A stretch of 64,000 nt of DNA, taken from NCBI GenBank assembly GCA_016202645.1, contig JACQOF010000003.1, positions 1 through 64,000 of the forward strand, written 5' to 3'. Shown one piece after another: positions 1 to 64,000 of this stretch; positions within the stretch are counted from its first letter, which is position 1; the number at the start of each line of letters is the position of its first letter. The DNA is from a bacterium (GTDB lineage: Bacteria; Lindowbacteria; 2-12-FULL-62-27). The notes beneath the pieces were generated by a model. That model did not search any database. It saw only the letters and a program-made list of their open reading frames with translations, and was not told the DNA's origin. A program made the position numbers and the translations under genes.

Positions 1-1
1 A

Positions 2-258
2 GTTCAGGCCAAGCTCGAGGAGACGGGCAAGGACCGGCCGGCCATGGCGATGTTTCAGAGGGATGCCGGGATCGACGTCGGGGATTTCGCCATCCGGAAT
101 TTTGCGGTGGAGTGCGAGGAAAAACACGTCGAGTATCCGGTCTTCCTCACCACCGGCGGGTTTTCCTTCGAGGCCCAGCTCCGGGCGAAGGACCGGCGGC
201 TGAAGCTCATGCCGAAAAACGAATTCTGCGAGATGGTCCGGAAAATCCGGACCGCCCT

Positions 259-262
<4 letters not shown>
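2..262 (+). CDS. Hypothetical protein, 3' end only (cut by left edge)
   Basis: The reading frame is open from base 2, so the 86 residues visible are only the C-terminal part; an internal ATG at 44 need not be the start. I do not recognise the family. The visible part is soluble, with no membrane segment, and ends in a basic stretch. The stop codon TGA (260-262) overlaps the GTG start of secA (259) by four bases, so the two are probably translationally coupled and co-transcribed. Confidence is good that it is coding because of the tight junction and codon usage like that of secA; nothing can be said of function. Confidence 0.6.
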
Positions 263-3204
<2,942 letters not shown>

Positions 3205-3924
3205 CTATTTGACGGTCAGGTAGTCCTTCAGCTTTTCGAAGCTCTTCTCTCCGATCCCCTTGATCTCCATGATCTCCTCGATCTTCTTGAATCCGCCGTG
3301 AGCCTCCCGGTACTCGATGATTTCCAGGGCCTTCTTTTCGCCGATCCCTTTAAGCGTCTGAAGCTCATCCGCGCTGGCGGTGTTGAGGTTGACCTTTCCG
3401 GCCGGCGCCGCTTTCTTGGATGAACGGCCGCCTTCTCCGGACTTTCCGGATTTCCGGCTTGTCCGGCCCTCGCCCTCCGAGGAAGCCTTCACCGAGCCGT
3501 GCGATATGCCGCCCTCGACGGTGAGATAATTCCGCATCTTCTCAAAGGTCTTGTCGCCGATGCCCTTGATCCCCTTCAGATCCTCGATGCTGGAAAATTT
3601 TCCCTTCTCCTCCCGCATCGCGATGATGTCCGCGGCCATCTTCGGGCCGATCCCGGGGACGCCGTCGAGCGTCGAAGCGTCGGCTGTGTTGATGTTGACC
3701 TGGTCGCCGACTTCCCCGCTTTCCGCCGGCTCGGCGGCTGATTCTTCGCCCATCGGCGATTCCGAAACGGCCATCGCGCCTTCCGGAGATTCCCCTTCCG
3801 ACGAGCTTTCCATTGTTTGATCGGACGAATCAATGGCGGGCGCGACCAGCTCCTCCTTGGATCCGCAACCGCCCAGAAAACCGGTCAGAACAAAACCCAA
3901 AACCAGAACCCCGAAACGCTTCAC
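3205..3924 (-). CDS. Lipoprotein with two ComEA-type helix-hairpin-helix domains
   Basis: I place the start at GTG 3924, which has AAGGGG upstream and gives a short lipoprotein signal ending LTGFLGGC, rather than a start further upstream. The mature protein (239 aa with signal) has an acidic Ser/Glu linker, a ComEA-type HhH unit beginning VNINTADASTLDGVPGIG, a basic Ser/Gly/Lys linker, and a second unit VNLNTASADELQTLKGIG. In known families this fold binds duplex DNA without sequence preference, as in the ComEA receptor of natural transformation. A lipid anchor would place two DNA-binding modules at the cell envelope. It is convergent with secA (stop codons adjacent) and lies downstream of the kinase/cyclase genes, 181 bp away. 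The DNA role is inferred from the fold. Confidence 0.88.
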   Translation of the reverse strand: MKRFGVLVLGFVLTGFLGGCGSKEELVAPAIDSSDQTMESSSEGESPEGAMAVSESPMGEESAAEPAESGEVGDQVNINTADASTLDGVPGIGPKMAADIIAMREEKGKFSSIEDLKGIKGIGDKTFEKMRNYLTVEGGISHGSVKASSEGEGRTSRKSGKSGEGGRSSKKAAPAGKVNLNTASADELQTLKGIGEKKALEIIEYREAHGGFKKIEEIMEIKGIGEKSFEKLKDYLTVK

Positions 3925-3959
3925 GCTGTACCACCCCTTTTTGTATTCAAGTCTCACCC

Positions 3960-3993
3960 CGTCATTCCCATCCGCATGAGGCGGGGAAATCCA
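3960..3993. repeat. Degenerate copy of the 28-bp hairpin repeat
   Basis: The 181-bp gap 3925-4105 holds a diverged hairpin starting CGTCATTCCC and ending GGGAAATCCA. It resembles the better-preserved units at 11408, 54423 and 58513. No gene was seen in the rest of the gap. Confidence 0.45.
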
Positions 3994-4105
3994 CGCCCGG
4001 ACTCTATCATATTTTTGGGAAAGTCGATGAGGGTCGACCCGCTGGTCTGTCCGAAATGCGGCGACATGGATGCCGGCGGGTCCCGGTTGTGACGGAATCC
4101 CGAAA

Positions 4106-5656
4106 CTACTTCCTCAACCGGTAGACCTGAATTTTGTCCCCGACGCCTTTCAAGGCGACCTCCTCCGCGTTGGCCGTATAGGAGGGATCGCCCGCGCGCA
4201 GGTAGGTGTTTGAATCTATCAGAATTTCTCCGGCGCCCGCCTGCGCGCAGAGCCTGGAGGCGATATTGACGCTCCCGCCGATGGCGGTGTACTCCATGCG
4301 CTTTTTGGAGCCGATCGTGCCGACGATGGCCTCCCCGGTGGCGATGCCGGCGCCGATGCCGATGGCCGGCAGGCCCTCCCGCGCGAGACTCTCGTTCAAC
4401 TTCGGAATGGTGCCCATGCACTCTACCGCCGCCTTCAACGCCCGGGCCGGGGCGTCCGCCTGCTCGATGGGCGCGCCGAAAAAGGCCATGACGCTGTCGC
4501 CTATGAATTTGTCCAGGGTGCCGCCGTTTTCGAAAATTTTGTCCAGCAAAAGATCGTAGTGCCGGTTCAGGACCTCAACCACGGTTTCCGGAGTGTGTTT
4601 TTGCGATATGTCCGTAAACCCGCGGATGTCGGTGAACATCGCCGTGATCTCGCATTTCTTCCCGCCGAGACCCACTTCCTGACCGGCGTCGATGAATTTT
4701 TCAACAACCCTTGGCGAAAAAAACCGCGACAGGTTCAACCGCCGGCGGGTCTCTTCCGCCAGATGCTCGTAGAGCGTGGCGTTTTCAATGGCGATGGCCG
4801 CCTGATTGGATACGGCCGACAGAAGCTCCAGATCCTCCTTGCCGAAAAATCCGCTGATGCCGACGGAATCGAGATAAACCACGCCGCAGATTTTTCCCTT
4901 GTTCCACAGCGGCGCGCACATGGCCGAATGGATGTTGTAGCCCATCACGCTGTGCGTGGCGCTGAACCGCGAGTCGGTCTGGGCGTCCTGAATGAGGAGA
5001 GCCGTGCGGCTGTTCACGACCGAATCGACGATGGTCCGGCTGAAGGGCATCACGTTCATCTCGCCGGGTTTGGCGTCCCCGAATTTCGCCGTGTGCGGCC
5101 GGATCGTCTTCGTGTCCGGGTCCACCAGCAGGATAAACCCGCGGCCGTACCGGAACAGCCGGAAGAGCACTTCGAGGATCTCCGCCAGCAGTTCCTCCAG
5201 TTTGAGCGTGGCGTGGAGGCTCCGGCTCACATGATAAAGCGCGGCCAGCCGCTCGTCGGGCCGCCCGGCTTTCAGGTCCGCCTCGACTTTCCGCTCGTCC
5301 TTCTGTTCCTTGTCGGCGATGTCGATCTGGTGCATGATTTCGGCGGTGGGAAGGTCCGTCCGTTCCGTGGCCTCGTCCTCGAACATGAACCGCGTCAACC
5401 CGATTTTGATGATGTCGTTGTGCTTGAGCAGACCCTCCTTCACCGGTTGATCGTTTACCAGCGTCCCGTACTGGCTGCCCTCATCCAGAAGATGGTATCC
5501 GTCCTCGTGTTTGACCAGCCGGGCGTGATGCCGGGACACGATCCGTTCCGAAATGACGATGTCGTTGTCGGGATTTCGGCCGAACCACCGGTCCCGCGCG
5601 TCCAACGGAATCTCCGTGGCGCGCGTCGATCCCGAAATGACGATGAGCCGCGCCAT
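4106..5656 (-). CDS. FHA-GAF-class III adenylate cyclase
   Basis: The start ATG 5656 overlaps the stop of the upstream kinase by one base (TGATG), so I prefer it to the longer frame to 5788. The 516-aa protein has an FHA domain (RWFGRNPDNDIVIS, SRHHA, GTLVND; about residues 15-90), a GAF domain (about 145-305) and a class III cyclase domain (about 330-515). The metal-binding Asp residues are in FTDIRGFT and GDSVMAFFG. The Lys in TLDKFIGD suggests ATP rather than GTP as substrate, and VNIASR supplies the transition-state Asn/Arg. FHA domains bind phosphothreonine, so the coupled kinase is the obvious partner: phosphorylation would steer cAMP production. No membrane segment is seen. The cNMP-binding exporter at 58.6-61.3 kb is a possible effector. 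Confidence 0.93.
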   Translation of the reverse strand: MARLIVISGSTRATEIPLDARDRWFGRNPDNDIVISERIVSRHHARLVKHEDGYHLLDEGSQYGTLVNDQPVKEGLLKHNDIIKIGLTRFMFEDEATERTDLPTAEIMHQIDIADKEQKDERKVEADLKAGRPDERLAALYHVSRSLHATLKLEELLAEILEVLFRLFRYGRGFILLVDPDTKTIRPHTAKFGDAKPGEMNVMPFSRTIVDSVVNSRTALLIQDAQTDSRFSATHSVMGYNIHSAMCAPLWNKGKICGVVYLDSVGISGFFGKEDLELLSAVSNQAAIAIENATLYEHLAEETRRRLNLSRFFSPRVVEKFIDAGQEVGLGGKKCEITAMFTDIRGFTDISQKHTPETVVEVLNRHYDLLLDKIFENGGTLDKFIGDSVMAFFGAPIEQADAPARALKAAVECMGTIPKLNESLAREGLPAIGIGAGIATGEAIVGTIGSKKRMEYTAIGGSVNIASRLCAQAGAGEILIDSNTYLRAGDPSYTANAEEVALKGVGDKIQVYRLRK

Positions 5657-6702
5657 CAGCGTGTCGCCCGCTTTGAACGTGAAGTCGTCGGCTTTCCGTC
5701 GGCTTCCGGCTTGAACCATTTCTTCTTCCATGCAACAAAACCGGCGGCGGCCAGAATCAACACGGACACCGCCGCAATCCATATCCATTTCCGGTTTTTG
5801 TGGGTACCGGCGGGTCGCGCCGCCGGCGGCATCAGCGCGCCCGGCATCGACGCCCGCACATACCCGCCCACCGGCTCGTCCGGATCGCCGTACTTGATGT
5901 CGGTCAAAATGCCCTCCACCGACTGGTATCGCTTGCGCGGGTCCATCTCAAGACACTTTCGGAGGATGCTGTCGGTTTTGACGGAGATGTTGCGGTTGAA
6001 GACGATGGGCGGAGTGATCTGAAAGGCCGGGTCGGCCATCCGTTTCAGAATCGCCGCGGGCTGGTCCGACCCACATGGGAATTTTCCGGTTGCATAGCGG
6101 TATCCGACGGCGCCGAGACTGAAAATGTCGGCGATGTGGTCGACGGCCGCGGAATTCTGAAACTGCTCGGGGGCCATGTAGGGCGCGCTGCCGAGAATTT
6201 CGCCGGTGGCGGAAATCGTCGCCTCGGCGAGAAGCTTCGCGAACCCGAAATCGACCAGCTTGACCTGCTTGTCCATCGTGAGAAAGATGTTCGCCGGCGT
6301 GAGATCCCGGTGGACCACGCCCTGCCGGTGCGCGAAGGCCAGCCCCTCGGCGCAGGCGCCGAACACTCGCAGAAATTCCTCCTCGGCCGGAAATGTTTCC
6401 AGATTCTCGATCTCCTGCTCAAGCGGCATCCCGTCCAGCCACTCCAGCGCCAGAAAATGGGTCCGGCCCTCCGAGCCGTGATCCAGCACGCGCACGATAT
6501 TGGGATGGTCGAGCTTGAGCAGGGCCTGCGCCTCGCGCGCAAAGCGCGCCACCACCCGATCGTCCTTCGCCAGATGCGCCGGCAGAACCTTCACCGCAAC
6601 CGTCCGGCCCAATTTCTCGGAATAGGCCTTGTAGATGGACCCGAAGTTTCCGCCCGCGGTTTCGGCGACGAATTCGTAACCTGCGATCCGCGGGAATGGC
6701 AT
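5656..6702 (-). CDS. Transmembrane Hanks-type Ser/Thr protein kinase
   Basis: The 348-aa protein has a kinase domain at about residues 8-275: Gly loop, VAVK (K38), alpha-C Glu in REAQ, HRDLTPAN (131-138), DFGFAK (151-156) and APE. One membrane helix at about 305-325 is followed by a short basic tail, so there is no sizeable outside domain. The usual Lys of HRDLKPxN is Thr here. The gene is translationally coupled to the FHA-GAF-cyclase at 4106-5656, which probably reads its phosphorylation. It is divergent from the retropepsin-like gene. The catalytic Lys, Asp and DFG suggest activity in spite of the Lys-to-Thr change. Confidence 0.93.
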   Translation of the reverse strand: MPFPRIAGYEFVAETAGGNFGSIYKAYSEKLGRTVAVKVLPAHLAKDDRVVARFAREAQALLKLDHPNIVRVLDHGSEGRTHFLALEWLDGMPLEQEIENLETFPAEEEFLRVFGACAEGLAFAHRQGVVHRDLTPANIFLTMDKQVKLVDFGFAKLLAEATISATGEILGSAPYMAPEQFQNSAAVDHIADIFSLGAVGYRYATGKFPCGSDQPAAILKRMADPAFQITPPIVFNRNISVKTDSILRKCLEMDPRKRYQSVEGILTDIKYGDPDEPVGGYVRASMPGALMPPAARPAGTHKNRKWIWIAAVSVLILAAAGFVAWKKKWFKPEADGKPTTSRSKRATR

Positions 6703-6734
6703 GGGTCAGCGGGCAACACGGGGACATGGGGATG

Positions 6735-6763
6735 TTGACGCAATGGATGCGGAAGCATATAAT
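6735..6763 (+). promoter_or_regulatory. Sigma70-like promoter giving a leaderless mRNA
   Basis: TTGACG (6735-6740), a 17-bp spacer and a perfect TATAAT (6758-6763). The expected transcription start, seven bases past the -10 box, is 6770, exactly the A of the ATG of the next gene. No Shine-Dalgarno can fit. Confidence 0.8.
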
Positions 6764-6769
6764 CGGGTC

Positions 6770-7177
6770 ATGGGTGAAATACGAGCGCGGTTAAAGCTTC
6801 GCAATAGCATGAACGGCGGGGATGCGGTAGAAGTCGAGGCCATTGTGGACAGCGGCGCGCGGCGGCTGTCCATCCCGGACGACCTGGTCCAAAAACTCGG
6901 ACTTGCAGTCTCCGGCCACTTCAACGTGAAATACGCGGATGGCCGTGTCGAAAAACGTCCCCGGTATCGCAATCTGGACGCCACCCTCATCCATCCCAAT
7001 CCTGTGATTAACGGAAGGCGGGCGGCCGGCGATTGTGTCGGTACGCCCGTCGGCTCTCCCATCCTGCTTGGCCAGTTGCCGCTGGAAGACATGGACGTCA
7101 TCCTGAACATGGCGCTGGAACGACTCGAGCCCAATCCCGAATCCCCCGATTCCGACCCCCTGTCGTATTTGTACTGA
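6770..7177 (+). CDS. Retropepsin-like (clan AA) aspartic protease-type protein
   Basis: The 135-aa protein contains VEAIVDSGARRLSIP, the D-S/T-G-A catalytic loop of single-domain clan AA aspartic proteases, followed by the family-typical VQKLGL and, later, PILLGQLPLEDMD. Length fits a protein that works as a homodimer. Bacterial members of this type are mostly uncharacterised. The start at 6770 is fixed by the promoter above and by the family N-terminus; the frame runs on upstream to 6701. It is the only plus-strand gene within the kinase block and has its own promoter. A role in processing signalling components is only a guess. Confidence 0.75.
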   Translation: MGEIRARLKLRNSMNGGDAVEVEAIVDSGARRLSIPDDLVQKLGLAVSGHFNVKYADGRVEKRPRYRNLDATLIHPNPVINGRRAAGDCVGTPVGSPILLGQLPLEDMDVILNMALERLEPNPESPDSDPLSYLY

Positions 7178-7228
7178 CACAAAAAGTAAATAAGTCACCC
7201 TCCGTCCCCACTGCCACCCAGCCGAAAC

Positions 7229-8911
7229 CTACTTCTGCACCAGCGTCGCGAAATTGTTCAGCTTGTCGTCCACCACCGTTTCAAACATGCCGCAACGGAA
7301 TATCCATTGGCCCCGGCTGAGTTTAAAAATTGCCCGGGGCTTGGCGCCTTGAATATGTTTCTTGAAAAACGAAAACGGGAGAGCGAAACTTTGATCCGTG
7401 CGGCCGCATATAAAAACGATGTAGACCTTGTTGTCATTCCCAACCTCCTCCCCTTTCGCCAATAACATTTTTGTAATATCGAAAGCGTACTGATTTTTCT
7501 GAGTGGTGGTGAATTTAATAAAAACATTTTTGCCGTTATCGTTGATGTAATATTGCCCGAATCGGCCGTCGACCAATTCGATGTTTCCTCCCATCGCCCG
7601 GATCGCTTCTGTGATTTCAAATATGGCGGCGCGTTTGTTTGTGGCGCTGCCCGCGCGGGGAGTGACGGAACTCTTCGCCCCCTCATCGTCGCCTTCTTCC
7701 GACGCCTCCTCATCGTGGGTGGCCCTGGCCGAACCGGCCGATGATGCTTTGATGGCAACGCCGGCCTTTTGATGTGAAGATGTGTCCGGCGAAAGAGCCA
7801 TCATCGTGATTCCGACGGCCAGGCCGACGAGGACAATCACGCCGGCGACGCCTCCGGCCACCAACCATTTCATAGGGATTTTTTTCTTATGGGCCTCCGA
7901 TGGCGGCGGGGGCGGGGACGCTTGGGTCATGACAGGCTCCTCCTCTTTCTCAATGACTTTCTCTCGTTGGATGTCCTCAAGGACGTCTTCGAACGACTGG
8001 TATCGCTTCAGTTTGTTTCGTTGAAGGCATTTCGAAATGATGATGGCCAATTTCAGAGAGGTTTTTGGATTGACGATGTTGATCTTGTCCGGCATGTAGG
8101 TCTCGTCCGTGATGTGTTTGATGGTGGACATGGGGGTGGCGCCCTCGAAGGGCCGTTTGCCGGCGGCCATTTCGTAGGCGATGACGCCGATGCTCCAGAT
8201 GTCGGCGCGGCGGTCGACATCGTGCGCCCGGCCGAACTGCTCGGGCGCCATGTAGGCCGGGGTGCCGATGAGGGTGCCGGTTTTGGAGATGGTGAGTTCG
8301 TTGACGAGTTTGGCGATGCCGAAATCGATGACTTTGACGCCACCCGATTTGGCCTGCATGATGTTTCCCGGCGTGAGGTCCCTGTGCGTGATGCCCTGGG
8401 TGTCGGCGTAGAGAAGCGCTTCGCAGATCTGCCGGAGAATCCCGTAAATCTCATTTTCCGGGACCGGCCCTTCGGCGATCCGGCTCTTGAGGCTGTCGCC
8501 GTCCACCAGCTCCATCGCCATGTAATGGAATCCGGCCTGCTCGCCGTTGTCGCTGATCTTGCAGATGTTGGGATGGTCGAGCAGATAGAGCGCGCGGGCC
8601 TCGCGGCGGAACCGCTCGACGAACATTTCGTTTTTGCCGAGATGTTTCGGCAGGATTTTCAGGGACACGATCGTCCCCTTTTCCGTGTCCTTCGCCTTGA
8701 GCACCGTTCCCATACTGCCTTCGCCCAGGACCTGAAGGATCTCATATTTTCCGAATGGCGTCCCGATGCGGAATTGGACCTCCTCCGTTGCGGCGGCCGT
8801 CTCTCCGCCTTTTGAGGAAACCAGCTTGACGATGTCGCTGATGTCGCTCCCGCATTGCGGGCAAAACTGCACCGGCTTTCCGAGCTTGCCGCCGCATCTG
8901 GGACAGAACAT
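7229..8911 (-). CDS. Zinc-ribbon transmembrane Ser/Thr kinase with unknown outside domain
   Basis: The 560-aa protein begins with a zinc ribbon (Cys 3, 6, 17 and 20). The kinase domain lies at about 55-320: GEGSMG loop, K85, HRDLTPGN (176-183), DFGIA (196-200) and MAPEQ. A Pro-rich linker leads to a membrane helix at about 350-378, then a Ser/Glu-rich stretch, then a compact C-terminal domain of about 135 residues that should lie outside the cytoplasm. I do not recognise that domain; its FIKFTTTQKNQYAFDITK stretch faintly recalls PD-(D/E)XK nuclease-like folds, without a clear catalytic triad. As in the kinase at 5656-6702, the VIb Lys is replaced by Thr. It lies 16 bp after the HhH kinase gene, with GGGGGG as a possible ribosome site. 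Confidence 0.9.
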   Translation of the reverse strand: MFCPRCGGKLGKPVQFCPQCGSDISDIVKLVSSKGGETAAATEEVQFRIGTPFGKYEILQVLGEGSMGTVLKAKDTEKGTIVSLKILPKHLGKNEMFVERFRREARALYLLDHPNICKISDNGEQAGFHYMAMELVDGDSLKSRIAEGPVPENEIYGILRQICEALLYADTQGITHRDLTPGNIMQAKSGGVKVIDFGIAKLVNELTISKTGTLIGTPAYMAPEQFGRAHDVDRRADIWSIGVIAYEMAAGKRPFEGATPMSTIKHITDETYMPDKINIVNPKTSLKLAIIISKCLQRNKLKRYQSFEDVLEDIQREKVIEKEEEPVMTQASPPPPPSEAHKKKIPMKWLVAGGVAGVIVLVGLAVGITMMALSPDTSSHQKAGVAIKASSAGSARATHDEEASEEGDDEGAKSSVTPRAGSATNKRAAIFEITEAIRAMGGNIELVDGRFGQYYINDNGKNVFIKFTTTQKNQYAFDITKMLLAKGEEVGNDNKVYIVFICGRTDQSFALPFSFFKKHIQGAKPRAIFKLSRGQWIFRCGMFETVVDDKLNNFATLVQK

Positions 8912-8927
8912 GATTTACCCCCCGTCT

Positions 8928-10151
8928 TTATTCCACGGTCACGTGGTTCTTTATTTTTTCAAACGTTTTCTCTTTTATACCGTCCACATCCAGCAATTCA
9001 TTGATGGATTTAAAGCGACCATAATTTTCTCTCTGCCCAATGATTCTCCGGGCGATGGTGTTTCCGACGCCCGGAACCCGTTTCAATTCGGAGGCGGAGG
9101 CCGTGTTGATGTTGATCTTTTCTCCCGGTTTAAGTTTTTGGACAGGCAGTGATTCTTCATAATCATATCGATTTCTCGGCGATTTCGATGTTTCGGGCGC
9201 GGACGCCGTTTCATCCCTGAAATACAAAATCGACCCCGCCGCGATCAGCACGGCCGCCGTCCCCGCCATCGACCACGCGAGGACGGGTTTCGGGCGCAGG
9301 GCGCGCAGGCGCAGGGTCCAGAAGGACGCCCAGGGTTTGACGGTTCGCAGATGTTCGAGCATTTCTGTCATCGTTTGGTGGCGCTCTGCGCGGTCGCGGT
9401 GGAGGGCTTTGAGGATGACGTCGTTCAAGGCCTTTGAGATGGCGGTATTTTTGTCTCGGGGCTGGGGCATCGGCTCCGAAAAGATCTTTTTCATGAGCGG
9501 CCAGACGCTTTCCTTGCCGCCCTCTTCGATATGGAAGGGCAGGTGGCCGGTGAACATTTCGTAGAGGGTCATGCCGGCGGAATAGATGTCGGTGCGATGG
9601 TCGACGTTTCCCTCCTCGCCGATCTGTTCCGGGGACATGTACTCGACCGTGCCCATGATGGATCCGTCGGCGGTCATGGTCGATGAGCCTTCGCGGGCGA
9701 TGCCGAAATCGAGGACTTTGAGATTTCCCGCCGAATCGATCATAATGTTGTGGGGCTTGATGTCCCGGTGGACGATGCCCTGCCCATGGATGTATTGAAG
9801 CGCCTCGCAAAGCTGGACGGCGATGCGCGTTTTGGCGTCGTCGTTTTTTCCGGCGTGGTCGGAGATCCATTGTTTGAGCGTGACGCCCCGGACCAGTTCC
9901 ATCACGAAATAGAATTTGTCGATGTCGACGTAGTTGATGCGGATGACGTTGGGGTGGTTGAGTTTTCCGAGCGTACGCGCGTCGTTGAGAAATCGGGTGA
10001 CGGCCTTGGGTTTGTTGAAATAATTTTCGTGGAGCATCTTGATGGCGACTTCCATGTCGATGGCGGTGTCGACGGCGCGGTAGACGGTGGCGGCGCCGCC
10101 CGCGCCGATTTCCTCGAGGATTTTGTATTTGCCAAGGACCGTGCCGATCAT
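8928..10151 (-). CDS. Transmembrane Ser/Thr kinase with extracytoplasmic ComEA-type HhH domain
   Basis: The 407-aa protein has a complete kinase domain (residues 8-270: GAGGAATVY, K38, HRDIKPHN 128-135, DFG 148-150, SPEQ; alpha-C Glu is Asp in NDARTL). A basic stretch and one membrane helix (about 293-314) follow, then an acidic linker and a ComEA-type HhH domain (345-407: ININTASASELKRVPGVG, closing with an INELLDVDGIKEKTFEKI-type second hairpin). Basic residues before the helix predict the kinase inside and HhH outside. The familiar PknB layout carries PASTA modules at this position. The HhH fold suggests binding of DNA. The start ATG overlaps the PP2C stop by four bases, so kinase and phosphatase are coupled. 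DNA sensing is inference. Confidence 0.92.
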   Translation of the reverse strand: MIGTVLGKYKILEEIGAGGAATVYRAVDTAIDMEVAIKMLHENYFNKPKAVTRFLNDARTLGKLNHPNVIRINYVDIDKFYFVMELVRGVTLKQWISDHAGKNDDAKTRIAVQLCEALQYIHGQGIVHRDIKPHNIMIDSAGNLKVLDFGIAREGSSTMTADGSIMGTVEYMSPEQIGEEGNVDHRTDIYSAGMTLYEMFTGHLPFHIEEGGKESVWPLMKKIFSEPMPQPRDKNTAISKALNDVILKALHRDRAERHQTMTEMLEHLRTVKPWASFWTLRLRALRPKPVLAWSMAGTAAVLIAAGSILYFRDETASAPETSKSPRNRYDYEESLPVQKLKPGEKININTASASELKRVPGVGNTIARRIIGQRENYGRFKSINELLDVDGIKEKTFEKIKNHVTVE

Positions 10152-11200
10152 GCGGGCGGCTCCTCCCTGACGTGGATTTCGAATTCCGACGCGGTTTCGC
10201 CGAAGAGCCGCACCCGCAGGATGACCTTGCCCTCCGACCCGGCGGGCAGGCGGACGTAGTCGGGGGTCGACGGGGCCGCAACCGCCCTGTAGAGGACGAG
10301 CGTGAAATTGTCCGGCGCTTCGCGGGACAGCACCGTCTGCATGATCCGGCCGGCGGCCACCCTGAGGTCCGGGGTCTTCTGCATGACCGCCTCCAGTTCC
10401 GCGTCATTCATCACGCCGTGCACGCCGTCCGTGCAGAGCATCGCCGTTTCGCCGGCGGCCAGGCTTCGCACGAAAATGTCCGGTGTCGGCGAGTCGCCCT
10501 GGCCGACCGCGCGGGTGATGGCGCTGCGGAGTTTGTGGGTGCGGGCCTGGGCTTTGTCGATCATGCCGGATTTGACGATCTCGCCGACGAGCGAGTGGTC
10601 CTCGGTTTCCTGAACGAGCCGGCAGGCGTCGGAGACGCCTGCACCTGGGGCGCCGGAGGCGCTGATCCGCCCGTTTCTGGATTTGTAGAGGCGGCTGTCG
10701 CCCATGTTGCCGATGGTCAGGCGATCCTGCGAGACAACCCCCATCACAAGCGTCGTGCCCATGTCGGTGTAACGCTTCTCGGCCGCGATGCGCCGGACCT
10801 CCGCGTCCGCCGCCTCAACCGCCTGCCGGACGATGGGCGAGAAATCCGGCGTGGCTTCAGAATTGTGCGCCAGGATGCCGCGCGTCACATGGAAAAATGC
10901 CGTCTCTACGGCGGCGGCGGCGGCAAGATCGCCGCCCCGGCCGCCCCCCATGCCATCCGCCACGAGGAGCGCCGCAAAGGAGCGGACGTCGCCCCGGCGC
11001 CAGACATGGAGGGTTGCGGCCAGAAAACTGTCCTGATTGTCGTCTCGCTTGAGGCCGCGGTCGGTGAAAGCGTAAATGTCGGCGGGAGGAATGGAGTTGT
11101 CGGGGAAACAAAACTCTTTCGGCTGGATCAGAAGACGGGCGCCGGCGTTGAGGCTGTCCGTCAACCGGCGCGCAAGCGGCACGATGGCCGGGGCGTTCAC
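10148..11200 (-). CDS. PP2C-family Ser/Thr protein phosphatase
   Basis: This 350-aa protein has the PPM/PP2C metal motifs: FTDRGLKRDDNQD, VADGMGGGRGGD, MGDSRLY, CTDGVHGVMND and DNFTLVL. It removes phosphate from Ser/Thr using two Mn or Mg ions and should reverse the neighbouring kinases. About 80 residues after the catalytic core (from about 270) form an extra domain that I do not recognise. The start is GTG 11200; I see no clear Shine-Dalgarno. The stop overlaps the ATG of the HhH kinase. An eight-copy GGCT repeat begins 33 bp upstream of the start and could influence expression. Confidence 0.93.
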   Translation of the reverse strand: MNAPAIVPLARRLTDSLNAGARLLIQPKEFCFPDNSIPPADIYAFTDRGLKRDDNQDSFLAATLHVWRRGDVRSFAALLVADGMGGGRGGDLAAAAAVETAFFHVTRGILAHNSEATPDFSPIVRQAVEAADAEVRRIAAEKRYTDMGTTLVMGVVSQDRLTIGNMGDSRLYKSRNGRISASGAPGAGVSDACRLVQETEDHSLVGEIVKSGMIDKAQARTHKLRSAITRAVGQGDSPTPDIFVRSLAAGETAMLCTDGVHGVMNDAELEAVMQKTPDLRVAAGRIMQTVLSREAPDNFTLVLYRAVAAPSTPDYVRLPAGSEGKVILRVRLFGETASEFEIHVREEPPA

Positions 11201-11232
11201 GGCCGGCGGCCTATCTCAGCAGGGCAAACCCC

Positions 11233-11264
<32 letters not shown>

Positions 11265-11407
11265 CCAGCCCAGCACCCAAGTCAGATGGTACACCCATCG
11301 TCACATTCAACACACGGACAGTTTTGAATTACGGGGGATGGTTTGTCAAGCGAAAGCGGGAAATTCAGTGTGTGTAACCGGTCTCGGTAGACGGGGGCAG
11401 TCTTATT

Positions 11408-11483
11408 CGTCATTCCCGCGAAAGCGGGAATCCAGAATCCCTGTACGAGAAACTGCTGGATGCCCGCTTGCGCGGGCATGACG
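11408..11483. repeat. Paired hairpin repeat (REP/BIME-like), complete copy
   Basis: Two 28-bp units face each other. The first starts CGTCATTCCCGCG and ends GGGAATCCAG. The second is its near-exact inverse, starting CTGGATGCCCGC and ending GGGCATGACG. Each forms its own hairpin, and the pair forms a larger one. The element sits just past the stop of the minus-strand gene 11493-12524, so it could also end transcription or protect the 3' end. A second full copy is at 54423-54494. Confidence 0.9.
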
Positions 11484-11492
11484 AAACAGAGG

Positions 11493-12524
11493 TCACAACC
11501 GGGACGGCTCCACCCGGTAGGTTTGACCGTCCGAAAAGACGAAAATGCTTCCCTGCTCGTCCGTCCGGTATATCTTCGCGCCGATGTCCCGAAGGCGCTG
11601 GAGGACTTCCGGCCGCGGATGGCCGAAGGTGTTGTAGGATCCGACGGATATAACCGCCGCTTCCGGCTTGACCTGATTCAAAAAAATCGGCAGGGACGAG
11701 GTCTTGCTGCCGTGGTGCCCGACTTTCAGGATCTGGGCCTTGAGTTCCGGGCCCCATCGCACGGATACGCTTTTCTCGACCCGTTCCTCCGCGTCGCCGG
11801 TAAATAGAAAACTGACATGGCCGTAGATCATTTTCAAGACAATGGAGGAATTGTTCGGGCTGTCGGCGCTCGGGTCGACGAAGAGAATATGGGCGGAGAC
11901 GTCCGATCCGATATCGAGGCGGGTGGGAAGCTGATTCGGGTCCGGCGCATAGACCGGGATCTTGCGGCGCTTGGCGGTCTCGAGCAGTTTCTTGTTTGAA
12001 GACGTGGGATGGAGAAATCCGGATATCCAGAGCTGGCCGACGGTCAGGGCGCGGTTTCCGATGAGGTCGGCCATCGACCCCATGTGGTCGCTGTGCGGGT
12101 GCGTCGCGATCACGACGTCCAGATGGGTCGCGCCGATCTGCTGGAGAAACGGAAGGATGACCCGGTTGGCCGCGTCGACCGGGCGGATGAACCGGACATC
12201 CGGAGTCCGGCCCTCGCCGCTGTCGATCAGGATGTTCTTGCCCCGCGGGGTCTGGATGAATGCGCCGTCGCCCTGGCCGATGTCGAAGAAAACAACCGCC
12301 AGTTCCCCCGGTCGCTTCCAGATCGCAAGCGGGGCCGCGCCCGGCGCCCCGGATGAGGAGCCGAGAGACATCGAGGGCGCATCGGAGGGAAAATAGACCG
12401 GGATGGCATGCATCCATCCGGCGATGACCAGCGCGAGCAGTACACCCGCCGCCGCCCATCCGGGCCACGTGACCGGCCGGTCGGTCCCCTGGGCGCGCCG
12501 GTATTTCGAGAATTTATCTTCCAT
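11493..12524 (-). CDS. Membrane-anchored ComEC/Rec2-type metallo-beta-lactamase-fold protein
   Basis: The 343-aa protein has an N-terminal membrane helix (about 23-45), and the rest should be periplasmic. The fold matches the C-terminal domain of ComEC: VVFFDIGQGDGAFIQ, LIDSG, the intact metal motif THPHSDH (141-147), FTGDAEE, KVGHHGSKTS and the closing ISVG/GHP region. In ComEC this domain is thought to degrade the non-transported DNA strand. Here it is a separate protein, last in the comEC operon, one base after the ComEA-like gene. Because the domain inside this ComEC has lost ligands, this one may supply the nuclease activity; that is inference. Confidence 0.9.
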   Translation of the reverse strand: MEDKFSKYRRAQGTDRPVTWPGWAAAGVLLALVIAGWMHAIPVYFPSDAPSMSLGSSSGAPGAAPLAIWKRPGELAVVFFDIGQGDGAFIQTPRGKNILIDSGEGRTPDVRFIRPVDAANRVILPFLQQIGATHLDVVIATHPHSDHMGSMADLIGNRALTVGQLWISGFLHPTSSNKKLLETAKRRKIPVYAPDPNQLPTRLDIGSDVSAHILFVDPSADSPNNSSIVLKMIYGHVSFLFTGDAEERVEKSVSVRWGPELKAQILKVGHHGSKTSSLPIFLNQVKPEAAVISVGSYNTFGHPRPEVLQRLRDIGAKIYRTDEQGSIFVFSDGQTYRVEPSRL

Positions 12525-12525
12525 C

Positions 12526-13239
12526 TCAGTCGGCGGTCACAAGGTCCCGGAACTTGTTGAGGGTCGCCGGGCCGATGCCCTTCACCTGCGTGAGTTCCTC
12601 GACGTCCGAAAAGGATCCGTTCTCCTCCCGGTAATCGATGATCCTCTGCGCGGTCGCTTTGCCGATCCCGGGCAGACCGTCCAGATCCTTCAGGCTCGCC
12701 GTGTTGATGTTGACGAGTTTGGACGCGCCGCTCTTGGTCCGGCTTCCCTTCGGCTTCCGGCTCATTCCGCCGCCGTCATCCGCCGGGTCCCCCGACTTGA
12801 CGACACAACCGGTCATGTCGACGCGGATGTGGTCCTTGAGCGATTCGTATTTCGCGCCGCCGCCGAATCCTTTCACATTTTTCAGGTCCTCGATACTCTC
12901 AAAACAGCCGCGCGCCTCCCTATAATCCAGGATCGCCTGGGCGGTGGCTTTACCCACGCCGGGCAGGGAATTCAGCTCTTCCGCGGTAGCGTGATTTAGA
13001 TCGATTTTGAGGTTTGCCTGCAGTGTCTTGAGTTCTTCCCCGGTCATCGGCCGGGGGCTCCATTTGGATTCAAGGATCGGAACTGCTTCCCCCTCGGTGG
13101 TCTTCACGGGCCCGGTATAGACGGGCACGGGTCCGCCATCCGGGCCGGCATCCATAAAAAAGGAGGGGACAGCCCCGATCAGCAGGACCGCCAGCGATAT
13201 CAAAATCCACTTTTGCTCGGATGTCAGGGTGACCTTCAT
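12526..13239 (-). CDS. ComEA-like membrane protein with two HhH domains
   Basis: The 237-aa product has an N-terminal membrane anchor ([17 protein letters not shown]), a linker, one HhH unit ([20 protein letters not shown]), a Gly/Lys-rich linker, and a second unit ([20 protein letters not shown]). ComEA proteins bind incoming double-stranded DNA outside the inner membrane and usually have one such unit; the duplication is unusual. The first unit carries a small Cys-containing insertion (REARGCFES, and DMTGC after it), possibly a disulfide. The start overlaps the comEC stop by four bases and the stop is one base from the next start, so all three genes are coupled. Confidence 0.9.
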
Positions 13240-16157
13240 GAAGCTCCGTCCACGCCTCCGGCGTCGCTCTGTTTCGGCTTCAGCGTTTGAATCTGAAACG
13301 TTTTTCCGTCGCTGTCCACGATGACCGCCCAGTCCAGCCTCGAATCGAAAACCCGGTCCGGCCCGAGCCGCTTTTCATAATAAGCCCGATTCTCATCATA
13401 TTCCTCTTTGGCCCTATCCACAAGCGGCTTGGCCTCGCGGCTCTTGCCGTACAGAATCGCCGGATTCCCGGATTGAAAAACGGCCGCCTTCGGGCGCGCG
13501 GATTCCATCAGCCAGTCCTGACGGGCCGTCTCTGTGAAACCGTGCCCGGGAACCGTCAGCACGTCCGCCGCGAGATCGCCGCGGGCCGCATGTTCCCGGA
13601 GGACGGTCTCGGAGGCGTCGCCGGTCAGAAGGGCGGAAAATTTTCCGTGAGAAATTCGAACGACCCCGCCTTCCATAAAAGTGATTTTGAGCGCGTGTCC
13701 GGCGGGGGAACTTTCCGTGACCACAAAGCCCGCTTTGGCCGCGACCCGGGGTATGCGCCTTTCCTCCGACGCGCGGACAAGCGCGATGTAGCCTTCGCAT
13801 ATCCGCCGGACGTGCGGGACGTCCGCGCGGGCCTCCGAATGGGCGTCGCCGGTTTCCCGGAAAAAAAGCCGGCAGGCGGCGGCCGTGTCCGTCTCCATGA
13901 GTTCCAGCATCCGGCCGGGATTCTGAACCGGTACGGGATCGTACCAGGCCTCCACGTCGAACCCTTCAAGAATCGTCGCCAGTCCCTCCGTGTGCTCCGG
14001 GCCGGAATGCGTCAGGATCACGCCGTCCAGATGTGTAATACCCTGCTTGAGCAGAAAGGGCGCGATCACTTTTTCGCCGGCGTCGAAATGGTTCTTCGGG
14101 TTGTTCAGAGACCCGTCGACGAGGAAAGTTTTCCCGTCGGGGCACTGGACCACGGCGGCGCCGCCGTAGGGGGTGGAGAGAAACGTCAGGCGCAGCGTGC
14201 CGGGCGGAACCGCCGGCGGACGCTTCCAGATTTCGTGCACTGACAACACCAGAAACGCGGCCGCGACGGCCGCCAGCCCAGCGACATTTCGCCGGATCCG
14301 GGGGTCCGCCGCGTATTTGTATGATTTGTTGTAGATCTTCAGGACGGCCGAGCGGATCGGATCCATCCAGATGAACGCCGTGATTGCCGCGTAATACACT
14401 ACGAGTTGGCCGGGCGTGAATTGACTGATGAAGGGATAGGGAAAAATGACCGCGGAGGCATGGGCAACATATAAAAAGAATTTAATGAAAATAAAATTGG
14501 CGGCGTTCAGAATCAGAGCGATAAACATGCCGACGCCGGGGATCATTCCCACCAGACCGGCCATAAGGCCGATCGGAACAATGATTCCGGTCAGCGGGAT
14601 GGCCACGAAATTGGCGTAGGCGCCGGCCAGGGAATAACGGCCGAAGTAGTAGGAGGAAAGCGGAAACATCATGCCCAGCAAAATGGCGCCCTGGGCGACG
14701 ATGAACAGTCTGAGAAACGGCGGACACCGGTCAAACCTGAAGTCCGGCCACTTGTCGCGAAGATCCTCCTGGCGGCAGCGCCACAGGCCCCATGCGGCGG
14801 CGGCAAAGAACGCGAGCACGACCGCAGGCTTGGTGAATGTATCCCAGAGCGGCCGCGTCGAGAGAGTCGTCAGGCCGAACAGGGTCAGGACGGCCCAGAT
14901 CAGCGTCGGGCCCCGGAGCGCCAGCAGGACTTTCTCGATCGGGCCGGACAGGAGCGACAGGGAGAGGACGGCGGCAAAGGAGAGGGTGAAGGAGGGCTGG
15001 ACGATGTTCTTCGGTTGAATGAACAGCACGATCATGGCCGCTTCGGCGATCGCAAAGAGCAGAGAGACCTTGAAACCTCCGCGGGTCATGGCCAGAAAGA
15101 AAATCGCGAGCGAGTTCATCAGAGTCGCCCGCAGGGTCGCCGGGGCCATGCCGGTGAGGATCATAAACAGGACGAGCGCAAAAATGACGAGGGGAGCCTG
15201 GATCCGCAGGGGAATCCGCAGGGCGGAGAGGATGGCGATCAGCATCGCGCTGATGATGGTGACATGGAGGCCCGACACGGCCAGAACATGGCTCACGCCG
15301 GCCATCCGGAATTCGTCGGTGACCAGCCGGCCGTCCCCGGGGACGATGCAGACGACGTCCTTCAGCACAGATTTCATTCCCAGCGTGACGCCGGCCAGAA
15401 ACGCCGATTCGGGATGGGGAATCGTCCGGACCAGAACCGAGAGGACCCGCTCCTTGACCCGGAGCGCCCATTCCGTCAGAAAAATGCCCTCGCCCTGGTC
15501 AAGTACTTCGATCGGCGGCGGCGCGCCCCAGGAAACGGCGACGGTCTGGCCGGCGTAGATGTCCTGGTCGGCGAGAAAGTCTTGATACGAAAACCCGCCG
15601 GGATTGGCGGCGGCCTGAGGGACCAGGAGGGGCGCGTTCACGCGGATCCGCCAGCCGTAGACCGCGCTCTGGCTGAATTGCCGGTAGAGATCGGGCGCTG
15701 ACCGGCGCACCGTGACTTCGACTTTTCCGCCGGTGACGGCCGTGAACTCGTCCGCGCCGGTCCGCCGGGCCTGGATCGGATTGAGGGTGAATCGGACCTG
15801 ATCGCTGTAAACATCGGGTTCCGTCACGATGACGCCTTCGACGCTGACCCGGTTCTTCCAGGAATCGGTTGTGTATTTCGATATGTGGTTCGCCCCGCCG
15901 ATGGCCGCTGTTTCCGAGTACCTTCCCCACCCGAGGAAAAACGCGCTGAGGCCGAACAGAAAAACGGCGGCGGCCATCGGAAATCGCCCGCGGCGCGCGC
16001 GGACAAACCCGAAAAAAGAAAACGCGAGGAGGAGCGCGAAGAGGGTCTGGCAGAAGGCGGACTGGCGGTCGGACAGCAGATAAAACTTTCCGGCGACTAC
16101 GCCCAGCACGAAAGCGTAGGCCTGGAACATGAGCCGGCGCATCCAGGCTTCGGACAT
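13236..16157 (-). CDS. comEC: DNA uptake channel ComEC (Rec2 family)
   Basis: The 973-aa protein has N-terminal membrane helices, an OB-like DUF4131 region (about 100-220), the Competence membrane domain with the diagnostic [14 protein letters not shown] and [10 protein letters not shown], further helices and a C-terminal metallo-beta-lactamase-type domain (about 660-973). ComEC carries single-stranded DNA across the inner membrane during transformation. The usual H-x-H-x-D-H metal motif of the C-terminal domain reads THSGPEH (716-722): the second His is Gly and the Asp is Glu, so metal binding is probably impaired. LLTGDAS and the later GHG are retained. It overlaps the ComEA-like gene downstream by four bases. 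Confidence 0.95.
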
Positions 16158-16166
16158 GGGGATTTC

Positions 16167-16337
16167 CTACTGCGGGGACATGTCTTCTTCGGATTCCACG
16201 GGGACGTGGCTGAAAGCGCGGCGGTTCGTCTCGTAAATTTCGGCGGGACGGTAATCCCGGTTGGTCAGGACCACGAACATGCCGAGGATGAGAGAACAAA
16301 GAACAGCCAGGAGAAGTCCCCGGGCGGCGCTGTCCAT
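16167..16337 (-). CDS. 56-aa single-pass membrane peptide
   Basis: A short frame starts at ATG 16337, six bases after the ndk stop, and ends nine bases before the comEC start. It encodes one hydrophobic helix (about residues 7-25, LLLAVLCSLILGMFVVL) followed by a polar tail rich in Arg, Tyr and Glu. I do not recognise a family. The tight fit between two co-directional genes and the clean membrane-helix pattern argue that it is real. It may be a small accessory factor of the uptake machine; that is only positional inference. Confidence 0.6.
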   Translation of the reverse strand: MDSAARGLLLAVLCSLILGMFVVLTNRDYRPAEIYETNRRAFSHVPVESEEDMSPQ

Positions 16338-16343
16338 GCCCCG

Positions 16344-16751
16344 TCAGTCGCCGAAAAAGAACCGAATCTCGGCCGCAGCCGTTTCGGGCGCGTCCGATCC
16401 GTGGACGATGTTTTTAGTGATCTCGCGGGCGAAATCGGCGCGGATGGTTCCGGGCAGGGCTTTTTTGTAGTCGGTGGCGCCCATGATCTCGCGGACCCGG
16501 GATATGGCCTCGTCACCCTCCACCCGCATCGCAACAACGGGGCCGGACGTGATGAACCGGACGAGTTCCTCGAAAAAGGGTTTGTCCCGATGAACGCCGT
16601 AAAAAGATTCGGCGCGCTCGCGGGTGAGACGCGTCATCGTCAGGGCCGTGATCGAAAGGCCGTTCGATTCGTAACGGCGGATGACTTCGCCGACGAGACG
16701 GCGGGCAACGCCGTCCGGTTTGACCATGCTGAAAGTCTTTTCACTGCTCAT
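16344..16751 (-). CDS. ndk: Nucleoside diphosphate kinase
   Basis: The 135-aa protein is full length for the family: it begins with [10 protein letters not shown], has the nucleotide-binding region with [18 protein letters not shown], and the catalytic His in [12 protein letters not shown]. Ndk balances (d)NTP pools by transferring phosphate from NTPs. Its first codons overlap the end of the permease gene by 11 bp. Sitting in an operon with comEC and an extracellular 5'-nucleotidase, it may help to recycle nucleotides from incoming DNA, although ndk is often found in unrelated operons. Confidence 0.97.
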
Positions 16752-18510
16752 GCGGGTGTCGCTCCTTCTGTGGGGTTTCGGTCGTAGTGATGCTACGGAT
16801 CAACCGATGGGCGAGATGATAACAGATCAGGACGGCAAGAATCACGGCGGCGAGGCGGCCCGCGCCCGGCGCGGATGAGGCCAGGTGGTGCGAGCCGATT
16901 TCGGCGGACGGCGTTGTGCCGAACCAGAGAAACAGATGGTTGAGAAGCAGTCCGAGACTCAGCGAACACAGGACGATCGACAGGATGTAGATGATCACGG
17001 AGCGCTTGCCGAGGAATTTATACAGAAGAACAATTCCGGCGGTGTTGCTCGCGGGGCCGGCCAGAAGCAGCACCAGGGCGGCGCCGGGACTCGCGCCCTG
17101 CAGGAGGAGCGCGGCGGCCAGGGGCGTCGCGGCGGAGGCGCAGATGTAGAGGGGAACGGATACGATCAGCACAACGATCATGCCCGGAAGACCACCGCCG
17201 ATGGTCCGCTCGATGGCGGCCGGCGGAACCAGAGCCAGAATCAGGCCGGCGGCGAGAAATCCGATCACCAGCCACAGGGCGATGTCGGCCAGAAACTCGC
17301 CCAAGCCGTACGTCACGGAAAGTTTAAGCTTCTGCGTTAGCGTGACCGAGGCCGGCGCCGCCATCACCGGCTTTGGTTCGGACGCGCAACTGGAGCATTC
17401 CGTTTCTTTCTTCTCCGGTTCCGATGGGCGCGGCAACTCCTTCTCCCCAAAAAGCACCTCCATGACGCCCGCCGTGACGCCCGTCAGAAATGCGGCGAGC
17501 GGACGGAAGACGGCGTAGATCGGACCCAACAGACCGTATGTGACGAAAATTGAATCGATGCCGGTTTCCGGAGTTGTGATGAGAAAAGCCGTGGTGGCGC
17601 CGCGGGAGGCGCCCATCCGGCGCAGTGTCAGAGCCGCGGGGATCACACCGCAGGAACACAGCGGAAGCGGAATACCCAGGAGCGCCGCGTTGACGACGGG
17701 ACGAAATTTGCCCTTGCCCAGATACCGGGCAACCCGATCCGGCTGGATGAATCCGTAAACCAGGCCGCCCATGAGACACCCGAACAACACGTAGGGCGCG
17801 GCCTCCTGAAAAAGAGTCCATGCATGCCGAAGGACTTCCAAACCCCAGTTCCCCGCCGCCTGGGCCTGGGGCAAAATCGTCCCCTCGATTTCCGACGCGG
17901 CGAAAATGCCGAGTGCAACCAGAACCAGACCGGCGACCAGCCCGCTGTTTTCCTCGATCCATGTCCAGCGCATCCGGGAGAGTTTCTCGCCAAAAAAAAG
18001 AACGAATCCCGTCATGCCGAGAGAGGTGGAGAGTACCACCACCACGGAAAGCGACAGGACGGCGGACCAGCCGTCCGCGGCGGCCAGAATATAGAGCGGA
18101 AGAATTTCGGCGCAGGGAGACAGGGCCAGCATCCCCACCAGGGCGGTGACCCAGAGGGCGTCCGACGCCGCCGAAATCCGGCTGGGATCAAAATGCCGGT
18201 GCGGATGACGGTTGAAGAGGCGGCTAAAAATCAACACAAACCCCAGCAGAACCAGGATCACGGCGCCGCCGAAATGCAGAAGATCCAGCCGTTCCGATTC
18301 CACCATCCCGCCCGCGTAGGCGATCGCGATCCCGATGGCCAATGTGACGGTGGAATGCAGAAAGCCGGCCACCCACGTGATCCATGCCTGCCTGGGACGG
18401 GACCAGCCCCTAAGCCGCCCAACTACGACGAACGGACCCCAATGGTTGGGGATGCCGGCGTGAAGAATCGAAAGGAGAAACGCCCCGAAGAGGATGCCGG
18501 CCTGATTCAC
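16741..18510 (-). CDS. Fused UreH/NicO-like and SO_0444-type metal efflux permease
   Basis: The 589-aa protein joins two membrane domains. Residues 1-210 form about six helices resembling UreH/NicO-type metal transporters ([22 protein letters not shown]) with a His-rich loop (NRHPHRHFD). Residues 225-560 form a DUF318/SO_0444-type permease with the hallmark [20 protein letters not shown] and [10 protein letters not shown]; that family is linked to Cu/Zn efflux. A charged linker near 365 carries CSSC. The C-terminus is His-rich. It is five bases after the sensor gene and overlaps ndk, so it is in the operon. Substrate is unknown; a divalent metal is likely. Confidence 0.82.
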
Positions 18511-18515
18511 GGGAA

Positions 18516-19724
18516 TTACCTGCCGTGCCAGGCCAGAAGATTCGGCAGAAACCCGGCGAAAATTCTCCCCGCCATAACGTCTTTCGTGTCGAATGTGCCG
18601 ACTTTGTTAAAGAGAATCAGGGCACAGCGGTTTTTGTCGGAGGAGACGGAGATCAGAAGAGATTGGTTCTTTTCGACCGGATAGTCCTCCAGAAGTTCGG
18701 TGGCGGACATCGTTAGGGCATTGCGGAGCTGGGCATGTTTTGCGATGTCCAGGACTTCCTCCAGGTCGTGGGCGTATCCCTTGCCGTCGTAACGGCCCGA
18801 CAATTTCCATGCGGAGTTCTCGACGTCTTTCGGCGCGGACAAATAAAGCGAAACCAGCCGGCACCGGAAGAGCCGCACGCTGGCGAGGACCGTCCGCCGA
18901 ACAAAGTTGTCAAGGTCGGTTGCTCCGGAGATGTCACGGACGGATTCCATGATATTGAAAAAACTCCCACCCTCAAGATCCTTGCCCTCGTTCTCTTTCT
19001 TCATGATGAAAATCTTTCTGTCATACTGGATTTTCTGCTGTTCCATCTGCGTATCCAAGAGCTGAGCCAGCTCGCGGGATTTGGTCTTCTCCCAGCGGCT
19101 CACAACGCTGTATCCAACGACCATGATGATCAGCGCGCCCGCGGCGCAGATGGCGCCGGGGGTCCGGATTCTCTGGAGAGCGCGGTTGCGGATTTGGGAT
19201 TTGAAAAAACCCATTTCAACTTCCGCCAGACGCGCCGCGCCGCGGCGGATTGGAATGAACGCCCGGAGCAGGGACCGGCCGCTTTGGAGTTTCACGGTAT
19301 TCAGATCCGAGCCGGACGTCGCCGCCGTGAGCCGGTCCGGGCCCTGGATTTTCATCATCAGGTCGGCGATTTCCTTTTCCCCATCATCGCCGCCGGCCGC
19401 GTATTCGGGGGACGTCATCGAGAGGATCGTCCGTCCGGCGCCGTCGAAGATAACCAGATGGGACACGGCGGGGGCCTGGATCAGGTGGTAGGCGGCTTTT
19501 TTGATGCCGGCGGTGTTGCCGGTCTGGAAATTTTCGGTGTTGGCGATCACGAAGGTTCTGAGCTGGGCGGCCGCGAAAAGCTTTTCGGAATCGTAATGGT
19601 CGGTGTAGACGACGCCAAGAATGAGGCCGAAGAGCACCAGGGAACCGACGACGACCAGGATCACGATCTGACCCGATATCGCGACCCGCCGCTGGATCTC
19701 GGCGCGTATGTTTTCCGCTTCCAT
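18516..19724 (-). CDS. Two-helix membrane sensor protein with GAF-like cytoplasmic region
   Basis: The 402-aa protein has a membrane helix (about 18-41), an extracytoplasmic region of about 140 residues of dCache/PAS type, a second helix (about 190-210), a coiled coil (KSRELAQLLDTQMEQQKIQ), and a C-terminal GAF-like domain (about 255-400). There is no kinase, cyclase or methyl-accepting output domain, so it must act through a partner. The coiled coil suggests a dimer. It lies 13 bp after coaBC and five before the metal permease. The function and ligand are unknown. Confidence 0.75.
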   Translation of the reverse strand: MEAENIRAEIQRRVAISGQIVILVVVGSLVLFGLILGVVYTDHYDSEKLFAAAQLRTFVIANTENFQTGNTAGIKKAAYHLIQAPAVSHLVIFDGAGRTILSMTSPEYAAGGDDGEKEIADLMMKIQGPDRLTAATSGSDLNTVKLQSGRSLLRAFIPIRRGAARLAEVEMGFFKSQIRNRALQRIRTPGAICAAGALIIMVVGYSVVSRWEKTKSRELAQLLDTQMEQQKIQYDRKIFIMKKENEGKDLEGGSFFNIMESVRDISGATDLDNFVRRTVLASVRLFRCRLVSLYLSAPKDVENSAWKLSGRYDGKGYAHDLEEVLDIAKHAQLRNALTMSATELLEDYPVEKNQSLLISVSSDKNRCALILFNKVGTFDTKDVMAGRIFAGFLPNLLAWHGR

Positions 19725-19737
19725 TACAGCAATCCTA

Positions 19738-20931
19738 TCAGCGGATGGGCAGGCCGTCCAGCCACTCGAAGAGACGGAGCGACAGGGCGAGTTTGGACAT
19801 TCGGCTGAAAGACTTTCGGACGGCTTTCGGCGCGAGCGCCACGACGCGGTTCTCGTCCGAGCCGAGGGCGGACGCGGCGTTCAGGAAAATGGCGTCGAGG
19901 TTCTTTTCGGACAGCTTGGCCCGGGCGGCGCGCTCGTCTAAATCGGTTTCAAGAGCGAACCCGATGACGCGCTTCGGCCGGGCGGCCACGCCCCGCGCGG
20001 CCAGGTCCGAAATGAGGTCGGGCGAGGGACGAAAGGACACGCGCAATTCCGCGGTTCGGCGTTTGAGCTTGCCTCGCGCGGGCCGGGCCGGGATAAAATC
20101 GCCGATCGCGGCGGCGGCCAGAAAATAGTCCGCGCCGGAGGCGAACCGGCGGTAGGCGGCGGCGAAAGAATCGATGGTGTCAACCCGGACGATTCGCACG
20201 GGCGGCAAGGGACAAACTTCCGAACGGCCTAGAATGAGCGTGACGTCGGCGCCCAGCCGGTAGGCGGCCCGGGCCAGGGCCGTGCCCATCTTGCCGCTGG
20301 AGCGGTTCGTGATGACGCGGACGTCGTCCAATGCTTCGACCGAGGCGCCCGCGGAGACGACGACGGTTTTGCCGCGAAGCGTTCCGGGCCCGGCGGCGCG
20401 GTAAAAGGCCTCGACGATGGTCGATGGGTCGGGCATCCGGCCGGCGCCGTAGGTCTTGCAGGCCAGATCCCCGACGTCCGGCGGCAAAACTTCCGCGCCG
20501 GTTTCTGAAAGTTTCTTTAAGTTGGCCTGAAGCGCCGCGGCGTCGTACATTTCGGTGTTCATCGACGGGACGATCAGTTTCCTCGAGGGTGAGGCCAGAA
20601 AGGTCGTGGTGAGGAGATTGTCCGAAACGCCCAGCGCCAGTTTCGCGATGGTGTTGGCCGTGGCCGGCGCGATCACGAAAACGTCCGCCCACTTCGCAAG
20701 TTCGGTATGGCCCTCCTCCAGAAAAACAGGCTCGAAGAGCCCGCTGTAGACCGAATCGCCCGACAGCGCGGCGATCGCAGCCTTCGCGCAAAAGCGCTCG
20801 GCGTTCGGCGTCAGGAGAGTCTTCACGGCGCAACCTTCCTTCACAAACAACCGGACCAGTTCGGGAATTTTGTACGCGGCGATCCCGCCGCTCACTCCCA
20901 GCAGGACCCGCCTCGCTGATCTCTCAGTCAT
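19738..20931 (-). CDS. coaBC: Bifunctional PPC decarboxylase / PPC synthetase CoaBC
   Basis: The protein makes 4'-phosphopantetheine on the way to coenzyme A. The N-terminal CoaC half (residues 1-180) binds FMN, with catalytic His75 in GHTELAKWADVFVIAPATAN, PSMNTEMY (122-129) and Cys158 in ACKTYGAGRM. The CoaB half (about 188-397) joins cysteine to phosphopantothenate, with SAGASVEALDDVRVITNRSSGKMG (normally SAGPT...) and the Lys-containing loop AAAIGDFIP. Length, 397 aa, is normal. The start overlaps the 5'-nucleotidase gene by 8 bp. It is a housekeeping gene inside the long comEC operon. Confidence 0.96.
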   Translation of the reverse strand: MTERSARRVLLGVSGGIAAYKIPELVRLFVKEGCAVKTLLTPNAERFCAKAAIAALSGDSVYSGLFEPVFLEEGHTELAKWADVFVIAPATANTIAKLALGVSDNLLTTTFLASPSRKLIVPSMNTEMYDAAALQANLKKLSETGAEVLPPDVGDLACKTYGAGRMPDPSTIVEAFYRAAGPGTLRGKTVVVSAGASVEALDDVRVITNRSSGKMGTALARAAYRLGADVTLILGRSEVCPLPPVRIVRVDTIDSFAAAYRRFASGADYFLAAAAIGDFIPARPARGKLKRRTAELRVSFRPSPDLISDLAARGVAARPKRVIGFALETDLDERAARAKLSEKNLDAIFLNAASALGSDENRVVALAPKAVRKSFSRMSKLALSLRLFEWLDGLPIR

Positions 20932-22543
20932 CCCGGAATGCCTCCGGAACGGCGCCGATGATCTTGATGCGGCCCTCTATCTCTCCGGAAAAAAGACCGC
21001 CGGAGGCCCGTGCGACGTCGGCGATGCGGTCCCGGATGGCGTCCCGGAGGAGATAGCCGGCGTCCTGCCGGTCGCGCCCCAGGAGAAACGTCTCAAACAA
21101 ATCTCCGCCGCCGGCGAGAAACGAGTTCGTTGCGATCCGGTACTTTTGGCCGCGCCGGATTTTCTTTCCGCCGATACTGGCCTTCAGCACCCGCCGACCC
21201 GGCGGCTTCGCGTAGGAAATTTCCATCTCAACTCCTGACATGTGCAGAATGTCGCGATCCAGGCCGGCGCTCTCCTCAAGCAGAGACATCAGCTCCTTCC
21301 CGGTCAGGGTCATGACGGTGACGGTGTTGTCGAAGGGCATGATGGTGAAAATGTCGCGGAGGCGCACGGGGCCCTCGGCCAATTCAGCGCGGATGCCCCG
21401 GTTGTTCATGAAAGCGGCGTCGGCGCCCGTTGAGAACCTCATGGCGTCGGCGAGAAGATTGCCGATCACGCATTCGCGGTACCGGGTTTTTCGGTAGGTA
21501 CTGTCGGACGTCGCGATGACGACGTCCAGTGCGCGGCCGACATCCTCCCGGATTCCATCGGCCCAGCGGCGGATGCCCGGGTCCGGGGGGAATTCCGAGG
21601 CGTAGAGCCTCAGGAGTCGCGCGTTGGCCTGCACGACCTGCCGGCTGGGAGCGTGGTAGAGAAGGTCGATGACGCCGAGGTGACGGTTGTGCCCGCCGGT
21701 GTGCGTGACGATGGTCTGGGTCGAATCCATACGGACGTGCGGAGATAATTCCCACGGCGAGTGGCCGCCGATGATGGCGGCGATCCCCCCGACGGACGCG
21801 GCGATCTCCGTGTCGGTGCCGCTCCCGGCGTGCGTCAGGCCCAGAATGATGTCCGCGCCCTCCGATTTCAGCGCCGCGACCTGCTGTCTGGCGGTTTCCA
21901 CCGCGCTTGGGAAATCCAGGCCCTCGATGCCTGACCGCGCGCTGATCGAAGGCATGTCGTCGGTGATCACTCCGAAAATGCCGAAGCGGATTCTCCCCCG
22001 CTCCAGGATCACGCGGGGTTTCAGGCCGAAAGCGATCCGGCCGGTGCGGGCGTCCAGCGTGTTGGCGGAGAGAATGGGAAATTTCGCGAGGCTGACCAGT
22101 TTCGCCAGCTGGGCCTGGCCCAGATCAAAATCATGGTTGCCGGCAGCCATGACATCGAGCCGGAGACGATGATAGAGATCGATCATCGATTCGCCGCGCG
22201 GGATCGTTCCCTCCGGCGTCCCCTGAAAAAAATCCCCGGCGTCGAGATAGAGCGTGACGTCGGGCGCGTAGCCGAACGCCGGAAGCGTCCGCCAGAGGTC
22301 CATGGCGGTCGCCAGAGACGCCGCGCCGCCCAGCAGGGGCGGAGGCTTGAGGTTCGATTTGTAATCGGGCTCGGGCAGGATATGGCCGTGAATGTCGTTT
22401 GTGTGGAAAATCCGGATAGACACAAACTCCGATTTTTCCGGAGCGATCTCATCCGCGCCGCCGGCACACGCCGGAACCCCGGCCGCCAAGAATACCACCA
22501 GTATTCCTGCCACGACCCGCCCGACTTCCATTCTAATCAGCAT
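20924..22543 (-). CDS. Exported 5'-nucleotidase / 2',3'-cyclic phosphodiesterase (UshA family)
   Basis: The 539-aa protein has a signal peptide ending VPACAGG (probably a lipobox), a metallophosphatase domain with FHTNDIHGH, DAGDFFQGT, AGNHDFD, THAGSGTD and GGHSPW, and a C-terminal nucleotide-binding domain with NRGIRAEL and NSFLAGGGD. It hydrolyses extracellular nucleotides to nucleosides that can be taken up. The start ATG 22543 coincides exactly with the predicted transcription start, so it begins the operon without a leader. Placed first in an operon containing ndk and comEC, it suggests combined use of DNA and nucleotides as nutrients. Confidence 0.93.
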   Translation of the reverse strand: MLIRMEVGRVVAGILVVFLAAGVPACAGGADEIAPEKSEFVSIRIFHTNDIHGHILPEPDYKSNLKPPPLLGGAASLATAMDLWRTLPAFGYAPDVTLYLDAGDFFQGTPEGTIPRGESMIDLYHRLRLDVMAAGNHDFDLGQAQLAKLVSLAKFPILSANTLDARTGRIAFGLKPRVILERGRIRFGIFGVITDDMPSISARSGIEGLDFPSAVETARQQVAALKSEGADIILGLTHAGSGTDTEIAASVGGIAAIIGGHSPWELSPHVRMDSTQTIVTHTGGHNRHLGVIDLLYHAPSRQVVQANARLLRLYASEFPPDPGIRRWADGIREDVGRALDVVIATSDSTYRKTRYRECVIGNLLADAMRFSTGADAAFMNNRGIRAELAEGPVRLRDIFTIMPFDNTVTVMTLTGKELMSLLEESAGLDRDILHMSGVEMEISYAKPPGRRVLKASIGGKKIRRGQKYRIATNSFLAGGGDLFETFLLGRDRQDAGYLLRDAIRDRIADVARASGGLFSGEIEGRIKIIGAVPEAFRDD

Positions 22544-22549
22544 GGACCC

Positions 22550-22578
22550 ATTACACCAGCCGGAAAGATTCTTTTCAA
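22550..22578 (-). promoter_or_regulatory. Promoter of the nucleotidase-to-comEC operon (leaderless)
   Basis: Read on the minus strand: TTGAAA (22578-22573), 17-bp spacer, TGTAAT (22555-22550). The predicted transcription start, 22543, is the A of the ATG of the nucleotidase gene. Confidence 0.75.
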
Positions 22579-22613
22579 CGCCATCGTGCTATTGGAGGGG
22601 GTTCTCTCTGTTT

Positions 22614-23684
22614 CTATAGAAATCTTCTCCATTTTATATAATTCCTGCCCAATCTCTTTCGCAGTTCATCCCGGGGTCGACCCAGATCACCCGTTCGTCC
22701 GGCCAGTTCGGTCAGGAAATTAGTGAGCCCTGCCAGATCCCGGAGATCGATGTACTCCGCGCCGACGCCGCCGGAGGGCGTCCGGTTGTGGTAATTTCCC
22801 AGCGGCAACGCAACACCGGAGGCGCGGTATCCCAGGACGTTGAACAGCGTCGCCTCGCAGGCGCCGCCGTCCAGACGGGCAATTTGGTATGGCATTTTCC
22901 GGGCCCGGGCGGCCAGCCAGATCATAAAATCGGTGAACCCGGGATCAAACATCGTCGCCCGGTCGCCCACGCGGATCACAAATCCCTTGCCCTGCTCGGC
23001 ACGGCCCGGCAGGGCTTTGCTCATTTCCAGGGACAGAACGCGGGTTCGCGCCGGAAGAACCCGGGACTTGGCCAGTGCCGCCGCGCCAATGAAACCGACC
23101 TCCTCGGCCCGCGTGAAACAGCAGTAAAGATTCATGGGCGCGCGAGATCGGAGGCATCGCCTGAGAACTTCCAGCAGAATCCCCACCGCGCAGACGTCGT
23201 CAATTCCCGGGGCGAACAGCCGGCTGCCGCGCCGATACGGCCCGGGCACAGCCCACCGGCCGAATGTTCCGGCCGGGACCGCGCCATGGATTTTCAGACG
23301 GACTCGCTCGGGCCGGCCGGACCGATCGCGCTCGACGATACGGATGATGCGGGCCGGCGCCGGGGGATCTGTGAAAAACAGGATTCGATGCCCGATCATC
23401 GGTTCTCCGACTCCACCCAAAACTCGCCCGACCCCCATTCCCCTTGAATCAACCCGCTCCAGCTGAAATCCGGGATGGTCCATGTGAGCCACGAAGGCCA
23501 GGGGAGGACGCGGCGGTCCGCGGCGGAGGCGCGCGATGACGTTCCCGGCACGGTCGATGCGGCGGACGATGCCCGCATGATCCAGCTCCCGGAGCACAGT
23601 CTCGCGAACGGCGGTTTCGTGGAACGGCGCGGTGGGCAGGCTCAAAAGGTCAAGGAGGAGCCGCTCGAAGGATTTTTTGATCAT
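22614..23684 (-). CDS. M42-family metallo-aminopeptidase
   Basis: This 356-aa protein has the two-metal M42 site: AHMDHPGF, the bridging Asp in GIDDVCAV, the catalytic pair in TRAEEVGFIGA, the acidic LSLEM, and the last His in GNYHNRTP. M42 enzymes are tetrahedral cytosolic aminopeptidases (glutamyl aminopeptidase/FrvX/tetrahedral aminopeptidase group). The gene stands alone between the nucleotidase promoter and the aldehyde dehydrogenase. A weak -10 (TTTAAT, 23698-23693) lies eight bases upstream, but I see no matching -35. Exact peptide preference cannot be told. Confidence 0.9.
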   Translation of the reverse strand: MIKKSFERLLLDLLSLPTAPFHETAVRETVLRELDHAGIVRRIDRAGNVIARLRRGPPRPPLAFVAHMDHPGFQLERVDSRGMGVGRVLGGVGEPMIGHRILFFTDPPAPARIIRIVERDRSGRPERVRLKIHGAVPAGTFGRWAVPGPYRRGSRLFAPGIDDVCAVGILLEVLRRCLRSRAPMNLYCCFTRAEEVGFIGAAALAKSRVLPARTRVLSLEMSKALPGRAEQGKGFVIRVGDRATMFDPGFTDFMIWLAARARKMPYQIARLDGGACEATLFNVLGYRASGVALPLGNYHNRTPSGGVGAEYIDLRDLAGLTNFLTELAGRTGDLGRPRDELRKRLGRNYIKWRRFL

Positions 23685-23740
23685 TTCTTCAAATTAAATT
23701 TGATTTTCCGGCTCGTCCGCGGTACAACACGGTCGAAGGG

Positions 23741-23774
23741 GGCTCATCGATATGAGCCAGGCCCTGAGCGGGCC
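23741..23774. other. Two small inverted repeats upstream of the M42 gene
   Basis: GGCTCAT-CGAT-ATGAGCC (23741-23758) and GGCCC-TGAGC-GGGCC (23760-23774) lie back to back in the 143-bp gap. They could be an operator or RNA hairpins; no function is shown. Confidence 0.4.
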
Positions 23775-23781
23775 GTATGGA

Positions 23782-23823
23782 GAAGAGGAGGCGAGCAGGC
23801 AAATCCAAGCTCTCCTCCTCTTC
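23782..23823. terminator. Hairpin after aldehyde dehydrogenase gene
   Basis: A perfect 10-bp stem (GAAGAGGAGG, 23782-23791, with CCTCCTCTTC, 23814-23823) lies five bases past the minus-strand stop at 23828, and the loop can pair further. The T-run (GTTTTT) follows on the plus strand, so termination in the gene's own direction is less certain. Confidence 0.5.
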
Positions 23824-23827
23824 GTTT

Positions 23828-25312
23828 TTAATATTCCAGCCCTATCCATATCGACTTGACCTGCGTGTACTCCTTCAACGCCTCCATCCCCATCTCCCGC
23901 CCCCAGCCGCTTTCTTTCACGCCGCCAAACGGCATCGCGCTGTCGAAGGGGCCGGCCGCGTTGATCCAGACGGTTCCGGATTCGAGTCGCCGGGCGATCC
24001 GGAAGGCCCGGCCGATGTCCCGGGTCCAGATCATCGAGACGAGGCCGTAGACGGTGCTGTTCGCGGTTTCGATCAGGGTTTCCTCGGAATCAAAATCCAT
24101 GACCGAAAGTACAGGTCCGAAAATTTCCTCTTGGGCGATCTTCATGTGCGGCTTTACCCGCGCAAAAATGGTGGGACGAAAGAAAAATCCGCGGTCACAA
24201 CCGTTGTCAAGATGGCGTTTGCCGCCGCAAACCAGCGCGGCGCCTTCTTTGAGCCCGGATGAAACGTAGCGTTCCACCCGCTCAAGCTGGGTGCGGCTGA
24301 TGAGCGAGCCCATTTGAGTTTTCGGGTGCTGGGGATCGCCAAGAACCATCCGTTCGGCTTTGTCCTTGAGCCGACGGATCAGCTCGCCCGATATGGAGGA
24401 TTCGGCCAGAAGACGGGAAGAGGCACTGCACACCTCGCCCTTGTGGCCGAATATTTCGCCGAAGGCCACATCGGAGACGCGGTCAAGGTCGGCGTCCGAG
24501 AAAACGATGTTGGGGGATTTTCCGCCAAGTTCCAGCGACACCCGCTTCAGGTTGGAATCGGCCGACGCCCGCAAAATCTCCCGGGCGACTTCCCGGCTGC
24601 CCGTGAAGGTGATCTTGCGGACTTTCATGTGGCGCGCCAGAAGCGCCCCCGTGTCGCCGAAGCCGGGGATGATGTTGACAACGCCGGGCGGGATACCGGC
24701 CTCTTCCAACAGTTCCGCCAGATAAAGCGCGGTGAGGGGCGTCTGCTCGGCGGGTTTCAGGACGACGGTGTTGCCCATCGCGAGAGCCGGAGCGAGTTTC
24801 CAGGACGCGAGCAGGAGCGGAAAATTCCAGGGAACGATCGCGCCGACAACGCCGATCGGCTCGATCCGCGTCTCGGCCAGGTACGGTCCGCTGACCGGGA
24901 CCGTGTGGCCGTAATACTTTGTGATCCAACCGGCGTAATAATGGAAAATATCCCAGGCGGGCGGGATGTCCCCCCGGAGGGCCTCGCGGACGGTCTTGCC
25001 GTTCTGCAGAGATTCGATCCGCGCCAGTTCCTTCGCGTTCGATTCGATCAGGTCCCCGATCTTCCGGAGAATTCGTTCCCGCTTGGATGGATCCAGCGTT
25101 CGCCACCCGGACTCTTGAAACGCCGAGTGCGCCGCCTCCACGGCCGCGTCGACCTCGGACGGCCCGCAGTGGATGACTTCCGCCAACCGCTCCCCCGTGG
25201 CGGGATTCACAACCTCATACAGGCGGGTGCCGGGCGGCCGCACCCATTTCCCCCCGATATACGCCGCGCCTTTCTCCATGGACTGAATCATACGATCCGG
25301 ATCATATGTCAT
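23828..25312 (-). CDS. NAD(P)-dependent aldehyde dehydrogenase
   Basis: The 494-aa enzyme belongs to the ALDH superfamily, closest in look to betaine/phenylacetaldehyde dehydrogenases. PWNFP (161-165) and FTGS (236-239) are in the cofactor site, Glu261 in LELGGKSP is the general base, and Cys295 in GHKGEVCSASSR is the nucleophile. EEIFGPVL and FGGVKESGWGREMG are also present. It oxidises an aldehyde to an acid in the cytoplasm; substrate cannot be told. It is divergent from DUF2203, with 64 bp between the starts. Nothing odd in length or residues. Confidence 0.94.
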   Translation of the reverse strand: MTYDPDRMIQSMEKGAAYIGGKWVRPPGTRLYEVVNPATGERLAEVIHCGPSEVDAAVEAAHSAFQESGWRTLDPSKRERILRKIGDLIESNAKELARIESLQNGKTVREALRGDIPPAWDIFHYYAGWITKYYGHTVPVSGPYLAETRIEPIGVVGAIVPWNFPLLLASWKLAPALAMGNTVVLKPAEQTPLTALYLAELLEEAGIPPGVVNIIPGFGDTGALLARHMKVRKITFTGSREVAREILRASADSNLKRVSLELGGKSPNIVFSDADLDRVSDVAFGEIFGHKGEVCSASSRLLAESSISGELIRRLKDKAERMVLGDPQHPKTQMGSLISRTQLERVERYVSSGLKEGAALVCGGKRHLDNGCDRGFFFRPTIFARVKPHMKIAQEEIFGPVLSVMDFDSEETLIETANSTVYGLVSMIWTRDIGRAFRIARRLESGTVWINAAGPFDSAMPFGGVKESGWGREMGMEALKEYTQVKSIWIGLEY

Positions 25313-25340
25313 TTTGTGAGATTTTCAAATCCACGCCGAA

Positions 25341-25369
25341 TTGACAGAACCGTCCCCGCGACTTTAAAT
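25341..25369 (+). promoter_or_regulatory. Sigma70-like promoter, nearly leaderless
   Basis: TTGACA (25341-25346), 17-bp spacer, TTAAAT (25364-25369). The expected transcription start is 25376. This is one base before ATG 25377 and excludes the upstream ATG at 25368, which overlaps the -10 box. Confidence 0.65.
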
Positions 25370-25376
25370 GGTTCCC

Positions 25377-25778
25377 ATGGGAAGAAAATACTACACGCTG
25401 GATGAGGCAAATGAGGCCCTTCCAAATGTAAAAAACATGGCGGCGAAAATCCGCCGCGCGGAAAGTGTCCGGCAAGCCCGTCAGGAGGAACACGCGCGGG
25501 TGATGCAGGCCATCGCCCAGAATGGAGGCGATTTCTCAGCCGAAAAATTCCTCCGACTGGCCCAGTCCCTGGAACGATCCACCCGTCAACTCCAACGTCT
25601 CATGGACAACCTCCAATCCTCCTTCGGCTGCGAAATCAAAGGCCTCCAGCCCCTCCTCGTCGACTTCTACTCCAAACGCGCCGGCCAGGACATCTACCTC
25701 TGCTGGCAGGAAGGCGAACCCGAGATCACCCACTGGCACAATCTCAACGCCGGCTTCGCCGGCCGCCAACCCCTCTAA
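25377..25778 (+). CDS. DUF2203 family protein
   Basis: The 133-aa protein matches DUF2203 from end to end: [12 protein letters not shown] at the start, a helical middle and [13 protein letters not shown]...[15 protein letters not shown] near the C-terminus. The family is widespread and uncharacterised; members are soluble. I chose ATG 25377 because the family begins with GRKYYTL and the promoter geometry fits. It lies 14 bp before the CobW/COG0523 gene and is probably co-transcribed with it. Confidence 0.88.
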
Positions 25779-25792
25779 CAAGGAGGAATCCT

Positions 25793-27094
25793 ATGAATGT
25801 TGCACGGAATAACGGTCGCAAAGGCCGTAAAGGACGGAAGCTTCCCGTGACCGTGTTGTCCGGATTTTTGGGAGCCGGGAAAACCACGCTGCTCAATCAT
25901 GTACTGAACAATCGCGAGGGGCTGCGGGTCGCGGTGATCGTGAATGACATGAGTGAAGTAAATATCGACGCCGAGCTGGTGAAAAAGGGTGATGCGGCCT
26001 TGAGCCGGATGGATGAAAAGATGGTCGTGATGACGAACAACTGTATCTGCTGCACCCTTCGGGATGATCTTCTCCAGGAAATCACGCGGCTGGCGCGGAT
26101 GGGTAAGTTCGATTACCTGCTGGTTGAATCGAGCGGGGTGTCGGAGCCGATGCCGATCGCGGAGATTTTTGAAACCGAGGACTCGAAAGGCAACCGTCTC
26201 GGCGATCTGGCCAAGGTGGACACGCTGGTCACCGTTGTGGACGCCTATCATTTTCTGAAGGACTACAACTCCACAAAGACGCTGCGCGACCGGGGCATCG
26301 AGACGGAAAAGGGCGACAACCGTAGTCCCGTGGACCTCTTGATCGAGCAGGTCGAGTTCTGCGACGTGATGGTCGTGAACAAGACGGACCTCGTATCCGA
26401 ACGGGAACTGGCGGAACTGGAGGATATCCTTCGGTCCCTCAATCCTTCAGCCAAGATCGTCCGGGCGCAAAACGCCAGGGTTCCGATGACCGAGATTCTG
26501 AATACCGGGCTCTACGCTTATGATCGAACGTACAAGCGGGCCGGCTGGCTTCAGGCGCTGGAACCTGCAGATGGCGGTGGAAACCACGGGCATGACGAGG
26601 ATCATGGTCATGAGCACGACCACGATATGGAACACATGTCTATAGCTCAGAAGATCGGCATCAAAAGTTTCGTCTACCGCGCGCGCCGCCCGTTTCACCC
26701 GGCTCGTCTGAGGCGTCTGGCGGAATCGAAAACCCTTGACGCCTCGATCCGCACCAAGGGATTTGTCTGGCTGGCGCCGCATCATGACATCTGCGGTCTC
26801 TGGAACCAGGCCGGGAAGATCATGAAACTGGATCCCATGGGACGATGGTGGGCCGGTGTTCCCCAGAAAAACTGGCCGGCCGATCCGGCGCTTCGGAAGG
26901 AAATTCGGAAAGACTGGGACCTCATGTTCGGCGACCGTCGCCAGGAAATCGTCTTCATCGGCGTCCGCATGGACCGCGAGGCCATGGTCCAGGCCCTGAA
27001 CGGCGCGCTCCTGACCGACGAGGAAATGGCGTTGGGACCCGACGGATGGCGCGGCCTTGTCAATCCTTTCGCGTGGATGGCGGCGAAGGCCTGA
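25793..27094 (+). CDS. COG0523 (CobW/ZNG-type) metallochaperone GTPase
   Basis: The 433-aa protein has the G3E GTPase Walker [13 protein letters not shown], Walker B region with ESSGVSEP, the metal motif CICC (within [11 protein letters not shown]), the base-specificity NKTD, and a His/Asp-rich loop ([14 protein letters not shown]) before a C-terminal CobW_C domain. Such proteins insert or deliver metals, often zinc. AAGGAGG-like sequence sits nine bases before the ATG. It follows DUF2203 closely. I see no Zur box, so metal regulation is not shown. Cobalamin-specific function is unlikely because no other cobalamin synthesis gene is nearby. Confidence 0.93.
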
Positions 27095-27139
27095 AATCAG
27101 GCTTGTCGTCTCCGGGCCGTACAGATAGGCTTGCCCTCC

Positions 27140-27487
27140 ATGGAAATCAAAATCGTCCAGAACCCGATCTCCCGATCCGATCTTCAGCACATCGCCACGT
27201 CGCAATTTGGGGATATGGTTAAGGCGGTGGTGGACGTATCCAAGCGGGTCATGGCCCTGGGCGGAGAAATGCATGCGGATGAGGAAGCGCACCTGCTCGA
27301 CCAGGGATCCCGGCAGGAGGATCTTTGGGGGATCAATCTCTATCCGGGATCCACGGATGAGGATTGGATCGAGTTTGATTCCATGATCAATATCCGGCCC
27401 TCCCAGAAAAATCGGAGCCGCGGCGTGGACGATCCGGAACGGCGGCGCCGGATCATCGAGATCGCGCGCGCTTTGGTGGTGGGTTGA
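27140..27487 (+). CDS. DUF5674 family protein
   Basis: The 115-aa protein carries the conserved core ALGGEMHADEEAHLLDQGS, QEDLWGINLYP and SMINIRPSQKNRSRGVDD. The family is uncharacterised. ATG 27140 is preferred to TTG 27131; weak promoter boxes TTGTCG (27103) and TAGGCT (27126) would start transcription at about 27138. A small GCCTG/CAGGC hairpin at 27089-27102 overlaps the CobW stop. The next gene starts three bases after its stop, a pairing I have the impression is conserved in other genomes. The pair could be a toxin-antitoxin-like unit; that is speculation. Confidence 0.8.
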   Translation: MEIKIVQNPISRSDLQHIATSQFGDMVKAVVDVSKRVMALGGEMHADEEAHLLDQGSRQEDLWGINLYPGSTDEDWIEFDSMINIRPSQKNRSRGVDDPERRRRIIEIARALVVG

Positions 27488-27490
27488 TCC

Positions 27491-27820
27491 ATGACGCCGA
27501 TCCATGCGGAAATGGCCGCCGGCCGGTGGGAGACCCTGAGCCTGTTTGAACAGATGGGAAACATCGGCGGCGAAGTCGGCCGGGTCCGGCGCTGGCAGGG
27601 TAGAGACCCCGGCCGGGCAAACGGCGCTGTGGACCGCGCTCTGGAATTGATGGACCTCACCCTGCGGGACCCCAGATGGCGGCACAGACGAAAAGAGATT
27701 GCCCGGGTCCGCGAAATTTTCTGCGATGTCCTTTTCGGCTCCGGCTCCTACCGCACGACCCTCCCCGACCTCGAACGGTATTTCAACACCTACGCCCTGA
27801 CCGCCAGATCCTCCCGTTAG
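27491..27820 (+). CDS. Small helical hypothetical protein paired with DUF5674
   Basis: The 109-aa product is soluble and predicted all-helical, with the motif LFEQMGNIGGEVGRV near the N-terminus and VDRALELMDLTL in the middle. It resembles small proteins encoded beside DUF5674 elsewhere, with an overall look like a helical bundle of HEPN type, although no R-x4-6-H signature is seen. It begins three bases after the DUF5674 stop. No function is assigned. The 74-bp stretch after it, up to 27894, holds two copies of CCCCTTTTGG and no gene. Confidence 0.65.
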   Translation: MTPIHAEMAAGRWETLSLFEQMGNIGGEVGRVRRWQGRDPGRANGAVDRALELMDLTLRDPRWRHRRKEIARVREIFCDVLFGSGSYRTTLPDLERYFNTYALTARSSR

Positions 27821-27894
27821 TCCGAATGATCAACTGTTAATCTGTTAGCCTCCGTCCCCTTTTGGCCCCCTTTTGGCCACAAAACTGGCGCGCC

Positions 27895-29016
27895 CTAGAC
27901 CAGATGCGAAAGAAAATCAATCGCCGGGCAGACTCGAATGCGTTCCGGCGTGACGTAGTTCTTTTTTCCCGTCGCGGAAATCTGCCACGCTTCAGTATTC
28001 GGGAAACGTGCCTTCAGGTAGTGCATCCCTTTGCCGATCGGCGCGTCGGACCACTTGCACTCGATAAGCTGCAACGGCGGCCGGCCGCGCTCGGTCACGA
28101 CGAAATCGACCTCCCGGCCGTCCACGTCCCGGAAATAGGTTAACTCAACATCCCGGCCTTTCGCGTCCTGTTCAAAATGAACCCACTTGAGGAGGTGCGA
28201 CGCCACGAGATTTTCGAACCGGAACGATTCGTCCGGAATGAGAGACCAGTCGAAATGATAATGCTTCTGCTCCTTTTTCACCGCGCGGATTTTTGCGGCG
28301 CCAAACGGCGGGAGGCGGAAGATCGCGTAGAGCCTCTCCAGCGCCCGCAGCCAGTTGGCAACCGTCTTGTGCGCGACCTGCAAATCCTCCCGCAGGCCGT
28401 TGATGGACAGCGGACTGCCCACGAGCTCCGGCAGGCGCAGGACCATGAGCTCAAGACGGCCGAGGTCCAGCATGCGCTCGATATCTGTCAGGTCCTCCCG
28501 AATGAGCCGCGTTCTGTACTCGCGCGACCAGCGCCGGGCTGCGGTCTCCGAACCGCTCAGAAACGGCTCGGGAAATCCACCCAGAGTCAGGAGGCTCATG
28601 AAGTCTTTGGCTGTCTTGATTCCCAACTCGGCGACGGAAAAGGGATGCAAGCGCAGGTAGTGGTACCGGCCCTGGAGCGAATCTCCGCCGAAACGGTAAT
28701 AATCCAGACGCGCGCTTCCCGTCACCAAAATCTTCTGCCGCTTGCCCAAATTGTCAAAGAGTCCCTTGAGATAATTTCTCCACCCACGGTACTTGTGGAC
28801 CTCGTCAAACACCCACACCGAACTGGACGGCAACTCACGCTTTAAAATCCGCTCGCGGTGCTCGGCCACGTCCCAATTCAGGTACCCGACCGGGCCCGCA
28901 AACACCCGCCGCGCCAGCGTGGTCTTGCCCACCTGCCTCGGCCCGCCCACGAACACCATCTTCCGCCTCAAATCCGCCCTGACCTGTCCCGCCAGATACC
29001 GCTCCACCGGTTTCAT
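27895..29016 (-). CDS. COG1373 ATPase (AAA_14 plus DUF4143)
   Basis: The 373-aa protein has an N-terminal P-loop (GGPRQVGKTTLARR), Walker B in VWVFDEVHKYRGW, the sensor-like LVTGSARLD, a helix-turn-helix-like stretch (LREDLQVAHKTVANWLRAL), and a C-terminal DUF4143 region with a restriction-endonuclease-like core (GREVDFVV...LIECKW). These ATPases are common, patchily distributed and of unknown role. It stands alone with its own promoter, which starts transcription at its ATG and is flanked by AT-rich repeats. The D...E-x-K residues look intact, so nuclease activity is possible. Confidence 0.92.
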   Translation of the reverse strand: MKPVERYLAGQVRADLRRKMVFVGGPRQVGKTTLARRVFAGPVGYLNWDVAEHRERILKRELPSSSVWVFDEVHKYRGWRNYLKGLFDNLGKRQKILVTGSARLDYYRFGGDSLQGRYHYLRLHPFSVAELGIKTAKDFMSLLTLGGFPEPFLSGSETAARRWSREYRTRLIREDLTDIERMLDLGRLELMVLRLPELVGSPLSINGLREDLQVAHKTVANWLRALERLYAIFRLPPFGAAKIRAVKKEQKHYHFDWSLIPDESFRFENLVASHLLKWVHFEQDAKGRDVELTYFRDVDGREVDFVVTERGRPPLQLIECKWSDAPIGKGMHYLKARFPNTEAWQISATGKKNYVTPERIRVCPAIDFLSHLV

Positions 29017-29022
29017 GGGGCA

Positions 29023-29051
29023 AGCATACTACTATTTTCCCCCGATGTCAA
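29023..29051 (-). promoter_or_regulatory. Promoter of the COG1373 gene (leaderless)
   Basis: On the minus strand: TTGACA (29051-29046), 17-bp spacer, TATGCT (29028-29023). The predicted start is 29016, the A of the ATG. The -35 box overlaps the first operator-like repeat. Confidence 0.75.
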
Positions 29052-29090
29052 AATTACTCGCGAGTATTTTTGATATATATCAAAATTACT
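29048..29090. promoter_or_regulatory. Three-copy AT-rich operator-like element
   Basis: The 11-bp word TCAAAATTACT occurs at 29048-29058 and 29080-29090, with an inverted copy (one mismatch) at 29063-29073. Copies 1 and 2 form a near-perfect 26-bp palindrome around CTCGCGAG, and copies 2 and 3 meet in a perfect palindrome TTTTGATATATATCAAAA. It overlaps the -35 box of the COG1373 gene, as a repressor site would. Confidence 0.7.
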
Positions 29091-29116
29091 AGCATCGCAC
29101 CGCCGGCCCGCCGAAC

Positions 29117-32100
29117 TCAGGCGGCTTTGCGGCCTCGCCAAACGCCGTAGCCGGCGAGGCCGAGGATGCCCAGGACCACGAAGGTCGCGCCCCAGGCGCG
29201 GCCGCTGGAGCCGAAGGAGGGTTTTTTCTGCGCGGATGTTTTGATTTCCTCCTCCATCTCGTACCCCGCCACCACCTCGGAAACCCGGCGGGCGACTTTC
29301 CGGACCGGGCGTTCGGCGGCCCAGGCGGCGGCAATTTTTTTCGACTCCTGTTCCGCTTCCCGCTGAGTTTTTCCTCGCGCCTGCTCTTGGATCTGTTGGA
29401 ATTTCTGGACGATTTCCGGCGCGGGCAGGCCCGGAACGGAAAGGAGGGTATTGACCATGGCGTCGAGGAGGGGGTTGTTGCAGGTGTGCTCGCAGCAGGC
29501 GACGCCTTTTTCGATAACGCTGGCGACATATTCGCGCGCCAGGGTTTGGGCGATTTCGTCCTCGTTGGCCGGGTTCCAATAGTCCTTTCGAATGGCCTCA
29601 AGCATCCGCGCAGTGAGGGACTGGTAGGCCCATGGATTTTTTTGCGAGAAGAATTCCTTCATGTCGAGACCATATTTGTCCTTCACATAGACCTCATAGA
29701 CTTCCCGCCATTTCGCCTCGTCCACGACGTCGCGTTTCACCACCTGCCAGCCCCATAGATTTTCGACAAAATCGCCCATCCGCGCCGCGCCTTCGTAGCC
29801 TTCCGCTTTCATGGCGTCGATCCATTTGGGATTCAGATATCTGGATTTCATTTCGATTCCCATGACCCGTTCGATCGAATCCATGCGGGGCTTGGAGGGA
29901 TCCATGAGGTTCATGACGCGCAGTTCCGGCGACGTCCCGTCCAGTTCCTGGACGGCGCGGGCCAATCCGCCCGCATACATAAAAAAGTCATCGTTATCGA
30001 GCGTTCCGTAGACGTTGGTCGAGCGGCTGTGAACCACCTGTTTGGTGCCTTTAAGCGTCATGCGGTAAACCTCGCCCATCGGCTCGCCCCAGAAACCGTG
30101 CCCGTAGCCGTGGCTCATCCGGGCCAGATATTCCTCGGCCAGCGCCGAATCCGATTCCCAGGATGCGCTTGCGCGCGCCATCCGCGCCACGTTCAGGTCA
30201 TATCGGCCGGGCGGCTCATCGAAAATCCGGACGCCCGCGAACCGCGCCGCCAGTTCCGGTTCAACGCCCCGCCGGATCAGCTCAGCGCGTGTTTCAAGAT
30301 AGTGTTTCCGGACGAAATTGTCCGGCTCGTCCAAGTCCTGGACCATCTCAACCGCCTTGTCGATTTTCTTCTCCAAATCCGCGAACCACTCATGGGCCGA
30401 CCCGGAGATCACGATATCGATTCTCGGCCGGCCGAGCTGTTCCCGCGGAATGAGTTCCACGCCCTCGACTTTGCCCCACTCGTTCCAGATCGGTTTCGTC
30501 CCGAGTAAATACAGGATCTGCGACTGGAGGACGCCCTCATGCCGGATCGTTTCGGTACCCCAGATGACAAACGCCAGCTTGTCGGGATACTGCCCGGCAT
30601 GTTTTTCGCGGTACTCGGAAATCAGCTCGTCAGTGAGGCGCTGGCCGAGGACCCAGGCGGCCTGTTTGGGAATTTTGGCGGGGTTAAAAGCATAGAAATT
30701 TTTACCGGTTGGAAGAGACTCGGGATTCCGCACCGGATCGTTTCCGGTGCCGGTCGGGATGTATTTTCCGGACAGCGCGGCCAACACGCTGGATATTTCC
30801 CGTCGCGCTCCGACACGCATGTTTCCTTCGTGGGTCTTCCCCCGCGCGGTCCGTTCGGCCGCGTTCAAGAATTTTTCAACTTCCAAAATCGCCTCGACCG
30901 TGGACGCCATCAGCGTGTCCGTGGGGGCCTGGCCGAGGGTGTGGAGTCCCGTCGGCATGTTCGTCGCTTTTAATTCGTTCAAATATTCCTCGACTTCATG
31001 TAGAACCTCGTGGTTGAATGCCGCGGAATCCGGGGCGCCGGGGCGCGTGTCCATCCGATCCTCAATTCCCGCGTCCTTGGCGATCCCGAGATGCCGGATC
31101 TTGTCGCCGACGGCGTTCAGATACTGCCGGGCCAGTTCCGGATTTTTCTGGATCGCGACATCGTGGTCCGATATCAGTTCCGAGAGTTCCGCGTACTCTT
31201 TGTAGAGACCGCCCTTTTGAAGCGGCGGGATCATGTGGTCCACGACGACCGCCGCGCCCCGGCGCTTGGCGACAATGCCTTCACCCACGTCATCCACGAT
31301 GTAGGGGTAAACGATGGGCAAATCCTGCGACATGACCTCCGGGTCGTCGTCCTCCTGCAGGCCCACTTCGGCGCCAGGCAGCCATTCCTGCGTGCCATGC
31401 GTTCCCGTATGGACCAAGGCGTGCGCGCCGAAGACGTGCTTGATCCAGAGATAGGCGGCGGCGTACTGGTGCGGCGGCGCAAGCTCCTTGTCGTGAACCA
31501 TCTTCTCCATGTTCTGTCCCCACCCGCGGAGCGGCTGGGGCAGGAGGACCATATTGCCGTATCGCGCGGCGGGAATCACGAAACACGGTTCGCGGGTTTC
31601 GGGATGGGCCGCCACCATGACGTTTGTCTGTTCCGCGGGTCCCCATGAGGCCAGCACTCTTTTTTGAAACGTGTCGGGAAGCTGGACGAAATATTTCTGA
31701 TATTCCGCCACCGGCCAAAGAACCGCATCACCCGACCGGATCATCGCCTCCAGTTCGCCGGGGGCCCACGTCCCGACGTTGCGGCCGTAGGACAGGGCAT
31801 TTTTGAGCATCAAGTCGGCGCCGGGTTTGCGGTCGCCCACGACGTAGCCGGCGGCCTTCATGGCCGAGAGGAGATTTTCAAGGCTCTCAAAAACGTTAAG
31901 ATAACTAGCGCCGATTTTTTCCTTGCCGGGCGGATAATTCCAGTACATGAAAGCGATTTTCTTTTCGGCGTTCGGCGTCGTCCGGAGCCGGTACCAGGCG
32001 TCAAACCGGTCGAGAAGCCGCCAGACCCGTTCCTGAATCGGCGTCCGGATCCGGATGCGAAACCCCGTCTCCTCATCGCGGCCTTCCACCTGAACGCCCA

Positions 32101-33148
32101 CGACGGTCGGAACGATCAAGCCCGCGATTTCCGGGACCGCCACCTGCCAGGCAACTTCGAACGGCGAGAGGCCCTTCGGCCCGCCGGGTTTCGGGACAAA
32201 ATGGGCGTTGATGGCGTCAAACACAGGGACGCCGAGTTTTTCGAGCGTTTTGCCGGCTTCGAAATTGGAAAATTTAAACAGGAAAGAAATCACGCCGGCC
32301 AAGGGAGGAAAATCTTTGGCGTTCACAAACAGGCGTTCCACCGCTTCGGCCTCCGGATATCCGAATCCGGTCACGACGTTGTACCCGCGATTTTCGAGAC
32401 CCGCGATCAGGGTGTCTTCAAGCTGCGTCTGTCCGTTGTAATAGAACGACCGAAACGCAAGCAGACCGGCCCAGGGCGCGCCCTCCCGGTAATATCCGTT
32501 CTTCCGGTACCAGACTGCGTAACTGTCGAACGTCTCGAACACTTCTCCGCCACTGGGATGAGGGTGGTAGTATCCGAATTCCAGCGGCGGCCGCGGCGGC
32601 TGAACCTTCAGATCGTGATACCCGAACTGCGTTTTCAGGATCATCCGGAGCATGTTCATGCGGTTGACATGGCCGTCGAACTGCCAGTACGTCCTGACCT
32701 GATCGTCGTACCAGAGGCCGATGGAGGCATATTCGTCGTCGAGCCCGGCCGTCTGGCCGACCGCGTAAATTTTTGCGCCGCGCCGTTTAGCCGCGCGAAG
32801 CGGCGCCGACGGAAATCCGTCCTGCACGTCCGTTGCGATGCGGATGGTGTGAACGTCAAAAAAAATCAGGTCGGCCCGATCAAACTCGTTCTCGTCGTAA
32901 ATTTCCAAATCAATCAAATCGGCCTTGTTCATCATGGAAATCCGGACGCTGTCCCGGAGGTCGGGGTGAGCCTGGTAAAAGGCCCTAGTCATGGAGGCGA
33001 TGTCCGTGGAAACATAATTCCCGGCGACAAACAGAACATTGACGTGCCGGCCATGGTGGCCTTCGTGCGCCTCGGACAGCTGGAAAGGCAATAAGAAATA
33101 GGCGATGGGCAATAGGACGGAGAGAACCTGCCGCCGGAGCGCAGTCAT
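29117..33148 (-). CDS. Secreted membrane-anchored CobN/HmuS-like chelatase-family protein
   Basis: The 1343-aa protein is of CobN/ChlH size and carries family motifs such as HTGTHGTQEWLPG, the DLPIVYPYIVDDVGEG stretch, RVFG-like GVRIFDEPPGRY and the late NPLLDAMV region. Unlike cytoplasmic cobaltochelatase it begins with a signal peptide (LPIAYFLLPFQLSEA), exposing a His-rich N-terminus HEGHHGRH, and ends in one membrane helix with a basic tail, so the large domain should sit outside the cytoplasm. CobN homologues of this kind, for example HmuS, belong to TonB-dependent haem uptake loci and are proposed to remove the metal. No CobS/CobT partner is present. It is last in the operon, overlapping DUF2149. 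Confidence 0.88.
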   Translation of the reverse strand: MTALRRQVLSVLLPIAYFLLPFQLSEAHEGHHGRHVNVLFVAGNYVSTDIASMTRAFYQAHPDLRDSVRISMMNKADLIDLEIYDENEFDRADLIFFDVHTIRIATDVQDGFPSAPLRAAKRRGAKIYAVGQTAGLDDEYASIGLWYDDQVRTYWQFDGHVNRMNMLRMILKTQFGYHDLKVQPPRPPLEFGYYHPHPSGGEVFETFDSYAVWYRKNGYYREGAPWAGLLAFRSFYYNGQTQLEDTLIAGLENRGYNVVTGFGYPEAEAVERLFVNAKDFPPLAGVISFLFKFSNFEAGKTLEKLGVPVFDAINAHFVPKPGGPKGLSPFEVAWQVAVPEIAGLIVPTVVGVQVEGRDEETGFRIRIRTPIQERVWRLLDRFDAWYRLRTTPNAEKKIAFMYWNYPPGKEKIGASYLNVFESLENLLSAMKAAGYVVGDRKPGADLMLKNALSYGRNVGTWAPGELEAMIRSGDAVLWPVAEYQKYFVQLPDTFQKRVLASWGPAEQTNVMVAAHPETREPCFVIPAARYGNMVLLPQPLRGWGQNMEKMVHDKELAPPHQYAAAYLWIKHVFGAHALVHTGTHGTQEWLPGAEVGLQEDDDPEVMSQDLPIVYPYIVDDVGEGIVAKRRGAAVVVDHMIPPLQKGGLYKEYAELSELISDHDVAIQKNPELARQYLNAVGDKIRHLGIAKDAGIEDRMDTRPGAPDSAAFNHEVLHEVEEYLNELKATNMPTGLHTLGQAPTDTLMASTVEAILEVEKFLNAAERTARGKTHEGNMRVGARREISSVLAALSGKYIPTGTGNDPVRNPESLPTGKNFYAFNPAKIPKQAAWVLGQRLTDELISEYREKHAGQYPDKLAFVIWGTETIRHEGVLQSQILYLLGTKPIWNEWGKVEGVELIPREQLGRPRIDIVISGSAHEWFADLEKKIDKAVEMVQDLDEPDNFVRKHYLETRAELIRRGVEPELAARFAGVRIFDEPPGRYDLNVARMARASASWESDSALAEEYLARMSHGYGHGFWGEPMGEVYRMTLKGTKQVVHSRSTNVYGTLDNDDFFMYAGGLARAVQELDGTSPELRVMNLMDPSKPRMDSIERVMGIEMKSRYLNPKWIDAMKAEGYEGAARMGDFVENLWGWQVVKRDVVDEAKWREVYEVYVKDKYGLDMKEFFSQKNPWAYQSLTARMLEAIRKDYWNPANEDEIAQTLAREYVASVIEKGVACCEHTCNNPLLDAMVNTLLSVPGLPAPEIVQKFQQIQEQARGKTQREAEQESKKIAAAWAAERPVRKVARRVSEVVAGYEMEEEIKTSAQKKPSFGSSGRAWGATFVVLGILGLAGYGVWRGRKAA

Positions 33149-33495
33149 TTTTGCCCCTCCGGAACATAAATCACACGGCCGTCCGCCAGTTTATAGGCGA
33201 CACCAAGCCGGAGGCCCTGGCCCTGAAGAGACTTGTCGGTCACCTTCTGAATTTTGACTTCCTTGCCTTTCTTCACGATCACCTCAAGATTCCCCCGGGC
33301 GTCCTGTTTGGTGATCGTGACTTCCGTCTCGGGCGACAGAAGATCCATCAGCCGGTAGGCTGACACGAGGGCAAACATGAGTCCGACCGCGAGGACCGTG
33401 GCCACGTCAAACAGATTGGCGACCATATCAAGCGGATTGTCATCGGCAACGTCTTCGGCGCCCGCCACGCGCCTTCGACCCAGAAATTTCATCAT
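33145..33495 (-). CDS. DUF2149 membrane protein
   Basis: The 116-aa protein has DDNPLDMVANLFDVATVLAVGLMFALVSA, one membrane helix, then a soluble part with VIVKKGKEVKIQKV, the DUF2149 pattern. The layout (short N-terminal tail, one helix with a conserved Asp, periplasmic domain) is like ExbD/MotB, so it is probably the partner of the MotA/ExbB-like protein encoded just upstream. ATG 33495 (ATGATG) overlaps the upstream stop; the frame continues to 33567. It overlaps the CobN-like start by four bases. The family is known beside CobN-like genes; its function is not established. Confidence 0.87.
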   Translation of the reverse strand: MMKFLGRRRVAGAEDVADDNPLDMVANLFDVATVLAVGLMFALVSAYRLMDLLSPETEVTITKQDARGNLEVIVKKGKEVKIQKVTDKSLQGQGLRLGVAYKLADGRVIYVPEGQK

Positions 33496-34097
33496 CGCCC
33501 GCCGGGTTTTCCCGCCGCAGCCAGTTCGGCGAACAATTCCATGGTCCGGCGGTCCTGCGACGTCCATCGGGCCTTGTACTGGGACAACACATAGGCGACG
33601 CCCGCGATGAAGAGTCCGACGACGGTCGTGGTAAACGCGATGATCAACGCATTGGCCATCTTGTCCATTTCGCCTTCCGCCAAGGCCGCCAATGCCTGGC
33701 CCATCGGAATGAGCGTGCCCATGAGCCCGAGCATGGGACTGATCCGGACCAGGCGCCGGTGCCGGGCCAGCTCCCAGTTCAGCGCCTCTTCGCGCTCCTG
33801 CAGACGGTAGGCAATCTGAATTTCCGCCGAAACGGATGCCGGGAGATTCTGGATTGATTGCAAAAACCGCCGGACCGCGGGAGACAACGCGGAGAGATCC
33901 GCGCCAGTTGAGAGGAACGCGGCGGCCTCGGCCGGCTCGGGGATGTTGACCGAGCGGCGTTTTAATCCTTCCGCCAATATCTCACCCATCCGAAAAATGA
34001 TCACGCCAAACAGGGCGATCAGAATCGCCATGACCGGATAGAGGAGGGCCTCGGAAATCACATACAGAGCGGACTGCAAAAGGGCCATGAGGTTCAT
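33492..34097 (-). CDS. MotA/TolQ/ExbB-type proton channel protein (second set)
   Basis: The 201-aa protein has three membrane helices and the family core ISPMLGLMGTLIPMGQAL followed by a helix with TTTVVGLFIAG. It is clearly different from the ExbB encoded at the head of the operon. The product would form a proton-driven complex, most likely with DUF2149, to move or energise a periplasmic partner; the CobN-like protein encoded next is the obvious candidate. It starts 12 bp after the DUF2162 gene. Role by inference from fold and position. Confidence 0.88.
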   Translation of the reverse strand: MNLMALLQSALYVISEALLYPVMAILIALFGVIIFRMGEILAEGLKRRSVNIPEPAEAAAFLSTGADLSALSPAVRRFLQSIQNLPASVSAEIQIAYRLQEREEALNWELARHRRLVRISPMLGLMGTLIPMGQALAALAEGEMDKMANALIIAFTTTVVGLFIAGVAYVLSQYKARWTSQDRRTMELFAELAAAGKPGGR

Positions 34098-34109
34098 GGA
34101 ATGTCCGTG

Positions 34110-34829
34110 TCAGCCGGCCGAAGCCCGACGATGTTTCCGAAATCCGGCCCAAAGACCCAGTCCAAAGAGGGCGGCGGCCGGTGCCGCCACCCGGATCAGC
34201 TCCCAACCGCTGACGCGGGATCCGGAATTGAGCAGTTCGGACAGCGCATAAATCTCTGACGCTTTGGCATACGCCGGCGCCACGGCCAGCGAAAGCAGAA
34301 AGTAGGCGGAAACCAACAGACACACAAGTCCCAGCGAATCGGCGCCCAATCGAAGCCGCGAGCTGCCGAGATAGACCAAGCCAGACAGAACAAAAAACAC
34401 AATGCCCAGGAGGCCGGCCAGCCGCACGGGTGACAGCGCCGACACAAACGCGGCCATCATGACCGACAGCAGAAGTGAGGACACGCAGACGGGGCACGGG
34501 GTCACGACCAGCCACGCCGCTCCTTTTTTCAGGCCCCCTTCGGAAGACCGGGTCCTTAGAAGGCTCCATCCCCAGACGCCCATGCCCAGCGCCATTAATA
34601 TATGGAGAGAGACGCCGTTTTGAAGCAGGGGATAAACCCAGGACTGGACATGCCGGGTCTCCATCGCGCGTCCGGCGACGGCGGCGGCCACAAACACCGC
34701 CAGATACAGACCCGCGAGAGCCGTCAATTCCTTCGGCCCAAATTTCCCGGCCGCCGCGCCAACCCCGGCCTTCACGGCGAAAAATCCAACGCTAAGACTT
34801 ACGCCGATCAGAAAAAGTGTTTCATTCAT
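34110..34829 (-). CDS. DUF2162 predicted transporter
   Basis: The 239-aa protein has seven or so membrane helices and the DUF2162 hallmark VVTPCPVCVSSLLLS, a Cys pair in a membrane loop that could handle metal. Members are found with DUF2149, MotA-like and CobN-like genes, including in methanogens. It may carry the released metal or the metal-free ligand across the inner membrane; this has not been shown. Starts eight bases after the PepSY gene. Confidence 0.82.
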   Translation of the reverse strand: MNETLFLIGVSLSVGFFAVKAGVGAAAGKFGPKELTALAGLYLAVFVAAAVAGRAMETRHVQSWVYPLLQNGVSLHILMALGMGVWGWSLLRTRSSEGGLKKGAAWLVVTPCPVCVSSLLLSVMMAAFVSALSPVRLAGLLGIVFFVLSGLVYLGSSRLRLGADSLGLVCLLVSAYFLLSLAVAPAYAKASEIYALSELLNSGSRVSGWELIRVAAPAAALFGLGLWAGFRKHRRASAG

Positions 34830-34837
34830 TGGAATCC

Positions 34838-36415
34838 CTATCCTCTGGGAACCATGCGTTGCCTGCCGCCGACCCCGGAAGGTTCAGCCGCCTCAACGCC
34901 GTTCGTTTTTTTCCGCCTGAAATAGGGGAAATACAGCAACGTGCCGGCCACAACCGCCAAAAACGTCAAAATTCCGGAAATGATGATTCCAGGATTGCCG
35001 ATGCGGCTCCGATTCACATACGAGAACACGTGAACTTCGTAGAACGAATAGAACAAACTATTGTGGATGTTGCGGCGCGCCAGAATCTGCCCGGTCACAG
35101 GTGAAATATAAATTCGGGTCCGCTTCCAGTTCGTAAAATTCACCCGGTAGACCGGCAATTCCCCGAAGTAATCATAGCCCTTCTGATACTGCCCTGTGAC
35201 CCACTCAACGTCCCGAACATCTCCCGGTCCGTCGAAATCCCGTTGCGCGATGACCCGCGCGTCGTCCTCCGTCAATCGCTGTAACCTGCGGCCCGTCTCC
35301 GCGCTGAAGATGTACGGATCCGAATCACCCCGGATGCGAACCCTATACACGGGCCGAGCTTCCAGTCCGTGGCCGTGCAAAACAACGTCCTCAATTCGTG
35401 GTGCATCCAGCGCCGCCGCTGATTGCCGCAAAAGTTCCGGCACTTGCCAGGGCATGATGCGCACCGCCGCGGTCGAGAGGGGCGGCAAGGGCGTTCGTAT
35501 CCGGTGGACGATTTCATCCGGAGGCGGATCGGACTTTAGCATGCGGCTTTCGGCCACGCCACCCATGTTGCGGTTGGTGATCAGCGTAAATGCGATGCCG
35601 CCGACGATCCAGATCAGGACCTGGGCGGCCACCGCCCAGCCAAGCCAGACATGCGTTTTTCTCCAGATTGAATTCGCCTCCGCGGATTTCGAAAGATACG
35701 AACGCCAGAGAAACATGCCGGCGAGGACGGACACCAGCGACAGGACACTGAAAAACAAAACGCCCGGGTTGAATTGGAGTTCGGGATTGACCCAGGCGAA
35801 AATATGGAGGTTCCAAATCAGCGAGAAGGCGCTCATGTAGACGTTCCGCCGGGAGATGATTTTCCCGGTGTACGGCGAAATGTACAGGCGCGTCTTTTTT
35901 GGGTTTGAAAAATTGACCCGATACACGGGCAGGTCCAGTCCGTAATCGCGCCCCTTCTGATGCCGGCGATAAATCCACTCGACGCTGGTCACACCGCCTT
36001 CATCCGTATAATCCAGCCGGGCGATTTCGGCCGCCTCGGTTTCAGAAAACCGGGAGATCACACGTTCGGACGCGGCGTCGATCAATGCGGGCGTGTCGCT
36101 TCGCGCAAAGCGGACCAGGTAGACCGAGCGGCCGCTTAGGGGATGATTGAAAAATTGGATGTCTCGAATTTCTCCGGAAACGCCGGAGTCCGTTCCCAGG
36201 ATTGAAGGGACACGGGAGGGATCCAGCCGGGCCGACTCGAACGAAACCGGCGGCGATTCAAATCCGCGGCTTTCATACTGGCCGTTCATCTCATCCCGCG
36301 GGAGGAGCGCGAATCCCACGCCGGTGACAATCCAGATGACCACCGGGATCAACACGACCAAGCCCAGCCAATAATGGATCTTCCGCCAATTGGCTTTGAG
36401 CGGCACCGGACTCAA
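34838..36415 (-). CDS. Duplicated PepSY-TM membrane protein
   Basis: The 525-aa protein consists of two similar halves (about 1-245 and 250-510). Each has a leading helix with a conserved WLG, a periplasmic PepSY-like region and closing helices; compare LPVYRVNFSNPKKTRLYISP with LPVYRVNFTNWKRTRIYISP. Single-copy PepSY-TM proteins in siderophore loci reduce iron or release it. Conserved His residues in LHIFAWV and VHVFSYV could bind haem. The start overlaps the permease stop by four bases. In this operon it may supply electrons for reduction of the imported metal; inference. Confidence 0.85.
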   Translation of the reverse strand: MSPVPLKANWRKIHYWLGLVVLIPVVIWIVTGVGFALLPRDEMNGQYESRGFESPPVSFESARLDPSRVPSILGTDSGVSGEIRDIQFFNHPLSGRSVYLVRFARSDTPALIDAASERVISRFSETEAAEIARLDYTDEGGVTSVEWIYRRHQKGRDYGLDLPVYRVNFSNPKKTRLYISPYTGKIISRRNVYMSAFSLIWNLHIFAWVNPELQFNPGVLFFSVLSLVSVLAGMFLWRSYLSKSAEANSIWRKTHVWLGWAVAAQVLIWIVGGIAFTLITNRNMGGVAESRMLKSDPPPDEIVHRIRTPLPPLSTAAVRIMPWQVPELLRQSAAALDAPRIEDVVLHGHGLEARPVYRVRIRGDSDPYIFSAETGRRLQRLTEDDARVIAQRDFDGPGDVRDVEWVTGQYQKGYDYFGELPVYRVNFTNWKRTRIYISPVTGQILARRNIHNSLFYSFYEVHVFSYVNRSRIGNPGIIISGILTFLAVVAGTLLYFPYFRRKKTNGVEAAEPSGVGGRQRMVPRG

Positions 36416-37842
36416 GCCTCCAGCCCCATCACCTTCAAACGGCGCATGCCCCCCAAGGCAAATCCGAGAGCGAGGATGGACAGGAGGGCCGCGCCGGGCA
36501 AGATACGTCTGCCCATGGACAAGACAGATTCTTCTCGGAACTCAAACGCCGGCAGAGCGTCCAAGTCTGACACCGTCACCAGTTCCTGTTTAAAAATCTT
36601 CGGTTCGAGAAGCTCCTTCATCCGCGCCTGATAGACCAGGGCCTGGTCTTCAAACCTGTTGTGCCTGGCGATACCGGTTCCGGCGATGTCGTTTAATCCT
36701 TCCTGCAGAACCAGGGCCGGCGAAAGAAAGGCCATGCGGAGCTGGAGGGTTTGCCGACGGCGCAATTCGGACTCATGGGCGTCGACCAGCGTGTTGAGCT
36801 CACGGTCGGTCAGTTTCTGCACGGCGAAATATTTATTGAAAAACTGTTTGAAGTCCGGAATGTCATGGCCTGGCTCAAGGTAGAACCGTTCCAGAACCTT
36901 GTCGCCGCCAGCGTTGATCCGATTGCCGACATCCCGTGCCGCGACGGCAAGATTCACCCGGGAGGGCGGAGGCGCCAGTATCCCCAGAAGCGTCCCCATC
37001 ACCGATGGCAGAACCAAGACCAACGTCAACCAAGCTCCGGCCAGCACCGTCGCATTGTACACCGCCGACCGGCCCAGGCCGTTGACCCAAATGCTGAGCG
37101 ACATCCAAAACGCCAGATAGGCCAGAAGCAGAAACAGGGTCAGTCCAAACTCGCCGGGGAATTTGGCCACGGAAACGCCCGCGAGGAAAAGGCCGATCCC
37201 CAAAGACGACGCCGATACGCCCCAGAGGAGGAGCAATCGCGCCGCCGCTCTCGACAGCGCCAGATGCGCCAGGCCCGTTGTCTGGGACAAAACCAAGGGC
37301 AAAATTCCCCGGTCCCGGTCGCCGGCGACGATCCCAAAACCCAGCGCGAGGGCCAGGAGGGGGAGAAGGTAGACCATCACAAAAGCGGCGTCAAACCCTC
37401 CCACCTGGAGATTCAAGGGATTTTCGATGTCCTGGGAAAAATAATTCCGGCCCTCCCAGAATTGGGCCCGGTTCAACAGGTTCAGCCGCGCCACTCCGTT
37501 CAACAAGTCGCTCTGGCCGATGGACAACGGCGCAAGGGGCGCCGGCGGAAGAACCGCCTGCCGGCTGCCCGAATACAACGAAAAAACTGACGTGGTGCGG
37601 GGGTCGTCCTCTCCCGGAGGCAATTTCTCCCGGCCGGTTTCCAGGGATTCAAACCGCGCGCGAGTGTTGGCAAATTTTTCCGCGTCTTTCGCCATCAGAA
37701 ACCGGCCTTGTTTGTCCAAACGTTCCGATGCGGTCTGTCCTCCAAACACGCCCACAATCAGGAGGACAGCGGCCGCGGCGAGAGCCGGAATCGTGGCGGC
37801 TTCTCGCCATGTCCGTTTCAGTTCAATCCGAAAGAGCCGCAT
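36412..37842 (-). CDS. ABC-2-type permease, DUF3526 family (a)
   Basis: The 476-aa protein has an N-terminal helix after MRLFRIELKRTWRE, a long periplasmic region, five helices including YLLPLLALALGFGIVAGDRDRG, a second large outside region and a final helix. That is the DUF3526/ABC-2 layout. It forms an exporter with the next-door permease and ATPase. In TonB-linked loci such exporters have unproven roles (toxin, metal or ligand export). It is ten bases after permease (b). Confidence 0.85.
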   Translation of the reverse strand: MRLFRIELKRTWREAATIPALAAAAVLLIVGVFGGQTASERLDKQGRFLMAKDAEKFANTRARFESLETGREKLPPGEDDPRTTSVFSLYSGSRQAVLPPAPLAPLSIGQSDLLNGVARLNLLNRAQFWEGRNYFSQDIENPLNLQVGGFDAAFVMVYLLPLLALALGFGIVAGDRDRGILPLVLSQTTGLAHLALSRAAARLLLLWGVSASSLGIGLFLAGVSVAKFPGEFGLTLFLLLAYLAFWMSLSIWVNGLGRSAVYNATVLAGAWLTLVLVLPSVMGTLLGILAPPPSRVNLAVAARDVGNRINAGGDKVLERFYLEPGHDIPDFKQFFNKYFAVQKLTDRELNTLVDAHESELRRRQTLQLRMAFLSPALVLQEGLNDIAGTGIARHNRFEDQALVYQARMKELLEPKIFKQELVTVSDLDALPAFEFREESVLSMGRRILPGAALLSILALGFALGGMRRLKVMGLEA

Positions 37843-37852
37843 CGGTTGGCGA

Positions 37853-39268
37853 TCAGTCGACGTTCAAACGGCGCGCGGAGTTTCGCATGAACCAGAGGCC
37901 CGCCATCAGCCATGCCGAGAGCATCGCCAGGGACCTCCAAGCCTGGCCGATCGCATGATCGACCCCGAACGATGGATACTCAAACGCCGGCATGGACGCC
38001 CAGAGATCCGGCCCGCCGCGGTAATCCGAGTCCCATTTTTCCTGGCGTTTGGCGTTCCGGAGGACATCATCATTCAAGCGCCGAATAAAAGCGCGGCGAT
38101 ACTGTTCCGCCTTGAAGGCGAAATCCCGATGGACCGACAGATCCGTGCCGGCCAACGCCATGGACGCCAGGCGCAAAGGCTGGAGGGGTGATGCCAGACC
38201 CGTAACCAAGTGCAGATCCCTCTGTCTTTCGAGAATGCCGAAGAGTTCCGAAAATCTCCTGTCAAAAATCTGGTCTCCGTGCCGTTCTCCCTCGATGAGA
38301 CGAATTCCGCTGAAGGACACCGGCAACTCCTCGATCGTCTTGGCCCCGTAGAGCCGGAGTGCGTTTGCCTTGTCCAATTTCATTGAATCCGGCCTCTGGG
38401 TTTCTTTTGAGATCTGATCGGAAAATTCCGCGGCGAGGGGCGTTGGGGAGACCGCCTTGGACAGCGCCACGGCGAATCGCGGCACAAGAACGCAGGCGGC
38501 GAGCCATATTCCCAGCAACGCGAGCAGGGTGTTCCGTGGTTTGGTCATCCTCGCCGAAACTCCCAAAACCACGGCAATCCAGAAAGCGATATAGAACGCG
38601 TAGGCGAGACTGAGCCACCCCAGACGCAGGAGAACGTCCATACGGGTGCCAGGCTCGGCCAGAAACAGGGACGCGGCGATGGCCGCGGTCCAGGGCAGAA
38701 TCGTCCAGACCAGCAACGCGCGAAGGAATCCCATCCATTTCCCCCACGCCAGAATTTCCGGAGAGACTCCCTGACTCAACGCCAATTTCAGCACGCGGCT
38801 CTCCCGTTCGCCAGAGAACGACGCGTAAGAAAGGAAGATAATCAGCAGCGGCGCGATGACCTGCAAAATAAACGCGGGACTCAATTCTCCGAACCTCTGC
38901 ATCACGCCGGCGTCCATGGCCGGGCGGTATTTGAAGTCATTCTGTTTGTGAGCTTCGAGCCACACGGTGGCCCCGACCCAAGGCTCGATGCCGCGGTCAA
39001 AGACGGCCAGGGCCTGCGCGGGCTTGAAGGCGTAGACTCCGTAATGAGCGGCGCTGTGCGGGTTCTTGATACCCTGTTCCAGAAACTGCCGGCGATTGTC
39101 GGCCCATGCCGCGGAGCGTTCCTGGCCCAGCCGGAGGGCATACCGGCCGCCGGCGAAGGCCGACGCGAGGGTCAGGATTAGGAAGACCCACCCCAGAACG
39201 CGGGCGCGCCCGTCTCTTCTTAACGATTCGCCCTCGCGGGCGGCGATGACGCGCAGGATTACCGGCAC
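37853..39268 (-). CDS. ABC-2-type permease, DUF3526 family (b)
   Basis: The 471-aa protein shares the plan of its neighbour: basic N-terminus, helix, outside loop, VIAPLLIIFLSYASFSGERESR, further helices, long outside region with RRAFIRRLNDDV and a closing helix. The GERESR motif at the helix end is typical of this permease group. It starts one base after the ATPase stop. The two permeases probably form a heterodimer on the ATPase dimer. Confidence 0.85.
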   Translation of the reverse strand: MPVILRVIAAREGESLRRDGRARVLGWVFLILTLASAFAGGRYALRLGQERSAAWADNRRQFLEQGIKNPHSAAHYGVYAFKPAQALAVFDRGIEPWVGATVWLEAHKQNDFKYRPAMDAGVMQRFGELSPAFILQVIAPLLIIFLSYASFSGERESRVLKLALSQGVSPEILAWGKWMGFLRALLVWTILPWTAAIAASLFLAEPGTRMDVLLRLGWLSLAYAFYIAFWIAVVLGVSARMTKPRNTLLALLGIWLAACVLVPRFAVALSKAVSPTPLAAEFSDQISKETQRPDSMKLDKANALRLYGAKTIEELPVSFSGIRLIEGERHGDQIFDRRFSELFGILERQRDLHLVTGLASPLQPLRLASMALAGTDLSVHRDFAFKAEQYRRAFIRRLNDDVLRNAKRQEKWDSDYRGGPDLWASMPAFEYPSFGVDHAIGQAWRSLAMLSAWLMAGLWFMRNSARRLNVD

Positions 39269-39269
39269 T

Positions 39270-39971
39270 TCAGTTCGCCATGTGATCGAGATAGATTTTT
39301 TCCAATTCGGAATGCCCGAGTTTCTCGGTATCGAGGACGGTGTTCATCTTTCCCTCCCGCATGATTCCCACGCGGTGTCCGCTTTCCTTGGCCCTGAAGA
39401 GGTCGTGCGTGGCCATCAGGACCGCGATTCCCTGATCGCCGAGTTTCCGGAGCAGGAGGCTAAACTCGTTGCTCGCCTTGGGATCAAGGCCGGATGTGGG
39501 CTCGTCCAACATGAGCGCCCGCGCGCGCTTGCTGAGCGCCAGCGCGATCCCGACTTTCTGACGCATGCCTTTGCTGTACGTGCCGACGGGCCGCCCGTGT
39601 GCCTCGTCCTGCAGTCCCGCGTCCCGCAGAAAAGCGCTTAAGTCACCCGGGGCGTAGTCGAATCCGGCCAAGGCGCTGAAGTATCCAAGATTTTCCGTGC
39701 CGGTCATCGAGGAATAAAAATTCACCTGTTCCGGAATATAGGCGATGAGCCGCCGCGCCTCCAGAGGGTTCTTTGCCACCTCGCGCCCGTCGACGAAGGC
39801 CTGGCCGCCGGTGGGTTCGACAAAATGGAGGAACAGATGGATGGTCGTGGTTTTCCCGGCGCCGTTTGCGCCCAGGAGACAGAACACTTCCCCTTCCTTG
39901 ACCTTGAGATCCAATCCATCCAACGCGAGCACGTCGCCGTACCGTTTTGTTAGGCTTTTAGCTTCGAGCAT
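39270..39971 (-). CDS. ABC transporter ATP-binding protein
   Basis: The 233-aa ATPase has Walker A GANGAGKT (34-41), signature YSKGMRQK (SGGQ variant usual in ABC-2 systems), Walker B ALMLDEPTSGLDP and the switch His in MATHD. It powers the two DUF3526 permeases encoded after it. It begins nine bases after the stop of the receptor gene, so is in the same operon. Confidence 0.95.
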   Translation of the reverse strand: MLEAKSLTKRYGDVLALDGLDLKVKEGEVFCLLGANGAGKTTTIHLFLHFVEPTGGQAFVDGREVAKNPLEARRLIAYIPEQVNFYSSMTGTENLGYFSALAGFDYAPGDLSAFLRDAGLQDEAHGRPVGTYSKGMRQKVGIALALSKRARALMLDEPTSGLDPKASNEFSLLLRKLGDQGIAVLMATHDLFRAKESGHRVGIMREGKMNTVLDTEKLGHSELEKIYLDHMAN

Positions 39972-39980
39972 GCGAATTCC

Positions 39981-41918
39981 TCATTTCTTCCACGTGTAGG
40001 TCAGCCAATGGCTCCGCTGCTGATGGGCAGCCCCGGTGGATTCGACGTTGACTTCATCAAACAGGTTTTCCGTCCGGAAACTCCATTCGCCGGCGCGACC
40101 GCCGAAGGGCCGGTAGTTGAAAATGAGATCGGTGATCGTCGCCTGGGCCAGTTTGTCCGTCGACGTGTTCGAATTCCAGCGTTTCCCGATGAACCGGACG
40201 ACGGAAACCACGTCCAAGGCGTCGCTGATGGCGTAGCGCACCGTGGCGGTGGCTTTCTTGTCCGCGGCTTTGTCAAATTCTCCCTGAACCACCGTTCCCG
40301 TATCCTCAATGTTAGACTGCGTGAACGTCGCGGTGAGCCCGACCGAAAGGCGGCGGGTCAGATCGTAATTTCCCTCTATATCAAACCCTTGGGTCACGGC
40401 CCTGTTCGCGTTCAAATTCGGTCCTGTGGGGTTTCCCGTTGCGAACTGCCGGACGATGAGCTGGTTGTACCGGGTCTTGAAGTACGTGACGTCCCCGCGA
40501 AATTTGTTGTCCGGGGAGGAATACTCAACCCCGACGTCCCATCCCTTTGAGAATTCCGGCTTCAGGCGGGAGTTTCCGGATACGCCCGGGAAAATGAGAT
40601 CAAAAATCGTGGGATCGCGGAATCCGGTTCCAAACGACCCGTGAAACCGCGTCTGCTCGTCGATTGGACGGGAAGCCGACGTCCGGAACGTCCGGGCCAC
40701 CAACTTCGGCAAATAGGCGATTCCGCTGTCCGGCATAATGTGATCTGTCCGGCCTCCGAGGGTCAGCGTCCACCCTTTCCAGTCCACCAAGTCCTGCATG
40801 TACATCGACCGTTTCACGATGGTCTGGGCGTAGGGCGTGGCTCGTTTGACGTCCTTGCCCACGTCGATCTCTCCCGCCCAGCCGAAAGTCAACGTGTGAT
40901 CTTTGACGCGGTAGTTATTCTGGAAATCGATCGTGGACGTATGGTTAATACGGGTGAGGTTGCTGGATCCTTTTGGGTTCCCGAAATCAGTATTTTCCAG
41001 TCTCTCCTCATAGTACCCATACATCATGGAATAATCCCAGCGGTCAGTGACCGCCCGGGAGAGCTTGATTGAGCTTGTGATCTGATCCATGTACGAAAAG
41101 ATTTTCGTGGTGTCGGCGCCGCCGAAGATGTCGAGGCCCGCCACCATGTTCACATAGGAGACGGACGCGTTCAGGTCATGATCGTAGAAAGGCAGGGGGT
41201 AGGAGACCGACGCCGACATGTTCTTGGTCAGGAACAAGTCATTTTCCAGTCCCGAGCTGTCCGTATTCCCGGAATTCCCGGAGGACGAGTAGCCATCGCT
41301 GTTTTCATAGTAAGCGCTCAAGGTATATCTGGCTTCGCCGGCCGATCCCCGGAGCCCCAAGGAAGACCTCCGTGTCCTCCAACTACCCACTTCCATCATG
41401 GCATCCATCGAAGGTTTTACGGTCCCGCGTTTGGTGATGATATTGATCACGCCGGACATTGCGTTGGATCCATAGAGCGTGCTCATGTTTCCGCGGACGA
41501 TTTCAATCCGCTCGATATTCTCGACCGAAAAGGACGGTATCATGGCGTCGCCGCCAAGAGCGCGGCGCCACGGCACGCCGTCGACGAGAGTCAGCACATG
41601 CTTTTGGTTGCCTCCCCGGAGACTAAAATTGGTCTGCGTGCCGGGACTGCCAAACCGGGTGACGTCGACGTACGCCGACCTGCGCAGGACGTCCTGAATC
41701 GACCTCGATTTTTGCATTTCAATATCCTTGGCCGTAATCACCGTCACCGCCGCGCCGACTTTGTCCCTGGACACCGGCACGCGGGACGCTGTAACGACAA
41801 CTTCAGGCAGGCCATAGGCCTCCTCTTCGGGTTCGACTGCCCGACTTGCGGCCGGGAAGAGCACCGCGCACCCCAGCGCCACGAGGGGCGCAATCCATTT
41901 TGCTCTAAAAAAGTTCAT
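39981..41918 (-). CDS. TonB-dependent outer-membrane receptor
   Basis: The 645-aa protein has a signal peptide (APLVALGCAVLFPAASRA), a likely TonB box (LPEVVVTASR), a plug domain with SLRGGNQKHVLTLVDGVPW and YGSNAMSGVINIITKRG, and a 22-strand-type barrel. It takes up a ligand too large for porins. BtuB/haem receptor-like plug sequence fits a tetrapyrrole or metal complex, but the ligand cannot be read from the sequence. I chose ATG 41918, with AAAGGAG upstream and a four-base overlap with tonB; the frame continues to 42140 without signal features. Confidence 0.93.
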   Translation of the reverse strand: MNFFRAKWIAPLVALGCAVLFPAASRAVEPEEEAYGLPEVVVTASRVPVSRDKVGAAVTVITAKDIEMQKSRSIQDVLRRSAYVDVTRFGSPGTQTNFSLRGGNQKHVLTLVDGVPWRRALGGDAMIPSFSVENIERIEIVRGNMSTLYGSNAMSGVINIITKRGTVKPSMDAMMEVGSWRTRRSSLGLRGSAGEARYTLSAYYENSDGYSSSGNSGNTDSSGLENDLFLTKNMSASVSYPLPFYDHDLNASVSYVNMVAGLDIFGGADTTKIFSYMDQITSSIKLSRAVTDRWDYSMMYGYYEERLENTDFGNPKGSSNLTRINHTSTIDFQNNYRVKDHTLTFGWAGEIDVGKDVKRATPYAQTIVKRSMYMQDLVDWKGWTLTLGGRTDHIMPDSGIAYLPKLVARTFRTSASRPIDEQTRFHGSFGTGFRDPTIFDLIFPGVSGNSRLKPEFSKGWDVGVEYSSPDNKFRGDVTYFKTRYNQLIVRQFATGNPTGPNLNANRAVTQGFDIEGNYDLTRRLSVGLTATFTQSNIEDTGTVVQGEFDKAADKKATATVRYAISDALDVVSVVRFIGKRWNSNTSTDKLAQATITDLIFNYRPFGGRAGEWSFRTENLFDEVNVESTGAAHQQRSHWLTYTWKK

Positions 41919-42697
41919 TCGACGTTCACTCCTTTGTTCAAACTGAATCGGATGGGTACCAAGCATTCGCTGGTTATCTCGACCGGCCCTCTCCGGGCCG
42001 GGATAAATTTCCATTGTTTCACGGCGCGCTGCGCCGCGAGGTCCAAAATCCGGTAACCGCTGCTGACATCGACGGTCACAGCCATCGCCTCTCCTTTTTC
42101 CGAAACCGCAACCCGCAAGATCACCCGGCCCTCGTACCATGACCGCTGGGCGGCCAGGGGGTACTCGGGTTTGGGATTGTTCAAATAGGCGGGCGCGGAC
42201 GAAACGTGTATTTCTTGGGCCTCACTCAACTGCATCCCCGTTGCCGGCGCCGGATCCGATACGGCCGTCGGCGCATCTTCGGTCATTTTTTCCTGGACGG
42301 GTTCCGTCGCCGGTTCCCGGATCGGTTCCTGCACAGGTTCCGGGGGGATTTGTTCGACTTCCATCACCAACATTGCCGGGACTTCCGGGACCGGCGGTTC
42401 GGCCGGCGGGATTTCCACCGGGTTGACGGCCTCCTCCACGACGGCCGGAAGAGGCTCCGGCCTGGGTTTGGGAACGGGCTTTTTCCGCGGGAGCACAACC
42501 GGCGTGGCGACAAGTTGGAGGGACATGCGTCCAACGGCGCTTTCCATCGGAATTTGGACAGGTGAAAACGGCCAGAACCAGAACAACAAAAAGGCGTGGA
42601 ACCCCGCGGAGATCACCGTCGCCGTCCACATGGCGCCGGGCGGCTGATACAAAGGGACGGCGCGGCCGCGTCCGTTGGCATGCAGAACTTCGATCAT
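41915..42697 (-). CDS. tonB: TonB energy-transducing protein
   Basis: The 260-aa protein has an N-terminal cytoplasmic tail, one helix (TATVISAGFHAFLLFWFW, with the conserved His), a long Pro/Glu periplasmic spacer, and a C-terminal TonB domain with NPKPEYPLAAQRSWYEGRV and SSGYRILDLAAQRAVKQWKF. It couples the proton gradient through ExbB/ExbD to the receptor. Located between exbD (one-base gap) and the receptor (overlap), it is dedicated to this system. Confidence 0.95.
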   Translation of the reverse strand: MIEVLHANGRGRAVPLYQPPGAMWTATVISAGFHAFLLFWFWPFSPVQIPMESAVGRMSLQLVATPVVLPRKKPVPKPRPEPLPAVVEEAVNPVEIPPAEPPVPEVPAMLVMEVEQIPPEPVQEPIREPATEPVQEKMTEDAPTAVSDPAPATGMQLSEAQEIHVSSAPAYLNNPKPEYPLAAQRSWYEGRVILRVAVSEKGEAMAVTVDVSSGYRILDLAAQRAVKQWKFIPARRGPVEITSECLVPIRFSLNKGVNVE

Positions 42698-42698
42698 G

Positions 42699-43124
42699 TC
42701 AGCGTTTCACCGTCGTTTCCAGGGAAATGCGGACCAGCCCCGCCGTCCGGCAGGCGTCCAGAACTTCAATGACAATCCCGTAGTCCGCCGCCCGGTCGGC
42801 GTCAACGTAGACTTCCTCCGTATTCGGCTCGGCCGACCGATAAGCGGTGATGCGCCGCAGGAGGTCATTTTTGTCGACCCGGACCCGGTTCATATAAATT
42901 TCCCCGGCGGACGTGACCGTAAACGTCAGGAGGTCCTTTTTTTCCTTGATGGACGTCAGAGCCTGCGGCAGTTCCACTTTGATCCCGCGGTGGACCGTCA
43001 TCGTGAGCATGCTGTAGATCAGCACCGTCAGAATCAGAAAGATGGTGTCGATCATCGGGATCATGTCGATGCGCGCTTCGCGGGCCTCCAAGTGCGCTCC
43101 AAAGAACCTCCGCCGGATTTTCAC
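42699..43124 (-). CDS. exbD: ExbD-type energy-transducing protein
   Basis: The 141-aa protein has a short basic N-terminus, one helix starting with the essential Asp (MIPMIDTIFLILTVLIYS) and a periplasmic domain with YVDADRAADYGIVIEVLDACRTAG. It forms the proton path with ExbB. The stop of exbB overlaps its start by four bases. Confidence 0.95.
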   Translation of the reverse strand: MKIRRRFFGAHLEAREARIDMIPMIDTIFLILTVLIYSMLTMTVHRGIKVELPQALTSIKEKKDLLTFTVTSAGEIYMNRVRVDKNDLLRRITAYRSAEPNTEEVYVDADRAADYGIVIEVLDACRTAGLVRISLETTVKR

Positions 43125-43759
43125 GCCGCTTCCGTCTTTCCAATGCGGGTTCGATTCTCCTCCGACTCATGGATGGCGATTTCCATGTTCGACAAGGCGG
43201 ATTCCATGCGGTGCCGGGCGCGCGTAACCTGGGACTGAAAGAAGTTGTAGAAGATGAGGGTTGGCATGGCGATGGCAAGGCCGAAAACAGTCGTGATGAG
43301 GGCCTGGGAAACGCCCGACGCCACCTGGCTGACGTTGTCGACGTTGCCGCCGAGGGCGTCGAAGGCGAAAACGATTCCGACAACGGTGCCGAATATTCCC
43401 AGGAGCGGCGAGAGGGAGATGATGGTTTCGAAGACCGTCAAATATTTTTTCATGAGGATATACCGTTCCGAGGACGCCTGATCGAGCGCCACAAAGAGGC
43501 TCGTGTGCGGCCCGCCGGCCCGGAGGCCTTCGTGGAACATGGAAAGCACGTAGTCCCTCCCCCCGGCACAGACCTTGAGCGCCTCCTCCCGCCGGCCGTC
43601 TCCGACCAGTTGGAGCGCGCGGCTGACCGCATCGGGCTGTTCCCGGCGCCAGATGCGGATCCAGAACCAGATCCGTTCCAGGGCGAAGGCCAGCGACAGG
43701 AGCGAACACATGAGCAGGGGCCACATCACCGGCCCCCCTCTTTGGAAATACTCGATCAT
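43121..43759 (-). CDS. exbB: ExbB-type proton channel protein
   Basis: The 212-aa protein has three helices, with the family core LSPLLGIFGTVVGIVFAF and ALITTVFGLAIAMPTLIFYNFF. The frame is open to 43810, but the promoter -10 at 43795-43800 means that transcription starts near 43788, so I use ATG 43759, which has AAAGG nine bases upstream and begins MIEYFQRGGPVMWPLL as in the family. It is first in the 12-gene uptake operon. Confidence 0.94.
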   Translation of the reverse strand: MIEYFQRGGPVMWPLLMCSLLSLAFALERIWFWIRIWRREQPDAVSRALQLVGDGRREEALKVCAGGRDYVLSMFHEGLRAGGPHTSLFVALDQASSERYILMKKYLTVFETIISLSPLLGIFGTVVGIVFAFDALGGNVDNVSQVASGVSQALITTVFGLAIAMPTLIFYNFFQSQVTRARHRMESALSNMEIAIHESEENRTRIGKTEAA

Positions 43760-43788
43760 CCTCTTCCGCCTTTCGTCAAACAGTAAAT

Positions 43789-43844
43789 TGCAATATACTC
43801 GCATTTTCATCGCCCGGTGTCAACTAAAATGCGAGTTCTTTGCA
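43789..43844 (-). promoter_or_regulatory. Promoter of the uptake operon with overlapping inverted-repeat operator
   Basis: On the minus strand: TTGACA (43823-43818), 17-bp spacer ending in TGC (extended -10), GAGTAT (43800-43795). Arms ACTCGCATTTT (43797-43807) and AAAATGCGAGT (43826-43836) are perfectly inverted, and the symmetry extends to TGCAA/TTGCA at 43789 and 43840 with three mismatches between. One arm abuts the -35 and the other covers the -10, as a repressor site would. It does not match Fur or Zur consensus or a cobalamin riboswitch. No gene is seen in the 195-bp gap 43760-43954. Confidence 0.72.
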
Positions 43845-43954
43845 AGAGCCGCAATCTCGCAATAATATCGGCGCCCGGATAGGCTTCGAATTGGGGTTGG
43901 TGGGTTATTTGCGGGTGTATTTGGAGACGTCGCCGACCATTTTGGCGGTCTGCG

Positions 43955-44758
43955 CTACACCAGCAGGGCGAGTCCCAAGGCGGCGCAGTAGAGGGCGAAG
44001 TAGTGGAATTTGGCGGACTGAAGGATTTTGAGCAGGACCCGGATGGCCAGGACGCCGACCGCGCCCGCCACCGCCGCGGAACCCGCGTAGAGCGCGAGAT
44101 TCACGCCCGATCCGAGTTCCCCGGCGATGTCGCGGGCCTCCAGGAGTGTCGCTCCGAGGATGGCCGGGATGAAGAGCAGGAAAGAAAACCTTGCTGCCAA
44201 GTCCGGGCGGAGGCCGAGGATCAGCGCGGCGGAAATCGTCGCGCCCGACCGGGACACGCCTGGAAAGATTGCAGCGCCTTGTAGAAGGCCGATGAATACC
44301 GCATCCCAAATTCCCATTTGAGCGAGGGACCGGTCCCGGGTTTTCCGAAAGACCGTCGCACCCATGATGAGTCCTCCCGCTAGAAATCCGAAGGCCACCG
44401 CGCGCAGGTCGGAAAACGCCGCTTCGACCGCCGATTTCAAACCGAAGCCGATTGCCGCCGTGGGGACGCAGGCGATCAGGATGAGCAGAAGCAATTTTCC
44501 CGGCGAGTCGGAGCGCCAGTCCGCTTTCAGCCACCGGCCGGGGTGGACCAGTTCGCCGGCCATGTCCGCAACGTCCCGCCGGTAGACCGCGAGAACCGCA
44601 ACCAGCGTTCCGAGATGGAGAACGATGTCGAACGCGAGAGGCGGGTTGGAGAATCCGAGCCACACCTGCGCGACGGCCAGGTGCCCGGATGAACTCACGG
44701 GCAGGAATTCGGTGACGCCCTGGATGACAGCCAGGACCAAGGCGATCCAGAGTGTCAT
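43955..44758 (-). CDS. uppP: Undecaprenyl-diphosphate phosphatase
   Basis: The 267-aa, eight-helix membrane enzyme has the catalytic motifs GVTEFLPVSSSGHL and PGVSRSGATI. It regenerates the undecaprenyl phosphate carrier for peptidoglycan and polysaccharide synthesis; overproduction confers bacitracin resistance in other bacteria. Length and motifs are normal. It starts 16 bp after the methyltransferase stop and ends the transcript before the exbB control region. Confidence 0.97.
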   Translation of the reverse strand: MTLWIALVLAVIQGVTEFLPVSSSGHLAVAQVWLGFSNPPLAFDIVLHLGTLVAVLAVYRRDVADMAGELVHPGRWLKADWRSDSPGKLLLLILIACVPTAAIGFGLKSAVEAAFSDLRAVAFGFLAGGLIMGATVFRKTRDRSLAQMGIWDAVFIGLLQGAAIFPGVSRSGATISAALILGLRPDLAARFSFLLFIPAILGATLLEARDIAGELGSGVNLALYAGSAAVAGAVGVLAIRVLLKILQSAKFHYFALYCAALGLALLV

Positions 44759-44774
44759 GAGATTTGGATCATCC

Positions 44775-45431
44775 TCAGGATGTCTTGAGACTCACGGCAA
44801 CGCCATCCCGGACCGGGACGATGGTCGTGACGAATCGCTTGTCGGCCAGAATCAGGTCGGTGTATCGTTTGACGCCCAGGGTACTCTTCTCCGTGTTCTT
44901 CATGTCGATGACCCTTCCGTCCCAGAGGAGATTGTCCACGATAACCAGCGCGCCCGGGTTGAGACGGTCTTTGAAGGCTTCATATCCCGCCGGGTATTGC
45001 TCCTTGTCGATGTCCATGAAGAGGATGTCCGGCGTCACGCCGCTTTTTTTGAAAGCCTCGACCGCATCGCCTTCGTGAAACCGGACCCGGTCGATCACGC
45101 CCGCGCACGTCAGGTACTCCCGAGCTTTGGTTCTGTTTTCTCCGGAAAGGTCGGTGTGATGGACCACGCCTTCCGGCCCCATCGCCCGCGCAAACCAGAG
45201 GGTCGAATACCCGTACCCGGATCCGAGTTCAAAGACCGTTTTGGCCCTGGACAAAAGCGTGAGCACCTGCAGGAGCCGCCCGACCTGTGGTCCGACGATC
45301 GGAAAATCCTTTTCGATCCCGACCGCCTCCATTTCAAGCAGCACCTCGTCGTCCTTCGAGACCGCAAGCTGTGTCAGGTACGCGTCAATGTAGGGGTTGA
45401 TGATGTCCATCCGGATCATCCCATCGGCCAT
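44775..45431 (-). CDS. SAM-dependent O-methyltransferase (COMT/Methyltransf_3 family)
   Basis: The 218-aa protein has the SAM-binding FELGSGYGYSTLW, the acidic MDIDKEQYP with DNLLWDG metal site residues, and the family length. Members methylate catechol-type or related small-molecule hydroxyls with Mg; many bacterial ones have no known substrate. It lies upstream of uppP, on the same strand, and is divergent from the FG-GAP gene. Start may be ATG 45431 or an in-frame ATG at 45419 or 45410. Confidence 0.9.
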   Translation of the reverse strand: MADGMIRMDIINPYIDAYLTQLAVSKDDEVLLEMEAVGIEKDFPIVGPQVGRLLQVLTLLSRAKTVFELGSGYGYSTLWFARAMGPEGVVHHTDLSGENRTKAREYLTCAGVIDRVRFHEGDAVEAFKKSGVTPDILFMDIDKEQYPAGYEAFKDRLNPGALVIVDNLLWDGRVIDMKNTEKSTLGVKRYTDLILADKRFVTTIVPVRDGVAVSLKTS

Positions 45432-45483
45432 GGGCTATTGCCTTAGCAGGAAACCGTTCAAAATTCCATCATAACCCCGGATT

Positions 45484-45511
45484 TTGAAAGTTCATCAACC
45501 TTTGGTATAGT
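45484..45511 (+). promoter_or_regulatory. Sigma70-like promoter giving a leaderless mRNA
   Basis: TTGAAA (45484-45489), 16-bp spacer, TATAGT (45506-45511). The predicted start, 45518, is the A of the ATG of the FG-GAP gene. Confidence 0.78.
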
Positions 45512-45517
45512 GCGGGC

Positions 45518-47047
45518 ATGCGGGTTGCAGGGGGGTTTTCGGCGCTGTGCCTCTCCATATTATATATAGGCCTTCCGGGGGCCTCGGACGCCTCCCAGTT
45601 CAGGTTGGTGAATGAGGAACTCGGGATTGTGGATCACCACATGGGGATGAGTGTGACGTGGGGCGACTACGACGGGAACGGGTACCCGGAATTCTTCATC
45701 AACGGATACCGCCGCCATCCCGAGATTCTCTACCGGAACCTTGGGCCTGACGGGTTCCGCCGCGCCGACACCGAGGCGGGGGTGTTCGGGTGGAAGGACA
45801 GAAACAGGGCGCCTGAATCGGGGTTCGGATCGGGCTGGGCCGACTACGACAACGACGGAGACTTGGATCTTCTGGTGGTCAACACGGACGGCCAGGTCAG
45901 TTTCCTGTACCGTAGTGACGGTCCGAACGAATCCGGCATGATGACGTTCAAGGACGTTGCCGCCGCTTCGGGCTTTGGCGCTCCAAGCAACGCCGTCGGC
46001 TGTGCGTGGGCCGATTACGACGGCGACGGATACTTGGACGTTTTCCTCAGCAACGGCGCGGGCCTGCCGGATCTCCTCTACCGCAATCTCGGCAACGGGA
46101 CTTTTCAAAACGTTTCCAAACGTGCCGGCATCGCCGACACCGCGAGCGGCGCGGGCGTGGCCTGGGGCGACTACGACAACGACGGCGATCTGGATCTTTT
46201 CGTGAATAATTCCTCCACCCATCCCAAATTTCTCTACCGCAACAACGGCAACGGCACGTTCACAGACGTCGCTTTCGAAGCGGGCGTTGCCCAGCCTTCC
46301 GACGGCCAGGGCTGTGCCTGGTCCGACCACGACAATGACGGCGATCTCGACCTCTACGTCTCCAACTACGGCGGGGCCCAGGATTTTTTCTACAGGAACA
46401 ACGGCGACGGAATGTTCACCCAGACCGCCGAAAAGGTGGGGCTGAAAAGTTCCGCCAAAAGCCGCGGCGCCGCGTGGGGTGACATCGACAACGACGGAGA
46501 TTTTGATCTTCTGGTCGGCGTCGACTGGGGCATGGCCGACATGCTCTTCGTGAATTACGACGGCGGAAAGTTCGTCGACCTCGGCGTCCCGCTCGGCATG
46601 GTCGGCGGATGGACCATCAGCACGAGTTTTGCGGACTATGATATGGATGGCCGCATGGACATTTATGTGTCGACCCAGGTGAGTCACGTCGATTTGATCT
46701 ACCACAACGAGGACACCCGGGGACTGAACTGGATCAAGGTCAATCCCCTGACGGCCGGGCCGCGGGATCTGCCGAAGGAACAGAAGACGGACCCGCCGAT
46801 GCGGCTGGCGATCGGCGCGTGGGTGGAAGTGGACATGGACGGCGGCGCGGACTTCGCCAAAGGCCCCGGCCGATACGCCGCTCAGATCGTCGGCGCGGGC
46901 GACGGGTATGCTTCGAATGCCCTCCCGGTTCATTTCGGGGTTCGCCGCGCCAAAACGGTGGATGTGCGCGTGCGGTACCCGACGGGTCAAGTCATCACGC
47001 AAAAAAATATCCCGGTGAATCAGGTCCTGGTCGTCAAGGATCGTTAG
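45518..47047 (+). CDS. Secreted FG-GAP/VCBS-repeat protein with ASPIC/UnbV C-terminus
   Basis: The 509-aa protein has a signal peptide (LCLSILYIGLPGASDA) and about seven FG-GAP-type repeats, each with a calcium-loop motif such as WADYDNDGDLDLLV or WGDYDGNGYPEFF, which should fold into a beta-propeller. An ASPIC/UnbV-type end follows (about 400-509: IGAWVEVDM, GAGDGYASNALPVHFGV). Such proteins are exported and bind calcium; roles are mostly unknown, possibly adhesion or glycan binding. hemB starts three bases after the stop, so the two are co-transcribed. Confidence 0.9.
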   Translation: MRVAGGFSALCLSILYIGLPGASDASQFRLVNEELGIVDHHMGMSVTWGDYDGNGYPEFFINGYRRHPEILYRNLGPDGFRRADTEAGVFGWKDRNRAPESGFGSGWADYDNDGDLDLLVVNTDGQVSFLYRSDGPNESGMMTFKDVAAASGFGAPSNAVGCAWADYDGDGYLDVFLSNGAGLPDLLYRNLGNGTFQNVSKRAGIADTASGAGVAWGDYDNDGDLDLFVNNSSTHPKFLYRNNGNGTFTDVAFEAGVAQPSDGQGCAWSDHDNDGDLDLYVSNYGGAQDFFYRNNGDGMFTQTAEKVGLKSSAKSRGAAWGDIDNDGDFDLLVGVDWGMADMLFVNYDGGKFVDLGVPLGMVGGWTISTSFADYDMDGRMDIYVSTQVSHVDLIYHNEDTRGLNWIKVNPLTAGPRDLPKEQKTDPPMRLAIGAWVEVDMDGGADFAKGPGRYAAQIVGAGDGYASNALPVHFGVRRAKTVDVRVRYPTGQVITQKNIPVNQVLVVKDR

Positions 47048-47050
47048 CCC

Positions 47051-48061
47051 ATGTCAACCTTCCCCACAATGCGCCTTCGCCGACTGCGTTCCTCAGCCCC
47101 GATCCGCCGGCTTGTCCGTGAGACCCGTCTTCATGCGGCGGAACTGATCTACCCGCTCTTTGTCCGGGCCGGCCGGTCCGTCCGGGAACCGATTCCGTCC
47201 ATGCCCGGGCAATTTCGATATTCCCCAGATACCATCGTCCGTGAATGCGAGCGTGCTCTAAAGGCCGGCGTGCATGCGGTCCTCCTGTTTGGTATTCCCT
47301 CCTCCAAAGATGCCTTGGGCAAATCCGGTACGGATCCGAAGGGCGTGGTGCCGCAGGCGGTCCGGGCGATCAAGCGCGCGCTTCCGGAACTGGTCGTGAT
47401 CACGGATGTGTGTCTGTGCGAGTATACGGATCATGGTCATTGCGGATTGGTGAGGGAGAAAGGGAGAAAGGGAGAGAGGGAGAAAGTCAAAACCGTGGAC
47501 AATGATGCGACACTCCCGCTCCTGGCGAAAATGTCGCTCGTTCATGCCGAGTCCGGCGCGGACATCATCGCGCCGTCGGACATGATGGACGGGCGGGTGG
47601 GGGCGATTCGTTCAGCCTTGGACAAACGTGGATTCGATCAGACGCCAATTCTTTCCTACGCGGCCAAATACGCAAGCGCCTTTTACGGGCCATTCCGGGA
47701 CGCGGCCGGCAGTACGCCGAAATTCGGCGACCGCGCGGGATACCAGATGGACCCGCCGAATGTTCGGGAGGCGCTTCGGGAGATCGAGATGGACCTTTCG
47801 GAAGGCGCCGACGCGGTGATGGTGAAGCCCGCGCTGGCGTATCTGGACGTCATCCGCGCCGCCCGTTCCAAATTCGACGTTCCGATCGCGGCCTACAATG
47901 TCAGCGGCGAATACAGTCTCGTGAAAGCGGCCGCCGTGAAGGGGTGGATCGACGAGCGCCGGGCGGCGCTGGAAATTCTGACCGCCATCAAGCGCGCCGG
48001 GGCGGATTTGATCCTGACCTATTGGGCCATCGACGCCGCCCGCTGGATCGCCTCGGATTGA
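47051..48061 (+). CDS. hemB: Porphobilinogen synthase (delta-aminolevulinic acid dehydratase)
   Basis: HemB joins two 5-aminolevulinate molecules to porphobilinogen in haem/tetrapyrrole synthesis. The 336-aa enzyme has the zinc-site Cys121, Cys123 and Cys131 (DVCLCEYTDHGHC), Schiff-base lysines K206 (YAAKYASAFYGPF) and K259 (VMVKP), and APSDMMDGRVGAIR. Directly after the third zinc Cys, residues 135-147 (REKGRKGEREKVK) are extra and very basic; they are encoded by the 8-bp tandem repeat at 47454-47485. The insertion keeps the frame and lies in the active-site lid region. The stop overlaps a promoter for the next genes. Confidence 0.96.
   Translation: MSTFPTMRLRRLRSSAPIRRLVRETRLHAAELIYPLFVRAGRSVREPIPSMPGQFRYSPDTIVRECERALKAGVHAVLLFGIPSSKDALGKSGTDPKGVVPQAVRAIKRALPELVVITDVCLCEYTDHGHCGLVREKGRKGEREKVKTVDNDATLPLLAKMSLVHAESGADIIAPSDMMDGRVGAIRSALDKRGFDQTPILSYAAKYASAFYGPFRDAAGSTPKFGDRAGYQMDPPNVREALREIEMDLSEGADAVMVKPALAYLDVIRAARSKFDVPIAAYNVSGEYSLVKAAAVKGWIDERRAALEILTAIKRAGADLILTYWAIDAARWIASD
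47454..47485 (+). repeat. 8-bp tandem repeat inside hemB
   Basis: Four tandem units of GGGAGAAA (the third reads GGGAGAGA) occupy 32 bp. Gain or loss of one unit would shift the hemB frame. Confidence 0.95.
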
Positions 48062-48086
48062 CTCCCGCCGATTCGTTATAGATAAT
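48058..48086 (+). promoter_or_regulatory. Sigma70-like promoter overlapping the hemB stop
   Basis: TTGACT (48058-48063; it contains the hemB TGA stop), 17-bp spacer, GATAAT (48081-48086). Start near 48093, followed by a Shine-Dalgarno GAGGTGAT and ATG 48107. Confidence 0.75.
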
Positions 48087-48106
48087 TTCCGTTGAGGTGA
48101 TGAGAC

Positions 48107-48361
48107 ATGCCGATCTATGAATTCAACTGTCCGTCCTGCCGGAAACCGTTCCAGAAACTGCTGCCCAGCATGTCCTGGAAGGGCGTTGTCTGCCCGGCCT
48201 GCGGCAGTGACAAAGTCGAGAAGAAGCTTTCGCGGTTCGCGGTTGTCGGCGGAGAAGACTCGGGGGACTCTGATTTCGGAAGCGGCGATTCCGACGCCGA
48301 CGGGGACGCGGCCTGTTCCGGAGATCCGTCGGACTGTTCGCGCTGTGATCTTGACGATTAA
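48107..48361 (+). CDS. FmdB-type zinc-ribbon protein
   Basis: The 84-aa protein starts MPIYEFNCPSCRKPFQKL, the FmdB/CxxC_CxxC_SSSS pattern, with a second pair CPACGS completing a zinc ribbon. The C-terminal half is Asp/Ser/Gly-rich and carries four more Cys-containing positions (CSGDPSDCSRC). Function is unknown; FmdB was named as a possible regulator. AGGTGAT precedes the start. It is followed 21 bp later by another zinc-ribbon gene. Confidence 0.88.
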   Translation: MPIYEFNCPSCRKPFQKLLPSMSWKGVVCPACGSDKVEKKLSRFAVVGGEDSGDSDFGSGDSDADGDAACSGDPSDCSRCDLDD

Positions 48362-48382
48362 TCACCAGGGAAGGGGGACCGA

Positions 48383-48601
48383 ATGGCCGTCATAGACGAT
48401 CTGAACAGTTCCGACGATTACATGCGCAGTACGGCGGCTTCCTACCGCTGCGAGGAATGCGGCTACAAGTGGAAGGTCAAGGAATCGGGGATGGATGATG
48501 AGGCAGACGAGTTGAGCGACACGGTCTCCTACGACGCCAACGACGACGTCGAGCCTTCCAGCTGTCCCCTGTGCGGCTGTTCGGACATTTTGACGCTCTG
48601 A
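48383..48601 (+). CDS. Small acidic zinc-ribbon protein
   Basis: The 72-aa protein has CEECGYKW and CPLCGCSD, which would form one zinc ribbon, separated by a very acidic stretch. AGGGGGA lies upstream of the ATG at good spacing. No family recognised. Probably co-transcribed with the FmdB-type gene; a role in nucleic-acid or protein binding is possible but not shown. Confidence 0.75.
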   Translation: MAVIDDLNSSDDYMRSTAASYRCEECGYKWKVKESGMDDEADELSDTVSYDANDDVEPSSCPLCGCSDILTL

Positions 48602-48647
48602 TCCCGCCCTTGACCGCCGCGCGCCGCGTGCCTCCCGCCAACTAACC

Positions 48648-49781
48648 ATGCGCAACGTCTACATCCGCGGCGTCGGGATGACGAAATTCGGCCCGACACA
48701 GTCCCGGCTGGAGGAAATGATGTACGAAGCCGCAGTGCAGGCGATGTCGGACGCCGCCGTGGAGGACGTCGACGCGGTCGTGGTCGGCGCCATGAGCCCG
48801 GAGTCCTTCACGGGTGAAAGCAATATTTCCGCCTTCATCACCGATTACCTGGGCCTTGTTCCCAAGCCGACCATCCGCATCGAAACGGCCTCCTCGACCG
48901 GCGCCGCGATTTTCGACGGCGCGTTTTTTGCGCTCGCCAGCGGATTCTTCCGGAACATCCTGGTTCTCGCCGGCGAGAAGATGACGACCCTCGGCACGGC
49001 CGCCGCCACCCGGATCCTTTCCGAAGTCCTGTCCCCCCAGGAACGCCGCCAGGGCGGGACGATGCCGGCGCTTGCGGCGCTGGTTTGCCGGGCCTACATG
49101 CACGCCAGCGGCTGTCCGCGCGAGGCGTTAACGTATGTCGCGGTCAAAAATCACCGGAACGCCGTTAAAAATCCCTACGCCCATTTCCAGTTCCCGGTCG
49201 ACGCCGCCCGGGTCGAGACAAGCAAAGTCATCGCCGACCCCCTGCGGCTCTATGACTGCAGTCCCATGTCGGACGGCGCCGCCGCGATGGTGATGACCAC
49301 CGACAAAACGCCGATCCGCGTGGCCGGCATCGGCCACGGCACGGATTATGTTTCTCTGGCCCAGCGGGAGAGCCTGACCAGTTTTTCCTCCACGCGGGTC
49401 GCGGCCCAGAAGGCTTTCAAACTGGCCGAGATCAAGCCCTCGAAAATCGACATCGCCGAAATCCACGACGCTTTCACGCCTTTCGAACTGATCGGCTGCG
49501 AAGACGTCGGGTTTTTCGATCCGGGAACCAGCTGGAAAGAAATTCTGAAGGGTGAAACCGCCCTTGACGGACCTCTGCCCGTGAATCCGTCCGGCGGCCT
49601 CAAGGCCCGCGGCCATCCGGTCGGGGCTTCCGGCCTGGCGCAGATCATTGAAATCGTGTGGCAGCTGCGCGGCCATGCCGGCGCGCGCCAAGTCGGGAAA
49701 CCTTTGAGGTACGGCCTCACGCAGAGCGTCGGCGGCATGGCGACCAGCAACATCGTGACCATTCTGGAGAAAACCGGATGA
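48648..49781 (+). CDS. Thiolase-superfamily protein (SCP-x type) lacking the catalytic Cys
   Basis: The 377-aa protein aligns over its length with SCP-x/archaeal acetyl-CoA acetyltransferase-type thiolases: VGMTKFG start, CSPMSDGAAA, EIHDAFTPFE and the His motif NPSGGLKARGHPVGASG. At the nucleophile position, where relatives have EAACASG, it has ETASSTG: Ser82 replaces Cys. Thiolase chemistry would be lost or changed. It is coupled by overlap to a DUF35 gene, the usual partner of this type, which presents or binds CoA substrate. The function is uncertain; the conserved His suggests it still binds acyl-CoA. Confidence 0.9.
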   Translation: MRNVYIRGVGMTKFGPTQSRLEEMMYEAAVQAMSDAAVEDVDAVVVGAMSPESFTGESNISAFITDYLGLVPKPTIRIETASSTGAAIFDGAFFALASGFFRNILVLAGEKMTTLGTAAATRILSEVLSPQERRQGGTMPALAALVCRAYMHASGCPREALTYVAVKNHRNAVKNPYAHFQFPVDAARVETSKVIADPLRLYDCSPMSDGAAAMVMTTDKTPIRVAGIGHGTDYVSLAQRESLTSFSSTRVAAQKAFKLAEIKPSKIDIAEIHDAFTPFELIGCEDVGFFDPGTSWKEILKGETALDGPLPVNPSGGLKARGHPVGASGLAQIIEIVWQLRGHAGARQVGKPLRYGLTQSVGGMATSNIVTILEKTG

Positions 49782-50152
49782 GTCCCGAACTGACCCCGGG
49801 TCCGGGCGCGGGCGGCTCCCTCGAAACGCGCCTTGAGGCTTCCATCTGCGGAAAATGCCACAAGCAATATGTCCCGGTCCGGGCCTACTGCTCGGCCTGC
49901 CGTGGCCGGACGGAGCGGATCTACGTGGAGGGCCGCGGAAAACTGAAAACCTTCACCACGCTTTTCGTCACGCCCGACGGATTCACGCCACCGCTCGTGC
50001 TGGGCATTTGTGAGCTGGACAGCGGCACGCGAGTCCTCGGGGAGATCCTGGATTACCGCCTGAAGGAAAGTCTCGAGATCGACGAAGGGGTGATCGTGTC
50101 GGAAAAAGACGGCAAGTATCTCTTCCGCTTGGAGCGGGGTCTTTCCGCGTGA
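49778..50152 (+). CDS. DUF35 zinc-ribbon/OB-fold protein
   Basis: The 124-aa protein has a rubredoxin-like zinc ribbon (CGKCHKQYVPVRAYCSAC) and a C-terminal OB fold (KLKTFTTLFVTPDGFTPPLVLGI). DUF35 proteins form complexes with SCP-x thiolases or HMG-CoA synthases and are thought to bind acyl-CoA. The ATG 49778 overlaps the thiolase stop (ATGA), and its stop overlaps the next GTG. The longer upstream frame is not used. Confidence 0.92.
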   Translation: MSPELTPGPGAGGSLETRLEASICGKCHKQYVPVRAYCSACRGRTERIYVEGRGKLKTFTTLFVTPDGFTPPLVLGICELDSGTRVLGEILDYRLKESLEIDEGVIVSEKDGKYLFRLERGLSA

Positions 50153-50562
50153 CGTTCCGGGCAGGCCTTGCCGCGCTGATGATGTTCGCCGTTGCCTGCG
50201 GCCCGGCCGTGGAAACGCCGGAGCCGCGCGAGCTGGTTCTGCACGCGCGCACCGTGGACGGCCTGAAGATCGGCGCGCCGGTGTATCGGATCGTCAGTCA
50301 AGGAGACGATGCGCCTGTGGAAATCGGCCAAGTTGTTCGGCTCAGTTCCCGGCTCGATCAGGTCGAAGTGACAATTCGAATCGTGTCTCCCATACAGGTG
50401 TTCCGGGCGACCCGATTTGAACTCGCGCGGGATGAGGATTCCCGCCGCATCGTCCTCCTGCGTGAAACGGACCCGCCCGGACTTCCCGTCAACGCCGGTG
50501 AAAAAATCCCGCTCGAAGTCCCGCCGGAAACCTTGGAGGACCGTCTTTGGGTCGCGCGCTGA
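50149..50562 (+). CDS. Small lipoprotein, MlaD/Mce-like
   Basis: The 137-aa protein starts at GTG 50149 (overlapping the DUF35 stop) with a lipoprotein signal ending MFAVACG. The mature part has VDGLKIGAPVYRIV and a beta-rich pattern resembling a single MlaD/Mce domain, but the likeness is weak. It lacks the long C-terminal helix of real Mce proteins. Membrane lipid-related function is only a guess. It is followed by an overlapping TPR gene. Confidence 0.65.
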   Translation: MTFRAGLAALMMFAVACGPAVETPEPRELVLHARTVDGLKIGAPVYRIVSQGDDAPVEIGQVVRLSSRLDQVEVTIRIVSPIQVFRATRFELARDEDSRRIVLLRETDPPGLPVNAGEKIPLEVPPETLEDRLWVAR

Positions 50563-53393
50563 CGATCCTCGCCGCCGGCGCGGTTTCTCTCATCCTGTTT
50601 GTATTTCCAGCGTCCGGGGTTTCATCCCCCGGCGACGCCGCCCGCCCGCTTTCCCGGCTGGTCCGCGAGCTGATCGCGGCGCCGGATTCTCCGGTTCTGC
50701 ATTTTGAGCTGGGGGAAGCATATTTCCGCGGCGGCGTTCTACCCCAGGCGGAAAAAGAATATCTGGCGGCTCTGCGGCTCGGTGGCGCATCTCTCGGACC
50801 TGGTCCGCTGAAATCCTATCTCCGCGCCGTGCGGTCCCAGAGGTCGTTGTCCGCCGAGGAGGCCCGCCTGATGGACCTGCACCGGATGACCCCGCAAGAT
50901 CCGGAGGCCGCGCTCTGGCTGATCGACGTGCATTTGGAAAAAGGCGATGCCGCCGCCGCGCGGGCGCTGCTCAACGCTTTTCCCCAGTTCCGCCGCAACG
51001 AGGACATTCTCTCCAAATGGGTTGGTGTTTCGGGCGCAAGGCCTCCGCCCGGCGCGTCCGACCAGCCGGCCATCGATGAGCGCTTCACGGACCTGACAAC
51101 CCTTCTTCAAGTGGGCAGTCCGGCCCATCAGACCGGAGCGGCCCGGCAGATCATGGGTCTTGCGGCGACGAGCGCGCCGGCGGTCCTTGCCCCGGCGCAC
51201 CGCCGCGCTGTGCAGACATCCTTCGACATTCTCAAAACCGTCCTGGCCGAGACCGAGCAGTATCAACTTCACCAGGATTATCTGGATGTCCTCGAACTCT
51301 GGAAGTCCTCCTCGCAAGCTCTTGATGTCATGTCGGTCATGCGCCGGAAATTTCCGGCGCTCGCGTCCGATCCGGAATTTCTATATCGGCTGGCCCGGAT
51401 GCAATCCGCGGCCGGCAAGCCCGTTGATGCGCTGACTTCCGTTCAGGAATCTTTCCGGCGCGGCCTCGATCTCGCGACGGCGCGTCTGTTTCTGGCTGAT
51501 CTTTTGGACCGGAAGGGATCCGTCGCCGAAGCCATTGAAGAATACGTGAAATCTCTGGAGGGATTGATGCCGGCCCCCGACCGCATCCACGCAATGACCC
51601 GGATCGAAAAATGGCTTCCATCCGCCGCGGCGGCTTCCGTGACTCTCCTTGAACGGATCGCCCGCGTGATGCCGCAATCGGTCTCGGCGCAAGTTCTGCT
51701 GGCATCGCGGCTGGAGTCCTCCGGCAAAATCGAGGAATCTTACGGCCTGTATCTGGCGGCATTCAAGCTCGACCCGCAATCTCCGACCGTCCTGGCCGGT
51801 CTGGCGCGGACGCTGATTCGGATGGAACGGTGGTACGAGGCGGATGAGACTCTTCGGAAAATGGGCGCGGACCCGATTCTCGCTCTCTGGGGCCGCGCGC
51901 CCGTCTACGTCGTCGGCAGGCGGCTTTTCGAACTCGGAGAAACCGCGACGGTCCGTCGAACCATCGACGCCGCCCAGGCGGGAAGGGGATCTCCCGGAGG
52001 AGAAATGACCGCAGATCAGATTGCGCTGGCCGCGGACCTGGCTTTGTCGGACCGCCGGATGTCCGATGTGATCCGGCTGTATTTGCGATTGAAGCGGTTC
52101 CGGCCGCTCCATCAGGAGGAAACTCACAAACTCATTTTCGCACAGCGGAAATTTTCCGCTTCTCTTAAAAAGGAGGACCGCATTCCGGAGGAAGTCCCTC
52201 CCGTGCCCGCGCCTCCGCCGGGCGCCGTCGAAGAACAGCTGTCATGGATCCGGGCGAATATTGCTTCCGGCGATTTTTCATCCGCCGCGCGAATGTTGGA
52301 AATCCTGGAATCCGTTCTGTCCGCCGGCCCCGGCCCGGTCGTTCCGGAGGCGAATTCGCTCCTGGGCCGGATAGAACTGGCTCTGGGCAACAAATCCGCC
52401 GCGCGGGCCGCCTTCGGCCGCGCTCTCGCCCAAAATCCGCGGGATGCGGCGGCCGCGCTTGGTCTTGCCGGATTGCTCCGGGACGAAAAGGATCCCGCCG
52501 GCGCCGTTCAGATCCTGTCGGATCTCGAACCGAAACCTTCAAACGTCATGCGAGCGCTCTCAGACCTGTATGCGTCGCTTGGCCAGTGGGGGATGGCGGC
52601 GGCCTGGCAGGAAAAATCGGCCGGCGACCGTTCCGACAAGATCCGTGCGGCGTGGTACTGGTTCCGGGCGGGCCAGTACGAGGAAGCATCCCGGTTTGTC
52701 CCGCCGGGCGGTCTCTTTGAGGCCGTTCTCGAAGCGGAATCCGGACGGCCGGAAAAACTGGAGCGGCGAAGCGAAACCCTTCTGAAAAAAATCGTGGGAG
52801 AGCCTCTTCGTCCGGAAGGCGGTAAGGACCGCCCGATGGACCGCTGGACTCGCTCAGTTCTTGACGCCGCGAGATCGCGTCTGGAATCCGGGGACCTGGA
52901 GGCCGCGGTGGGACTCTGCGATTCCATTCTACGCCGAATTGCGCACCCGGAGGGATTGTATCTCAAGGCAGTCGCGTTCCTGCGTCTTGGATTTTATGAC
53001 GAAGCCGAGATCGCGCTCGATCGGGTGACGGCGGACACCGCATGGAGTGTGTCGGCGCATCTCCGGCTTGGCCAGCTGGAACTCATCCGCGGCCGGCCGG
53101 CCGAGGCGCTCCGGCATCTGGACCGCGCGGGTCCCGGCACGGACCCGGGCGAACTCATCCTGGCCTGGGGGATGGCCCTCGCGCGGACGAAATCTCCCGA
53201 GCAGGGGGAACAAATACTCCGGCAGGCCGCCCGCCGGGGCGACCGCGGAAAATTTTTCCTCGCGCGTTTTCTGGAGGAACAGGGCCGCTCACAGGAATCC
53301 CGGGACCTCTACGCCGCAATCGTTACCCCGCCCTACCGGGATTTCTCCCGGGAGCGCCGGGAAAAACTTGACAAGCCTCCGGGGCTTCGTTAG
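50547..53393 (+). CDS. Large secreted TPR-repeat protein
   Basis: The 948-aa protein begins at TTG 50547, within the end of the lipoprotein gene, with GGAGGA six bases upstream. A signal peptide (LTILAAGAVSLILFVFPASG) is followed by many degenerate tetratricopeptide repeats, for example LHFELGEAYFRGGVLPQAEK, LGKAAFGRALAQNP-like NKSAARAAFGRALAQNP and SAHLRLGQLELIRGRPAEAL. Such solenoids hold protein complexes together in the periplasm or outer membrane. No catalytic domain seen. The stop TAG is part of the -10 box of the next gene. Confidence 0.88.
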   Translation: MGRALTILAAGAVSLILFVFPASGVSSPGDAARPLSRLVRELIAAPDSPVLHFELGEAYFRGGVLPQAEKEYLAALRLGGASLGPGPLKSYLRAVRSQRSLSAEEARLMDLHRMTPQDPEAALWLIDVHLEKGDAAAARALLNAFPQFRRNEDILSKWVGVSGARPPPGASDQPAIDERFTDLTTLLQVGSPAHQTGAARQIMGLAATSAPAVLAPAHRRAVQTSFDILKTVLAETEQYQLHQDYLDVLELWKSSSQALDVMSVMRRKFPALASDPEFLYRLARMQSAAGKPVDALTSVQESFRRGLDLATARLFLADLLDRKGSVAEAIEEYVKSLEGLMPAPDRIHAMTRIEKWLPSAAAASVTLLERIARVMPQSVSAQVLLASRLESSGKIEESYGLYLAAFKLDPQSPTVLAGLARTLIRMERWYEADETLRKMGADPILALWGRAPVYVVGRRLFELGETATVRRTIDAAQAGRGSPGGEMTADQIALAADLALSDRRMSDVIRLYLRLKRFRPLHQEETHKLIFAQRKFSASLKKEDRIPEEVPPVPAPPPGAVEEQLSWIRANIASGDFSSAARMLEILESVLSAGPGPVVPEANSLLGRIELALGNKSAARAAFGRALAQNPRDAAAALGLAGLLRDEKDPAGAVQILSDLEPKPSNVMRALSDLYASLGQWGMAAAWQEKSAGDRSDKIRAAWYWFRAGQYEEASRFVPPGGLFEAVLEAESGRPEKLERRSETLLKKIVGEPLRPEGGKDRPMDRWTRSVLDAARSRLESGDLEAAVGLCDSILRRIAHPEGLYLKAVAFLRLGFYDEAEIALDRVTADTAWSVSAHLRLGQLELIRGRPAEALRHLDRAGPGTDPGELILAWGMALARTKSPEQGEQILRQAARRGDRGKFFLARFLEEQGRSQESRDLYAAIVTPPYRDFSRERREKLDKPPGLR

Positions 53394-53396
53394 AAT
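53368..53396 (+). promoter_or_regulatory. Strong sigma70-like promoter, nearly leaderless
   Basis: Perfect TTGACA (53368-53373), 17-bp spacer, TAGAAT (53391-53396). The predicted start is 53403, two bases before ATG 53405. The promoter lies wholly inside the end of the TPR gene. Confidence 0.8.
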
Positions 53397-53404
53397 GCCC
53401 GCGC

Positions 53405-54397
53405 ATGGTGAGTAATGTTCGTGCTGGACCTATGTCGAGGCTCCTGACCGGGATCATTCCGATTCTGTTTTTCAGCGGATCAGCCTATGCGGAAATGTTC
53501 GTGGCCGATTTCAACGGCGACGGCAAACCCGACGTCATCATGACGTCGGCCGCCTCTCCGGAAGGTTTCGTTGTGTTGCTCAATCAGGGCGAATGGGACG
53601 GTAAAGTGACGTTCCGCAAGACCTGGCCTGAGGTGAAATCCTCCGACGCCAGCCCGGCCTTTTCCGGCCACATGCCTGCTCCCGCCGCCATGCCAACCGC
53701 TTCATGGCCGTCGGCCTCGACGCCGACTTCCGCGCCGGCTTGGACTCCGCCGCCCGCGCCGACTTCCGCGCCGGCCTGGACGCCGCCGCCCGCGCCGACT
53801 TCCGCGCCGGCTTGGACTCCGCCGCCGGCGGCGCCGCCACCCGCCAAGCCGTCCATCGCGCCGCCTCCGTCGCCGACATTGGCCGGCTCGTCGCCGAAGC
53901 TGAAGTCCCCCGGCCTGATGTCCCGATCCGGTTCGGCCTCAAAAGCCGAGTGGACGCCTCCGGCCCAGACTCCGCCGGCCACTCCGGCCGCTACGGCCGC
54001 TCCGCCTGCTTCAAACTGGGTTCCCGGCGGGCGCCGGGTGGCACTGTTCAATTACAAGGACAAGACCGCCGGCGGGCAATTTGCGTGGCTGGAGCGCGGC
54101 ATCGCGAACATTCTAAAATTCGACGTCATTGAAGTCAAAAGTATTCAGCTCGTCGACCGGGAACAGACCGACGTCACGTTCGATCCGGCCTGGTACCGGG
54201 ACCGGGGCCTGACCGCCGATCTTATCATCACGGGCGAATTCAGCGAGGCCGGGCCTCAGCTCAAAGTCACCACTTGGTTTCTTTCCCCGACGATGGCGTC
54301 GGTCGGCCAATTCGAGATCGAGGGCGACCGCGCCGATATTTTTTCGTTGATCGAAAAAGTCGGGTTGCGGCTCAAGCAGGAATTATCCTCCCTCTAA
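53405..54397 (+). CDS. Exported protein: FG-GAP remnant, Pro/Ala repeats, CsgG/TolB-like domain
   Basis: The 330-aa protein has a signal peptide (LLTGIIPILFFSGSAYA), then a single FG-GAP-like calcium motif (FVADFNGDGKPDVIM), a Pro/Ala/Ser/Thr linker including three 12-residue repeats (TSAPAWTPPPAP), and a C-terminal domain of about 120 residues (RRVALFNYKDKTAGG, LIITGEF) resembling CsgG/FlgO/TolB-N. Such domains assemble periplasmic or outer-membrane oligomers. The start at ATG 53405 is set by the promoter; ATG 53432 is possible. Confidence 0.8.
   Translation: MVSNVRAGPMSRLLTGIIPILFFSGSAYAEMFVADFNGDGKPDVIMTSAASPEGFVVLLNQGEWDGKVTFRKTWPEVKSSDASPAFSGHMPAPAAMPTASWPSASTPTSAPAWTPPPAPTSAPAWTPPPAPTSAPAWTPPPAAPPPAKPSIAPPPSPTLAGSSPKLKSPGLMSRSGSASKAEWTPPAQTPPATPAATAAPPASNWVPGGRRVALFNYKDKTAGGQFAWLERGIANILKFDVIEVKSIQLVDREQTDVTFDPAWYRDRGLTADLIITGEFSEAGPQLKVTTWFLSPTMASVGQFEIEGDRADIFSLIEKVGLRLKQELSSL
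53725..53832 (+). repeat. 36-bp tandem repeat, three copies
   Basis: Units at 53725-53760, 53761-53796 and 53797-53832 each encode a 12-residue Pro-rich block. Changes in copy number stay in frame and would alter linker length. Confidence 0.93.
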
Positions 54398-54422
54398 GTC
54401 AGTGTTGCCATACAGCCTTCTT

Positions 54423-54494
54423 CGTCATTCCCGCGAAAGCGGGAATCCAGTCTTTTGCCGATGGGTCTGGATGCCCGCATTCGCGGGCATGACG
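54423..54494. repeat. Paired hairpin repeat (REP/BIME-like), complete copy
   Basis: Same organisation as 11408-11483: the unit CGTCATTCCCGCG...GGGAATCCAG (54423-54450) and its inverse CTGGATGCCCGC...GGGCATGACG (54467-54494). It lies between the CsgG-like gene and deoB. The left unit is identical to that at 11408. Confidence 0.92.
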
Positions 54495-54537
54495 GCCTGA
54501 ACAGCTGCAAGTCTCCGATACAGCCGGAAATCCTGTT

Positions 54538-55707
54538 ATGAAGTTCTCCCGGGTTTTTCTGATTGTTCTGGACGGCGTCGGCTGCGGCGAGGCCCCGGAC
54601 ACCGCCGCGTTTGGCGATTCGGGATCGGATACGCTCGGCAACATCGCACGGGCGGTCGGCGGGGTGTCGCTTCCGACGCTGGAAGCCATGGGACTTGGAC
54701 GGGTCGGATCCATTCAGGGCGTGAACCCGGCCCGGGCGCGAGCCGGGGCCTACGGCGTGATGATCGAAAAATCCTCCAACAAGGACACCACGAGCGGCCA
54801 CTGGGAGATGGCGGGGGTGGTGGTCAAGGATGCCTTTCCGACGTATCCGCGCGGGTTTCCGCCGGAGATCATCGACGCATTCGAGAAGGAGATCGACCGG
54901 AAGGTCCTGGGGAACAAGGCCGCGTCCGGAACGGACATCATCAAGGAACTCGGCGGGGAACACGTGCGGACGGGCCGGCCGATCGTGTACACGTCCGCCG
55001 ACAGCGTATTCCAGATTGCCGCGCATGAGGATGTCATTCCATTGGAGGAATTGTACTCGATCTGCAAAACCGCCCGGCGCATTCTCCAGGGCAGGCACCG
55101 GGTGGGCCGTGTCATTGCCCGGCCATTCACCGGCCCGGCCGGACAGTTCAAGAGGACGCCGCACCGGCATGATTATTCCATTGAACCGCCAGAGCCCACT
55201 CTGCTGGACCGCCTGAAGGCCGCGCGGATCGACTCGCTGAGCATCGGAAAAATCAGCGACATTTTCGCCGGGCGGGGAATTACCGGCCACTATGGGATGG
55301 AGACCAACGCGGAAGGAATGAAGCAGCTGGCCGATCTGGCCGACGGAAAATTCCGGGGGCTCGCATTTCTCAACCTCGTCGATTTCGACATGCTCTACGG
55401 CCATCGGAACGATGTTCAGGGGTTTGCGGCGTCGCTGAAGGAGTTCGACACGGCCCTCGGCGGCTTTCTCAAAAAAATGAAACCAACCGACCTCGCGATC
55501 CTGACCGCCGACCACGGAAACGATCCGACCACGCCTTCCACCGACCACTCCCGGGAACTGGTCCCGCTGCTCGCCTGGCATTCGGGCATGACGCGTCTCG
55601 TCGATCTGGGCCGCCGCCAGGGATTCTGGGACATCGGGCAGACCGTTGCGGAGAATTTCGGAGTGGAAGGCTGGAGCGGCGCGGCGAGTTTTCTGGCCGA
55701 ACTCTAA
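54538..55707 (+). CDS. deoB: Phosphopentomutase
   Basis: DeoB converts (deoxy)ribose 1-phosphate to the 5-phosphate in nucleoside salvage. The 389-aa enzyme has the alkaline-phosphatase-type metal sites: VLDGVGCGEAPD, the phospho-acceptor Thr in NKDTTSGHWEM, NLVDFDMLYGHRND, LTADHGNDPTTPSTDHSRE. Length is normal. It stands alone on the plus strand with no strong promoter seen. It could work with the exported 5'-nucleotidase in using nucleosides. Confidence 0.97.
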   Translation: MKFSRVFLIVLDGVGCGEAPDTAAFGDSGSDTLGNIARAVGGVSLPTLEAMGLGRVGSIQGVNPARARAGAYGVMIEKSSNKDTTSGHWEMAGVVVKDAFPTYPRGFPPEIIDAFEKEIDRKVLGNKAASGTDIIKELGGEHVRTGRPIVYTSADSVFQIAAHEDVIPLEELYSICKTARRILQGRHRVGRVIARPFTGPAGQFKRTPHRHDYSIEPPEPTLLDRLKAARIDSLSIGKISDIFAGRGITGHYGMETNAEGMKQLADLADGKFRGLAFLNLVDFDMLYGHRNDVQGFAASLKEFDTALGGFLKKMKPTDLAILTADHGNDPTTPSTDHSRELVPLLAWHSGMTRLVDLGRRQGFWDIGQTVAENFGVEGWSGAASFLAEL

Positions 55708-55780
55708 AAAAAAAGTTGCAGGTTTTAGTTTCGCCTGGGATTCGTTTTCGCGTTCCCGGCGGAACCTGAAAACCTGCAAC
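55706..55780 (-). terminator. Strong intrinsic terminator for the minus-strand small genes
   Basis: Read on the minus strand, a long imperfect hairpin with a perfect 12-bp outer stem (GTTGCAGGTTTT, 55715-55726, with AAAACCTGCAAC, 55769-55780) is followed by nine T residues (55714-55706). It serves the transcript from 56462 towards 55850. Confidence 0.85.
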
Positions 55781-55849
55781 TCGACTTAGCAAGGGAGCCC
55801 GGATCAAAGGGCGCGCCCTTTAAGACGATGGTGCGTGGGGATAAAAGTC

Positions 55850-56005
55850 CTACACGTACGTGTCTACGAGGGTGCCGCTCCCACTGTCCTGGCTCGGCTC
55901 AACCTTGATCGACCCGGGGTCCGGCAACGCGCTTGGATTCATCTGCTGCGCGAATGCGTAGTACCTCTGGCTGATGTCGGAGAGCGTCACGTTTTGGATA
56001 TTCAT
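55850..56005 (-). CDS. 51-aa orphan peptide
   Basis: The short frame starts at ATG 56005, ten bases after the stop of the 148-aa gene, with a GGTGG-type ribosome site. It encodes a helical N-terminus (LSDISQRYYAFAQQMN) and a polar C-terminus rich in Ser, Gly and Asp. No signal peptide or family recognised. The intrinsic terminator 70 bp past its stop supports transcription through it. Confidence 0.5.
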   Translation of the reverse strand: MNIQNVTLSDISQRYYAFAQQMNPSALPDPGSIKVEPSQDSGSGTLVDTYV

Positions 56006-56015
56006 GGGACGCCAC

Positions 56016-56462
56016 CTATATCACTAGGGACACCGAAACTGGTGCCTTCGTAGATGCGGATCCCGAAACCGGGATCGCGCCTGTCGGGGAAAACGAATAA
56101 GATGAAGATGAGTAATGGGCGCCCGCGCTTCCCCCGGGTTGGTTACCGGAGGAAGCGACGGGCGACGCTATGGAATAATGCCCCGACAGGGGATAAGCAG
56201 TAATAAGGCCTGCTTCTTGATCTGTTGAGTTTCCGCGCGCCGGTGGCGCAGGCGGGGCGTACGAATCGGCCGTGGCCTTCAAGCGTCGGGCGTGATCGTC
56301 AATATAGTCCAGGACGACATCCGCGGAGTTTGGAGCCAGGCGGCGAAGCATGTCCACCGTCGGCTGGGCGCCGTGTCCCAGGGGCATGTCAGACGGGGTT
56401 CCCGGGTGGACGATCGACGGAGATTGTGTTTGAATGGGGTCTGTGATGACTGAAACGTCCAT
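56016..56462 (-). CDS. 148-aa orphan protein with Ser/Gly-rich C-terminus
   Basis: Start chosen at ATG 56462, with AAAGGA eight bases upstream; a GTG at 56486 is less likely. The N-terminal half (HPGTPSDMPLG, VDMLRRLAPNSADVVLDYID, then a helix DDHARRLKATADSYAPP) looks like a folded soluble or tethered domain; the rest is low-complexity Ser/Gly/Pro. No signal peptide, no family recognised. It forms a two-gene unit with the 51-aa peptide, divergent from asnB, ended by a strong terminator. Product unknown. Confidence 0.55.
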   Translation of the reverse strand: MDVSVITDPIQTQSPSIVHPGTPSDMPLGHGAQPTVDMLRRLAPNSADVVLDYIDDHARRLKATADSYAPPAPPARGNSTDQEAGLITAYPLSGHYSIASPVASSGNQPGGSAGAHYSSSSYSFSPTGAIPVSGSASTKAPVSVSLVI

Positions 56463-56608
56463 GTCTTTGATCCTTTCCCTGATCACTTTCCGCCTCCATG
56501 GCTTGTCGGAATCCCTTCCTTACTCAACAGGTCGGTATGCGGCGATGGAAAGGTTAGTCAAAGCTGGGGGTTTTTTGAAAATATCCTTCTCAAGCGCAGG
56601 TTGACATA

Positions 56609-58492
56609 ATGTGCGGGATCGCCGGCTGGCTGTGGAATCAACCTCCTTCCGACCCCAAATTGACTCTCTCCCGGATGGCCGACCGGATCGTCCACCGCGG
56701 TCCCGACGCCGGCGGATTTTATGTGGATGCCAAAGCGGGCCTGGCTCACCGGCGGCTCTCCATCATCGACCTCAACACCGGCGATCAGCCGATGGCCAAC
56801 GCCGACAAGACCATCCATGTTGTCTTCAACGGGGAGATCTACAATTTCCTGGATATCCGAAAAGACCTTCAAGCACGCGGCCACCGGCTGGCGACACGCT
56901 CGGACACGGAAGTCCTCCTCTACCTCTGGCAGGATTACGGTCCCCGGATGCTGGAGCATCTCCGGGGGATGTTCGCCTTCGCGATCTGGGACACCCGGTC
57001 GGAGACGTTGTTTCTGGCCCGGGACCGGTTGGGCGTCAAGCCCCTGCTCTACGCCGAAACGCCGTCCGGTCTTTTCTTCGCGTCGGAACTCCAGGCTCTC
57101 CTCGCCGCGCCGGATGTCTCTCCCGTTCTGGATATCGAATCTCTCGACCTCTACCTGAGTCTTCAGTATGTTCCCGCGCCCCGCACCATCTACACGTCCA
57201 TTCGGAAACTTCCGCCCGGACACTTCCTCATCGCCCGGAAAGGCCGCGTCGAGAGGATCGAGCGATACTGGGACGTAACGCCTGCGCCGCGGAAGTGGGA
57301 CCGGCGCGAGGCGGTGGAGACCCTGCGGGAGAAAGTTCAGGAGGCGGTGCGGATCCGGATGATTTCGGATGTTCCGCTCGGCGCGTTTCTCTCCGGCGGA
57401 ATCGATTCGTCAATCACGGTGGGCCTGATGTCCCGCTGTGCGGACCAGCCGGTCAAAACATTTTCAATCGGGTTTGAAGAATCCGATTATTCGGAACTTG
57501 CCCACGCCCGGCGCGTCGCGGAATTTCACGCCACCGATCACCGGGAATTCGTCGTCCGGCCAGACGCGATCGAGCTTCTTCCCACCCTCGTCCGGCACTA
57601 CGGCGAACCCTACGCCGACAGTTCCGCCATCCCGACGTATTACCTGTGCCGGGAGACCCGGCGGCACGTCACGGTGGCGCTGTCCGGTGACGGCGGAGAC
57701 GAAGGGTTTCTCGGATACAACCGGTACCTCGCGATGCGCGTGGCGCCGGCATTGGGGAAAATCCCGGCGTCTCTGCGAAATCTGTCCATGGCGCTCCTGC
57801 GCCCTCTTCGAAAAAATAAAATCGCCAGGCAGGCCGCGCGCCTCCTCGACATGAGCGGACGCGGCACAGATCTGGCGATGTACCTCGACGCGGTTTCTCA
57901 TTTCTCGGAAGCCGACAAGGCCGGCCTCTACACGGCCAATCACCGGCGGCGGATGACGGAGCGGGAGGGAGGTTTGGCCGAGTCGTACCTTCGGTCGGCA
58001 TTCCGGACGGACGTGCCGCTCGTTCAGGCCCTTTCATATTTGGATCTTCAGACCTACCTGCCGGAGGACATTTTGGTGAAAGTCGACATCGCGTCGATGG
58101 CAAATTCACTGGAGACCCGGTCGGCGTTTCTTGATCAGGACGTGATCCAATTCGCGATGTCCCTGCCGCCGGAACTGAAAATGCCGGGGTGGAGAAAAAA
58201 AGATCTTTTGAAAAACGCGTTCTCGGACCTTTTCCCGCCAGGCCTCCTGCGCCGCGGCAAAATGGGATTCGGCGTGCCGCTCGAACACTGGTTCAGAAAG
58301 GAACTCAAGTCATTCGCAGAGGAAGCCCTGGACCGGCCCCCGGAACCTCTCCGCACGCTCTTTCAGCCGGACGCCGCACGGAACCTCCTGCGGGACCACA
58401 TCGAAGGCCGAAGAAAAAACGACCAGCGCCTCTGGAACCTGCTGTTTCTTTATACGTGGGCAAGACTTTTTCCGATCTCCGATATTCGTTAG
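56609..58492 (+). CDS. asnB: Asparagine synthase (glutamine-hydrolysing)
   Basis: The 627-aa enzyme has the N-terminal glutaminase with nucleophile Cys2 (MCGIAGW) and HRRLSIIDL, and a C-terminal synthetase with the PP-loop SGGIDSS (about 262-268) and SGDGGDEGFLGYNRY. It uses glutamine, ATP and aspartate to make asparagine; homologues in polysaccharide clusters amidate sugars, and that cannot be ruled out. Only a weak AGG lies before the ATG. A minus-strand gene pair is divergent from it. Confidence 0.96.
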   Translation: MCGIAGWLWNQPPSDPKLTLSRMADRIVHRGPDAGGFYVDAKAGLAHRRLSIIDLNTGDQPMANADKTIHVVFNGEIYNFLDIRKDLQARGHRLATRSDTEVLLYLWQDYGPRMLEHLRGMFAFAIWDTRSETLFLARDRLGVKPLLYAETPSGLFFASELQALLAAPDVSPVLDIESLDLYLSLQYVPAPRTIYTSIRKLPPGHFLIARKGRVERIERYWDVTPAPRKWDRREAVETLREKVQEAVRIRMISDVPLGAFLSGGIDSSITVGLMSRCADQPVKTFSIGFEESDYSELAHARRVAEFHATDHREFVVRPDAIELLPTLVRHYGEPYADSSAIPTYYLCRETRRHVTVALSGDGGDEGFLGYNRYLAMRVAPALGKIPASLRNLSMALLRPLRKNKIARQAARLLDMSGRGTDLAMYLDAVSHFSEADKAGLYTANHRRRMTEREGGLAESYLRSAFRTDVPLVQALSYLDLQTYLPEDILVKVDIASMANSLETRSAFLDQDVIQFAMSLPPELKMPGWRKKDLLKNAFSDLFPPGLLRRGKMGFGVPLEHWFRKELKSFAEEALDRPPEPLRTLFQPDAARNLLRDHIEGRRKNDQRLWNLLFLYTWARLFPISDIR

Positions 58493-58512
58493 CTGATAGC
58501 TGCAGTCCTCGC

Positions 58513-58540
58513 CGTCATTCCCGCGAAAGCGGGAATCCAG
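58513..58540. repeat. Single unit of the hairpin repeat
   Basis: The left unit only (CGTCATTCCCGCG to GGGAATCCAG), identical to those at 11408 and 54423 but without its facing partner. It lies between the convergent ends of asnB and the exporter gene, and could act as a terminator hairpin. Confidence 0.92.
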
Positions 58541-58554
58541 TCTGAAGGCCTTCC

Positions 58555-61272
58555 CTACCGAAGTAATTCCGTCGTCGCCGCCAGCCGCCGGCTGAGGATG
58601 GCCGAGAGGTTGTGCAGAACGCGCGTGGCCAGGCGCGGATACCGGCGCTCCATCCGCTCGAGGGCTTCGTAGCCGAACGCGAAAACCGTCGTCTCCTCGT
58701 TCACGAGAACGTCCGCGCTACGGGGATGCTCACTGATCAGGCCCATTTCGCCGACGGTCTCGCCCCGGCCGAGGCGGGTGACGACGCGGCCGGATTTGAG
58801 GATGGAAACCGACCCGTCAAGAATCACGAACATTTCGTCGCCGAGAGAGCCTTCCTGCATGAGGGGCCAGTTTTCGGGTATAGTCATCATCCGACCGAGG
58901 GACACGATCTTTTTGATCTGGGATTCTGAAAGATTTAAAAATAGCGGGATGCCGCGCGTGACGTCGGATTTGAACTTGATCTGCCACCATTCCCAGATGC
59001 CGACCAGGGGGATCCAGCCGAGGAGGCCGGGCATCATGACGAAGTCGTCGAAGCAGGCCATGATCATGGCGATGACCATGAAAAACCCGAAGAGCCGCAC
59101 CGGCTCGAATTCGGAAAACAAAAGGACCGAAAATCCGACCGCCAGCGCCGCGTTCGTGTAAAGCATCGCCCGGCCCACCCCGCTGACGACTTCCCGCACC
59201 GCCAGCCGCCCCTGCGGCCGCGCGCGGATGTTCCGCATATAGTGAACGATGAAATGGACGGTGTCGTCGACGGCGATGCCGAGCGCGACAGACGCCAAGA
59301 GCGCCGTGGCGATGTCGATGCGGATGCCGAGATAACCCATGACGCCCAGCACCGCGGTGATCGGCGCGATGTTCGGGATCATCGCCAGGAAACCGACTTT
59401 GGCCGCGCCGAAACAGACCCACATCACCAGAAAAATGCCGAGCGCGGTCCCGAGAAATCCCTGGATCTGGCCCTTCAGAATCGCCTGATTGGCCCGGCAG
59501 GCCATGTAGAGGTCCCCGGTGACGTAGCCCTTGAGGTCCTCGGGCCAGTTTTCCCGGATGTAGGCGTTGAGACGGTCGGCCAGCGCGAGGATCTCCGGCG
59601 AGCTGACGTTTTCCACGCGGATCTCGATCCGTGAGCGGTCGTAATCGTAGTTGACGAAACGGTCAAAATGCGACGGGTCGTCTCCGACCGTGGCCACCAG
59701 GAGAAGCTGTGAAATCTCAAGATGGTCGTCCGGAATTTTTTCGAGGGCCGGGTCGCCCGAATGCACCGCGCGGTTCAGGCGCTTGACGGTGTCGACGAAG
59801 GAGAAGGTTTTCAGGACGTACGGCTGGTCCGCAGCGAAGGCCTGCAGGGATTCGATGGCTCTGAGGGTTTCCGGATTTTTCATCGACGCGGGCGAGCCGC
59901 CCTCCGCCACCACCGACAGGGACAGCGCCCCGCCGAGGTGTTTTTCGAGCATCTGAAATCCGAGACGCACCGGCGCGTCTTCCTTGAAAAATTGTTTGGG
60001 GTCATTTTCCACACGCAAGGACAGGAGCCCCAGAGAAAGAATCAGGGTCAGGCCGAATGTGAACACGAGGGTCCGGCCTTTGTTCCTGTAAAACATCTGG
60101 GAATACTCGGCGATGGACTTCATCCAGCCGCTCGTCCGCGACGGCGTGACGGTTCCCACGCGGACCCGGAACGCCAGGAGCGGGAGCGATGTGAACAGGC
60201 AGACCGAGGTGCAGAAAAGTCCCAGGGAGGAAAAAAATCCGAACTGGCGGATGGCCGGGATGTCGGTCAGACAGAGAGACGCCATCCCGATCATCGTCGT
60301 GAACTGCGCCAGGACCAGCGGGAAAAACGTGTCGGCGGCGGCGTTTTCACAGATCGTCACCGGGTCCTCCTCGCAGTCCCCATAGAACGACAACCGGGTC
60401 AGAAATTGCAGGGAGTAAGTGGTGCTGAGCGTCATGAGGACGGTCGGCAAAATGACGTCGATGGGCGTCAGGGACCGGCCAAGCCATCCGATCACGCCGA
60501 ACATCCAGACCAGGGACATGAGCATGAGTCCGAGCGGGAGCAGAACGCCGGCGGCAGTCCGGAATATCCAGAACAGAAAAATTCCAATGACAAGGGCGGT
60601 GAGGGGAAGAAGACGTTTCATTTCCCGAAGCATGGCCTGGTGGAGCTCGACGGTCTGGAGGTGCCCGCCGGCGAAGTGGACCGGGACCTTCGGCGCTTCC
60701 AGTTTGAAGACGTCCTTGAACCGCTTCGTCAGATAGTCGAGCTGGACCGCGCGGATGTGCGGCCAGGTCCGGACGATCACCGCCGCGTAGCGGCCGTCGG
60801 CGGAAATCAGATGGTTGACGAAATGGCGGTCGTCCAAAACAGCCTGCCGCAGACGCGACGCCTCCTCATCTGTTCCAGGCGGCCGCGAGCCGATCCGGTA
60901 GGCCTCGAGTGTCCTGCCCGAACCCCTGTACATCGGTTCGTGGGTCAGGCTGGTGACCCGTTTGGTTCCCGGCAGGCGCTCGACGGCGGTGGAAACTTTC
61001 GACAAGATTGCGAGGTTCTCGGGGGTGAAGACGTCGTCAAACTCGAGCAGAGCGATGAGAAACCGGTCGTCCCCGAATTCCTGGACATTCTGCCGGTACT
61101 TCAGAAGTTCCGGGTTCTGGGTCTCGATGAAGAGGTCGTCCGAGGTGTCGACTTGAAGGTTCGGATACGTCAGATGCCAGAGGCCGCCACCGAGCGCGGC
61201 CGTGATCAGGACCATCAGGAAAGAGACCTTGCCGCGGTTTCTATGCAGGAACTGGATGTATTTTCGCGTCAT
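58555..61272 (-). CDS. RND/MMPL exporter fused to a cyclic-nucleotide-binding domain
   Basis: Start ATG 61272 overlaps the upstream stop by four bases; the longer frame to 61515 is not used. The 905-aa protein has the RND/MMPL plan: helix 1, large periplasmic loop, five helices with sterol-sensing-like LPTVLMTLSTTYSLQFLTR, second half repeating this with ASVALGIAVDDTVHFIVHY. After the last helix, residues about 770-905 form a cNMP-binding domain (LMQEGSLGDEMFVILDGSV, GETVGEMGLISEHPRSADV), with the Glu and Arg that hold the cyclic phosphate. Relatives without this domain export lipids such as hopanoids. Control of an exporter by cAMP is implied. Confidence 0.93.
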   Translation of the reverse strand: MTRKYIQFLHRNRGKVSFLMVLITAALGGGLWHLTYPNLQVDTSDDLFIETQNPELLKYRQNVQEFGDDRFLIALLEFDDVFTPENLAILSKVSTAVERLPGTKRVTSLTHEPMYRGSGRTLEAYRIGSRPPGTDEEASRLRQAVLDDRHFVNHLISADGRYAAVIVRTWPHIRAVQLDYLTKRFKDVFKLEAPKVPVHFAGGHLQTVELHQAMLREMKRLLPLTALVIGIFLFWIFRTAAGVLLPLGLMLMSLVWMFGVIGWLGRSLTPIDVILPTVLMTLSTTYSLQFLTRLSFYGDCEEDPVTICENAAADTFFPLVLAQFTTMIGMASLCLTDIPAIRQFGFFSSLGLFCTSVCLFTSLPLLAFRVRVGTVTPSRTSGWMKSIAEYSQMFYRNKGRTLVFTFGLTLILSLGLLSLRVENDPKQFFKEDAPVRLGFQMLEKHLGGALSLSVVAEGGSPASMKNPETLRAIESLQAFAADQPYVLKTFSFVDTVKRLNRAVHSGDPALEKIPDDHLEISQLLLVATVGDDPSHFDRFVNYDYDRSRIEIRVENVSSPEILALADRLNAYIRENWPEDLKGYVTGDLYMACRANQAILKGQIQGFLGTALGIFLVMWVCFGAAKVGFLAMIPNIAPITAVLGVMGYLGIRIDIATALLASVALGIAVDDTVHFIVHYMRNIRARPQGRLAVREVVSGVGRAMLYTNAALAVGFSVLLFSEFEPVRLFGFFMVIAMIMACFDDFVMMPGLLGWIPLVGIWEWWQIKFKSDVTRGIPLFLNLSESQIKKIVSLGRMMTIPENWPLMQEGSLGDEMFVILDGSVSILKSGRVVTRLGRGETVGEMGLISEHPRSADVLVNEETTVFAFGYEALERMERRYPRLATRVLHNLSAILSRRLAATTELLR

Positions 61273-62072
61273 CGCAGAGAGGTCACGTTTTCTTCGGTGA
61301 AGAAGTCCACAGGCAGGTTGCGGTTGATTTGAACATCCTCGAAAGTCATTTCCGTCCAATGGGGACGCAGGGGGCTGAAGACGGCCCGGCGGCGCGCGCG
61401 CCAGTGCCGTCCGTCCGGCCGATAAAAATCGGACCAGGTCGACGTTTTGAAGAGCCGGCCGAGCGTGTCGAAATAATCGGCGCGCAGGAGCACCAGCCGT
61501 TCCGTGTCGACCCACAGAAGCTGGTGGTCGTAGGCCGCGCGGGACTTGATCGTCTCCGCCGTCGGCGTCACCCGGATGACCTGCGCCGGGCGGCCCTCCA
61601 GATTTTCTTCCCGGATGGTTTCAAATGCGTAGTCGTCGAGGACAAACGGCACGAAATCCTCATAGGTCAGGTCACTGCCGAAAACGTAATCGCTTTTGCC
61701 GCTCTCGGAAAGAATCTTGGGGTTCCGGAACGCCGGCAGATAAAGCCATTGGTAATTTTCTCCGGCCGGCTGGTTGATGCTCACCAGAGTCATGCCATTG
61801 AGATCATTCGGCTCGAGAAACCTGAGAAGCACCGCGCCCATGTTGTTCTCGGGCGCGCGCTGATAGAAGGTTTTGATCCGCCACCGCTTCTGCTGGCCGT
61901 TGGGATGAATAAGCAGAAGGGACGCCACGCTCACTTCATCGGCCGGCCCCAGATTCGCGTCCACCAGCGCCATCACATTCCGCGCGTTCGGCGCCCCGGG
62001 CAGAGTCTCCGCAGGGAGCGTTCCACACATCAGCAGGCACAGGAGTACTCCCCCCGCAAGTCGCCGGAACAT
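61269..62072 (-). CDS. Outer-membrane lipoprotein-sorting (LolA-like) protein
   Basis: The 267-aa protein has a signal peptide (LLCLLMCGTLPAETLPG) and the LolA/LppX-like beta-sheet fold of the COG2834 family (GQQKRWRIKTFYQR, LRFLEPNDLNGMTLVSI, WLYLPAFRNPKIL, SDLTYEDF). In many genomes it is paired with an RND/MMPL gene, and it probably accepts the lipid moved by that exporter in the periplasm. It overlaps the exporter start. Its 5' part is also covered by the extended tail of the preceding frame. Confidence 0.9.
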   Translation of the reverse strand: MFRRLAGGVLLCLLMCGTLPAETLPGAPNARNVMALVDANLGPADEVSVASLLLIHPNGQQKRWRIKTFYQRAPENNMGAVLLRFLEPNDLNGMTLVSINQPAGENYQWLYLPAFRNPKILSESGKSDYVFGSDLTYEDFVPFVLDDYAFETIREENLEGRPAQVIRVTPTAETIKSRAAYDHQLLWVDTERLVLLRADYFDTLGRLFKTSTWSDFYRPDGRHWRARRRAVFSPLRPHWTEMTFEDVQINRNLPVDFFTEENVTSLR

Positions 62073-62949
62073 GGCAGCACCCTACCACAAATCCCGCTCC
62101 ATAGACCATCCCATCTCCCCCTGAAGGGGGGAGAGGCCATCCGCCCAAGGCGGACGGGTGAGGGGGGAAAGAATCATCTTGTTTCCATCTTCCCCTCACA
62201 ATATTTTTTGACTCGCCTTTCATTCCATGCCCCGCCTTTGAATTTTTCACGAAAACGCCGGTAAAAGAATAGGCGTAGTGGATGTTGACGGTGTGAGTCT
62301 CCCCGCCTTTGACAATCTCCTGTGTTTCCTTTTGTTTATTCTTCTTTCGAACATCGTCGCAGGCGATTTTTGAGAAGAGTTCTTCGGCCAACGCCTTGCA
62401 CGCGGGGTCCGGGTGTCGCCGGGCATGATCGTGGCCCAGGATGTATTTATCAATAAATCGGAGACCGCCGGAAAACCAAAAGATGACAATGCCCGCGATT
62501 ACAAAGACCGGCGCCAGCCCTGCTTTACCGAAAAGCCTGGCCCGCGAAAAAGGATGGAAATACAGGATTGAAGAGACAGCGACAATGGCCCTGACAATCA
62601 GGAGCACAAAAACGTACGGTCCGAGCAATCTGTACACGTATCGACCAGGGCTGAGGCCGATCATGTATCCGAGCGCGACGATTGTGAAAAGGAGCGATAC
62701 CAAGGTCAGGCAGGAATCAAATGTGATGAGTCGCGACGTCCATTTTGTGTCCTTCATTAATACGGCGAGAATCAGAGCGTGATAGACGGCGTAGGCCGCT
62801 GTGAAAAGATGCCATTTCGGAAAAGGAAACGCCGGATCCAGCACGGATTGGTAGACGCTCCACAGGGCGCTCGCCAGAAACCCCAGGGCAAGAAATCCGT
62901 TGAGTCCATAGATCAACCCCCTGGATGCACGGCTTTTTGGATCCATCAT
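61936..62949 (-). CDS. Five-helix membrane protein with repeat-derived C-terminus
   Basis: The 337-aa frame starts ATG 62949 (overlapping the upstream stop by four). Residues 1-170 hold about five membrane helices; 175-255 are soluble and polar (HARRHPDPACKALAEEL, THTVNIHYAYSFTG). From about residue 258 the frame runs through the hairpin repeat at 62114-62153 and 137 bp into the next gene in another frame; this tail is Gly/Cys/Pro-rich and probably not native. Either the original stop was lost when the repeat arrived, or the C-terminus is simply extended. No family recognised. Confidence 0.6.
   Translation of the reverse strand: MMDPKSRASRGLIYGLNGFLALGFLASALWSVYQSVLDPAFPFPKWHLFTAAYAVYHALILAVLMKDTKWTSRLITFDSCLTLVSLLFTIVALGYMIGLSPGRYVYRLLGPYVFVLLIVRAIVAVSSILYFHPFSRARLFGKAGLAPVFVIAGIVIFWFSGGLRFIDKYILGHDHARRHPDPACKALAEELFSKIACDDVRKKNKQKETQEIVKGGETHTVNIHYAYSFTGVFVKNSKAGHGMKGESKNIVRGRWKQDDSFPPHPSALGGWPLPPSGGDGMVYGAGFVVGCCHVPATCGGSTPVPADVWNAPCGDSARGAERAECDGAGGRESGAGR
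62114..62153. repeat. Double-hairpin intergenic repeat
   Basis: CTCCCCC-TGAA-GGGGG and CCGCC-CAA-GGCGG hairpins lie back to back, flanked by CACCC/GGGTG-like sequence, in the style of a small mobile palindromic repeat. It is different from the CGTCATTCCC family. Confidence 0.65.
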
Positions 62950-64000
62950 TTTGGCGAGGGCGTTTCCTCGGTCACATCCATCTTCCGCACGGGCGTTCTC
63001 GTGGGATCGGAGTCGATCGATCCCTGCCAGGATAAATCATGATCTTCGGGATCAATCTTATGAATATCGGTTCGGCCGGTGAAGGCCACTGCGAACGTCG
63101 CTGTTCCATCGAGTCGATAACTTCCAGGGTACAAAAACCCTCGCCCTCTTTCGCTTCCGGACCACCAAACATGAAAATCGCCGACAAGGATGTGAATATT
63201 TTTGGGGTCTAAACGGCCCTGCCCGCGCACAATCCCCGTATCTTTGAGGGAGAGGAATTTTTTGCCGGACGGTCGCTCACTCCAGTAGAACCATTCGTAT
63301 TTACCGCGTTCAGGTTCGGTGCGTTGTTCGTCGAGAATCAGAACGCCAAGCGCCGACCCGTGTTTGAGCAAAATGACTTCTTTATCTTTGGTTCGTCCCC
63401 GAAACGCCTGTCGGCGGCCCCTCTCACCCGTCCAATAGTGCTCGCACTTTTTAAAATCGTGGCTTCGGATATCAAGGCGGATGGCCTTCCCGGGAACTTT
63501 AAAGTCCGACCGGCACAGCGAACATTGGATTCGAAAAAATGCAAACTTTCTGGGATCGCCGTGATCGTAACGGCTCCACTTTCTAAGTTCGGCAAAGCCC
63601 GGCTGCTTACGCGTCTGCCATTGCAGATTTGGGGCGGTCGGATCAACTTTGGCAAGATCGGCTTCCTGTGTAAAACAAACGGAAACGGGCGGAGCTTTGG
63701 AATTCATATCTCTGGCCGGCAAGAGATTGCCGGAAAGAGTGTCCCGGCCCGGTTCCCATCCCAAACGGATCGGTCCGAGGATAATTTCCTTTTCTCGGAC
63801 GTATTCTTCGGAGTTTCGGGTCAGCCGGCCTTTTTTGACATCGGGATCATCCGGCCGGAATGGTCCCTGCCCATCCTCGCGGAGATACCAACGAAGGTCG
63901 AAGTCGGCATCGCGCCCGCGCGCAGAGGTGGTTTGCGAGTCAAAGATCACCGCGGCCAAAGTTTTTCCCATACGCGCCAATACAATCTCGCCGTTCCATG
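62946..64000 (-). CDS. Hypothetical protein, 5' end cut by right edge
   Basis: The frame is open to the window end (upstream of TTG 63980 it still reads WNGEIVLARMGKT), so the true start lies beyond 64000. About 350 residues are visible. There is no membrane segment. The region holds a CxxC pair (IQCSLCRSDF) and two similar stretches: near the N-terminus FRPDDPDVKKGRLTRNSEEY and later VRGQGRLDPKNIHILVGDF, followed by repeated DP...LSWQ/LQWQ elements. This suggests internal duplication. No family recognised. It is coupled to the five-helix protein. Confidence 0.6.
   Translation of the reverse strand, partial: WNGEIVLARMGKTLAAVIFDSQTTSARGRDADFDLRWYLREDGQGPFRPDDPDVKKGRLTRNSEEYVREKEIILGPIRLGWEPGRDTLSGNLLPARDMNSKAPPVSVCFTQEADLAKVDPTAPNLQWQTRKQPGFAELRKWSRYDHGDPRKFAFFRIQCSLCRSDFKVPGKAIRLDIRSHDFKKCEHYWTGERGRRQAFRGRTKDKEVILLKHGSALGVLILDEQRTEPERGKYEWFYWSERPSGKKFLSLKDTGIVRGQGRLDPKNIHILVGDFHVWWSGSERGRGFLYPGSYRLDGTATFAVAFTGRTDIHKIDPEDHDLSWQGSIDSDPTRTPVRKMDVTEETPSPK

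Follow-up and report, generated by a model that had tools for sequence, protein, structure and literature searches.

What does a receptor kinase sense when, at the place where the PASTA kinases carry their repeats, it holds an HhH domain of the type known from ComEA? This question is raised by a gene within a window of 64,000 nt, the whole stretch of DNA analysed here, which belongs to a draft genome of the Lindowbacteria (G000; 2.9 Mb in 146 contigs, 82% complete). From the sequence alone it had been proposed that the gene joins a Ser/Thr kinase, one membrane helix and a C-terminal ComEA-type HhH domain, and that the protein perceives DNA outside the cytoplasm. To our knowledge, no bacterial receptor kinase with DNA itself as its ligand has been described. 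Only two relatives from the same family were present in our genome collection: Candidatus Lindowbacteria RIFCSPLOWO2_12_FULL_62_27 (G001), which represents a sister genus, and a further genome, G002.

Domain structure and topology

The gene (8928..10151) is located on the minus strand, which had not been stated before, and is one open reading frame for 407 amino acids with an ATG start and without frameshift. Residues 9–267 (9351..10127, minus strand) form a kinase domain (Pfam PF00069, 1.6e-55) in which all catalytic motifs were found: GAGGAATVY at residue 16, VAIK at 35 with K38, HRDIKPHN at 128, DFG at 148 and GTVEYMSPEQ at 167. Judged by its fold and by these motifs (G-loop, VAIK lysine, HRD, DFG and P+1 loop) it is a Hanks-type, PknB-like Ser/Thr kinase, and it is predicted to be catalytically competent. 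The sole hydrophobic helix of the protein is found near residues 289–308 (9228..9287, minus strand; KD 1.77) and is bordered by the basic stretch RLRALRPKP on the side of the kinase. Hydropathy and flanking charges suggest a single-pass topology. The HhH domain at residues 343–405 (8937..9125, minus strand) is predicted to lie outside the cytoplasm, for the kinase depends on ATP and would be inside.

This domain matches HHH_3 in hmmscan with E=3.2e-23 and 82 bits (cut-off 27) and also exceeds the cut-off of TIGR00426, which describes the ComEA HhH region (67 bits, cut-off 53.1). The model of the full ComEA protein, TIGR01259, yielded 69 and thus stayed below its cut-off of 152. No PASTA match was obtained for the protein by hmmscan. 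The model of the PASTA kinase family (Stk1, NF033483) reached 301 bits against a cut-off of 450, and this match stops at residue 271. The unusual ectodomain at the PASTA position and the joining of all three elements in one frame are hence borne out by the reading frame, the Pkinase and HHH_3 matches and the structure prediction described below. Like PknB, StkP and PrkC, the protein combines an N-terminal Hanks kinase, one membrane helix, an ectodomain capable of forming repeats and an adjoining gene for a cognate PP2C phosphatase; unlike them, it has a ComEA-type HhH domain and no PASTA, and NF033483 covers its kinase part only. It would operate as the PASTA receptor kinases do without being a member of that family, and its ectodomain is of the ComEA type while the protein is not a ComEA. 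It is best read as a single-pass receptor Ser/Thr kinase, specific to this lineage, with a new type of ectodomain.

A function in defence was also considered. The best PADLOC matches to defence kinases (PD-T4-6 and others) span residues 1–272 only, i.e. the generic kinase, and the matches at the locus as a whole correspond to generic kinase, metallo-beta-lactamase (MBL) and cyclase domains. The reading as a defence system was set aside on this ground.

Comparison of the ectodomain with ComEA

Residues 335–407 were modelled with AlphaFold2 together with 17 related domains. The model shows the ComEA fold (pLDDT 90.8), and its first Foldseek match is Geobacillus ComEA, 8dss (E 8e-7, TM 0.85, rmsd 1.0 A), for which VIA gave a Z of 13.0; sequence identity between the two domains is 45%. 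Tex and then the Thermus ComEA-related protein 2DUY follow as the next structural matches. The domain is basic, with a net charge of +5 (residues 339–407) compared to -2 in the ComEA domains of Bacillus and Geobacillus. Its first hairpin, GVG, is intact, while the second reads GIK instead of GIG. Three of the four lysines that have been mutagenised in ComEA are kept, Bsub K193, K197 and K199 corresponding to K395, K399 and K401. The fourth, located in HhH1 (Bsub K164, Gste K166, Vcho K63), is replaced by I366 here and by methionine in the orthologue from G001. Loss of K166 abolishes DNA binding in Geobacillus ComEA, and the position is decisive in the Bacillus and Vibrio proteins, too. To calibrate this difference, a set of 31 ComEA-type HhH domains, all short and exported and drawn from a variety of genomes, was compared; lysine occurs at this position in three of them, and mostly Leu, Thr, Met or Ile is found. 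In Thermus 2DUY the position is a Leu with ARR behind it, similar to the window protein. With lysine that rare, the view that I366 argues strongly against a DNA-binding role was given up: the lack of the lysine neither refutes nor supports such a function.

The protein thus shares with ComEA of Bacillus, Geobacillus, Vibrio and Thermus the HhH fold and sequence, the predicted extracytoplasmic location and the membrane anchor. It differs by the placement of the HhH domain C-terminal to a cytoplasmic kinase and by the missing HhH1 lysine, and there is no room in it for the oligomerisation domain of the Gram-positive ComEA proteins. ComEA-type HhH domains bind dsDNA without sequence preference (PMC3879209, PMC9747964, PMC2601033), and Thermus ComEA has been reported as a dsDNA binder (PMC8578077). 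On an exported DNase the fold acts as a portable module for DNA binding (PMC4777378). DNaseTA of Thioalkalivibrio and ComE1 of the Pasteurellaceae employ it as an exported ligand-binding module, there in a nuclease or adhesin without a kinase or signalling role.

Conservation in the sister genome and gene neighbourhood

The orthologue in G001 has 421 amino acids and is 42–45% identical over residues 6–407. The kinase parts share 48% of their residues and the HhH domains 50%, compared to 18% in the linker and 26% in the membrane helix. The HhH domain being as conserved as the catalytic part while the segments between them vary, this comparison indicates that the ectodomain is under constraint and kept by selection.

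Directly upstream of the kinase gene a PP2C phosphatase is encoded (10148..11200, minus strand; PF13672, PP2C_2, 7.8e-14; Stp1-like NF033484 5e-50, below cut-off), the last 4 nt of which coincide with the beginning of the kinase gene (ATGA). The translational coupling suggested for this pair is supported by its presence in the sister genus, where the PP2C gene again lies directly upstream, with an overlap of 1 nt (TAGTG). As another genome of the family has this architecture, too, together with the overlapping PP2C gene, it is neither a chance fusion nor an assembly artefact.

The other genes nearby, all on the minus strand and assigned by domain matches, comprise a second kinase of zinc ribbon-kinase-TM structure located 16 nt downstream (7229..8911), a third kinase-TM gene (5656..6702), an FHA-GAF-class III nucleotide cyclase as the candidate output (4106..5788) and a predicted lipoprotein (3205..3957). 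This last protein has a pair of HhH domains of the ComEA type, the second of which keeps all four mutagenised ComEA lysines according to residue mapping. On the other side follow a TM-anchored protein with a metallo-beta-lactamase fold, kin to the ComEC C-terminal domain and with an intact HPHSDH (11493..12524), then ComEA2 with a TM anchor and two ComEA-type HhH domains (12526..13239) and a homologue of the ComEC channel, ComEC2 (13236..16157). In all three genomes the MBL domain of ComEC2 itself is without HxHxDH, while the adjoining TM-anchored protein has HPHSDH (window 11493–16157; L090:11115–15841; L091:2–3891). The two proteins may possibly constitute a split ComEC nuclease. Every one of the three genomes has another ComEA-ComEC pair as well.

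The row comEC2 - comEA2 - MBL - HhH lipoprotein is tight in G001 and G002. The window holds the same four genes, with PP2C, kinase-HhH, the two further kinases and the FHA/GAF/cyclase inserted between MBL and lipoprotein. Co-occurrence with comEC had been put up for checking by the sequence-only reading. In the window the kinase-HhH gene lies close to comEC2, but in G001 the two are on different contigs. A conserved kinase-comEC operon was rejected, as it is not kept in G001 and as MBL and lipoprotein genes adjoin in G002 without the kinase cassette. Within the window, the cassette is not one clean operon, either, because of gaps of 292 nt ahead of the PP2C gene and of 526 nt separating the second kinase gene from the third, and because of a plus-strand reading frame in the latter gap. 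This frame (6701–7177) is aspartyl-protease-like (PF13650, 1.7e-5), and a near-consensus -35/-10 pair is found by it at 6735–6763. The FHA-cyclase gene is consequently parted from the kinase-HhH gene by two kinase genes and the plus-strand gene, whereas in G001 its homologue adjoins the kinase-HhH gene. Elsewhere in G000 (contig C59, L051:34–4898) a second TM kinase gene is paired with an FHA-cyclase homologue, which suggests a recurrent kinase/cyclase circuit.

Distribution and a wider class of kinase-TM-HhHn proteins

A search for kinase-TM-HhH architectures across genomes had been recommended, and it yielded, besides the G001 orthologue, seven further kinase-TM-HhHn proteins of 522, 610, 619, 772, 798, 926 and 941 amino acids, all in G001, and none elsewhere among the matches listed. 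When a profile of the window/G001 pair was run against 386 genomes, with at most four candidates scored per genome, matches reaching into the HhH domain were confined to G000 and G001 among those listed, and none of the 383 genomes outside the family gave a kinase-TM-HhH protein within the same limits. Among 119 kinase reading frames in the fetched loci, some of which are partial, HhH domains occurred in the Lindowbacteria lineage only, and none of 52 HhH reading frames from other genomes was a kinase. A tblastn search of plasmids gave generic kinases only among the matches listed. These genomes are a sample and do not represent all bacteria. A kinase-TM-ComEA-HhH receptor did not turn up in the open-access literature, and a survey of the architectures of prokaryotic Ser/Thr kinases from 2005 mentions neither hairpin nor DNA-binding.

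Paralogues in G001 are found on contigs C33 (L044, L106, L092), C20 (L093) and C6 (L094), and their degenerate HhH units can number five or more. Those of which the tails were read (610, 619, 798, 926 and 941 aa) have a Cys-rich ribbon ahead of the helix. Next to these genes, TM-anchored HhH proteins (293 and 271 aa) and a PP2C are encoded. For the 610- and 619-aa proteins, two membrane helices and a cytoplasmic HhH part had been considered. This was rejected, as the first hydrophobic peak falls into the Cys-rich, zinc-ribbon-like stretch, which makes a single pass likelier. Since most of the paralogue hairpins have lost GxG, a binding of DNA in the manner of ComEA has probably been lost in these arrays, and the HhH part on a kinase is not always a DNA binder.

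In a tree of kinase domains the window protein and its G001 orthologue are sisters (93/76) and are joined by the nearest kinase from G002 (100/98), which has 664 amino acids and a different ectodomain without HhH. This fits a sensor part that can be swapped. HhH domains appear on three separate branches, and the well-supported branches force at least four changes.

The fold has also been fused to other proteins of the lineage, among them a secretin and a PLD-family protein which is N-terminally anchored and presumably exported. The secretin (G000 contig C125, L048:1479–7559) has 2026 amino acids with AMIN, five Secretin_N and Secretin domains, the last of which is followed by three HhH domains of the ComEA type. 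Frames of similar length in G002 and G001 (2134 and 2229 amino acids; L062, L063) contain HhH clusters as well, and the hairpins are partly degenerate. The PLD-family protein (PLDc_2; G000 contig C4, L005:604–2136) has a TM anchor at its N-terminus and an intact ComEA-type HhH domain in its middle, and like-sized proteins (511 and 504 amino acids) in both sister genomes (L055, L056) have HhH at the same place. These are plausibly envelope proteins tied to DNA handling.

Possible ligands of the HhH ectodomain

The basic domain, its intact first hairpin, the three kept lysines and the DNA-handling neighbours make DNA a plausible ligand. In favour of a DNA receptor as a whole we also count the architecture and PP2C overlap found in two genera, the FHA-cyclase near the kinase in both, and the position of the cassette inside the comEC2-comEA2-MBL-lipoprotein row of the window. 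The GIK hairpin, the distance of the sister kinase from comEC2, the degenerate hairpins of the paralogues and, with little weight, I366 count against it. We infer that DNA is the likeliest ligand, with a chance of about one half.

The same receptor might instead recognise a protein component of the pilus or of the apparatus for DNA uptake, such as a pseudopilin, ComEA2, the HhH lipoprotein or the HhH secretin, so that the kinase would report assembly of the machine and not DNA itself. We regard this as rather unlikely, yet as the most serious of the alternatives. A protein ligand has to be considered since the HhH motifs of Pasteurellaceae ComE1 bind fibronectin through the same motifs as dsDNA (PMC2601033); the GspK/XcpX pseudopilins contain a related fold that is used in protein contacts, genes for possible HhH partners are numerous in the vicinity and across the genome, and the degenerate paralogue hairpins would agree with it. 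However, in the window protein and its orthologue the domain has stayed basic and its first hairpin intact, which is what one expects from a protein that binds nucleic acid, and the orthologue is not near comEC2. The HhH domain could also be a structural or dimerising tail, or a binder of another envelope polymer, with the kinase controlled from elsewhere. The lineage is indeed rich in HhH domains (13, 32 and 17 HHH_3 matches in the three family genomes, mostly 0–6 elsewhere), their occurrence on three kinase branches points to modules that are easily swapped, and the structure search also retrieved PsbU, a protein with this fold and no known DNA role. A mere tail would, however, not need the strong conservation that the domain shows relative to the linker, and we consider this explanation improbable.

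Finally, a Ser/Thr kinase bound to the membrane is also known from E. coli: YegI matches HHH_5 weakly at its C-terminus and has PphC as its partner PP2C. YegI passes the membrane twice, with both ends inside. A similar topology would place the HhH domain in the cytoplasm, in contact with DNA or protein there. The resemblance to YegI-PphC-YegL extends to the membrane-bound kinase, the HhH segment and the paired PP2C. YegI differs, however, in that its HhH family is another one (HHH_5, below cut-off), that it has no Pkinase match and three hydrophobic peaks, and that it is accompanied by a vWA partner and by no competence genes. The window kinase has a Pkinase match, one hydrophobic helix only and no adjoining vWA gene, and in the 610- and 619-aa paralogues, where the first "TM" is weak and within the Cys-rich ribbon, all HhH units follow one helix. 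A cytoplasmic HhH domain is thus very improbable, and YegI/PphC serves as a loose precedent for the combination of kinase, HhH and PP2C.

Proposed mechanism and biological meaning

Returning to DNA as the ligand, the kinase would reside in the cytoplasm and a linker of 33 residues would set the ComEA-type (HhH)2 just outside the inner membrane. There it may bind dsDNA that reaches the periplasm, either incoming at the ComEC/ComEA2 machinery or as free DNA. Several receptors gathered on one DNA chain could trans-phosphorylate their activation loops and so signal inward, and the PP2C from the overlapping gene would reset the system. Clustering and reset by PP2C are established for kinases of the PknB/StkP type. 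The likely reader downstream is the nearby FHA-GAF-nucleotide cyclase, together with the two neighbouring kinases, as FHA domains read phosphothreonine; the cyclase is put forward as the output from gene neighbourhood. For this complete scheme, from binding of periplasmic dsDNA through clustering to PP2C reset and cyclase, we see even chances. Somewhat more tentatively, the Lindowbacteria may possess a dedicated kinase-TM-HhHn class in which PASTA is replaced by HhH units, from a single one up to five or more. Its canonical member would perceive dsDNA in the periplasm or outside the cell while uptake is going on and signal to the PP2C/FHA-cyclase circuit in the cytoplasm.

The "new kind of input" which the sequence-only reading had seen in this protein is right for the architecture and premature for the ligand. 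Even with a protein ligand, kinase-TM-HhHn is a receptor architecture for which we came across no description and which, in the sample searched, did not turn up outside this lineage. In Thermus, an influence of ComEC on how pilus and transporter genes are transcribed has been found (PMC8578077). If the DNA-binding reading is true, a signal input during natural transformation or feeding on DNA becomes directly testable, and a cell with such an ectodomain could couple the arrival of DNA at its envelope to phosphorylation in the cytoplasm.
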